DNA of 40,304 bases, taken from the NCBI GenBank assembly GCA_035764005.1, contig DASTZZ010000102.1:1-40304 (forward strand), read 5' to 3'. How positions within the stretch are numbered: position 1 is the stretch's first letter; each line of letters begins with the position of its first letter. Below are positions 1-40,304 of this stretch, piece after piece. The notes under the pieces were generated by a model. The model saw only the letters and a list, made by a program, of their open reading frames with translations. It ran no database searches and had not been told where the DNA came from. The position numbers and the translations under genes are program-made. Origin of the DNA: Terriglobales bacterium. GTDB taxonomy: Bacteria; Acidobacteriota; Terriglobia; Terriglobales; Acidobacteriaceae.

Positions 1-77
1 CCGCTCTCGCCGGCATCCATCGCCCGCATCACCGATATCTTGAAATCACGACTGTAGCTGCCTCGGGCCAAGTCCAT
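1..77 (-). CDS. Transposase N-terminus (partial, runs off the left edge)
   Basis: Reading leftward from an ATG at 75-77 gives 25 codons, beginning MDLARGSYSRDFKISVMRAM and continuing DAGESG, that run off the window. An aromatic-S-x-[DE]-F-K start followed by a short helix and an A-G-E-S turn is the usual opening of the helix-turn-helix DNA-binding part of IS3/IS630-type transposases. Only the first helix is visible, so the IS family, the catalytic domain and the inverted repeats cannot be judged. It suggests the accessory region to its right adjoins a mobile element. It could instead be another HTH protein. Confidence 0.4.
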   Translation of the reverse strand, partial: MDLARGSYSRDFKISVMRAMDAGES

Positions 78-500
78 TGCCTTTCTCCATTCAATGTACT
101 CAGTCCCTTATTTCCCTGTCTCATTTTTGGGGTTCACTCCACTCCATACCCCTCCCCCTCCCCCCTCTTTTTGCGCAAAATACATCTTCCAAAAGACTTA
201 GCTTCGTTTTCTCGTGTTTTTCCCAATTTTGTACGCAATATGTTGTGGTGTGGAAAACTCAAAATACCGACATCTTGTTTATTACTACTTGGTAATTAGC
301 CTTTTCTGCGCCGTTCGCTTCGTGGCTCCGCAGCTTCTGCTGACTGTTTTTGCCGAAGCCGACTGCCGATTGCCGACTGCCGGCATCCTGAGCGGAGTCG
401 AAGGGCCTTGTGGTTGCCGAATGCCGAATGCCGACAGCCGCCTTTCTCCAGTACATACGCGAGAAATTTAGCTAGACGCTGCGTCTGCGCCAACGCCAGA

Positions 501-588
501 TTTCCACGGCGTTACCCCGAGATTTCCACGGGGTTACGCCGACTTTTCCACGGGGTAACCCCGAGTTTTCCACGGCGTTACCCCAGCC
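501..588. repeat. Four tandem copies of a 22-bp unit
   Basis: The word TTTCCACGG starts at 501, 523, 545 and 567, an exact 22-bp period. The consensus is TTTCCACGG(C/G)GT, then (T/A)AC(C/G)CC, then a short variable tail. The variable positions alternate so that GGGGTTACGCC and GGGGTAACCCC form partial inverted repeats within the array. Twenty-two bases is close to two helical turns, so all copies would face the same side of DNA. No coding sequence overlaps it. Confidence 0.85.
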
Positions 589-899
589 CGCCGACATCCG
601 CAGATTCATCGAGCGCCACACGCGTCCCGTTTCGGAACTTCGCGTTGTCACGCTCCGCCGCAATTACACCCATACTTCTGTGCTATGACGAAATGGGGCG
701 AAAGTCAAGCGAAATCCGCGGCGGGAAAATCAGACGGAGGTTACGAATCGCGCAGAGCTGCGCGGAATACGCGGGACGCTCCGAATCCCATTTTGGTGCT
801 GTGGTGAGTTTGCCGAGAGCTGAATGCCGATGTGACCCGTGCATTGCCTTTGCGGTTGGCTTTGGGTGTGGCTAGCAGCTTAGGAACTCAGCAGGTTGC

Positions 900-915
900 T
901 TCTAATTCTTGTACG
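900..915 (+). repeat. TTCTAATTTTTGTACG motif, copy 1
   Basis: TTCTAATTCTTGTACG, followed by GATTTCCGCACGCACG. Two further copies lie at 10930 and 11025, with one base different. All are intergenic and followed by a loosely similar TTTCG/TCGCAC stretch. Confidence 0.6.
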
Positions 916-1057
916 GATTTCCGCACGCACGAAGCACTTGCCCCTGCGAAGACGTTTTTTAGGCCTGCCTGCGCTCGTGATGATGCGAAGCAACCACCTA
1001 CCTTCCGTGCTCCTGCCAACCTGAAGTAAAATCCCACCGCTCTCGTCGAACAGAACC

Positions 1058-1783
1058 ATGCGAAAAATAGCCGCGGTCATTAGTCCGCTCTTAACTTTCG
1101 TTCTATATGCCGTCATCGTTTGGGGCGAGACCGGCGGAATCGCTCACGCGTTCCGGCAACATGGACTCGCGAACGGTTTCGTCGCCGTTTTTGTTCCACC
1201 AGTAGCGTGGTATAGAGGAGCAGAATTTTTTTGGCATCATTCTGATTCTCAGGTTAAGTCTGCAGCAACACCGGAATCGTATCCAGAGTTAACAATCGAT
1301 GAGACTGATCGCCTGAGTCAGGTGATTGGGAAGGCAATGCAGGAGCCGTTAACGCCGAAAGACGTTGCCAGCTATAAGGCTGTTGTCCGAGCTTACAGCA
1401 TTCGGACCTCTCGTCCACCGGTGGAAGCAGAGGGCGAATGGCTGCTTCGAGCTGCAAATCTGGATTACGAATACCAGCGGGAATTAGGTAGATGCATCCT
1501 GAACTCGTTCGATTCCCGGGAACCGTTTTTCTCAGAAAGGCTCTTGACGCTCCGTCCCGAGGTGGAAAAAGCGGGCCGTAAGAGTTCCAAGACGGAAAAC
1601 GATTGGCGCATCATCACCGCAGCAGGTCACCGGAGCTCCTGGACTGACGAGAGTGGCGAAATTCACGAGCCGCTAACTCGCGAAGAAATCCTCGACGGCT
1701 TACGGCAGACCGAAATCGTCAGACAAAACCTCGACTTGATTTCGAGCTCCTTTCATCAGGTCGCGCAAGAGTTCCGGCACTAA
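1058..1783 (+). CDS. Membrane-anchored protein of unknown function
   Basis: This 241-residue protein is not recognised. Residues about 6-24 and 35-52 are hydrophobic, and the second segment ends in PPVAWYRGAEFFWH, so the N-terminus is probably a membrane hairpin. The remaining ~190 residues are hydrophilic and mostly helical, rich in Glu and Arg, and without cysteines or obvious catalytic motifs, suggesting a soluble tail. The ATG has no strong Shine-Dalgarno sequence, so the start is plausible but not proven. It reads toward the next plus-strand genes but is separated from them by 570 bases. Its position between a transposase edge and a SIR2 gene makes an accessory role likely; no function is claimed. 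Confidence 0.6.
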   Translation: MRKIAAVISPLLTFVLYAVIVWGETGGIAHAFRQHGLANGFVAVFVPPVAWYRGAEFFWHHSDSQVKSAATPESYPELTIDETDRLSQVIGKAMQEPLTPKDVASYKAVVRAYSIRTSRPPVEAEGEWLLRAANLDYEYQRELGRCILNSFDSREPFFSERLLTLRPEVEKAGRKSSKTENDWRIITAAGHRSSWTDESGEIHEPLTREEILDGLRQTEIVRQNLDLISSSFHQVAQEFRH

Positions 1784-2051
1784 GTGCCATACGGATTCAA
1801 TGGTAACTATCTGCTTAGTCCAGCAACTAAGAGCATGGGGCTATCAATGACGGTCGCGTTTTCGATGGTGATGCCAACATCTAGTTACCCGGCCTGAGGC
1901 TTGCCGCGTATTCTTCGAGTCTGCTATAACATCCCCAGCATCGCCAGCACGATGTTGCTGCTGGACTAGCCTTGAGTGGAGGGCTCCTCGGCCACAACTA
2001 GAGCCTTCGAACCAGCCTTATCTCAAGAGGCTTCGTTCAAGGGGAGGTGAC
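1784..2051. other. Non-coding gap before the small ORF
   Basis: No family-like coding signal or tRNA is visible here. The stretch ends with a very strong ribosome-binding site, GGGGAGGTGA at 2041-2050, which points to translation of the short frame that follows. Confidence 0.5.
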
Positions 2052-2189
2052 TTGAACCATGTCACATCTTCTGCAACATTTTCTGCAACACTCGATTTTC
2101 TAGAGTTCACGCTGTTCAAAGCTGCGCTGTTCATAGTCTTCACAATCAGCCTAGTTCGGTTCGTGTGGATGGAGGTGCGCAAGAACTAA
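2052..2189 (+). CDS. Candidate 45-aa single-pass membrane peptide
   Basis: A frame starting TTG at 2052 encodes 45 residues. Residues ~17-40 contain a hydrophobic stretch (FTLFKAALFIVFTISLVRFV), and the peptide ends WMEVRKN, a typical amphipathic positively charged membrane-peptide tail. The Shine-Dalgarno GGAGGTGA at 2043-2050 is near perfect but sits close to TTG. An overlapping ATG at 2059 has better spacing but gives only 14 residues. A terminator hairpin follows at 2290. The peptide is orphan-like with no recognised family. What supports it is the ribosome-binding site, the membrane segment and the downstream terminator. Confidence 0.4.
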   Translation: MNHVTSSATFSATLDFLEFTLFKAALFIVFTISLVRFVWMEVRKN

Positions 2190-2289
2190 TTAACCGCGCG
2201 GCCGACGGCAAAATCCCATAATCCGAATGGTTGCAACAATCTGCCAACCTCGGCAGCGATACCCTCATGTTCGATTTCAGCTAGAATCC

Positions 2290-2320
2290 AAGCCCGCGAA
2301 TTCTAGCGGGCTTTTCTTTT
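2290..2320 (+). terminator. Rho-independent terminator
   Basis: AAGCCCGC (2290-2297) pairs with GCGGGCTT (2306-2313) around an 8-nt loop and is followed by TTCTTTT. It would end a transcript reading through the small membrane ORF, before the TTG-initiated gene at 2358. Confidence 0.75.
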
Positions 2321-2357
2321 CCGATTTGGGAAATCTGCGGTCTCTGGAGACTGGCCG

Positions 2358-3815
2358 TTGACACTCGAAGCGCTTCTGACGTTCTTTGGCATTCTTATCG
2401 CGGTTCTGGCTGTCGTTCGTCCCGTACAGCGGCGCTCGTTGGAGCTGTTTGCCCCTCTGCGGCTTCTATGGTTTTCGATTGCTGTCTCCCTCCTGTTAAT
2501 CGTCTGCCGTGATGCTCCACTCGGTCTAGCACCGCCATTTGGATGGTCCGTTGACGTCGTATTGTTCGCCCTTACAATGGCAGCTTTCCTTTTTCCAGTG
2601 GGAGTCGCTTTATTCTGCTGGACTTCATGGGTCCGAGCGCGTCTTACCGAGGGACGATTGCCGCGCGTGGAGCATGTCTTTCAGGCTGCACTCCGTGAGC
2701 GCGAGTTCGATGAAGTTGAAAGAATTCTGCAGCGAAATAGCTCGCGACTGGAACGGATCCCAGCTACTGCCGCCTCCGTTTTGTTTTCTTCCCGTATGGT
2801 ATCCGCGCTGTTGGACTCGCATTCCCTAGTACATCTCGAGCTACTTTCGAGCTTGCCGTTTCTCACGTCTCTGGAGAACCGCCACGCAGCCGTGGACAGC
2901 GTCACTCGTGAGTTGCTGAGATCAGACGCTTCACCGTTACGATCGGCAGCGATGCACACGTATGGCGGAATGGATCCGTTTCCCTACTCAGACCGGGAAC
3001 GGGACCTCATTGAGGGGACATTTCAGAGCCCGAATTGGTACTACGAGGCCGGTGCTCACTATCCACTCGTTATTGCTACGATTGAGGCCTTAAATGCGAA
3101 CACACTTGATGCTGCTTACAACGACGTGGGCCGGCATTATGACGCACGTCAAGGAATTAGCACACGCTCTCACTGCCCGATCTTTCTTGGAACGAAAACC
3201 CATGTTCTGGCAATACAGGCTGCGCTGAATCAGAGGGTTGAAAGCGACTTTTACGTTTCGGATCTGCGTGATGTCTTTAGAGCGGTGTTGGAACGATCTG
3301 TTTTCAAACCGCTCGTTTGGGAGAGTCCTCTCGCGAATCGCGAACACCCTACGCCCTATGCTTATCTTCTCTATGAAATTGCGGGCGATTTGCGGCATTT
3401 ATCGGAAACTGCCTTGGAAAAATCCACAACGCGAACGGCATCTCCACAAGCGGCAGCTCCCGGCCGCATTGCCAGTGACCTTGCGATGACGTGGTCGTTC
3501 TGTGTGTGGAGCATAGCGCGGTCATCAAATCATGTCAGTTCTGATTTTAGAGATCGCATCATCGAACAGTACTTCTTATTTGTGCTCGCACTCGGTTGGC
3601 AGCCAAGCGAGGTTTACCACGGTCCTATAGGCGCTGTTGCAGGACTTGAAGCTTGGCGCGACCTATTTATGGATGAGCTAGAAAGACGCTTCGCAGGCGC
3701 CTATCAGCACGAGTTGGACGCCCTAAGGAGTGCTTTCGATTCGTTGGATCGCGGTAAGCGGTTTGTCTTTGATGGTGCCGACTGGCTCCAGGAGAGGCTG
3801 TTTGGGAATTCTTAG
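2358..3815 (+). CDS. Multi-TM N-terminus with large soluble domain, unknown
   Basis: This 485-residue protein is not recognised. Hydrophobic segments at about residues 5-20, 33-50 and 62-90 form a membrane domain. About 390 mostly helical soluble residues follow, containing repeated acidic/basic helices but no P-loop, nuclease or protease motif that I can see. It begins with TTG at 2358, with CTGGAGA eight bases upstream as the ribosome-binding site; no upstream ATG fits. It converges tail to tail with the SIR2-domain gene at 3943, with 127 bases between stops. Convergent genes are not co-transcribed, so a functional link is only a possibility. Large N-terminal membrane domains next to NADase genes do occur in defence islands. 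Confidence 0.6.
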   Translation: MTLEALLTFFGILIAVLAVVRPVQRRSLELFAPLRLLWFSIAVSLLLIVCRDAPLGLAPPFGWSVDVVLFALTMAAFLFPVGVALFCWTSWVRARLTEGRLPRVEHVFQAALREREFDEVERILQRNSSRLERIPATAASVLFSSRMVSALLDSHSLVHLELLSSLPFLTSLENRHAAVDSVTRELLRSDASPLRSAAMHTYGGMDPFPYSDRERDLIEGTFQSPNWYYEAGAHYPLVIATIEALNANTLDAAYNDVGRHYDARQGISTRSHCPIFLGTKTHVLAIQAALNQRVESDFYVSDLRDVFRAVLERSVFKPLVWESPLANREHPTPYAYLLYEIAGDLRHLSETALEKSTTRTASPQAAAPGRIASDLAMTWSFCVWSIARSSNHVSSDFRDRIIEQYFLFVLALGWQPSEVYHGPIGAVAGLEAWRDLFMDELERRFAGAYQHELDALRSAFDSLDRGKRFVFDGADWLQERLFGNS

Positions 3816-3942
3816 AATTGAGTGCACATAGAATCTCCGTGTTGGTGCGGTGGCGAGTGGCAGCACTCCGATTCTTGTTTGCGAACGCGGCGCTGGTGCC
3901 ACACTCACAACCATCTTGAATAGGGCCGCCGCCGGCGCGAGG

Positions 3943-6075
3943 CTACAACTTGAGTGGCGCTAAGCAACACAGCCGGAGCTTGTCCCCGGAGCCGCAAATG
4001 CAAGGATCATCATTCGCAAGCTTCCGCTCTCGCCGCATTCTTTGCAGGAGTCTGAATGACTTTCTTCTCCAATAAAGAGTAGAGTTGTCCGAATTTAGTA
4101 GATCCGTCCATACAGCCGGAACAGGAGTTATTTTGGAGCTTTCAGTAAGTAGTGATAGTTTGTCGTGCGCTCGCTGAAGGATATTGGAAGGTATATTTCT
4201 GGCTAACCCCGCGTTGACAGATGCGGTGAACTCCGCTCCAGTCTCTCGCATGAGATTTGTTCGGACCTCCCGTCTGAAATTGAGGCCCTCCTGTGAGCTT
4301 CGGAAGCGCAGAATTTTGCGAAGGATTTGTGGATCAGTTAGGACATATGCCCCAAGGTTCGTATCGAACCGACCTGAAACGCTATAGCTGGCAACCCGCT
4401 CTGCCCATTCGGATGCCGAGGGAATTCCAAAGGCGGCGCTGATGAGCTGTGAACCACCAAAAGGAACCTTTGCCGCCTGAATAGTGAGTCTCGTGCACGT
4501 GCTTCCCGTATGGACTAAGTCTGCCAAGCGCAAATAAGGGAACATTAGCCAAAGAGGTACTTGGCTTGGGGAAATTGCCTCGCTTATTCCTAGAAGCTTG
4601 GGAATATCGGGCATGAGGAGTGCATCCGAGACATCGAATCCTATGTCTCGGCTGCGAGGTTCCTCAAAAGGAACAACACAGCGTTCGATTTTGTCGATGA
4701 GTTCTCGGCCTTCTTTTTCCTTGCCTTGTGCGGGTACGACTTGCCTTTCGAGCATCTCGCGTACCGGCATTGTGGAAATTAGACCGTCGTTCGAAATAGG
4801 GACGGCATTTTGCCCGCCCAGCCTTATCAGCCTAAGGTCACCAAAGACATCGCCTGGCCTATAAATGACAGCCGGCACGGTAACTGTATGGATAAACCGA
4901 AGGACGTCCGCCTCGATGAGTTCTCGGAATAGGTCTTCTTTGACCACGCTAAAGAGAGCCGCCAGGCTTACTAACTGCAAATAAACACGATCAAAGCAGA
5001 TCAGTCCCACAGTAAAATCGTGCATCGCGGTGGACTGAGAAGTAGGTAGTTCATCGTTAGAAAATCCCAGCCCAATTGTGACCTTGCCTACATTTCCGTC
5101 TTTATCTTTGATTTCTGCTGTCTCTTCCGCGAGCCATGTCCCTGGTGGTTTGAAATCCGTAATGTAGTAGGCGGTGCTATCGCTCTTCACATCACCTTGG
5201 ATAGGTATCGGAGTGCCGGCAAGAGCACCGTGTGCGCTACTCACTTGCCATCTCCGACTCTGAACGGCGCAATCAAGTAGTGTGAGAGCGGCACGATGGT
5301 CAGTGTAGCGTCGAGTTCGATAGACGATCCGGTGCACACCCGCGACGACCTTTGTCGCGTCTGAAGTAGCGACAAAATGAGGCCCTGGACCAAAGAGCCT
5401 CATCTCTTCTGCGTGCTTCGCAAGCAGGTCCAGAACGTATTGATCGCGTACGCTATAACCTAAGAAGAGCACAGTGGAAATGGCGAAGATCGTTCTGAGT
5501 GACGACAAGTACGCTTGATCCTGCACGAGCTTCGCGTAATCTTCCGTCGCGAAAACAAGGCTTTCCGCATTGCTCGCAGTCCCATGTAGCTTAGCGATGA
5601 ACGAGGTTCGAGACTCGCACAATTCGATTGCACTCGAGAGATCGGTCTTCTGAATCACGCGGATAGGTCCGAGGGACTGCTCTAGCATCTCATCCGCATT
5701 CGTCGTCACAACGAGTACCGCTGGCAATTCCCGTATCTGCTGTATAAGCCTGGTATACAAAGCACTCGGTTGCTTTGGGCCGAGAACCTTCGTTAAGAAT
5801 TTCAGATATGTACTCTTATCTAGATCCTTGCAGAGTTGGAAGAAGGCGGGAAGGTCTTTGTCTATGAGTGAAACTGCACGTCTGTTATCGAAATCAGCGA
5901 CAGAGCTGAAGAACTCACGTCTCAGCTGGCGCGCAAGTTCGATCCACGTTGGGTACTCATTCCATGCGCTCACTCCAGCGCCTAGCCATAGCACGAGAGG
6001 TCTAACGCTTTCAGTGACCGTCTTCCGCAACAATCGAACAGATGTGATTGTGTGCGGGTCCGCAGAGTTCAGCAT
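3943..6075 (-). CDS. SIR2-domain protein with C-terminal SEC-C motif; candidate defence NADase
   Basis: An N-terminal SIR2-like NAD-binding domain is followed by ~400 unassigned residues and a zinc-binding tail. In the 710-aa product started at 6075, GAGVS (residues ~32-36) is the nucleotide-binding turn. TTNADEML (~124-131) supplies the conserved Asn, KLHG (~162-165) the conserved His, and FLGYSVRD (~204-211) the family signature. The last residues contain CICGSG with a trailing CC pair, a SEC-C motif. A frame extends upstream to 6192, but those 39 residues are encoded by a dispersed repeat, so 6075 is preferred. SIR2 domains of this type deplete NAD in several anti-phage systems (Thoeris ThsA, DSR1/DSR2, SIR2-HerA). 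That role here is an inference, since no partner is recognised. The central region contains a hydrophobic helix near FDRVYLQLVSLAALFSVV. Confidence 0.8.
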   Translation of the reverse strand: MLNSADPHTITSVRLLRKTVTESVRPLVLWLGAGVSAWNEYPTWIELARQLRREFFSSVADFDNRRAVSLIDKDLPAFFQLCKDLDKSTYLKFLTKVLGPKQPSALYTRLIQQIRELPAVLVVTTNADEMLEQSLGPIRVIQKTDLSSAIELCESRTSFIAKLHGTASNAESLVFATEDYAKLVQDQAYLSSLRTIFAISTVLFLGYSVRDQYVLDLLAKHAEEMRLFGPGPHFVATSDATKVVAGVHRIVYRTRRYTDHRAALTLLDCAVQSRRWQVSSAHGALAGTPIPIQGDVKSDSTAYYITDFKPPGTWLAEETAEIKDKDGNVGKVTIGLGFSNDELPTSQSTAMHDFTVGLICFDRVYLQLVSLAALFSVVKEDLFRELIEADVLRFIHTVTVPAVIYRPGDVFGDLRLIRLGGQNAVPISNDGLISTMPVREMLERQVVPAQGKEKEGRELIDKIERCVVPFEEPRSRDIGFDVSDALLMPDIPKLLGISEAISPSQVPLWLMFPYLRLADLVHTGSTCTRLTIQAAKVPFGGSQLISAAFGIPSASEWAERVASYSVSGRFDTNLGAYVLTDPQILRKILRFRSSQEGLNFRREVRTNLMRETGAEFTASVNAGLARNIPSNILQRAHDKLSLLTESSKITPVPAVWTDLLNSDNSTLYWRRKSFRLLQRMRRERKLANDDPCICGSGDKLRLCCLAPLKL

Positions 6076-6126
6076 GAAGCCAAGAGTCGCCTTGTTGTCA
6101 CAGGGAGAGTAGCACGAACGAGAACT

Positions 6127-6252
6127 GCGAAACATGGGACGAAACATGGGAAGAAACCGGGGGATACAGACGGGACGTTCCCATTCCGGCATTCGATGCA
6201 GCGCTCACTCCGGATGATCTTCCGCCTTGTACCGCAAAGAAGCTCCTAAGCC
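6127..6252. repeat. Duplicated ~125-bp upstream element, copy A
   Basis: This segment aligns along its length with 7324-7454. Shared words include GAAACC, TTCCCATTCCGG, CACTCCG, ATGATCTTCCG, CCTTGTA and CCTAAGC. Both copies have the same orientation and lie just upstream of a minus-strand gene. The GGGGA...CAGnnnGGGA...TTCCCATTCC core resembles REP-like sequences associated with Y1-transposases, though no such gene is visible. Confidence 0.7.
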
Positions 6253-6286
6253 TCGAAGCTGCTAAATGAACGAGGTTCTTTTTAGA

Positions 6287-7309
6287 TCAGGGGCGGAACT
6301 CTGACTTTCCTTCTGACTCCCACCATTGCTTGCAGCGCAGTTCGTCTGCGTCAGCGTTGTCCGGGTTCGAATTGGAACACGCGGCAGCTTGCGTCACATA
6401 CTTCATTCCGAGCATCGCGTTGTAGCGGACATACTGGGAGGAGTCGGTGAGGTGCCTGGCATACGTTTCAAGGGCAGCAACACTCTTTAGCTCGGCCAAA
6501 GCCTGCATCGCGCAATCCCTGACGACTTCGTCGGGGGCATCGTCAACGATTTGGACCAAATAGGGAACGGCCTCCTGAGTGTGAAGCTCTCGCAGAGCCA
6601 ACGCCAGGTTACCCTCAGGCTGGCGATAGGGGCCGGGCCGATCATGTCGCACGGCGATGAGCACCGGTACGGCGAGCGGCATTACCGAGACATCACCGGT
6701 TTTTACTGCCGCAAATAGTGCCCAGCGCGATTCTTCCTCATTGTCGTGCGCGATCACATCGTGCAGCGCTTCGCGAGATGCAGGAGATGCAAGTCCAGCG
6801 AGACGCTGAATGCTTACCAAGCGAGCATGCGGATCGGCGTCGGAAAGGCCTGCGCGAAAGTCGGCTTCGATCTGCTTGGTGAGATCGCCTCCTGCACTTG
6901 TTGCCAGCGCCGAAGAGACGCTCAAGGCTCCTTCGCAATCATGTATGAGTTCCAGAGCCGCTGTATCGGCAACCGATTTCGCGAAGGTGATCCAGTAGCT
7001 GTCGAGGACGAGGTCGGAGCAATTGTGCCCTTGGAGAAATCCTCCGGAGTAATAGGCGAAGTGGATGGGTACATGTGAGAGATCTAAACTGCGGCTCTCA
7101 CCCTTGTACCACCGGTCGACCGAGATAAGCGCCACGCCTTCTTTGGCTTCGTTACCATTACCGGTTAGATCGACCTGCACAACTCTGCCACGGAAAACCA
7201 GGGGCGCGTCTTTTGCGAGGCCTCGAATGTCCTCGTATCCAAGGGGAGGACGAATGCGGGCTGACAGAAGCGGACAGAGAAAGACGAGCAGACAGATGGT
7301 TCGCCGCAC
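6287..7309 (-). CDS. Exported HEAT-repeat protein
   Basis: The preferred GTG start at 7309 gives a protein opening VRRTICLLVFLCPLLSA, a clear signal peptide. The frame stays open to an ATG at 7399, but those 30 residues are translated repeat DNA. Residues ~20-150 form an unassigned domain with phrases such as VFRGRVVQVDL and SVDRWYKG; this resembles small beta domains found on exported acidobacterial proteins. From about residue 165, several ~30-residue helical pairs with conserved Ala, Leu and Asp (for example RLVSIQRLAGLASPASREAL) are HEAT/PBS-like repeats, a protein-binding scaffold. A short Asn/Asp-rich tail follows. It is probably periplasmic. It follows the same repeat element as the SIR2 gene but shares no evident function with it. 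Confidence 0.7.
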   Translation of the reverse strand: MRRTICLLVFLCPLLSARIRPPLGYEDIRGLAKDAPLVFRGRVVQVDLTGNGNEAKEGVALISVDRWYKGESRSLDLSHVPIHFAYYSGGFLQGHNCSDLVLDSYWITFAKSVADTAALELIHDCEGALSVSSALATSAGGDLTKQIEADFRAGLSDADPHARLVSIQRLAGLASPASREALHDVIAHDNEEESRWALFAAVKTGDVSVMPLAVPVLIAVRHDRPGPYRQPEGNLALALRELHTQEAVPYLVQIVDDAPDEVVRDCAMQALAELKSVAALETYARHLTDSSQYVRYNAMLGMKYVTQAAACSNSNPDNADADELRCKQWWESEGKSEFRP

Positions 7310-7323
7310 ATCGTTATTGTGCA

Positions 7324-7454
7324 ACAAACAGTGGGAAACGTGGAACAAGAAACCTGGGGACAGGGCGAAACCTTCCCATTCCGGGATTCTCTGAAGCACT
7401 CACTCCGAATGATCTTCCGACATGGCCTTGTATCAGGAAGAAGTTCCTAAGCTG
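7324..7454. repeat. Duplicated ~125-bp upstream element, copy B
   Basis: This is the second copy of the element at 6127-6252, same orientation, again covering the 5' side of a minus-strand gene. The similarity includes insertions and deletions of a few bases, so the copies are diverged rather than recent. Confidence 0.7.
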
Positions 7455-7467
7455 TTAGCCTTTCACC

Positions 7468-7728
7468 ATGCTGGTTGCCGGCAACTTTCGGCCGATTGAC
7501 CCCCGCACCTGGCCATGGCCGGTCTGGCTATGGCTGGCAATCGCGCTGGTCCAGTTCAGCCGTCCCATGCGGCGGCGCTTCCAGCGCGAGCGCGCGGCCT
7601 TCTGGCCGGTGGCCGACGGGCGCATTGAGTCGGTCAATGTCTCAAAACCGGAAGGCGTATTTCATTCCGGCAGCTATGCCGCTGAGCCGCTAGCTAAAGA
7701 AAACACCAAGACTGGCAATCAGCACTGA
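7468..7728 (+). pseudogene. Truncated DUF3592-like membrane protein remnant
   Basis: The 86 residues start with a soluble lead, DPRTWPWPVWLWLAIALVQF as a membrane segment, a basic patch (RPMRRRFQRERA), and then WPVADGRIESVNV. That last phrase resembles the opening of the extracytoplasmic beta domain of DUF3592-type proteins. The domain should run on for about 100 residues, but after SGSYAAE the sequence turns polar (KENTKTGNQH) and stops, just where repeat DNA begins. I read it as a 5' fragment cut by repeat insertion. It could also be a short genuine membrane peptide. Confidence 0.4.
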
Positions 7729-8337
7729 GTCGTCCATAATGACCGCTTTCTACTCGGCAGGAACTCGGCGGTCGCGCGTGGAAGACACAAAGTTTTGAAT
7801 GCGGATGCAAGATCCGAGGCTGTTTTGGCAGTCCCAAAAAGGGAGAGCCGCCCGGAGCATGGCCGAGGAGCCTTACCGACGGCAAATAAGTCTCAAAAGC
7901 CCGCGGATAAAGCCGGAAATCTTTTCGTGTGCGTTAGACGACGCTAGCATCGCCCACGGGTAACCACCCCAGCAACCGCAACCTCGGCGCTTGCTGGGCA
8001 CCGCGGAAATCCGTGGGCTCCACCAATGGGCCCGACCACGGGCTTCCATGACGGCTCTACCAAAAGGAGCCTCCGTTTTAGCTTTGCTGCGGTTTCGGGT
8101 TTGGCTGGCAGCCAGGAGCTCAGCAGCTCAGAAGCTTAAACGGTGCTGCTGGCGCACCTTGGCCACCTTGGGACCAGCCGCCGAACAACCGAACTTCGCC
8201 GCAACGCAACTCACTTCCAGCACGAACGAACAGGATCTGCGAGGACGGCCAATGCCGCCGTTGCAGACGCGCCCTCTGTTACCGCGTGACCCTTGAACGT
8301 TAGGGACGAGCGCCGTCAGAGGGCTTTTCATTTTGTG
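7729..8337. other. Repeat-derived gap
   Basis: No credible gene here. The stretch contains a GAGGAGCCTTACCGACGGCA element at 7865-7897 with copies at 17764 and, more weakly, 19248. It also has a module reading GCCGGAAATCTTTTCGTG (7911 on), which recurs near 10763 and 16835. A CCGTGGGCTCCACCAA word at 8011 recurs near 10811. An open frame at 7991-8296 reads through these modules and is not a gene. Confidence 0.6.
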
Positions 8338-8703
8338 ATGAACAAAATGGCAGACATCCTCAATGTCGGCTTCGACACAGCGCTGCTCACCACCCGGCGA
8401 GCCAGCCTCGAGCGCGCCGGACATCGTGTAGCGCAAGCCCACGATCTGCGCCAGGTGCTTGCGGTGTGCGAACGCAAATCCCTCGACGTCGTGATTCTGT
8501 GCAACACGCTGAACGAATCCGAAAAAATGCGAATCGCCGATGTAGTTCGAAGGTTTTGCGGAGACGCCATGCTGCTCGATCTCCACAACGGCTCAATGCC
8601 AGACCTGCCCTACGCCGACGCGCACCTGCAAGCACCTGATGGCAGACCTAAAGACCTACTAAGAGCCGTGGAAGCGCTAAGCCACAAGGCGAGAGCCGTG
8701 TAG
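8338..8703 (+). CDS. Degenerate response-regulator receiver-like protein
   Basis: From ATG 8338 (or 8347) the protein is about 121 residues. The pattern is that of a stand-alone CheY-like fold: an early strand (ADILNVGFDTALLTTRRASL), an A-G-H-R-V strand, a central hydrophobic strand LDVVILCNTL, and a later strand AMLLDLHN. The acidic pocket near the N-terminus and the phospho-acceptor Asp are not convincingly present; LDVVILCN has Asn/Cys where DxxMP would be. It may therefore be a non-phosphorylated pseudo-receiver. A GAGGG sequence lies upstream. It has no neighbouring kinase and is flanked by repeats on both sides. Confidence 0.55.
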   Translation: MNKMADILNVGFDTALLTTRRASLERAGHRVAQAHDLRQVLAVCERKSLDVVILCNTLNESEKMRIADVVRRFCGDAMLLDLHNGSMPDLPYADAHLQAPDGRPKDLLRAVEALSHKARAV

Positions 8704-9473
8704 CTGTAAGCGGCAGTCAGAAGCCGGCAGTCAGAAGCCGGAAGTCAGAAACCGGAAGTCAGAAGCCGGAAGTCAGAAACCACCAAACCCCCGCGTCCGT
8801 GTGATCCGTAGCATCCGTGTAACCGCCCCAGCAACGAAACCGAGTTGCTGGGGACCCCGTGCGATCCGTGTCATGCTTTGGTTTTGCCATTGCAGTGCCC
8901 GACTACCAAGTGCCGAGTGCCGATTTTTGCGGTGTTGTCGTTTTAGCTGGAAGCTAGAAGCTGGAAGGCGGTAGCCCGCCGTGTCCGTGCGATCCGTAGC
9001 ATCCGTGCGATCCGTGTCGTGTTTTGACTTTGCCGTTGCATTTCGCTAGAAGCTAGCAGCTCGCTTTATAGTTTGGCGCTCCGCTTCGCTGCGCGCTGCG
9101 CCTTCGGCAGAGCGGAAATGAAATCTATTTGGCTCGAGTCCCAGGGCTCCCCACCGGCAGGTCCGCCCTGGGCTGTCATATTCCGTGCCTCCGGCACTGA
9201 CTTCGTAGCTCCGCAGTTCCGGTGTTGGCCTTGCTGTTGGTTTTCCCGGTTCGCTCAGCAGCTTAGAAGCTTGGTGGCTTAGCAGCTCGTTTTGGCCGAG
9301 TGCCGAATGCCGAATGCGGCTATCCGCTGCCGCTGTTTTAGCTGGAAGCTGGTAGCTGGCAGTCCGCCGTGTCTGCGTGATCCGTGCCATCCGTGCGATC
9401 CGTGTCGTGTTTTGACTTTCCTCTTGCATTTCGCTAGAAGCTAGCAGCTAGAAGCTAGCAGCTTCTTCTAACT
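8704..9473. repeat. Composite repeat mosaic
   Basis: The 770 bases are almost entirely built from recurring modules. Module one is GATCCGT(A/G)(G/C)CATCCGTG, ending CGTGTCGTGTTTTG, at ~8800, 8870, 8990 and 9380. Module two is (A)GTGCCGA(G/A)TGCCGA at ~8910 and 9300. Module three is TAGAAGCTAGCAGCT at ~8945, 9050, 9255 and 9435-9464. The same modules occur singly at ~355, 820, 10570, 10870 and 33420-33550. The last copy ends ten bases before the ATG of the next gene. Confidence 0.75.
8712..8781. repeat. Five tandem copies of a 14-bp unit
   Basis: GG(C/A)AGTCAGAA(G/A)CC repeats head to tail at 8712, 8726, 8740, 8754 and 8768 with only two variable positions. It is a likely variable-number tandem repeat just after the stop of the receiver-like gene. 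Confidence 0.9.
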
Positions 9474-10496
9474 ATGCCGCGACTCACGCTTCTTACACTC
9501 CTCGCGCTCGCCATCGGCGCGCAATGCCAAACGCAGTCCAACCACACCTACACGCTTAAGGCAACTCCGAAAACGGTAGCGTGGGGATACTACGACGCGA
9601 AAGCCGAGCCGGTTCTGCACATCAAGTCCGGCGATACCGTCGTCTTCGAGACCCTCCTCACCAACAGCCCCACCGGACTCGAAAAAGCGGGGCTCCCTCC
9701 TGAGCAGGTGGAGCAAAATCTTCGCGACATCTATAAGGAGATCACGACGCACGGTCCCGGAGGCCACATCCTGAACGGGCCGGTGTACATCGAAGGCGCC
9801 GAGCCTGGAGACACGCTCGAGGTCCACATCCAGAAGATCGAGCTCGCCATTCCTTATGCGTACAACGGATTCCGCTACGGAGCCGGCTTCCTCACTCAGG
9901 ATTTTCCCTACGCCCGCACCAGGATCATCCCACTCGATCGCGAGCGCATGGTGGCGCGCTTCGCTCCGGGCGTCGAGGTTCCACTGCATCCGTTCTTCGG
10001 CAGCATGGGAGTAGCTCCGCCGGAGTCCTACGGACGCATCAGCAGCGCTCCGCCTGCCATCCACGGAGGCAACATGGACAACAAAGAACTGGTCGCCGGT
10101 ACAACGCTCTATCTGCCGGTACACGCGCGCGGCGCACTGTTTGAAATTGGCGACGGACACGCCGGACAAGGCAACGGCGAAGTGGACATCACCGCCCTGG
10201 AGACTTCCCTGATTGGGACACTGCAGTTCGTCGTGCGCAAAGACCTGAAAGTGAAATATCCACGCGCCGAGACTCCTACCCATTACATCAGCATGGGCTT
10301 CGACGACGACCTCAGCGAAGCCACGCGGATCGCCGTGCGCGAAATGATCAGCTTCCTGGTGGAGGACAAACACCTCACCCGCGACGATGCCTACATGCTA
10401 ACCAGCGTCGCCGGCGACGTAGATATAACCGAGCTGGTCGACGGCAATAAAGGCGTCCACGTAATGCTCCCAAAGTCGGTGTTCGTGAAACAGTGA
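9474..10496 (+). CDS. Exported acetamidase/formamidase family protein
   Basis: The 340-residue protein belongs to the FmdA/AmdA family of metal-dependent amide hydrolases. After a signal peptide (MPRLTLLTLLALAIGAQCQT) the family landmarks appear in order: GDTVVFET near residue 54, GPVYIEGAEPGDTLEVHI near 101, HPFFGSMGVAPP near 175, GGNMDNKELVAGTTLYLPV near 198, and IGDGHAGQGNGEV near 225 before an ALET segment. The signal peptide predicts a periplasmic enzyme; cytoplasmic members hydrolyse formamide or acetamide, and the substrate here is unknown. No ribosome-binding site is seen, because repeat DNA reaches almost to the ATG. No related neighbours are present. Confidence 0.88.
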   Translation: MPRLTLLTLLALAIGAQCQTQSNHTYTLKATPKTVAWGYYDAKAEPVLHIKSGDTVVFETLLTNSPTGLEKAGLPPEQVEQNLRDIYKEITTHGPGGHILNGPVYIEGAEPGDTLEVHIQKIELAIPYAYNGFRYGAGFLTQDFPYARTRIIPLDRERMVARFAPGVEVPLHPFFGSMGVAPPESYGRISSAPPAIHGGNMDNKELVAGTTLYLPVHARGALFEIGDGHAGQGNGEVDITALETSLIGTLQFVVRKDLKVKYPRAETPTHYISMGFDDDLSEATRIAVREMISFLVEDKHLTRDDAYMLTSVAGDVDITELVDGNKGVHVMLPKSVFVKQ

Positions 10497-10929
10497 CGGG
10501 TTTCGCCGTTGTTCCCGCCGTAGCGGGAGATCGGTAGCCGGCAGCCGTTTTTTTGTTGCTGTTGTTTTTCGGGTTTGGCTAGGAGCTAGCAGCTTAGAAG
10601 CTCAGCAGCTTTCTCCGGTGACAGCCTACGGATTTATCCGTAGGCGAGGCTTCAGCCTCGTTAGAAACGTTGCTTTTGATTTGCGGCTTCAGCCGCGGCC
10701 CGCTTTAGCGATTTGAATGTGCAATGCTCGAGAAACCAAGACCCGCGGCTAAAGCCGAAAATCTTTACGTACGCGCAAGACGGGGCTGAAAGCCCCGCCC
10801 ACGCATAAATGCGTGGGCTCCACCAAACGGATCGGGTCTTTTTTTGCTTACTTTTCCTTAACGATGTAATCCGTGTCGCGTTCCGTTTTGGTATGGCAGT
10901 GGCCGAGTGCTGAATGCCGAATGCCATTT

Positions 10930-10945
10930 TTCTAATTTTTGTACG
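10930..10945 (+). repeat. TTCTAATTTTTGTACG motif, copy 2
   Basis: Exact 16-bp match to copy 3, located 95 bases upstream of it; intergenic. Confidence 0.6.
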
Positions 10946-11024
10946 CTTTGTCGCACAGCTGCAGCGTGCACATGCTTCCATGCTCTACGAAAATGCCGAT
11001 TTCCGGCACTTTTCGGTGAATCGG

Positions 11025-11040
11025 TTCTAATTTTTGTACG
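11025..11040 (+). repeat. TTCTAATTTTTGTACG motif, copy 3
   Basis: Exact 16-bp match to copy 2. It is followed by GATTTCGTGACAAGACGG, resembling the sequence after copy 1. Confidence 0.6.
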
Positions 11041-11358
11041 GATTTCGTGACAAGACGGTTTTCTTCGCACAATTCCTGGGTAGCTTGCGAATCCCTGTTC
11101 GGCTTGAGCGCACCTTCTTCCTTTTTGGGATCTGATTCACACCAGCGGGCTGGCTGGCAAAGCTCATTAAGCTTTTCTTCCTTCTAACGTGCGCTTCGGA
11201 GTAATTAGAGCGGGAAATATTACTTTCCTATTGACACCGGATTGCAGCAGGCGGAAAATCCTCGCGCCTCTCCGAAGTGTACATACCAGAAAGCGTCGCC
11301 ACACCCGCTGAGGTAGTGTCCCTCTCACCCAACTTACAACAACCTGCGCAGGTTACTC

Positions 11359-11700
11359 GTGACTAGAAATCCGCGAGTGTTGAACAGTTTGCCATCGTGG
11401 AGACAGCAAGTGCTGTTTTGGGCACTGCTTGCGTTACTGGGTTCCGCAATTTCCCCTCTCGACGATGACATTCAACCGGAAGCGCTGGCGCAACAAAAAC
11501 TTTCCGTATGCGTCCACTCCTCGAAGAAGAGGACGCTCGCCGAGCAGGTTCCCAAAGCATTGGTCCTGGCTAGTCGAATTCGAGCGTACTCAGCAGTGCG
11601 GCGCTTTGAGTATCCACCCGAAACAAACTTAGCTACCACGCAAGCGCCCTCGTTCCCTTCAAAAATTGATCGCGCCCCTCCTTCTCTTTTCTGTCTCTAG
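11359..11700 (+). CDS. Possible small membrane protein, unknown
   Basis: The frame of 113 residues has a hydrophobic segment (VLFWALLALLGSAISPL, ~18-34) and a polar, low-complexity remainder. It begins with a GTG and lacks a clear ribosome-binding site. I recognise no family. The C-terminal two thirds read like non-coding translation, so it may be spurious. Confidence 0.22.
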   Translation: MTRNPRVLNSLPSWRQQVLFWALLALLGSAISPLDDDIQPEALAQQKLSVCVHSSKKRTLAEQVPKALVLASRIRAYSAVRRFEYPPETNLATTQAPSFPSKIDRAPPSLFCL

Positions 11701-11832
11701 AACAGTCAGACGAGACCGGTTACTGAGCCTGCCATTCGAATGCCCAACATTCGCGAGGTAAGTCAGCGCCGAAGAACTCGTCTTTAGCTTTTTCAGACGC
11801 AAGACACGCAAGAGAAATATAGGAGGCTAGCA

Positions 11833-14199
11833 ATGCGTAAGAGCGTACGTCTTTTTGCCATCATTTGCGCTCTCTGCACGTGGGCGCCAGTTCTAACCTC
11901 GGCGAAAGCTGCCGATACTTCTGCAATTGCAAGCAACAGCGATCGCGGCAATGGTTCGAAGAGCAACGCGGTCCAACCGCTGTTCGATTTAAAGGAGATG
12001 ACGAGCAGCCCGTTTCCTTCCGATCGTTTCACGGTGTTTGACATGACCGAAAACACTGGCCTTCGAGTCGCCTTGCCGAAGCCCACCGACTGCGTTGCTA
12101 ATCTCACAGAATGCGTCGAATTAGATCTGGTCAACGAATTAGATGGTTTCAGTGTTCGGCCACGGATCTCAATTCCCTTTAATGATGCGATTGATTACAG
12201 CACGGTAAACAGCAGCAACATATTTCTGATCAGCCTGGGAAACACTTTGGTTGATGGCCATCCCCCCGATTATCAAAGCATTGCGGGTACCGATGTTGAA
12301 GAAGATGCGCAGATTCCCGCGGGCGCCGGCAAGATTATCGGCATTAATCAGGTGGTCTGGGATGCTGAAGGTAAAACCTTGTATGTCGGGGCCGATAAGG
12401 TACTCGACCAGCACACGCGTTACGCACTAATCGTCACACGCGGTGTGCACGATACAAACGGGCAGCCGATCGAGGCCTCGAAGGCATTCAAACGTGCGAT
12501 TGGCGATGACACAAGCGATGAGGATTCCTCCTCGGAAATCGACCCGAGAATCTCCGCGTATGAACGCCAACTGAGCGCTGCGGTCGACGAGGTGCACTTC
12601 TTCGGTGTTTTTCGCCACGACATAGCTGCCGCAAGCGTCTTTTCGACTATGAGCATGACGTCAGGAATGGAGAAGATCCGCGATCAAATATTGGCAGCTT
12701 CGACACCGGATCCAGCACGGTTCGACATTGGCCCGAGTGGCGCGCCTGCGGTTTTCGATCTGAGCACAGTCAGAGCGATGACGTTCAATGCCCAGAAGTC
12801 TGTCTCTGGCGCTCTGGCCAACGTTGACCTTAGCGACAGGCTGCCGCTTCTACGTCTTCTTCCCCGTGCCGATAGCACAGCGAATGCGATTGCCACGCTC
12901 GCATACGGCAAGTTCACGTCCTCTTATTATCTGAACGCAGACGCGACGATGCAGCAGGTAGCCACGTTCTCGGGAACTCCAAACGTACAGCACAGTAACG
13001 ACGTTTATTTCAACCTATTCTTGCCATCGGGTAGCAAGCCTGCAGGCGGTTGGCCTGTAATCATTTGGGGCATCGGCCTGGGTGAAAACATCAACAACGT
13101 TCAGAACAATAACCCCGGAGCGAACAACAGCGGACCATTCAATGTCGCCGCAGATTTTGCTTCTCACGGTTTCGCGACAATTGCCATCAATCCTGTCGGC
13201 CATGGCTTCGGACCTGCGAGCCGGGTCACGGTCGTGCGCACTGACGGCACGTCCACTAGCTTCCCAGTCGCCGGTCGCGCTATTAACCTCGACGGTAACG
13301 CGAATTACGCCAATCAGGAGGGGTGGTTCGCCGCTGCTCCGCAGGCCATCGCCCTGGCGCGCTACAGCATTCGCCAGACCGTAGCTGATCTTATGCAGCT
13401 CATTCGGGTGATCGAGGTCGGAATGCGTGTTGATCCGAATGGTGAGCGCGATCTTGACCCGTCCCGCGTCTACTATGCCGGCGTCTCCGCTGGTAGCAGT
13501 GTCGGAATGGTGCTATGCGCTCTGGACCAAAGAGTGCGAGCTTGCGACCTGACTTCTCTCGGAGGAACGCCCGAGCTATTCTGGCGCTCACCAACGTTTC
13601 GTAATAGCGTTGGGTCTTATTTGCAAACGCGTTCGCCGTCGTTAATCAACCCTGCGGGAACACCCGTGATCACTTCGCTTGGAGGCGTCTCTATTATTGG
13701 ACCATTCTTTAATGAGAACATTCCGGATCGCGATCAACCTCCCCTGCAAAACGACGTAGCTGGCGCGCTGCAGATCCAGAATGTCCTCGACCGCGCGGAG
13801 TGGCTGGATTACAACTCTTCTGCTGCATATGCGCCATATTTACGATTGCGCCCTCTGGACGGGGTCGCGCCTGGGCCGTTCCTAATTCAGGAACAACGCG
13901 GAGATCGTGCTTCAACTAACCCAACCACCGAGAACGTCGTTCTTGCAGGCGAGATCGCTGACCGCGTGACACTCTATCGTCACGATCTCTTCCCCCAGAA
14001 TGCGCAGTTCAAAGATCCACATTCGGTCGTACTCCGCACTGACAACGCACTGATGGAGAACATTGCGTTGATGGAGCAGGATCAAATCGCCGCATTCTTC
14101 GCGTCTGATGGTGCTTCGGTTATTGATCCTGACGGCAGTGGTCTCCTATTTGAAGTCCCGGCGAGCTTCATCCCGGCAGATTTCGGGTTTATTCCTTAA
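11833..14199 (+). CDS. Secreted alpha/beta hydrolase with N-terminal Ig-like region
   Basis: A strong AGGAGG at 11821 precedes the ATG of this 788-residue protein. Residues 1-27 are a signal peptide ending near SAKAAD. Residues ~50-220 begin PFPSDRFTVFD and contain PRISIPFNDAID, a pattern of Ig-like modules at the front of large bacterial lipases and esterases. The catalytic part starts near residue 390 (NVYFNLFLPSG-like, GGWPVIIWGIGLG). The nucleophile elbow is GVSAGS within VYYAGVSAGSSVGMVL, and a DPHSVVLRT segment near the end may carry the catalytic His. It is probably an extracellular lipase/esterase of unknown substrate. It stands alone; a weak inverted repeat follows the stop. Confidence 0.75.
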   Translation: MRKSVRLFAIICALCTWAPVLTSAKAADTSAIASNSDRGNGSKSNAVQPLFDLKEMTSSPFPSDRFTVFDMTENTGLRVALPKPTDCVANLTECVELDLVNELDGFSVRPRISIPFNDAIDYSTVNSSNIFLISLGNTLVDGHPPDYQSIAGTDVEEDAQIPAGAGKIIGINQVVWDAEGKTLYVGADKVLDQHTRYALIVTRGVHDTNGQPIEASKAFKRAIGDDTSDEDSSSEIDPRISAYERQLSAAVDEVHFFGVFRHDIAAASVFSTMSMTSGMEKIRDQILAASTPDPARFDIGPSGAPAVFDLSTVRAMTFNAQKSVSGALANVDLSDRLPLLRLLPRADSTANAIATLAYGKFTSSYYLNADATMQQVATFSGTPNVQHSNDVYFNLFLPSGSKPAGGWPVIIWGIGLGENINNVQNNNPGANNSGPFNVAADFASHGFATIAINPVGHGFGPASRVTVVRTDGTSTSFPVAGRAINLDGNANYANQEGWFAAAPQAIALARYSIRQTVADLMQLIRVIEVGMRVDPNGERDLDPSRVYYAGVSAGSSVGMVLCALDQRVRACDLTSLGGTPELFWRSPTFRNSVGSYLQTRSPSLINPAGTPVITSLGGVSIIGPFFNENIPDRDQPPLQNDVAGALQIQNVLDRAEWLDYNSSAAYAPYLRLRPLDGVAPGPFLIQEQRGDRASTNPTTENVVLAGEIADRVTLYRHDLFPQNAQFKDPHSVVLRTDNALMENIALMEQDQIAAFFASDGASVIDPDGSGLLFEVPASFIPADFGFIP

Positions 14200-14214
14200 T
14201 TGCCCTTGAACAAA

Positions 14215-14286
14215 GCGGAACAGTCTGAATCTACGCTATTTTCATGCTGGATTTCTTTCTAAACTGCGCAGGTCAGGCTGTTCCGC
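14215..14286. repeat. Spaced inverted repeat after the hydrolase gene
   Basis: GCGGAACAGTCTGA (14215-14228) and TCAGGCTGTTCCGC (14273-14286) pair over 14 positions with one mismatch across a 44-base spacer. It lies between the hydrolase stop and the next promoter, with no T-run, so a long transcript hairpin or an element end is possible. Confidence 0.6.
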
Positions 14287-14356
14287 GTTGTTCCTCGCGC
14301 AAACAGTGTTCAGTTTCATGACATCCTTTCCACTCTGTTCCGAGACATCCTTTACA

Positions 14357-14393
14357 CTCCCGCGCGAGCGAGCGGGAGAAATGGTGCTACAAT
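14357..14393 (+). promoter_or_regulatory. Extended -10 promoter with adjoining palindrome
   Basis: TGCTACAAT (14385-14393) matches the extended -10 form TGnTAnnnT, 24 bases before the ATG at 14417. Immediately upstream, CTCCCGC (14357-14363) and GCGGGAG (14372-14378) form a perfect 7-bp inverted repeat that could be an operator. No good -35 box is present. Confidence 0.4.
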
Positions 14394-14416
14394 CTCGCCG
14401 CAAATTCAGAAACCCC

Positions 14417-16509
14417 ATGCCCCTCACCAGATTCACGGTTCGCCTTGGCATTCTCTGCACTTTCTGCGCCGTCGTTGGACAAAGCGCGTCGGTTTCCGTC
14501 CCAAAACCTCCAGATACTCGTCGCGACAATGTGATGGAAACAATGCACGGAGTTGCAATCTCCGATCCCTATCGCTGGCTTGAAGATCAGGAGAGTCCCG
14601 AAACCCGCAAGTGGATTAAGCAGCAAAACGACTATACCCACGGGCTGCTTGATGCTCGGCCAGGAAGAGATCGACTCCAATCCCGCTTTGCGGAACTTCG
14701 GAAAGTTACAAGCATTCGGTTGCCGATCGAGCGCAATGGAAGGTACATCTATAGCAAGCGGCTTCCCGATCAGGATCAATTTGTAATTTATAAACGCGAC
14801 GGCGCTGACAGTAAGGAGGAAGTACTCATCGACCCTAATCCGATGAGTGAGGATCATTCGATCAACGTTGAGCCGATAAGTCTTTCTTCGGATGGCAAGA
14901 TATTGCTTTATCAGCTTCGTCATGGCGGCAAAGACGAGACTGAAATTCATGCTTTTGATATTGATCGCCGACAAAATCTACCCGACGTCTTGCCCGAAGC
15001 TTTGTATTTCGATGCGTCAATGCTCCCCGACCACAGCGGTCTTTATTACTCCATGATGGTTCCTGAAGGACCACGCCTGCGTTTCCACAAAATGGGAGAC
15101 GACTCGAAACAGGATGTCGATGTCTTTGGAAAAGGCTACGCGAAGGATAAGGCCGTGATTGGGGAAGTTACCGAAGACGGACGCTACCTGGTCATTCAGG
15201 TTTGGTATGGTTCCTCAGGCGATCAAATCGAAGTATGGTCTCAGGATTTGGCGGCTCACAGCGAGCTGAAGCCGCTGGTTAAAGACATCAAGGCACGATT
15301 CCTACCTTTCCCTGGCGGGAATAAGTTGTATCTGCAAACCAACTGGAAAGCCTCTCGCGGCAGGGTGTTGATGGCGGACTTTGACGATTCGGACCCCTCA
15401 AAATGGCGGGAAGTAATTCCGGAAGCAGAGGACGCGATCGAGGCATGGCAGTCGCCGGCGGCAAGCTCTTCCTCAGCTACGTACATAATGCATCTTCCGT
15501 TGTGAAGGTGTTTACTGCTTCAGGCAGACCAGCGGGCGAAGTAACGCTTCCCAGTTTGGGATCAGTGCCTGAGATAAACGGCCACTGGGAAGGTCAGAAC
15601 GCATTTATAAACTTTCGCTCGTATACGATTCCAACTACGCTCATCCGATATGAGGCAGGCAGCGGCAAACAGTCTATATGGGCTCACGCAGAAATCCCGC
15701 TGGACAGCAACCGATTTGAGGTAAAGCAGGAATGGTTTCTCTCAAAAGACGGCACCCGCGTTCCCATGTTCATTATCAGGAAGCGTGACCTCAAGCTCGA
15801 CGGAAACAATCCCGTCTGGCTAACCGGGTATGGTGGTTTCGATTCCAGTAATCTCCCGTTTTTCAATCCGCAAGCTATCGTCTGGGCCGAACATGGCGGA
15901 GTCTTTGTCGAAACTAACCTTCGCGGCGGCGGTGAATTTGGCGAAGAGTGGCATCGGGCGGGCATGCTGGATCACAAGCAGAACGTCTTCGATGATTTCA
16001 TCTCTGCTGCACAATGGCTGATCGAGCATAAGTACACGAATCCCACGCGGCTCGCGATCGAAGGCGGCAGCAATGGTGGGCTATTGGTGGGAGCCGCCAT
16101 GACCCAACACCCAGAACTGTTCCGCGCCGTCATTTGCTGGCATCCGCTTCTCGACATGCTTCGCTATGACAAATTCATGATGGCCCAATTCTGGGTTTCC
16201 GAATATGGCACAGCGCAAGATCCGGAGCAGTTCAAGTACCTTTATGCCTACTCTCCTTACCAGCACGTGGAGGAAAACAAGAAATATCCCGCCGTACTGT
16301 TCATGACAGGGGATGGGGACACCCGCGTTGCTCCACTCCACGCGCGGAAAATGACTGCAGCAATGCAACGAGTCACTGCTGGGGATCGGCCTGTGCTATT
16401 GCGGTATGAGCTCATCGCCGGACACGCCGGTGGTCGCTCGGCCACACAAACCATTGGGGATGATGTCGATCAATTCACGTTCCTGTTTTGGCAATTAAAC
16501 ATGAAGTGA
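14417..16509 (+). pseudogene. Prolyl oligopeptidase (S9A) with one frameshift
   Basis: Two overlapping frames together make one complete exported S9A peptidase of about 697 residues. The first part, from ATG 14417, has a signal peptide (MPLTRFTVRLGILCTFCAVV) and the DPYRWLED/ETRKWIKQQN opening of the family, then the propeller. The second part resumes at AVAGGKLFLSYVH and contains the catalytic domain: nucleophile Ser in GGSNGG, Asp in GDGDTRVAP, His in AGHAGG. The frame changes by one base between 15437 and 15448 (ATCGAGGCATGGCAG), as if one base were missing. No slippery heptamer is seen, so this is a mutation or a sequencing error rather than programmed shifting. All catalytic residues survive, so the damage may be recent or artefactual. 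Confidence 0.85.
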
Positions 16510-16956
16510 AGATGAACCTGCAGGCCTGATTGCCGGGCTCCATAAAAGGAGATGTCAAGAGCAAACAGCTGTCCTGATCAGATGGGAACACAGCGCTCTG
16601 GCATGTCCCAGCACTGGACATAAAAGCCGCGTGAGGACGTGGCACCGGCGACCTACAATTCCTGCGTGAGCGCCAGAATCGTTCTCCTCTTGACCTTCAA
16701 CGCTGCCTTGCTTGTATCCGGCAGATCGCAGTCCGGCGTATCGAACAGCGCAGCCTCCAGAGATGGTCCCTGCCGGCTACGAATTGCTGCGCATAGATCG
16801 CGACCAGCCCCACACAATGAAATCGTGCTGAACCCGGAAATCTTTTCGTACATGTGGAAAGAGAACGAGGAGAACGAGGGACAGCCTGATCCGCCCTATT
16901 TTCTTTATAAACGCCCAATTGCGGTTTGCGACACGGCAGGTGAAAATCGGACTGCC
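16510..16956. other. Gap with repeat modules before the AhpD-like gene
   Basis: The reading frame of the next gene stays open back to 16639, but that part shows no family resemblance and holds repeat modules: GGAAATCTTTTCGTACATG at ~16838 and AGCCTGATCCGCCCTATT at 16883. The latter recurs after the gene. A 23-codon frame at 16551 overlaps its own AAGGAG and is unconvincing. Confidence 0.5.
16883..16900 (+). repeat. 18-bp direct repeat, left copy
   Basis: AGCCTGATCCGCCCTATT matches 17574-17591 at 17 of 18 positions. The pair brackets the AhpD-like gene. Confidence 0.6.
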
Positions 16957-17553
16957 ATGAAGAGTTCAGCATTCGATAAAGCAGAAGCCGCAACTCGCGC
17001 CCCGGGTGTTCAGGATCACGAGGCATCGCCTTCCATTCTGGCCGCGTTCCGTCGCGCCAAGCGGCGGTATGGTCATGTACCGCTTTCAACCCGTATTCGT
17101 GCCACAGAGCCGAAGCTGCTCGACGCTGCGGAGCGGATGAACAAGTACACCGCTTCGCCTGGAGCTGTCGACCCAAAATTGAAGGAGCTGGTGCAACTCA
17201 AGGTTGCAGCCATGGTTGGATGTCCGTTTTGAATCGATCTCCACTCTGCCGTGAGCAGAGAGACAGGGGTCACCGAAGAACAGTTACTTGAATTGAGACG
17301 TTTTGAAGAAAGCTCCAACTTCAGCGGAGACGAAAAATTAGTTTTGCGGCTGGCGGTGGCCCTCACGCGTACACCGGCCGATGTTTCCGACGACCTTTTC
17401 CGCTCGCTTCGCAGCCGCTTTTCCGAGCTTGAGCTCGTCGAACTGAGCGCAGCCATCGCCTGGGAGAACTATCGCGCTCGCTTCAACAGGACTTTCGCGG
17501 TCGGCTCTGAGGGATTTTCTGAGGGCAATTTTTGTCCGCTGCCGGAAGGGTAG
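16957..17553 (+). CDS. AhpD/CMD-family protein with in-frame UGA; candidate selenoprotein
   Basis: This is a carboxymuconolactone decarboxylase/AhpD-like protein of 198 residues if UGA 17230-17232 is read as selenocysteine. The core reads KELVQLKVAAMVGCPF-U-IDLHSA. It preserves the AhpD signature E-x11-C-x2-C-x3-H (Glu77, Cys89, residue 92, His96), with UGA at the second cysteine, the position of Cys133 in M. tuberculosis AhpD that is thought to react with peroxide. Coding similarity continues in the same frame to the natural C-terminus (EKLVLRLAVALTRTP, ELSAAIAWENYRARFN, GSEGFSEGNFCPLPE). A hairpin at 17244-17260 lies where a bacterial SECIS belongs. The start at 16957 precedes MKSSAFDK; upstream residues look non-coding. 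AhpD-like selenoproteins are known, so this is probably a member. The alternative is a TGC/TGT-to-TGA nonsense mutation. Confidence 0.75.
17238..17263 (+). promoter_or_regulatory. Candidate bacterial SECIS hairpin
   Basis: CTCTGC (17244-17249) pairs perfectly with GCAGAG (17255-17260) around the loop CGTGA. Outer TCT (17238-17240) and AGA (17261-17263) can extend the stem past a CCA bulge. The apical loop begins 17 bases after the UGA, within the usual range for SelB-recognised elements, and contains G residues. It also encodes conserved residues, so pairing alone is not proof. Confidence 0.55.
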
Positions 17554-17966
17554 TGCCATCGAAAAGTGCGGGAAGCCTGATCCGCCCTGTTCTTCTGCTG
17601 CGGCTAGCCCGCCCTTCCCATTCTGGACTTCGACGGAGTCGCGGGCGAGTACGCGGATAATCAAGCGCGAAAGCAGCAGCCGAGCAACAAGCCGGGGAAT
17701 GGATCGAAGAGGAGCTGGACCGACCTCAGCGCTTCGAAAAACCGGGGAGTACGGAGAATGGACGAGGAGCCTTACCGGCAGCAATTTAAGTCTCAAACAT
17801 CGCGGGAGATTCTTCGTCCGCCTAAGGCGGACTCAGAATGACAGGTTGAGAAGGCATTAGCGGAGAGGCATGAGGAGCCTCGGTGCCCCCCAAGAAACTC
17901 ACTTCCGCTGAATCTGAGCTGAGGAGCGTGGTACATCCTCAAGCTCGCCTAGGCCTGACGCGGCTG
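17554..17966. repeat. Repeat-derived gap
   Basis: No gene is supported. It starts with the right copy of the 18-bp repeat (17574-17591). GAGGAGCCTTACCGGCAGCA and TTAAGTCTCAAA (17764-17797) form a copy of the element at 7865. This is followed by CGCGGGAGATTCTTCGTCCGC and CAGAATGACA, the same arm found inverted at 19145-19326. A GAGGAGCCT word recurs at 17871. Confidence 0.65.
17574..17591 (+). repeat. 18-bp direct repeat, right copy
   Basis: AGCCTGATCCGCCCTGTT, 21 bases after the stop of the AhpD-like gene; partner of 16883-16900. Confidence 0.6.
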
Positions 17967-19361
17967 TCACTGTTCTTTAATGCTGACTTGAGTTCCCGGC
18001 TTCAGCTCGTCGGTTCCACGGACGGCGACGAGGTCATTGGCTTGCAGATCGCCGAATGCTTCGATGGAATTTCCCGATGTGACACCCGGTTTCACGTCGA
18101 TCCATTCGACTTTGCCGCTCTGCACACGAACAACGAAGGTTCGCTGCAGGTCGTTAGCAATTGCGGTTGTCGGTACGAACAGAGTCGGAGCCGTGCGCTG
18201 CGATTGCCACTGCACTGTCACGAACATTCCGGGAACTAGCTGCGGCTCTTTCTGGATGCCGAGTTCCACGGCCATAGTTCTGGTTCGCTCGTCAATGGCG
18301 TGCGAAATGCGCGCAATCGGCGCATGAAAGGTCTTTCCCGGAATGGAATCCGCTGTGAAGTTCACCTGCTGCCCGTCTCGGATTCCGATGGCATAGTCTT
18401 CCGGGACATCGATCACCAGCCGGGCTCTTCCGGTGCTTTCAAGCCGCAGAATCGGTGGCGCTCCAGTTCCGGTTGATGGTCCAACCAGCGCGCCGGGATG
18501 CAGATTGCGTTCGGTGACAACGGCGTCAAACGGCGCACGAATTTCGAGGTAAGACTCCAGCTCGCTCACGCTCTTGAGCCGCTGTCGCGCGGCAACGGCG
18601 TTCTCCTGCGCAGCCTGCACCTGCGCCTGATCGGAGGCAGTGGTCTGCTCCGCTACGGCCACGTCGTTCTCCGCCACCACTCCGGGCGTTTGCGCTGCAT
18701 TTTTCAAGTGAAGATAGGTCGTCTGGTCTGAAGCGAGCTTCGCCTTGGCTGCGACCACTTGCGACTGCGCAGCATTCACTGCCGCTTCCGCCTGCGTGCG
18801 CTGCGCGACCAGTTCCGGAGCCGAGAGCTTTACCAGAAGCTGTCCGGCTTTCACGCGCGAACCGCGGTCCACCGGAATGGCCGTAATGAAGCCGGACTCT
18901 TTCGGGAATACGTCAACCGATTCGTATGCCTTGATCTGCGCAGGAAGCGCGATGGTGGTGTGAAGTAGTTGCGATTTTACGGTCGTGACTACCACGGTGG
19001 GCGGAGCCGACGCCTGCGGCCTGGATTGGGAATTCCCGCCGGAGCAGCCGAGAAGCAACGCGCAGGTAAAGCTCGCGACAGCGAGCTTTCCAACAGCGCG
19101 TAATTCACGAAGTGTTTCGCAACGGTGGTGACAGAAAGAGAGACTGTCATCCTGAAGCGCTTCTGTTGCGCGAAGGATCTCCCGCGATGTTTCGGATTGA
19201 AAATGCAGTTGCGAGGCTCTTCGGCCCATGTCGGTGGAGTTCCTCGTGAAGGAGCCTGACCAGCGGCGACTAAGTCTGAAATACCTCGGGAGATCCTTCG
19301 GCCAAAGGATGGCCTTCAGGATGACAGGTCGTCCGCAGTATTCAAGTCCTTGGGCGTTCAT
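17967..19361 (-). CDS. RND efflux periplasmic adaptor (MFP/HlyD-type lipoprotein)
   Basis: This is the membrane-fusion subunit linking the RND pump to the TolC-like channel. After a lipoprotein signal (ASFTCALLLGC; Cys106 of the 464-aa frame) come a lipoyl half-motif (VPVDRGSRVKAGQLLVKLSAPE) and a long coiled-coil hairpin rich in Ala/Gln (~175-260). The second lipoyl half (LEIRAPFDAVVTERNLHPG), beta-barrel and membrane-proximal domains follow. The ATG at 19361 overlaps the RND stop as ATGA. The ~85 residues between that ATG and the signal peptide are not MFP-like and are mostly encoded by a repeat inserted at 19145-19326. No ATG, GTG or TTG lies between the repeat and the signal peptide. The native start is apparently lost or moved (ATG 19229 inside the repeat is the nearest); export may be affected. 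Confidence 0.85.
   Translation of the reverse strand: MNAQGLEYCGRPVILKAILWPKDLPRYFRLSRRWSGSFTRNSTDMGRRASQLHFQSETSREILRATEALQDDSLSFCHHRCETLRELRAVGKLAVASFTCALLLGCSGGNSQSRPQASAPPTVVVTTVKSQLLHTTIALPAQIKAYESVDVFPKESGFITAIPVDRGSRVKAGQLLVKLSAPELVAQRTQAEAAVNAAQSQVVAAKAKLASDQTTYLHLKNAAQTPGVVAENDVAVAEQTTASDQAQVQAAQENAVAARQRLKSVSELESYLEIRAPFDAVVTERNLHPGALVGPSTGTGAPPILRLESTGRARLVIDVPEDYAIGIRDGQQVNFTADSIPGKTFHAPIARISHAIDERTRTMAVELGIQKEPQLVPGMFVTVQWQSQRTAPTLFVPTTAIANDLQRTFVVRVQSGKVEWIDVKPGVTSGNSIEAFGDLQANDLVAVRGTDELKPGTQVSIKEQ
19145..19326. mobile_element. MITE-like inverted-repeat element inside the adaptor 5' end
   Basis: The left arm TGTCATCCTGAAG (19145) and the right arm CTTCAGGATGACA (ending 19326) are perfect inverted ends. 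Similarity continues inward for about 49 bases, including CGAAGGATCTCCCG opposite CGGGAGATCCTTCG. The 182-bp unit has no transposase frame. Its centre carries GGAGCCTGACCAGCGGCGACTAAGTCTGAAA-like sequence related to elements at 7865 and 17764. It is non-autonomous at best. Confidence 0.7.
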
Positions 19362-22300
19362 TTCTCCACTCCGAATGTACTTGCTGGATCATCCGGATCA
19401 AGCGACACAGACTCCAACGACGTCCGCCGTTGCGCGCTCCCGAATACCGCGGGCAAAACCAGCAACGTCGCCACAGTCGCCGCGATCAATCCACCGATGA
19501 CTGCGCGGCCCAGCGGAGCCGTCTCGGCGCTGCCTCGTCCAATGCCCAGCGCCATCGGCAACATACCGGTGATCATTGCCAAGCTAGTCATCAGTACCGG
19601 TCGCAAGCGCTCGCCCGCCGCATTCCTCGCAGCGGCGCTTGCTTCCTGATCTTTCCTGCGATTCTGCTCGGCAAATGTCACGAGCAAAATCGCATTCGCG
19701 ACGGCTACGCCGATTGCCATGATTGTTCCCATGAAGCTTTCGAGATTGAGGCTGGTGCCTGTAATCAGCAGCATCAAGGCGGCGCCCGCGAGCACTGCTG
19801 GCACTGTCGAGACCACCACAAATGCCAATCTCAGGGATTGAAAGTTTGCCGCGAGCAACAGCAGAATGACAAGGATGGCGATTCCCAATCCGACACTCAG
19901 ATTTCCGAAGATCTGATTCATGGCCGCGATCTGTCCGCGCACTTGCACGGTAACTCCGCGGGGGGGAGTGCCCGACCGCTGAATGGCGCGTTGTACGTCA
20001 CGCGCTGCGCGGCCTAAATCGGCGCTTCCCAAGTTAGCCGAGAGCACGATCATCCACAAGCCATTCTGGCGATCGAGTTCGCCGGGCACACTGCTGGAAC
20101 GCACGCTGGCGACTTGGCTCAGCAGAGGACGCGCTCCCGTTGAACTGGCCACTGGAATGTTCTGAACGGCCTGGATCGACGTCATCTCCGGCTGCGGAAT
20201 CTGCACCTGGACCTGATAGCTCACTCCCGATCTGGGATCGCGCCAATAGTTCGGTGCGACAAACCGGCTCGAAGCGGTCGCCGCGACCACAGCTTGTCCG
20301 ACCTGATCGGCCGTGGTTCCCAACTTACCCGCAAGCACACGATTTACGTTGACGTCGATCGTCGGAGCATGGAGCGGTTCAGCAAATTCGAGATCGCGCA
20401 ATTCCTCGACCCTGGCCAATTCCTGGCGTAGCTTTTCTGCGTGGCCAAGCACGTCGTTGTACTGCGGCCCGGTGGTCGCGACATCGATGACCGTAGGTGA
20501 GCCGAAGCTCAGGGTCTGGCCAATCAGGTCTCCGGGTTCGAACGAAAAACGCGTTCCGGGAAACTGCTTCGCGAAGCGCGCTCGCAGTTTCTGTTCGAGA
20601 TCGCGCACGGACATACCGCTTTCGGGACGCAAAGAAACGTTCATCACCGCTTCCTGTGGGCCGCCGGTCCACAGAAATACCGTGTTGATCGGATACGACG
20701 AGCCCTGGGTTCCCACGTAACTCAGCGTGAGATCGACAGCATTGCCCGCTTCCTCATGAATCGCATTCAACACCTCGCGCGCAAGCTGTTCCGTAACGGG
20801 AACGCGCGTGCCATCGGCGGCGTCGATGCGCAAGCGGAACTGGTTTGTTGCCGAAGAGGGGAAGATCTCGCGTCGGAGCAAAGGAACGGTAACAACCAAC
20901 AACAAAATGCAAGCCGCAGAATATATTCCAAGCAAAAGCGCGCGGTTACTCAGTCCCCGGTCCAACACGCGAAGGAATCTCTGACGAAAACGCTCGAAGC
21001 GCGTTTCGGATGTAGATCCCTGCTCCGCGTGCTCGGGCTTGAGCAGCCAATTCGAGAGTACCGGCACGAGCGAACTCGACAGCAAATAGGAAGCAGCCAT
21101 CGAGAAGCCCACCGCCAAAGAAAGCGGCACGAACAGTGCTCGCGCGGCACCGGCCATGAAAAATGAAGGGACGAAGACGGCGAGCACGCTGAGCATTGCC
21201 AGAAATCTCGGGGTCGCTACCTCGCGGCTGGCTTCGAGAATGGCCCGCGCTTTGTTCTCTTCTGCAGCAAAATGGACGTAGATGTTTTCCAGTGCGACAG
21301 TGCCTTCATCGACGAGAACGCCGATCGCGAGCGCCAGCCCGCCGAGCGTCATGATGTTGATCGTCTGCCCCACTGCCCAGAGCGCAACCACCGCGATCAG
21401 AAGCGCTAGAGGAATTGTGATCACCACGATCAGTGAACTTCTCCAGTCGCGCAGAAAAAGAAACAGCGTGAGTCCGGTAAGGATCGCGCCGAGAATGCCT
21501 TCGCGCAGCACCGACGACAGGGCGTCGCGCACATACTGCGACTGATCGAACTCATAGCTGATCTTGATGTCTTCGGGCACGAGCGACTGGAATCGCGGCA
21601 GGCTCTCCCGTACCTCGCGCACCACGTCGAGCGTGGAAGCATCCGGACGTTTCGTTACGGGAATATAGACAGTGCGCTTGTCATTGAGCAGCGCATATCC
21701 GGCAAGGATGTCCGAAGAATCTGAGACGCTTCCTACATCGCGCAAATACACCGCAGCGCCTGGTCCAGTGCGCAGAGGGATCTCGAGCAGGTCCGAAATC
21801 TGGCGAACTGTGGTGTCGGTTGTGACCATCTCCGAGTACTGTCCGATGTTCGCGTTCCCGGCCGGCTCAATGCTGTTGCCGGAGAGCACTGCTTGAACGA
21901 CCGATTGCGGTGACAGCCCGTAAGCGTGGAGCTTCTCCGGACGCACGCTGATCACGATCGTGCGCTGATTGCCGCCGAACGGCGGTGGCGAGGAAACTCC
22001 CGGCAGCGTGGCAAAAATGGGACGCACGCGGTTGAGTGCCAGGTCCTGAATTTCGCCTAAAGTGCGCGAGGGCGACGAGAACACGAGATAGCCCACCGGC
22101 AAAGTGCCGGCGTCGTAGCGAATCACGAATGGCGACACCGTGCCCGGCGGCATAAACGCTCGCGCGCGATTCACATATGAGATCGTCTGTGCCAGCGCCT
22201 CGCTCATGTTCGTTCCAGGATGGAAGCTGAGGCGCAGGAGCGCATTGCCTTGGATCGACTTGGCCTCGACGCTCTCGATACCGTTGATGTAGAGGAAGTG

Positions 22301-22507
22301 ATACTCGTAGTAATACGAGATGAATCCTTCCATCTGCTGCGGACTCATGCCTCCGTACGGCTGCGCAACATAGATGACAGGAAGGTTCAAATCGGGAAAG
22401 ATATCAACGCGCGTGCGCAACAAGGCGAGAATCGAACACAGCGCAAATCCGAGCACCACGATGACGGTGCTGATGGGCCGGCGAAGCGCTGTGCGAATGA
22501 GCCACAT
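19358..22507 (-). CDS. RND efflux transporter permease
   Basis: The inner-membrane pump of the tripartite system has 1049 residues from ATG 22507, which lies four bases after the TolC-like stop; the frame open to 22567 only overlaps that gene. Landmarks are TALRRPISTVIVVLGF (TM1), DIFPDLNLPVIYV, PYGGMSPQQME, the central hydrophobic block GILGAILTGLTLFLFLRDW, TM4 GVLVDEGTVALENIY, and the second half from LLLGIYSAACILLLV with its own porter domain and TM block. In TM4 the usual Asp-Asp pair is Asp-Glu. In TM10 the position of the AcrB-type Lys is Ala (GVAVANAILLV). This is a subfamily with a different proton path from AcrB; the substrate is unknown. The stop overlaps the adaptor ATG. Confidence 0.92.
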   Translation of the reverse strand: MWLIRTALRRPISTVIVVLGFALCSILALLRTRVDIFPDLNLPVIYVAQPYGGMSPQQMEGFISYYYEYHFLYINGIESVEAKSIQGNALLRLSFHPGTNMSEALAQTISYVNRARAFMPPGTVSPFVIRYDAGTLPVGYLVFSSPSRTLGEIQDLALNRVRPIFATLPGVSSPPPFGGNQRTIVISVRPEKLHAYGLSPQSVVQAVLSGNSIEPAGNANIGQYSEMVTTDTTVRQISDLLEIPLRTGPGAAVYLRDVGSVSDSSDILAGYALLNDKRTVYIPVTKRPDASTLDVVREVRESLPRFQSLVPEDIKISYEFDQSQYVRDALSSVLREGILGAILTGLTLFLFLRDWRSSLIVVITIPLALLIAVVALWAVGQTINIMTLGGLALAIGVLVDEGTVALENIYVHFAAEENKARAILEASREVATPRFLAMLSVLAVFVPSFFMAGAARALFVPLSLAVGFSMAASYLLSSSLVPVLSNWLLKPEHAEQGSTSETRFERFRQRFLRVLDRGLSNRALLLGIYSAACILLLVVTVPLLRREIFPSSATNQFRLRIDAADGTRVPVTEQLAREVLNAIHEEAGNAVDLTLSYVGTQGSSYPINTVFLWTGGPQEAVMNVSLRPESGMSVRDLEQKLRARFAKQFPGTRFSFEPGDLIGQTLSFGSPTVIDVATTGPQYNDVLGHAEKLRQELARVEELRDLEFAEPLHAPTIDVNVNRVLAGKLGTTADQVGQAVVAATASSRFVAPNYWRDPRSGVSYQVQVQIPQPEMTSIQAVQNIPVASSTGARPLLSQVASVRSSSVPGELDRQNGLWMIVLSANLGSADLGRAARDVQRAIQRSGTPPRGVTVQVRGQIAAMNQIFGNLSVGLGIAILVILLLLAANFQSLRLAFVVVSTVPAVLAGAALMLLITGTSLNLESFMGTIMAIGVAVANAILLVTFAEQNRRKDQEASAAARNAAGERLRPVLMTSLAMITGMLPMALGIGRGSAETAPLGRAVIGGLIAATVATLLVLPAVFGSAQRRTSLESVSLDPDDPASTFGVEK

Positions 22508-22511
22508 AGTT

Positions 22512-23921
22512 CTATTGCGTACCGCTCGATGCCTTTTCGGCGTCTGCCAGAAATGAAGTGAGATCACCCGCAGCGAAGCCGGTTGCCAGCAACGCTCTCC
22601 ACACGCTCAGCCTGGCAACAGCCTCTTCACTCTCCGCGTTTACGAGTAACTGCTGCGCATCCGCCAATTCGACCAGAGTTGCAAGTCCGGACTTGTACCT
22701 CGCTTCGGCCTGACGGTCGCTCTGTTGCGCAGCGGACAACTCAAGCTCGGCATTTTTCGCAATTTCGATTGAAGTTTCGAGCGAAGTTCTTGCCCGCTGC
22801 TCTGCCGCGGTGAGCTGTTGAACGGTTCCTTCGTACGCTGCCCGCGCGCTGCGTTCGTTTGCGGCTTCGATTTGTTTGCGAGCGCGAAGCGAGAAGATAT
22901 CGAACGGAGAAAATGTCGCAGTAATGCCGAGAGCCCAGTTGTAGCGATCAGGGACCAGTCCATTGTCTCCTCCGAGAAACTGGCCGGTGTTGTTCAATCC
23001 ACTGCCGCGTCCGGAAATGCCGGATTGGAGCCGGAACTGCGGAACGTAGCTGCGATCGAGCGCGTGCTCTCGCGCCTGGCTCTGCTCGACCTCGCTGAAA
23101 GCGAACCTGGCAGCAGGATTCATTTTTATGTTCGGTTCTGTAACGGGAACAGTGGGCGCCACAATCGAGAGCGATCCTGGAGCGATTTCCACATTCTGCC
23201 CTGCAATCCCGAGAGCCTCTGCCAGTTGAATGAGCGTATCTTGTTCTGCCTGCTTCGCGCGCAGGAATTGTGTGCGTGCCGCAGCAAGCTCGGCATCGGC
23301 ACGCGAGGCGTCGGCTCCGGGACGAAGCTGGTTATCAACGAGCACATGAATGGACTTGGCCAAAGTCTCGCGGCGATCGACATTGGCTTTCGCGGAAAGG
23401 GTCAGCCGCTGTGCCGCAGCCGCTTCGAGAAACGCGTTCGCGGCATTCGCCTCTACGTCCAACTTCGTGACTTCCAGTTGCGCTTCGGCGGCGTGCTCTC
23501 CGGCGCGAGCAACGTTCACGTTGGCAGCGCGAAGTCCAAAATCGAAAGGCTGCCACGAGAGCAGAGCGCCAGTTCCCGTGTTCCAAGCGCTCCGTCCTGA
23601 AGTGTCCGGCAGAACGGTTCCTGAAAGCGATGGCAGAACGCTTTGCGGCAGCAGTTGTCCGGTGATGTTGTTGTAAGTGCCGCGATTCGATTGCCACATC
23701 ATGTCGGTATGCGGCAGGTAATCAGTCCGAGCAAGTTTGACTCCGGCTTGAGCCGCGATCAGTTTCTGCGCAGCCGCGCGTGCCTGCGGATAATGCCCAA
23801 GCGCGAACTCGACCGCTTGCCTCAAGGTGAAGGAATTCGGCGGAGATGACCCGGGCGCCTGTTGAGCGGCGAGGCTGATTGTCCAAACAATCAGCGAGAC
23901 GAAAACAATCTGTTTCTTCAT
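22512..23921 (-). CDS. TolC-like outer membrane efflux protein
   Basis: The 469-residue outer-membrane channel has a signal peptide (MKKQIVFVSLIVWTISLAAQ). Two OEP repeats follow: the first from FTLRQAVEFALGHYPQ to ~220, the second from ~265 (NPAARFAFSEVEQSQARE) to the end. Each holds long Ala/Glu/Gln helices that form the periplasmic barrel. LARTDYLPHTDMMWQSN is the usual inter-helix beta segment. Its ATG overlaps the padR stop (ATGA at 23918-23921), indicating translational coupling. It precedes the permease and adaptor, so the operon carries all three pump parts. Confidence 0.9.
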   Translation of the reverse strand: MKKQIVFVSLIVWTISLAAQQAPGSSPPNSFTLRQAVEFALGHYPQARAAAQKLIAAQAGVKLARTDYLPHTDMMWQSNRGTYNNITGQLLPQSVLPSLSGTVLPDTSGRSAWNTGTGALLSWQPFDFGLRAANVNVARAGEHAAEAQLEVTKLDVEANAANAFLEAAAAQRLTLSAKANVDRRETLAKSIHVLVDNQLRPGADASRADAELAAARTQFLRAKQAEQDTLIQLAEALGIAGQNVEIAPGSLSIVAPTVPVTEPNIKMNPAARFAFSEVEQSQAREHALDRSYVPQFRLQSGISGRGSGLNNTGQFLGGDNGLVPDRYNWALGITATFSPFDIFSLRARKQIEAANERSARAAYEGTVQQLTAAEQRARTSLETSIEIAKNAELELSAAQQSDRQAEARYKSGLATLVELADAQQLLVNAESEEAVARLSVWRALLATGFAAGDLTSFLADAEKASSGTQ

Positions 23922-24289
23922 TGTTTGTGCCTCGCCCTGCCGGTCCGCTTTCCTGCATGCTGATCCTCAAACAGTTCAGAGAAGAGCTCCCATACTTTCT
24001 GCTTCGCCGCTGCCAAAGCCTTTTCTCCGGCGCGCGTGGCACGATAAATTCGGCGACGCCTGCGTCCGTTTCGTTCCTCCCGCGAGCGAAGCAGGCCGCT
24101 CACCTCCAGGCGATGCAGCATGGGATAGATGGTGCCTGCACTCAGTTTGTAGCCGTGTCGTCCCAACTCTTCGATCATTCCCAGGCCGAAGATCGATTCT
24201 TCGCAGGCGTGGTGGAGAATGTGCAGCCGAATGAGCCCAGAGTAGAGGTCCTGGTAACGATCTTCGGCTATGGTGAAATGACGTGCCAC
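23918..24289 (-). CDS. PadR-family transcriptional regulator
   Basis: The 123-residue PadR protein has a winged helix covering ~20-90: LIRLHILHHACEESIFGLGMIEELGRHGYKLSAGTIYPMLHRLEVSGLLRS, then the wing EERNGRRRRRIYRATRAGEKAL. A short basic C-terminal helix follows, with no large effector domain. As first gene of the padR-tolC-RND-MFP operon, it most likely represses its own transcript and is released by a pump substrate, as LmrR-type PadR proteins do. The palindrome 40 bases upstream fits that role. It overlaps the next gene by four bases. Confidence 0.92.
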   Translation of the reverse strand: MARHFTIAEDRYQDLYSGLIRLHILHHACEESIFGLGMIEELGRHGYKLSAGTIYPMLHRLEVSGLLRSREERNGRRRRRIYRATRAGEKALAAAKQKVWELFSELFEDQHAGKRTGRARHKQ

Positions 24290-24328
24290 AGGTTCGTCCC
24301 GTCCTGCACCTCAGACAGGCATTCAAAA

Positions 24329-24345
24329 ATATCGAAGCACGATAT
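24329..24345. promoter_or_regulatory. Palindromic operator candidate for PadR
   Basis: ATATCG-AAGCA-CGATAT is a perfect 6+6 inverted repeat, 40 bases before the padR ATG and directly downstream of the likely -10 box, over the expected start of transcription. ATATCG-type arms resemble those described for PadR proteins. Confidence 0.6.
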
Positions 24346-24353
24346 CGAAATTC

Positions 24354-24383
24354 GTTATAAAGAGCAAATGCGCAAGAGTGCAA
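24354..24383 (-). promoter_or_regulatory. Promoter of the padR-efflux operon
   Basis: Read on the minus strand, TTGCAC (24383-24378) and TATAAC (24359-24354) are separated by 18 bases. Transcription would start near the operator at 24329-24345, consistent with repression by steric block. Confidence 0.45.
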
Positions 24384-24469
24384 AAATGACGCGGGTAGGG
24401 CAAAGAGAGTTCCTTACTGCAGGGGCAGCAAATGCCGCGAGTCGCGAAGCGTAACTGGGCGAATGCCAT

Positions 24470-25195
24470 TCAGTTGCCGCGGCTGAGGTGGGCTGTCTTC
24501 CTTTCGCGAGTTGGCGGGCTGCCATAGACGAGCATCAATCCGTTGTTCACGACTTTGACGGTGGTAAGCTTGCCGTGAACCGACATTCCCCACAGCTCCG
24601 CGGGGTCCATAAGGATGTCATTCTTCGTAGCTTGCAGACCTTTATTTGGATCCTTGCCTACAACGTTGCCGGGATTCATGCCCAGCATGTCCGCCAAGCC
24701 CTTCATCGGAAATTTGTCGACTTTCATCGACTGCTCATGCAGATCGATGAGGCCGGCCGGCGTAAGGCTGACTGGTCCCTTGATTTCGAAGTGGACAGGG
24801 ATCGCCTTCTTTAGGCGTCCGGAAATTTTGATCTCGTCTCCCTCGGTTTCCAACGCAAGGTCGTTCAGCTTGTCGTTCTTTATGTGAGTCTTCAGCAGCT
24901 TGCTCAAATCTTGCGCGCGAATGAAGGCGCTGCCGGAGCGCACAATTACATCTTCGATCTGCTTTGGCCCACGGTTGGCGCCTGCCTGAGCGGGCTTCCC
25001 TGATTCGATTTCGGAATCGAAGCTGGAGAGGTTAATGGGCACTCCGTCCTTGGTGAAGAGCGTCCCGGAACGGATGATGAGACGCCGCTCTTCAGTGCCT
25101 GGGCTCCTGGCGTTGTGCTTGTCGACCTCGGCCACAGTGGCGCCGATCCCGGCGCACGTGAGCACCGCGAACGCTAGAGGTCGTTTCCAGTTCAT
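24470..25195 (-). CDS. Exported protein of unknown function
   Basis: From the ATG at 25195 the protein has 241 residues and opens with a signal peptide (MNWKRPLAFAVLTCAGIGATVA). An alternative ATG lies at 25210, and the frame is open to 25270. The body contains IIRSGTLFTKDGVPINLSSF, DVIVRSGSAFIRAQDLSKLL, and then LNDLALETEGDEIKISGRLKKAIPVHFEIKGPVSL. The last region, alternating short strands around a lipid-binding-like core, recalls DUF2993/LmeA-type periplasmic proteins, but the match is weak. DMLGMNPGNVVGKDPNKG is a loop near residue 180. It is separated from padR by about 180 bases and has its own upstream gap, so it is probably a separate unit. Function is not assigned. Confidence 0.6.
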   Translation of the reverse strand: MNWKRPLAFAVLTCAGIGATVAEVDKHNARSPGTEERRLIIRSGTLFTKDGVPINLSSFDSEIESGKPAQAGANRGPKQIEDVIVRSGSAFIRAQDLSKLLKTHIKNDKLNDLALETEGDEIKISGRLKKAIPVHFEIKGPVSLTPAGLIDLHEQSMKVDKFPMKGLADMLGMNPGNVVGKDPNKGLQATKNDILMDPAELWGMSVHGKLTTVKVVNNGLMLVYGSPPTRERKTAHLSRGN

Positions 25196-25405
25196 GGATC
25201 GGAGCAGCATGGCAAGTGTTTGCGTTCTATGACATTGGATGCGAGATCGCGCGCATGCAGTGCTCCTCAACCTGCACCATCACAAGGGCAGTGAATGGGT
25301 GCGCCTCACGCTAAAAAAAGATCCATAGGAACAAGTGGAGGACAACAATTTGGGCTTCCCTCGTTTTGTTCTGCGGTTTGTCCAGCCGCTTCACGATTCA
25401 GGAAC

Positions 25406-27355
25406 TCAGGGAAGCGCGAAGGCGACCAGCGCGTCGCTCAACTTTTCTCCATCGATCTTCGCATGCCCGCCGGCTGCGATTACGACGTACTGCTTTCCTC
25501 CGATTTGGTAGGTCATCGGGGTGGCGTGTCCTGGAGCAGGCAACTGTGCCTTCCAAAGTTCCTTGCCGGTTTCGGTGTCGAACGCGCGGAGGTACGGATC
25601 GAAGGCGGTTCCGGCAACAAATACCAATTTGCCCGCGGTCACGATGGGACCACCGAGCGTGATGTCTCCTGGCGGCAAGGCTGGGTTCATGGAGCCGAGT
25701 GGGACTTGCCACTTGATCGTGCCGCGTACCATGTCGACGGCGGTGAGCATGCCCCAGGGCGGTGGAATGCATGGAATGGATTTCGGCGAGAACATTGGAC
25801 GACGAAACATCGCGTAGGGCGCGCCGATTTGGGATCCGTATTCGCCCTGTTCCGAGATGCGCTCGTTGGTTCGCTTGCCGCGCGCGTCGAAATCCGCACG
25901 GGGTATCAAGCGCACTTTGAAGGGCAGATTATTGACGTTCGCGAACAGCACGCCCGCGTTCGGATCAAAGGCGTAGCCGCTCCAATTCATGCCGCCGATA
26001 TTGCCTGGCACAGCCAGAATTCCGTTGACGCTCGGCGGGGTGAAGATGCCATCCAGGCGCAGGCTTCCCAGTTGCTTTCGGCACGCCTCGCGCTCTTCCG
26101 CGTTGATCCCCCAGGCGTCGTCGGCCGAGTACTTCTGTTTCACGAGCGGCGGCGGGGCCACAGGAGACGGCTGGGTTGGCGAAGCGGCCTCGCCGGGAAT
26201 GTCGCTCTTTGGAACTGGGCGCTCTTCGACTGGGAAGACCGGTTTTCCGGTATCGCGATCGAGCACGAAAAGGAATCCGGTCTTGTCACCAATGATGACT
26301 GCCGGCACTTTCTTGCCATCGTGTTCTATGGTGGTCAGCAGCGGCGGCGAGGCGACGTCGTAGTCCCAGAGATCGTGATGCACGAGTTGGAATCCCCAGA
26401 CGAATTCCCCGGTCTCGGCGCGCAGTGCCACGATCGAGTTCGCCCACTTGTTGTCGCCTGGACGCTCACCGCCAAAGAAGTCGGGGCTGGCGCTGCCGGT
26501 GGGAATGAAGATCAGATGACGTTCTGGATCGACGGTCATGATCGACCACGCGTTGGCGGCGCCGCTCTTCCACTTCGCATTTGCAGATGTGTTCGGCGGG
26601 ATGGGATCCCAGCTCCAGCGCAATTTTCCGGTGCGCACGTCGAAAGCTCGCACTACGCCGCTGGGCATGTTGTTGCGCGTGTTGTCGTCGATGGCTGAGC
26701 CGACAATCACGACGTCGTCGACCACGGCTGGCGGTGAGGTCAGGTGATACCAGCCGGCGTGGAATCCAGGAACGTCGCGCAGGGTGACTTCGCCGTTGCT
26801 GCCGAAATCGGGGCAAGCTTTGCCGGTTGCAGCATCGATGGCCACCAGACGCGCGTCGATCGTCGCCTCGAAAATGCGTCTGCGGCATGGCTTCGCAGTC
26901 GGCGATTTCTGGTTTTTATCTCGCTCTACTGAATCGTTATCCAGCCACGTTGCGACGCCGCGATTAGTGAGCCCGTCGCCTGATTGCCAGGTCTGGTCGA
27001 TTTTCGGGTCGTAGGCCCAGCGCTGCTTTCCCGTTACGGGATCGAGGGCGACGATGCGGTTGAACGGAGTCGTGAGGTAGAGCGTGCCGTCCACCATGAT
27101 GGGCGTGCTCTCGAAACCGCTGCGTCGCCGCTCTCCTTTGCCGTCGGAGATGTCACCGGTGTGAAATGTCCACGCCACCTGCAGCTTGTTGACATTCTCG
27201 TGGTTGACCTGCGTCAGCGGCGAATAACGCATGCCGCCAGGATCGTTACCGTAGTTCGGCCACTCGGAAGCTTCAGAGGAAATCGTCGCGATGCTCTGTG
27301 CAAGCAGCGCGGTACAAAAAAACATCCACACCAACACGATGAGAGTCTTTTTCAT
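25406..27355 (-). CDS. PQQ-dependent quinoprotein dehydrogenase (glucose-dehydrogenase type)
   Basis: This is a periplasmic quinoprotein of 649 residues from ATG 27355, where a signal peptide begins (MKKTLIVLVWMFFCTALLAQ). It lacks the five membrane helices of E. coli Gcd. Propeller signatures: EWPNYGNDPGGMRYSPLTQV (W1-like motif), VALDPVTGKQRWAYDP, GFQLVHHDLWDYDVASPP, IGDKTGFLFVLDRDTGKPVFPVEERPVP, GGMNWSGYAFDP, and FDTETGKELWKAQLPAPGHATPMTY near the C-terminus. It probably oxidises a sugar or polyol and passes electrons to quinone or a cytochrome. The substrate cannot be read from sequence. It lies downstream of a porin gene on the same strand, separated by a terminator hairpin. The 46 extra codons open to 27493 look non-coding. 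Confidence 0.88.
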   Translation of the reverse strand: MKKTLIVLVWMFFCTALLAQSIATISSEASEWPNYGNDPGGMRYSPLTQVNHENVNKLQVAWTFHTGDISDGKGERRRSGFESTPIMVDGTLYLTTPFNRIVALDPVTGKQRWAYDPKIDQTWQSGDGLTNRGVATWLDNDSVERDKNQKSPTAKPCRRRIFEATIDARLVAIDAATGKACPDFGSNGEVTLRDVPGFHAGWYHLTSPPAVVDDVVIVGSAIDDNTRNNMPSGVVRAFDVRTGKLRWSWDPIPPNTSANAKWKSGAANAWSIMTVDPERHLIFIPTGSASPDFFGGERPGDNKWANSIVALRAETGEFVWGFQLVHHDLWDYDVASPPLLTTIEHDGKKVPAVIIGDKTGFLFVLDRDTGKPVFPVEERPVPKSDIPGEAASPTQPSPVAPPPLVKQKYSADDAWGINAEEREACRKQLGSLRLDGIFTPPSVNGILAVPGNIGGMNWSGYAFDPNAGVLFANVNNLPFKVRLIPRADFDARGKRTNERISEQGEYGSQIGAPYAMFRRPMFSPKSIPCIPPPWGMLTAVDMVRGTIKWQVPLGSMNPALPPGDITLGGPIVTAGKLVFVAGTAFDPYLRAFDTETGKELWKAQLPAPGHATPMTYQIGGKQYVVIAAGGHAKIDGEKLSDALVAFALP

Positions 27356-27436
27356 TGCTCGTCTAAGAGTAAAGCACCGGAGTTGAGAACGGTCACTCTG
27401 AAATCCTGCGGAGCTACGAAGGCGGGAAACTGCAGC

Positions 27437-27471
27437 GAAAATTGAAAGGCCGGTGGACTCTGTCCACCGGC
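27437..27471 (-). terminator. Rho-independent terminator after the porin gene
   Basis: GCCGGTGGAC and GTCCACCGGC form a perfect 10-bp stem with a 3-nt loop (27449-27471). On the minus strand it is followed by CTTTCAATTTTC. It lies between the porin stop and the PQQ dehydrogenase start. Confidence 0.75.
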
Positions 27472-27496
27472 AAATGGCGGCTTGCGCCCGCAATAG

Positions 27497-29323
27497 CTAT
27501 GGCAGGTAATATCGGAAGGAAGTCCAAACCGTGCTGTCGACCGCTGTAGGAGAGCCTCCGGTGCCGCGCCAGGTGTCCTTGGTGAAATACGAATACTGCA
27601 CAGCCTGGCGGAGGCGTCCTCGGTTTCCTTTGTAGAAGTCGTACCAGTAGCCGAGGCTGAGCTCCTTTACGGCGCGCGTGTCGGGGCTGCAGTTTGCCGG
27701 TCCTATTGCGGTGGAGGCGCCGCCTGCTGCGGGCGCAACCTCGGTGGAACAGCCGGTTGAAGCCAGCGTCGGGCGACCGTATCCAAGCTGAGTGGTGCCG
27801 ACGGTGTAGAGAGCGCGTCCGACGTAATCGCCGCCGTAGTAGGTGAACAGGTCAAGCTTGGGAGTAGCATGGAATTCGAGGCTTCCCAAAGCGGAACCAC
27901 CGCGGAGCGGCTCGAAGGTGCCATCGGGTTTGAAGGTTACGTCCGGCAATGTGCTGGAACCGTAGCGGCCTACGCCTGCTCCGGCGAGAACGTGCAGCCC
28001 AACGTCGAGCTTCTTGTGGAACGTCGGCACGCGAATGTTGCCGCCGATTCCGCCGCCGGTCGCCGTTGAATTAAAGACCCCAGCCGCGCTCTTGGTTCCC
28101 GCGTTCGGATAGACGCGGTCACGGAAGAAGCGGGCAATGCCGTAGATCTCGTAATGTCCCCAGCCGGGTTCGAAAGCGGCTTTAGCGACGAAATCAGGCG
28201 AGATGTTGAAGCTGTAATTGGCTTGATTGTTCATCAAGCCGCCGAGGTTTCCAGGAAGCTGATAAACCACGCCTGGTCCGGTGGTCGTACTGAGCCCGCC
28301 ACCGCCAACCGTGAGCGTCTGCGGCTGCTCCGCCGCGAAGCCAATTGCAGCTTTCTTGCCGAACTCCTTTACGACGCGTGCGCCATATTGACGCTCCCAG
28401 GTGAAGCCCGCGTTGTACTGCGAATCGACGGTCATGGGAAGATTTTCGGAGCGATTGTCGAGCAGTGATTTGGTTTCGGTTGCGAGGCTCCACATCTGAC
28501 CGCCAGTGAAGATCCATCCGCTCTCCGATTGCACTTGCGCGAACATCTGTCGTTGACGATTGGTGTAGCTGTTGCTCTCATTGTTGTTCGAGGTGGTACC
28601 GGCTGAGAGCCAATCGGATTCGTAATATCCACGCAGAGTAAGGGCGCCGACCTTGCCTTCGGCCAGCAGCGCAATCCGCGACTGGCGTCCGCTGGCGTTG
28701 AATTCGCTCAAATTCCCATTTTGGGTACCGTTGAAGGGAATAGAGCTGAACGGCGTGTTTTCGTCAGCCGCGAGACCACGCTGCCGCCAGATCGTTTCCG
28801 CTGCAATGAAGCTGCCGGTAGGACTGATCGTGATCCCTTTGAAGCGAAGCGTTGTGGGGCTCTCGACGGCGTCGTTCACCTTCCTCTGCTCTGACTTAAT
28901 CGAATCGCTGATGCTTTGATCATTAGCTTTCAGCGAGGTGACCGTTTCTTTCAGACTAGCCACTTGAGTATTCGCGTCGTTGTTCGCAGTCTGCGCTTCG
29001 GTGGCTTTCGAGGCGGCTTCCGTGGCTTTGGCGTTTGCGTCCGCGGCGGATTGCTGCGCCTGTTGGATTTGCTGGTCGCGAGCGGCGAGCTGAGTTTGCA
29101 GCTGCTGAATCTGCCGCTGCTGCGAGGCGAGCATATCGCGCAGCTCCTGCAGCTGCGATGCGACCGAAGCCTCGCTTGCCGTGACGCCTGCACGACGACG
29201 TGCCGGTGGGCGGGTCGTCCTCGTTTTTGCGCTCGTCGCACTCTGGGCTGTGCCGGCGCCCTGCCCCATCAACATCCCGCCCGAGAGCAGACATGCCATG
29301 CCACTGCGAAGCAACAATTTCAT
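27497..29323 (-). CDS. DcaP-like trimeric outer membrane porin with coiled coil
   Basis: The 608-residue protein has a signal peptide (MKLLLRSGMACLLSGGMLMG), a basic Ala/Arg/Pro linker, and a long coiled coil (~50-150; QLQELRDMLASQQRQIQQLQ and Ala/Lys/Gln heptads). A beta-barrel of ~440 residues follows with alternating aromatic strands (GALTLRGYYESDW, GWIFTGGQMWSL, LDLFTYYGGDYVG) and ends TSFRYYLP. This is the layout of DcaP-type porins, where the coiled coil reaches into the periplasm. The ribosome-binding site GGGAGGA lies just before ATG. Located before the PQQ dehydrogenase, it could supply substrate to the periplasm; the substrate is unknown. Confidence 0.8.
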   Translation of the reverse strand: MKLLLRSGMACLLSGGMLMGQGAGTAQSATSAKTRTTRPPARRRAGVTASEASVASQLQELRDMLASQQRQIQQLQTQLAARDQQIQQAQQSAADANAKATEAASKATEAQTANNDANTQVASLKETVTSLKANDQSISDSIKSEQRKVNDAVESPTTLRFKGITISPTGSFIAAETIWRQRGLAADENTPFSSIPFNGTQNGNLSEFNASGRQSRIALLAEGKVGALTLRGYYESDWLSAGTTSNNNESNSYTNRQRQMFAQVQSESGWIFTGGQMWSLATETKSLLDNRSENLPMTVDSQYNAGFTWERQYGARVVKEFGKKAAIGFAAEQPQTLTVGGGGLSTTTGPGVVYQLPGNLGGLMNNQANYSFNISPDFVAKAAFEPGWGHYEIYGIARFFRDRVYPNAGTKSAAGVFNSTATGGGIGGNIRVPTFHKKLDVGLHVLAGAGVGRYGSSTLPDVTFKPDGTFEPLRGGSALGSLEFHATPKLDLFTYYGGDYVGRALYTVGTTQLGYGRPTLASTGCSTEVAPAAGGASTAIGPANCSPDTRAVKELSLGYWYDFYKGNRGRLRQAVQYSYFTKDTWRGTGGSPTAVDSTVWTSFRYYLP

Positions 29324-29424
29324 TTCATTCCTCCCGATTGACGCTTCCTAGTGTGTGCTGAATAAAGACAGAGTGGACGTGTCAATTTGTGACGCGGACC
29401 GATTCAGTAATCATGGATCGCTTT

Positions 29425-29460
29425 CAGTGATAGTCATTCATCGTGAATGTCTCTTCACTG
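29425..29460. promoter_or_regulatory. Two-step palindrome between divergent genes
   Basis: CAGTGA/TCACTG (29425-29430, 29455-29460) flank CATTCA/TGAATG (29435-29440, 29444-29449) around TCG, giving a nested inverted repeat in the porin/trmFO intergenic region. An operator or transcript hairpin are both possible. Confidence 0.45.
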
Positions 29461-29537
29461 CCAGGTTAAAAGCAAGTGAATGACCTGTTGTGGGATACAA
29501 AACATCGCAGGCTCTCGGCACTAAAATCGAAGCAGAC

Positions 29538-30890
29538 ATGGAGACTCGTCCCATCAAAATCGTCGGCGCGGGACTGGCGGGATGCGAAGCGGCGTGGCAA
29601 TGCGCACGCCGAGGAGTGCATGTAGTCCTTTATGAAATGCGTCCGCTGCGGACCACGCCGGCCCACCAGACCGGTGATTTTGCTGAGCTTGTCTGCTCCA
29701 ATTCGCTGAAGAGCGAGAGCGAAAATACCGCGCCATGGCTGCTGAAGCAGGAGATGCGGCGTGCGGGGTCGCTGCTGCTCGAATGCGCTGATGCGACCGC
29801 GGTTCCGGCTGGTCACGCGCTGGCAGTCGATCGTGAACAGTTTTCTAAGCGGGTGATGGAAGTAATCGCCAGCGAGCCGCTTATTGAAGTTCAGCGCGAG
29901 GAGGTGCGGCGAATCGATGACAAGGCCGGAATCACGATCATCGCTACCGGCCCGCTTACGTCAGACGCTCTGTCGCAGGACATTGCCCGGCTGACAGGAA
30001 GCACACATCTGTACTTCTACGACTCCATCAGCCCAGTCGTGGAAACGGATTCCATCGATCATTCCAAGGTGTACCTTGCTGCGCGCTACGACAAAGGCAC
30101 CGCCGACTACATCAATTGTCCTTTCACGAGAGAAGAATACGACCGCTTTTACGATGCGTTGATTGCCGCTCAATCAGTCGAAGGACACGAATGGGAAAAG
30201 CTCAACTACTTCGAAGGCTGTCTGCCCATCGAAGAGATCGCGCGCCGTGGACGGGATACTCTACGCTTCGGACCCATGAAGCCGGTCGGACTGAAGGATC
30301 CCAGAACGGGAAAGACGCCGTATGCGGTCGTACAGCTGCGCAGCGAGAACCTGCGGGCTGACTCATATAATCTCGTCGGCTTTCAGAACCATTTGAAATT
30401 CGCCGGGCAGGCGCGAGTGCTCCGCCTCATTCCCGGACTCGAGAATGCGCGCTTTCTTCGCTACGGTCAGATTCACCGCAACACTTATCTGAATGCTCCT
30501 GCACTGCTGCGCGAAACTCTGCAAATGAGGCAGCATGCAAACGTCTTCTTCGCTGGGCAAATCTGCGGGGTGGAAGGCTATACAGAATCGATCGCGGCAG
30601 GACTGATGGCTGGCATTCATGCGGTCACACTCGTGCTGAATGAACGCCCGATCGCGCCGCCTCGCGAGAGCGCTCTCGGATCGTTAATGCATTACATCTG
30701 CAACGCGGAAGCGAAGAGCTTTCAGCCGGCAAATATCACCTTCGATCTTCTGCCCTCGTTAGATGATGAAACGCGCAGGGTAGTGCGTGACAAACGCGAG
30801 CGGCACCGGATTCAATGCGAGCGTGCGCTCAAAGCCTTTCAGAATTGGTGGAGCAGTTTGCCATCGTCCAAAAGTGGCGCGCGAACCTGA
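29538..30890 (+). CDS. trmFO: Methylenetetrahydrofolate-tRNA-(uracil-5-)-methyltransferase
   Basis: TrmFO makes 5-methyluridine at position 54 of tRNA using methylenetetrahydrofolate and FADH2. From ATG 29538 it has 450 residues; a GTG-started frame opens 48 bases earlier and adds non-family residues. Signatures: IKIVGAGLAGCEAAWQ (FAD), LYEMRPLRTTPAHQTGDFAELVCSNSLKSE with the catalytic Cys in ELVCSNS, FYDSISPVVETDSID, KYLN-like GCLPIEEIARRGRDTLRFGPMKPVGL, and GQICGVEGYTESIAAGLMAG near the C-terminus. MnmG, a paralogous folate-dependent tRNA-modifying flavoprotein, lies 3 kb downstream on the other strand. Confidence 0.96.
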   Translation: METRPIKIVGAGLAGCEAAWQCARRGVHVVLYEMRPLRTTPAHQTGDFAELVCSNSLKSESENTAPWLLKQEMRRAGSLLLECADATAVPAGHALAVDREQFSKRVMEVIASEPLIEVQREEVRRIDDKAGITIIATGPLTSDALSQDIARLTGSTHLYFYDSISPVVETDSIDHSKVYLAARYDKGTADYINCPFTREEYDRFYDALIAAQSVEGHEWEKLNYFEGCLPIEEIARRGRDTLRFGPMKPVGLKDPRTGKTPYAVVQLRSENLRADSYNLVGFQNHLKFAGQARVLRLIPGLENARFLRYGQIHRNTYLNAPALLRETLQMRQHANVFFAGQICGVEGYTESIAAGLMAGIHAVTLVLNERPIAPPRESALGSLMHYICNAEAKSFQPANITFDLLPSLDDETRRVVRDKRERHRIQCERALKAFQNWWSSLPSSKSGART

Positions 30891-30922
30891 AGTGCCTGCC
30901 AGTCCCTAAATGGAATTTTTCA

Positions 30923-30939
30923 CCTAGTTCCGGACTAGG
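30923..30939. promoter_or_regulatory. CCTAGT-N5-ACTAGG palindrome
   Basis: A perfect 6+6 inverted repeat centred at 30931, about 80 bases upstream of the sigma-54-like promoter at 31010. That is the usual distance for an enhancer-binding-protein site. Confidence 0.4.
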
Positions 30940-31009
30940 GTGGGCAAAAAGTTCCCAAAAAGGTAATAGCCAAACGGGTACTTTTCTCGATAAATCAACT
31001 ACTTAGGGA

Positions 31010-31025
31010 TGGCACACCAACTGCA
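31010..31025 (+). promoter_or_regulatory. Sigma-54-type promoter
   Basis: TGGCAC-ACCAA-CTGCA matches TGGCAC-N5-TTGCA with one mismatch and keeps the GG-N10-GC spacing. The start site should fall near 31036, leaving a ~20-nt leader if translation starts at GTG 31056. Confidence 0.55.
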
Positions 31026-31055
31026 CAACTCACGGGCATGCGGCAGGAGGGCGTG

Positions 31056-31415
31056 GTGCCCGAACGAAGTCAGCGTGCTATCGACATCATGCGGTCTGTG
31101 CTGCCCGAAGCACGAAAAGTATCGCGGGTACATCTAACTGTTCCCGCTTCCGTGAGCTGCCCCAGCCTGAATTGTCGTGATCGCCTCGCGATCCTCCGCG
31201 ATCTAAGCACAACAGGCGCTTTCTTCTATGCCGAACTCGACGCAAGCGAAGGAGCGACACTTACTCTGCAGTTTGTTCTTTCCGCTTTTGGGAAGGATAT
31301 CCGCCTGGTTTGCGAAGCCACTGTAGTTCGCGTCGATCGTTTTCCGCGAGGGGCAGCGACGGGCGTCGCCGTCGAGTTCACGCACTGCGACATGCTTCCC
31401 TCGCAAACTTGTTAG
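31056..31415 (+). CDS. PilZ-domain protein
   Basis: The protein of about 119 residues is a single PilZ domain, a receptor for cyclic di-GMP. The R-x3-R motif is RKVSR, and the second half is DLSTTG ((D/N)-x-S-x2-G); both are intact, so ligand binding is likely. Strands AILRDLSTTGAFFYAEL, ATLTLQFVLS and LVCEATVVRVDRFPRGAATGVAVEFTH follow the fold. AGGAGG (31045-31050) lies five bases before GTG 31056, the preferred start. The ATG at 31038 would sit almost on the predicted sigma-54 start site. The output is unknown; PilZ proteins often act on motility, adhesion or exopolysaccharide. Confidence 0.85.
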   Translation: MPERSQRAIDIMRSVLPEARKVSRVHLTVPASVSCPSLNCRDRLAILRDLSTTGAFFYAELDASEGATLTLQFVLSAFGKDIRLVCEATVVRVDRFPRGAATGVAVEFTHCDMLPSQTC

Positions 31416-31419
31416 CTCT

Positions 31420-31665
31420 CTATTCCGGATCGATATCTTTCAGCATTTCGCGAAGGCGGAGTGCGGCCGTCTGATTGGAATCGGCGCGCCAGTTGTGCTT
31501 CTCTTTTACATGCAATTCGAAGGCTGGCTTTGCCTCGCGCTGTCCAACCAGCGGATCGATTCTTCCTGCCGGAGTTAATGGAAATGTTTGTTGGCATGCT
31601 GAGCATCGCGCAACAATGATGGAGCTTCCATCGGGAATCGAGACTACAAGGGTGGGATTATTCAT
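31420..31665 (-). CDS. Small putative zinc-finger-like protein
   Basis: This 81-residue protein is preceded by AAGAGGT five bases before its ATG, a good ribosome-binding site. A CSAC pair (C-x2-C) near residue 21 and an H-x4-H pair (HVKEKH) near residue 52 could bind one zinc. The N-terminal strand LVVSIPDGSSIIVARC leads into it, and the C-terminus is helical (LRLREMLKDID). I do not recognise the family. It converges with the PilZ gene and precedes purK on the same strand order without overlap. Confidence 0.6.
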   Translation of the reverse strand: MNNPTLVVSIPDGSSIIVARCSACQQTFPLTPAGRIDPLVGQREAKPAFELHVKEKHNWRADSNQTAALRLREMLKDIDPE

Positions 31666-31764
31666 TTCGACCTCTTACCGGAATAACCCATTGTTTGCTG
31701 AAAGTTTGCGGAGAGGCAATAAGGTTTACGGCGGACTCAGGTTACCGGAAGGAGTGTCCGGTGG

Positions 31765-32907
31765 TTACTTGTTTAGCGCACTTCGAGCTTGGAGCACGCG
31801 ATCGACCGCTTGCTGAACGCTATCGCCAATCGCGGAGAGGTGACCCATCTTGCGTCCGGGCCGCGGAACACTCTTTTCATACAGATGCAGGCGTACGCCG
31901 GGAATGGCCAGCGCGCGATCGAAGGCCGGCGGCTTCGGTCCAAGCCATACATCGCCAAGCAGGTTCGATATTGCCGCAGGCTTGATCACTGAAGGGTCGC
32001 CGAGGGGCAGATCGCAAATCGATCGCACCGCCTGCTCAAATTGGCTGGTAACGCAAGCGCGCTCGCTGGCGTGATAGCTGTTGTGCGGCCGCGGCGCGAG
32101 TTCGTTCACCAGCAGCTTGCCATCCTTGAGGACGAACATCTCAATCACAACCAGGCCTACCACTTGAAGCTGCTGTGCGATTTGCAGGCCGAGATCGGTT
32201 GCGCGTTTGTGCAACTCGCTCGAAACTGAAGCGGGAATCGCCGACCAGTCGAGAATCTGATTCTCGTGATGATTTAGAGCCGGCGGGTAGACCGTTGCCT
32301 CTCCTCCAGGCCGTCGTGCGACCAAGATGGAGATTTCAGAATCGAGCGGCAGCGCGCGTTCGACAACACAAGCCCGAGAGCCTAGCAGCTTCCACATCTC
32401 TTCGGCGGAGTTCGCGTTCGCCGGCTGCACCCGGATCTGGCTGCGGCCGTCGTATCCCCCAGAAGTAGATTTAATGAAGCAATCGCGGTGAAACTGCTCG
32501 ACTGCAGATGTGATCTCGGAGGCGGTGGTCGCTGGACGCCATTCCCCAATCGGGAATCCGCTCGTTTGCAGCCAATGCTTTTGACGAATGCGATCCTGCA
32601 CAATGTTCAACACGGCGGCATCCGGACGAACCGGCGCATAGCGCGCAGCTTCCTCAAGACTGGCAATCGCAATCTGCTCGATTTCAAGCGTCACTACATC
32701 TGATCCGCGAGCCAGATGCGCAGCAGCATTCACGTCGTTGTAGGCGGCAGTGAAACAGCTATCGACAACAAAGCTCGCCGGACACGAGCGGTCAGGATCA
32801 AGGACCTGCACACGATATCCGAGCGAGCGTGCTGCCATCGCCGTCATGCGGCCGAGCTGACCGCCTCCGAGAATGCCGATGGTTGCGCCGGGAAGGATGG
32901 CGCTCAC
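31765..32907 (-). CDS. purK: N5-carboxyaminoimidazole ribonucleotide synthetase
   Basis: PurK carboxylates aminoimidazole ribonucleotide with ATP and bicarbonate in purine synthesis. From GTG 32907 it has 380 residues; the GTG overlaps the purE stop as GTGA, and upstream codons only repeat purE sequence in another frame. Signatures: [36 protein letters not shown], the ATP-grasp segment [40 protein letters not shown], and [18 protein letters not shown]. Length and motifs are normal. It forms a two-gene unit with purE. Confidence 0.95.
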
Positions 32908-33398
32908 GAAGGCAGCTCCATTTTGAGCACTTCGGCCTGCCGCGCCGCACGCCACGCGCGAATTCGCTCTCGTAGCTCAGCATCTTTGAGCGCACATATC
33001 GAAGCCGCGAGGAGTCCAGCATTTGCGGCGCCCGGCTGTCCGATCGCGAGTGTGCCGACTGGAACTCCTTTGGGCATCTGCACGATCGAGAGGAGAGAAT
33101 CGACGCCGTTGAGCAGCGTGGCAGGAACCGGGACTCCCAAAACGGGAAGAATGGTTTTTGATGCAACCATTCCGGGAAGATGAGCAGCGCCTCCGGCGGC
33201 CGCGATAATCACCTGCAGTCCGCGTTTTTCGGCGGTCGATGCGTATTCGAACATCCAGTCTGGAGTGCGGTGCGCGGAGACGATACGCTTCTCGAAGGAA
33301 ACCTGCAGATCGCGAAGAATTTCGATCGCGGGCTCAAGGATTTGATAGTCGCTGCGACTGCCCATGATCACGCCGACCAGCGGCGAGGTGGATGTCAT
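32904..33398 (-). CDS. purE: N5-carboxyaminoimidazole ribonucleotide mutase
   Basis: This is a class I PurE of 164 residues that moves the carboxyl group of N5-CAIR to carbon 4. Signatures: [16 protein letters not shown] (active-site Ser/Asp), [60 protein letters not shown], and [10 protein letters not shown]. The stop overlaps the purK GTG by four bases, so the two consecutive enzymes are translationally coupled. Repeat DNA begins just upstream of the ATG, leaving about 100 bases to mnmG. Confidence 0.96.
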
Positions 33399-33413
33399 GG
33401 GTAAATCTTAGCA

Positions 33414-33553
33414 GTCGGCATTCGGCCAACTAAAGAAAGGCAAAACACGACACGGATGGCACGGATTGAACGGATCACACGGACGGCAAAAAGGATAACG
33501 TTCTTGCTATCTGGTTAAGCCAATTGCTGATTGCCGACTGCTGAATGCCTTTT
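33414..33553. repeat. Repeat mosaic between purE and mnmG, entering mnmG
   Basis: It reads as the inverted form of the 8.7-9.4 kb mosaic: TCGGCATTCGGC, then ACACGACACGGATGGCACGG and GATCACACGG, then GATTGCCGACTGCTGAATGCC. The last part overlaps the 3' end of mnmG and encodes its final ~12 residues. Confidence 0.7.
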
Positions 33554-35536
33554 TCCCTGAATCTCAATGTACACGTTGATCAACGACACAGCGGCCGGCG
33601 TGACTCCCGGAATGCGAATTGCGTGTCCAAGCGTGCGCGGACGCACGCGCGTGAGCTTTTCGTTCATCTCTCGCGATAGCCCGCTGACTTGCGAGTAGTC
33701 GAACCACTCTGGGATTGCGCGCTCTTCGGCTTTCTTCAGGCGCTCGATCGATCGCTCCTGCTGCTGGAGGTATCCGGCGTACTTGATCTCCGTTTCGACA
33801 GACTTCAATTCATTGCGCGCTTGTGCGGAAAGATGTTGCGACGGTGGCGAATCGCACGCCTCGAAGAATGTCGGCATGAGTTCTTGCAGAGCTGGAGCGA
33901 ACATCTCGATGGTGATCTCCGGGCGCTTCAGTAGCTGCGCATACGTCTGTCCCGCTGCATTTGCGAGCGATGCGACAATCTCCGGCGCAATGTGGGCAAG
34001 CTTCTCTGTATTTGCCTTCGTGGTTACGAGAAGCTTGTGCATGGCGGACGCACGCTCTTGCTTTGCCAAATAATCGCGCCAGGCTTCGTCTGAAATGAGG
34101 CCGAGCTTTCGACCATATGGCGTGAGCCGACGATCAGCGTTATCGATGCGCAGTTGCAGGCGGAACTCCGCGCGCGAAGTGAACATTCGATACGGTTCGT
34201 TCGTGCCTTTGCTGATGAGATCATCGATCAGAATCGCCGTGTAGCCTTCTGTGCGATCGAGCACGAATGGCGGCTCGCCTTTAACTGTTAGCGCAGCGTT
34301 GATTCCCGCCATGATCCCCTGGCACGCAGCCTCTTCGTAACCAGAGGTTCCGTTAATTTGGCCGGCCAGGAAAAGACGCGAAATCTTCTTGGTCTCCAGC
34401 GTGCGTTCGAGTTCGGTGGGATCGATCGAGTCGTACTCGATGGCGTAGCCAGGCCGCAGCATCTCTGCGCTTTCGAGTCCCGGAATGGACTTGATCATCG
34501 CGAGCTGTACGTCGATGGGCATCGACGTCGACATGCCGTTTACGTAGATCTCGTGCGTGTTCAGTCCTTCGGGCTCAAGAAAGAGCTGGTGCTGCAACTT
34601 GTCAGGAAACTTTACGATCTTGTCTTCGATTGACGGGCAATAGCGCGGACCGATGGATTGAATCTGCCCCGAGTACATCGGCGAGCGATGCACGTTCTCG
34701 CGAATGATGCGGTGCGTCTCTTCTGTGGTGAAAGCGATGTAGCACGGGACCTGCTTCTGCGCGATCGTCTTCGTGCGAAAGCTGAACGGAGTCGGGTCGT
34801 CATCGCCTGGCTGCACAGGAAAGCGCGACCAGTCGATAGTGCGGCCATCGAGCCGCGGCGGCGTGCCCGTCTTCAGCCGACATCCGCGGAGGCCGAAGAG
34901 CTTCAGTGATTCCCCGAGCAGCTGTGACGGCGGTTCCCCCGAACGTCCCGCGGGATAAGTCTGTTCGCCGCAGTGAATCAGTCCGTTTAGGAACGTGCCC
35001 GTGGTGATGACTACCGCTCCTGCTCGCACCACACGTCCGTCGCGTAGCTTTATGCCTCTTGCAACGCGAGTTGAGCGACAAGGCTCCTCGCCATGCTTCG
35101 AAAATCGCGAAGGATGGGGAACACGGCTTTCGGGAACCGCGTCTTCGACAATCAATTCGGCAACTTCGGCTTGCTTGATGAAGAGATTCTGTTGACCTTC
35201 CAACACCTCGCGCATCTTCAAGCGGTATTGCTGTTTGTCGCACTGAGCGCGCGGTGACCAGACGGCTGGTCCGCGCGAAGTATTGAGCAAGCGGAATTGG
35301 ATCCCGACACCATCAGTAACTTCACCCATAATTCCGCCAAGCGCATCGACTTCACGGACCAGATGTCCTTTGGCGATTCCTCCCACGGCGGGATTGCACG
35401 ACATTTGCGCGATGAGATCGACGTTCAAGGTGAACAGGGCGGTCTTGAGGCCCATCCGGGCACCGGCCATGGCGGCTTCGCATCCGGCGTGTCCGGCCCC
35501 GACTACAACCACGTCATATTGTTCGGTGAACGACAT
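33515..35536 (-). CDS. mnmG: tRNA uridine 5-carboxymethylaminomethyl modification enzyme
   Basis: MnmG (GidA), with MnmE, modifies wobble uridine 34. Signatures: [13 protein letters not shown] (FAD), [32 protein letters not shown]-like [49 protein letters not shown]-like [18 protein letters not shown], and [25 protein letters not shown]. The C-terminal tRNA-binding part ends [22 protein letters not shown]. At 673 residues it exceeds the usual ~620-640. About 25 extra residues (134-158, [20 protein letters not shown] on) interrupt a short strand region and look repeat-derived. About 12 residues at the end ([11 protein letters not shown]) are also encoded by an intergenic repeat. mnmE is not in the window. 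Confidence 0.95.
35063..35137 (-). repeat. Repeat-derived in-frame insertion within mnmG
   Basis: These 75 bases encode MnmG residues ~134-158, which standard MnmG proteins lack. Within it, CATGGCGAGGAGCCTT (35095-35080, minus strand) nearly matches CATGGCCGAGGAGCCTTACC at 7859. Multiple-of-three length keeps the frame open. Confidence 0.6.
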
Positions 35537-35597
35537 CTGCTACCAGTATTTTATCTTCTTGGGAATCGAAGCACCCAGTTCAAAGCTCTATAAGCGT

Positions 35598-36029
35598 ATG
35601 AAATTCGCGCGTTGGACGTTCTTGCTCGCTGGCATTTGGGGAATCGTCGTGCTGTCTCCGCTTTACTTTCTGGAGAAGTTCATCGGTGCCCAGCATCCGC
35701 CGGCGATTACTCACCCAGAGTACTTCTATGGGTTTATCGGCGTTGCGCTCGCATGGCAGATTCTGTTCCTCATTATCGCCAGTGATCCTGCCCGCTATCG
35801 CGGCGTAATGCTGGTGGGCACGATCGAGAAGTTCGCCTTCGTCCTTGCAGTGTACGTATTATTCGCAAAGCAGCGCGTTGAGGCTTCAATCACAGTTGCA
35901 GCCACGATCGACCTGCTCCTGGGAATCCTTTTCATCATTGCGTACGTGAGAACATCCGCTGTGGGGCCCTCCCCGCGATCGGCCGAGGAACCCGAGCTCG
36001 CTGAGGGATCCTGCCCCGTAAGCTGCTGA
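35598..36029 (+). CDS. Four-helix integral membrane protein, unknown
   Basis: From ATG 35598 the protein has 143 residues; the frame is open to 35283 but those codons lie over mnmG. Four hydrophobic segments are visible: FLLAGIWGIVVLSPLYFL, FYGFIGVALAWQILFLIIA, MLVGTIEKFAFVLAVYVLF, and ASITVAATIDLLLGILFIIAYV. The PPAITHPEYFYGF loop and SDPARYR pattern recur in small acidobacterial membrane proteins of unknown role. The C-terminal ~20 residues are polar and proline-rich. It diverges from mnmG and has no recognised partner. Confidence 0.65.
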   Translation: MKFARWTFLLAGIWGIVVLSPLYFLEKFIGAQHPPAITHPEYFYGFIGVALAWQILFLIIASDPARYRGVMLVGTIEKFAFVLAVYVLFAKQRVEASITVAATIDLLLGILFIIAYVRTSAVGPSPRSAEEPELAEGSCPVSC

Positions 36030-36114
36030 TTCTACACGTCCGATTGCGCGCGACTTTCACTGGCCAAGCAGGTCTGCATAGAATAGAGGTGACACTCTCC
36101 CTTTGAGGTGACGT

Positions 36115-36480
36115 ATGAAGCCTAAATTCATCTTGGCGGCGACTCTGGTGTTCGCAGCTCTTGTAGGCACCGGTATCGCGCAATCGTATGGGGTGGCCGA
36201 CAAGAATGGTGATCAGGGACGGAACGTCACCGGCCAGGTACTCACTAAGTCCGATTCCCCGCTGTCCGAAGCCATCGTTTACCTCAAAAACACGAAGACA
36301 CTCACCATCAAGAGCTTTATTACCGAAAAGGACGGCGGCTATCGCTTTCACGGACTGTCGCAGAATGTCGATTACGAGATCTACGCCGACTATCGAGGAC
36401 AAAAGAGTTCAACGAAGACGATCAGTTCGTTCGATAACCGAAACAACATCACGCTGAATATCCGGATCGACACTCAGTAG
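36115..36480 (+). CDS. Exported carboxypeptidase-regulatory-like domain protein
   Basis: This 121-residue protein has a signal peptide (MKPKFILAATLVFAALVGTG). It is a single CarboxypepD_reg-like beta-sandwich: VTGQVLTKSDSPLSEAIVYLKN, SFITEKDGGYRFHGLSQNVDYEIYADYRGQKS, and NITLNIRID. Such domains usually sit in front of TonB-dependent receptors; here it stands alone and may be a periplasmic binding or structural protein. GAGGTGA lies six bases before the ATG. It converges on typA with 29 bases between stops. Confidence 0.75.
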   Translation: MKPKFILAATLVFAALVGTGIAQSYGVADKNGDQGRNVTGQVLTKSDSPLSEAIVYLKNTKTLTIKSFITEKDGGYRFHGLSQNVDYEIYADYRGQKSSTKTISSFDNRNNITLNIRIDTQ

Positions 36481-36509
36481 ATTCCGACTGTGCGCCGGGC
36501 TCGACGCAG

Positions 36510-38339
36510 CTAGTCCTTTTCCGCCCCTACTAGTTGCGCGCCGCGCTTCGGTCGACGATTGGCGTGAAGGATTTTCTTTCGAAGACGCAATGTTTTCGGC
36601 GTCACCTCGACGAACTCGTCATCAGAAATGAATTCGATTGCCTGCTCGAGATTCAAGGCTTTGAAGGGCACCAGCCGAATCGCTTCATCGGCGGTCGATG
36701 CGCGCATATTGGTCAGCTTCTTCTCGCGTACGACATTCACGTCGAGATCAACGTCGCGGGCGTTCTCGCCGATGATCATGCCTTCATAAACGTCGGTACT
36801 GGGTCCGACAAAAAGTTCGCCTCGCTCCTGCAGGTTGAAAAGTGCGTAGGCGGTCGCAACGCCGGGACGATCGGCGACCAGTGCTCCTGTTATTCGCTGC
36901 GGAATCTCGCCCTGATATTCCGTGTAACCATCGAACAACGAGTTCATGACGATGGTGCCGCGGGTGTCGGTGAGCAACTCGCTCCGCAGGCCGATCAGAC
37001 CACGGCTGGGCACGCGAAATTCGAGGCGCACTCGTCCGTAGCCATGATTGTGCATCTTGGTCATCTCTCCCTTGCGCGGGCCGAGCTTCTCGATGACGAC
37101 TCCGACGAAATTTTCAGGGATGTCGATACTCAGGTGTTCGACCGGTTCCATCAGCTTGCCCTCGATCTTGCGCGTGACGATCTCCGGTTTGCCGACCATG
37201 AGTTCGTAGCCTTCGCGTCGCATTGTCTCAATCAGGATCGATAGCTGCAGCTCGCCGCGACCCATTACCTTGAAGCTGTCGGTATTTGCGGTCTCTTCCA
37301 CTTTGAGGCTCACGTTAGTGAGCAGTTCCTTTTCGAGACGCTCACGCAGGTTGCGCGAGGTGACGTATTGACCTTCTCGTCCGGCGAATGGAGACGTATT
37401 CACGGTGAACTGCATGGCGATCGTCGGTTCGTCAATCACGATCGGCGGCAGCGGCGCAGGCGACTCGATTCCTGTAATCGTCTCCCCGATCGTGATCCCG
37501 GTGACTCCTGCAATGGCAACGATGTCGCCGAGTTCGGTTTTGTCGATATCGACGCGCTTGAGGCCGCTAAACGAGAACAATTTCGTGATCTTTACCGGCT
37601 GGATCGTTCCATCGCGCTTCGCGATCCCGACCTCTTCTCCGTTTTTCAGCGCGCCGTTGAACACCCGTGCAATTGCGAGGCGTCCCAGATAGTCGCTATA
37701 GTCGAGATTCGCTACCTGGATTTGCAGCGGACCGTCAGCATCGCCTTTTGGGACCGGAATGTGTTCCAGAATGGCATCGAACAGCGGCTGCAGATCGCGT
37801 CCTGCCACGTCAGTGCTGATCGATGCCGTTCCCAATTTGGCATTCGTGTAAAGAACCGGAAATCCGAGCTGGTCTTCCTTGGCGTCAAGATCGATGAACA
37901 GGTCGTAGACCTCATTTAGCACTTCTTGAGCCCGAGCGTCGGGACGATCGATTTTGTTGATCACCAGCACCGGCGGGAGTCCGGCCTCAAGAGCCTTGCT
38001 GAGTACGTATCGCGTTTGCGGCAGCGGTCCTTCACTGGCATCGACCAGCAGCATTACGCCGTCGACCATCTTCAGCGCGCGTTCAACCTCGCCGCCGAAG
38101 TCGCTGTGGCCGGGAGTATCAACAATGTTGAACTTTACATCGTGATAGAAGATCGCGGTGTTCTTGGCCAGGATCGTGATGCCGCGCTCGCGTTCGAGCT
38201 CGTTTGAGTCCATCACGCGCTCGGCTACGACTTCGTTCGAGCGAAATGCGCCGCTCTGGCGAAGCATGGCATCGACCAAAGTCGTCTTGCCGTGATCAAC
38301 GTGCGCGATGATGGCGATATTGCGGATAGAAGAATTCAA
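36510..38339 (-). CDS. typA: Ribosome-associated translational GTPase
   Basis: TypA (BipA) is an elongation-factor-like GTPase that aids ribosome assembly and stress growth. The 609-residue protein shows G1 [11 protein letters not shown]2 RGITI, G3 DTPGH, G4 NKID and a second-domain beta barrel. The EF-G-like domain III has [35 protein letters not shown], and the TypA-specific C-terminus includes [22 protein letters not shown] and [12 protein letters not shown]. Length is normal. An RHH gene ends 28 bases upstream on the same strand. Confidence 0.96.
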
Positions 38340-38366
38340 AACTGTACCTTTCCGTTGTCCTGGCTT

Positions 38367-38594
38367 TCAGCGTGCCCGGATTTTTGCTTTCCTGCGTTGA
38401 GCACGAGATGCGGTCCCGCCAGCGGCCTCAGCCAGCGACTTGCAAATATTCTCCATTCGGTCACGCTGATGCAGCTTCTCGCGGATGGCTTCGCACACGA
38501 ATAAGCTTCTTTTGCGCGGACCCACAAGGGAGTCGATCTCGTCGGCTAATTCCTTTGGCAAACCGAAACGGATGGACGAAGAGGACATAGACAA
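38367..38594 (-). CDS. Ribbon-helix-helix (CopG-like) DNA-binding protein
   Basis: A protein of 75 residues has [35 protein letters not shown] near residues 7-41. A strand, helix and the G-P-(R/K)-x-x-S-x-F-(V/I)-x-E-A-I turn are typical of RHH repressors and type II antitoxins. The C-terminus is basic ([12 protein letters not shown]). No toxin gene adjoins; typA follows 28 bases downstream and may be co-transcribed. It is more likely a small regulator than half of a toxin-antitoxin pair. Confidence 0.65.
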
Positions 38595-38656
38595 GCAGGT
38601 TACTTCTGATGTTAACAGGGAAAGCGGATCAATCTCAGCCCTATACTGCTGTTTGC

Positions 38657-39958
38657 ATGACTCGAACTACACAGAAATCGAAGAGCTTGAATCAGCTCCT
38701 TGAAAGCCTTTTTCCAGGCGGCGTGAACTCGCCAGTGCGGGCGTTCCGTGCGGTTGGCGGGGAGCCGCCGATCATCGTTCGCGCGAAGGGCAGTCGCATG
38801 TGGGACGCCGACGCTAATGAGTGCATCGATTACGTCGGTTCCTGGGGACCAATGATCCTGGGCCATGCCGATCCCGAGGTAGTCGCAGCAGTAAAGAGCG
38901 TTGCGGAAAACGGCACCAGCTTCGGCGCGTCGACTGCCGCTGAGGGTCAGTTAGGCGAGTTGGTTCGGGAGGCATTCCCCTCGATCGAGATGATGCGTTT
39001 CGTCAGCTCAGGAACCGAAGCCACGATGTCAGCGATTCGCCTGGCGCGCGCATTCACGGGCCGCAAGTACATCGTTAAGTTTGAGGGCTGCTATCACGGC
39101 CATGCTGACTCGCTACTGGTGAAAGCCGGTTCGGGAGTAGCTACTCTTGGCATTCCTGGATCGGCAGGTGTGTTGGAAGAGCAGGTGCAGTTCACTCTCG
39201 CGCTGCCGTTCAACTCGATCGGGGCTGTAGAAGAGGCTTTTGCGCGTTATCGCGACCAGATTGCAGCAATCATTGTCGAACCAGTGGTCGGGAACATGGG
39301 TTGTGTTCCACCCCGACCTGGATATCTGCAGAGACTGCGCGAAATCGCGCAAGCCTCTGGCGCACTGCTGATTTTTGATGAAGTCATGACCGGTTTTCGT
39401 CTTGCTTACGGAGGAGCGCAGGAGCTCTACGGAATTGTCCCGGACCTTACCACTTTGGGAAAGATCATCGGCGGCGGTCTTCCCGTGGGAGCTTACGGCG
39501 GGCGCGCAGAGATCATGCGCATGATCGCGCCCCTTGGTCCCGTGTATCAGGCGGGCACGTTGAGTGGCAATCCGCTCGCGATGGCAGCAGGCGTCGCCAC
39601 CCTGTGCCGGGTGAAACGCGACGAAAAACAGATTTACGCTGCGCTGGAAAATAGGTCCGAGACCTTGGTGCGAGGAGTGGCTGATCAGGCCAAAAGGCAC
39701 GGCGTTCCAGTGACAACGAATCGGGTAGGTTCGATGTTCACGTGGTTTTTTCAGGACGGCGAAGTGCGGGATTACGAAGATGCGTGCCGATCCGATACCA
39801 GCGCCTTCGCACAATTCCATCGCGGAATGCTGGAGCGCGGAGTCTATCTGCCACCCTCCCAGTTCGAAGCGGCATTTCTCAGCGCAGCACATTCGGATGC
39901 TGACATTAAACGAACCATTGAAGTGGCTCACGCAGCTTTCCAGAGCCTCAGAAGCTAA
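38657..39958 (+). CDS. hemL: Glutamate-1-semialdehyde 2,1-aminomutase
   Basis: HemL converts glutamate-1-semialdehyde to 5-aminolevulinate, the C5 route to tetrapyrroles. From ATG 38657 it has 433 residues; upstream codons to 38609 look non-coding. Signatures: [89 protein letters not shown], and the PLP lysine in [24 protein letters not shown] box sits just ten bases before the ATG, so a leaderless or very short leader transcript is possible. It diverges from the RHH gene. Confidence 0.96.
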
Positions 39959-39974
39959 CTTGGCGACGATTGTT

Positions 39975-40304
39975 CTACCAGTCCTTCGTAAAGCCTGTCC
40001 AATAGTCGAACGACTTGCACCCGTCGTCGTGTTCCGATTTGGAATACAGGGTTACGTACGTGAGAGCGCGCATGCGTCCGAAGGTGCGCCGGTCGGGCGT
40101 TGAGGGGATGACGTCGCGCCATGTTCCGGTATTGATGTAGAAGCGGTCACCGGACTCGTCACTCTTAATCAGGCACACCTCAGGAGCGTGCGTGTGCCCG
40201 GCAAGCACTAGCCGCACTTTGTTCGTTTGGATCAATTCCTCGCGCATAGCGAAGAGCTGAGGTTGATCGGGTTCTCCGCCCATCATGAAGTGGGCGATCT
40301 TACG
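39975..40304 (-). CDS. Calcineurin-like phosphoesterase, C-terminal part (cut by right edge)
   Basis: The frame enters from the right edge (RKIAHF before MMGGEPDQ) and ends at 39975. RLVLAGHTHAPEV contains the conserved GHTH metal-binding motif, followed by YINTGTWRDVIPS, a usual C-terminal strand of the family. The N-terminal metal ligands lie outside the window, so subfamily and substrate are unknown. It converges with hemL with 16 bases between stops. Confidence 0.8.
   Translation of the reverse strand, partial: RKIAHFMMGGEPDQPQLFAMREELIQTNKVRLVLAGHTHAPEVCLIKSDESGDRFYINTGTWRDVIPSTPDRRTFGRMRALTYVTLYSKSEHDDGCKSFDYWTGFTKDW

Follow-up and report, generated by a model that had tools for sequence, protein, structure and literature searches.

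A reading frame of the AhpD/CMD family that is interrupted by a single UGA raises the question of whether the gene is broken, divided between two proteins, or intact and decoded through the stop with selenocysteine (Sec). The locus lies on the plus strand of the window, by which we mean the whole stretch of Terriglobales DNA that was analysed (40,304 nucleotides). Its frame runs from 16957 to 17550 and is followed by a TAG stop (17551–17553), and the interrupting TGA (17230–17232) is the only one, at residue 92. A preliminary description had placed this codon at the second Cys of an E-x11-C-x2-C-x3-H motif, with family-like sequence before and after it; both statements hold, the spacing included. 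The window motif is E77-x11-C89-x2-U92-x3-H96, and the active-site sequence KELVQLKVAAMVGCPFUIDLHSAV holds Glu77, Cys89, Sec92, and His96. Pfam CMD (PF02627) matches residues 52–133, across the UGA, at E 3.2e-16 (59.5 bits, above the gathering cut-off of 23), and the homologous frame continues on either side. We read 16957–17553 as one gene in which UGA inserts selenocysteine where the AhpD/CMD active site has its second Cys, and judge this reading, from sequence comparison, to have a probability of about 0.96. Despite the apparent break, the gene is in all likelihood complete and codes for a redox enzyme that contains selenium.

Ordinary gene prediction will divide this protein in two; in the machine listing of open reading frames, the first one here ends at the UGA and another, of 100 amino acids, opens at GTG 17251. 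The 5′ end of the gene is less sure. Many homologues in the alignment used for structure prediction (A3) begin about 11 residues later, at starts that were chosen by script, and upstream of the ATG at 16957 there is only an AGGTG, at some distance. No sigma-70-like promoter was found at 16500–17950, and an Rfam scan of the window gave nothing above gathering scores.

Table 1 Coordinates of the predicted selenoprotein gene and its elements in the window
Feature	Position	Strand	Remark
Predicted AhpD/CMD-family selenoprotein gene	16957..17553	+	198 residues including Sec92; start codon uncertain
UGA codon probably read as selenocysteine, residue 92	17230..17232	+	Homologue codons and the genome's Sec machinery
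Codon for Cys89, the likely resolving thiol, at the start of CPFU	17221..17223	+	Cys in 63 of the 63 TGA rows of alignment A1
Bacterial SECIS-like hairpin	17244..17260	+	6 bp stem CUCUGC/GCAGAG, 5-nt loop CGUGA

Homologues carry TGA or Cys codons at residue 92 throughout the alignment that the preliminary description had proposed. The genome_contigs collection was scanned with the protein written with Cys for Sec, which gave 43 loci; since Cys stood at residue 92 in one of its six peptide patterns, the scan was not biased to TGA. A match at E 1e-20 is present in 28 of 100 genomes, the window's own included. Across 74 stretches, again counting the window, the codon is TGA in 66 and TGC or TGT in 8 (locus L065 does not cover the site). 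By record title, the TGA stretches of the collection scan belong to Acidobacteriota (29), Planctomycetota (4), Actinomycetota (3), Myxococcota (3, with one further TGC stretch), and Gemmatimonadota, Fidelibacterota, and Pseudomonadota (1 each); most of these stretches are metagenome bins, so that individual cases may be misbinned. The nearest homologue, L023, is 63% identical to the window protein over residues 8–198. Upstream of the UGA (60 residues) the identity is 63%, downstream of it (99 residues) 68%, and third codon positions are the least alike on both sides (0.40 before, 0.41 after).

When 399 genomes of the class were later searched with a profile, 43 of them yielded 47 matches, of which 45 contain an internal TGA and 2 are free of stops. 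Seventeen of the 47 match rows received no locus, 8 of which were read from earlier loci and 9 of which were left unread (G779 among them), and L116, L118, L126, and L132 were left out as repeats of earlier loci. A further 27 rows were read at this codon, L100 from a search of the phylum and the other 26 from the search of the class; they have TGA at the site in 25 cases and TGC in 2 (genomes G613 and G755). These rows are not all independent, since some look to be of the same species as earlier ones (for example L115 and L025, L120 and L023); L120, from a genome of the window's class (G709), looks the same as the copy of L023, an Acidobacteriota record. Wherever the codon was read and is not TGA, residue 92 is Cys (10 of 10 rows). 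Both G613 and G755, whose Cys copies lack the hairpin described below, have selA and selB, and such natural Sec and Cys forms offer a comparison that could show what maintains selenocysteine.

These counts bear on the reading that TGA replaced a TGC or TGT codon, either by nonsense mutation, leaving a pseudogene, or through an error in base calling. The gene is indeed patchy: of 396 genomes of the phylum, 4 (its own included) have a match at E 1e-30 or better, and of five relatives of the same genus two lack any match and three have only paralogue-type ones (E 7e-26 to 6e-28). Against a pseudogene, however, the same TGA stands in 65 other rows under the record titles of seven phyla, third codon positions remain the least conserved after it, and the hairpin that follows is conserved, so that we consider decay or error highly improbable; the presence of the TGA in independent lineages, along with the hairpin and the Sec machinery, in our view already refutes it.

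The preliminary description had also noted a perfect 6-bp hairpin with a 5-nt loop at the distance expected of a bacterial SECIS, and we find it as described. Its apical loop opens 17 nt downstream of the UGA, with G as the second base followed by U. The SECIS passages of a 2026 review model the bacterial element as a small apical loop with a G in its first two bases, and place that loop 16–37 nt from the UGA in most cases (PMC13188914); in both loop sequence and distance, the window hairpin agrees with these passages. In the window register, a G occupies one of the first two loop bases in 62 of 66 TGA rows.

The folding energy of the window hairpin is ordinary against shuffled sequences (z −0.05), and a stem of at least 6 pairs is common by chance, following 1139 of 5000 TGA sites picked at random from the retrieved DNA. 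Such a stem follows the UGA in 65 of 66 TGA rows and in none of the 8 Cys rows. All six pairs in the window register are present in 49 of 66 TGA rows, none of the 8 Cys rows, and 45 of the 5000 random sites. What goes beyond chance in the hairpin is its conservation. Pair counts were taken from an ungapped alignment (A2) of 59 of the 66 TGA rows, a selection that leans towards structure because it leaves out L056, L063, L064, L073, L087, L089, and L090, which have a hairpin in shifted register or belong to another clade. In this alignment 97.2% of cells pair, compared with 39–57% when the partner is slid by 1–3 columns. Both sides have changed in 29 cells (shuffled mean 8.9, none of 500 shuffles as high), a count that related rows inflate; these double-sided changes fall at three of the six pairs, and the other three pairs never vary. 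Protein conservation explains part of the stem conservation, since the stem lies in coding sequence (mostly S-A-V-G-R), yet in rows such as L062, L058, and L100 other residues or codons are used and the stem still pairs. Among the later rows, a stem of at least 6 pairs follows in 25 of 25 with TGA and in neither of the 2 with TGC. Copies with TGA thus retain the hairpin, with compensatory changes, and copies with Cys lack it, the reverse of the lack of conservation that the preliminary description had named as evidence against selenocysteine.

The genome that contains the window (5.1 Mb in 131 contigs, 97.5% complete) encodes a selenocysteine pathway. As the preliminary description had suggested searching for, selA, selB, selC (tRNA-Sec), and selD are all four present. 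The match for selA scores 552 bits against a cut-off of 268 (1 of 14 control genomes over the cut-off), for selB 381 bits against 242 (2 of 14), and for selD 360 bits against 125 (2 of 14). The tRNA-Sec match (65 bits against the Rfam cut-off of 47) is less specific, with 5 of 14 controls also over the cut-off, which is why the ARAGORN call of a tRNA-SeC with anticodon tca in the same genome matters as backing for it. The genome's selD (L020, 1501–2580, minus strand) has an in-frame TGA at the GUASK site (KAAGUASKLSP), a well-known Sec site of SelD; SelD itself therefore looks like a selenoprotein.

Across genomes, selB usually accompanies the TGA copies. Among the 100 genomes, selB is over its cut-off in 21 of the 22 with a TGA copy (own included), compared with 54 of the 78 others (Fisher p 0.012, kinship uncorrected). 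The exception, G073, is 54% complete and is without selA too. Of 31 further genomes with a TGA in the match, 27 have a selB match at E 1e-60 and 26 reach the cut-off, selB in G607 being present only as a piece below it. A selB match at E 1e-60 is absent from the other four: G779 (99% complete), G563 (91%), G718 (73%), and G735 (59%). The first three have selA over the cut-off, and G735 has neither gene; we read these cases, tentatively, as draft-assembly gaps or divergent selB. In G056 the homologue lies 160–250 bp downstream of selB on the same strand. ARAGORN found no tRNA-Sec among 43 scanned loci.

A UGA might also be read as another amino acid, through near-cognate suppression or a variant code; nothing was found that favours this. 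The selenocysteine machinery is present, the hairpin goes with TGA and not with Cys codons, and every non-TGA row has Cys at this residue, all of which leaves decoding as a different residue very hard to credit. With decoding as selenocysteine, the first step of function would be for the ribosome to read UGA 17230 as Sec by way of SelB, the hairpin at 17244–17260, and a tRNA-Sec to whose charging SelA and SelD contribute. We consider this step nearly certain from the codon, hairpin, and gene-content comparisons.

We predicted the structure of the protein with AlphaFold2 on alignment A3 (39 rows, the window and the collection scan only), with Sec entered as Cys. The model has a mean pLDDT of 93.7 and a pTM of 0.88, and one confident fold continues through the site. 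The helix at residues 90–102 begins within the CPFU motif, and residue 92 lies inside it. The product is best explained as an all-helical AhpD/CMD-fold selenoprotein of about 22 kDa. The model also bears on two separate proteins, one ending at the UGA and the other restarting at GTG 17251, where a frame of 100 amino acids does open. Both breakpoints would lie inside the active-site helix. By eye no ribosome-binding site precedes this GTG, as had been observed before, and the codon in its place is GTG in 30, TTG in 3, and no usual start in 33 of the 66 TGA rows (window included), so that a restart deserves almost no weight. The pseudogene, the restart, and readthrough with another residue were each rejected on the grounds given for them.

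Foldseek, scored by query length, returns structures at TM 0.73–0.80: Bmp8, Mlr4105 (3c1l), the peroxidase-related proteins 2prr, 2pfx, and 2oyo, and 6k40 from D. radiodurans. The top matches are the debrominase Bmp8 (6ohj and 6ohi; TM 0.74–0.75, 21% identity), which aligns over most of the chain and was also found by sequence. Classical AhpD, such as that of M. tuberculosis, uses a Glu/His relay and two redox Cys. The window protein resembles it in the redox residues of C-x2-C/U and in having the Glu and the distal His, and differs in having Sec for the second Cys and Phe91 for the His between the cysteines; the window copy holds Glu77, Cys89, Phe91, Sec92, Asp94, and His96. Most TGA rows, on the other hand, are without the Glu and the distal His. 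In alignment A1 (70 of the 74 rows, excluding the fragments L063, L072, and L086 and a weak second hit in L082), Cys89 is present in all 63 TGA rows, Asp94 in 60, His96 in 11, and Glu77 in 8. The TGA rows without Asp94 are L087, L089, and L090, of the other clade. Of the 7 Cys rows, 6 have Glu77, 6 have His96, and 1 has Asp94 (L055, a Cys row inside the window clade). Since the Cys forms L055, L128, and L129 all keep Asp94, this residue marks the clade rather than the presence of Sec. Where classical AhpD would use its Glu/His relay, most members of the clade have Asp94, and we infer that it may replace the relay there.

In a second step, the selenolate of Sec92, at the N-terminal end of the active-site helix, would attack a peroxide or another electrophile; Cys89 would then close a selenenyl-sulfide bond, and a cellular thiol reductant would reopen it. 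The predicted fold, the CxxU motif, and AhpD chemistry incline us modestly towards this redox cycle, with a peroxide, as the preliminary description had suggested, as one putative substrate. Another Cys near the C terminus, the third, at window residue 193 (17533–17535), lies in the motif GFSEGxFCxLP, is common to many A3 rows, and might take part in the redox cycle.

The alternative that survives best accepts the selenoprotein and disputes only this second step, with the enzyme acting as a thiol-disulfide oxidoreductase or in the manner of a reductive dehalogenase. The leading structural matches, to Bmp8, which is also found by sequence, speak for it, as does the loss of the AhpD Glu and His from most TGA rows (8 and 11 of 63 retain them, respectively). 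Nevertheless, 3c1l, 2prr, 2ijc, and 6k40, all AhpD-like, score about as well, so the Bmp8 match does not single out debromination; there is no sign of halogenated substrates for the window protein, and the window's own copy keeps both the Glu and the His. A non-peroxidase function is thus a real possibility, but one that we rather doubt. Gene context offers the proposed reaction no support, because the 19 neighbours scanned share no partner gene and are mostly unrelated to each other; we therefore propose no partner. These 19 were taken from 135 neighbouring open reading frames listed at the genome_contigs loci (10 upstream ones scanned with Pfam, 9 with NCBIfam, in addition to the selB of G056). 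They include SnoaL, DUF4760, PIN, lysine-decarboxylase-like, DUF1684, amino acid permease, YCII, and ABC proteins, among others, and a signal peptidase is upstream in both scanned loci of one subclade (L056, L057).

Selenoproteins of this general kind are known, as the preliminary description had stated. AhpD-like CxxU forms appear in the selenoprotein lists of the Sargasso Sea (2005) and GOS surveys (PMC1088965, PMC2398784), and a figure legend of the former reports a SECIS for the Sargasso Sea AhpD-like protein (PMC1088965). The window protein resembles these entries in belonging to the CMD/AhpD family and in placing Sec at the second CxxU position. In the family entries of these sources, AhpD-like 1 corresponds to COG2128/TIGR01926 and AhpD-like 2, or CMD-like, to PF02627 (PMC1088965, PMC2398784, PMC13188914), and an 'AhpD-like protein, CxxU' is filed under TIGR01926 in the review (PMC13188914). 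The CxxU AhpD/CMD selenoprotein is therefore an already known kind, of which the window protein is a new member or a new branch.

We then compared the window protein with family models. It passes only the general models, Pfam CMD and the AhpD core domain TIGR00778 (46.5 bits against 27.8). For TIGR01926 (peroxidase-related enzyme) it scores 40.7 bits, below the cut-off of 81.8. Its best NCBIfam match is NF053654 (GroundWater_YciW, YciW-related (seleno)protein), a family whose name allows Sec forms; the score of 115.9 bits is below the cut-off of 310. All 70 rows scanned match NF053654, and the best of them, L076 (motif CVFU, 261.6 bits), is also below the cut-off and sits on a long branch of unsure place. 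None of the 20 clade members scored individually reaches the cut-off of NF053654 or TIGR01926. A maximum-likelihood tree of the 70 rows splits 61 rows with the window (60 TGA, 1 Cys) from the other 9 (6 Cys, 3 TGA) with support 100/99. These 9 include L087 (motif CDYU), which passes TIGR01926 at 98.5 bits, and the long branches of L062 and L076 meet, which makes their placement unsure. The window clade is mostly Acidobacteriota, and the rows nearest to the window bear Acidobacteriota titles; together with the likeness of L120 to L023, this leads us to assign the window to that phylum. The window protein differs from AhpD-like 1 in falling below the TIGR01926 cut-off and in lying across a well-supported branch of the tree from the TIGR01926 member L087. 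Its clade may be part of AhpD-like 2, as far as the family entry describes that group, under the broad Pfam CMD model.

On a bolder reading, the clade is an unnamed AhpD-like subfamily almost wholly committed to selenium (CPFU-x-D), in which Asp94 replaces the Glu/His relay, ranging over Acidobacteriota and the record titles of six other phyla. The scarcity of Cys forms would then reflect a chemistry that strongly favours Sec. Against this, L055, L128, and L129 keep the Asp with a Cys, which is evidently tolerated, and we put forward such a subfamily only tentatively, at somewhat less than an even chance. The protein belongs to a branch of a known enzyme family that has drawn little notice, and almost all copies found in this branch would carry selenium at the active site. 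The literature found on selenoproteins together with Acidobacteria or Acidobacteriota says little on selenium use there.

Related genes recur within single assemblies. A Pfam CMD search of the window genome points to four places, two of which have a TGA: the window gene and C19:184546-184965, which is 39% identical to the window protein over residues 45–185 (L095). The latter belongs to a second AhpD-like gene (G000:C19:184447-184977; L102, L095) of a different subclade, again with TGA at this site and followed by a similar hairpin. A Planctomycetota contig (L028, 3276–4594) holds two neighbouring copies, each with TGA and hairpin. Elsewhere in the window, a prolyl oligopeptidase at 14288–16509 (plus strand) is split, through a frameshift or an assembly error, into two overlapping frames: 14288–15505 covers most of the S9 N-terminal propeller, and 15403–16509 covers the end of the propeller and the S9 peptidase. 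An RND-type efflux set at 17967–24289 (minus strand) comprises an HlyD-like adaptor, an AcrB-family pump, and an outer membrane efflux protein, together with a PadR-like regulator (23918–24289, minus strand).
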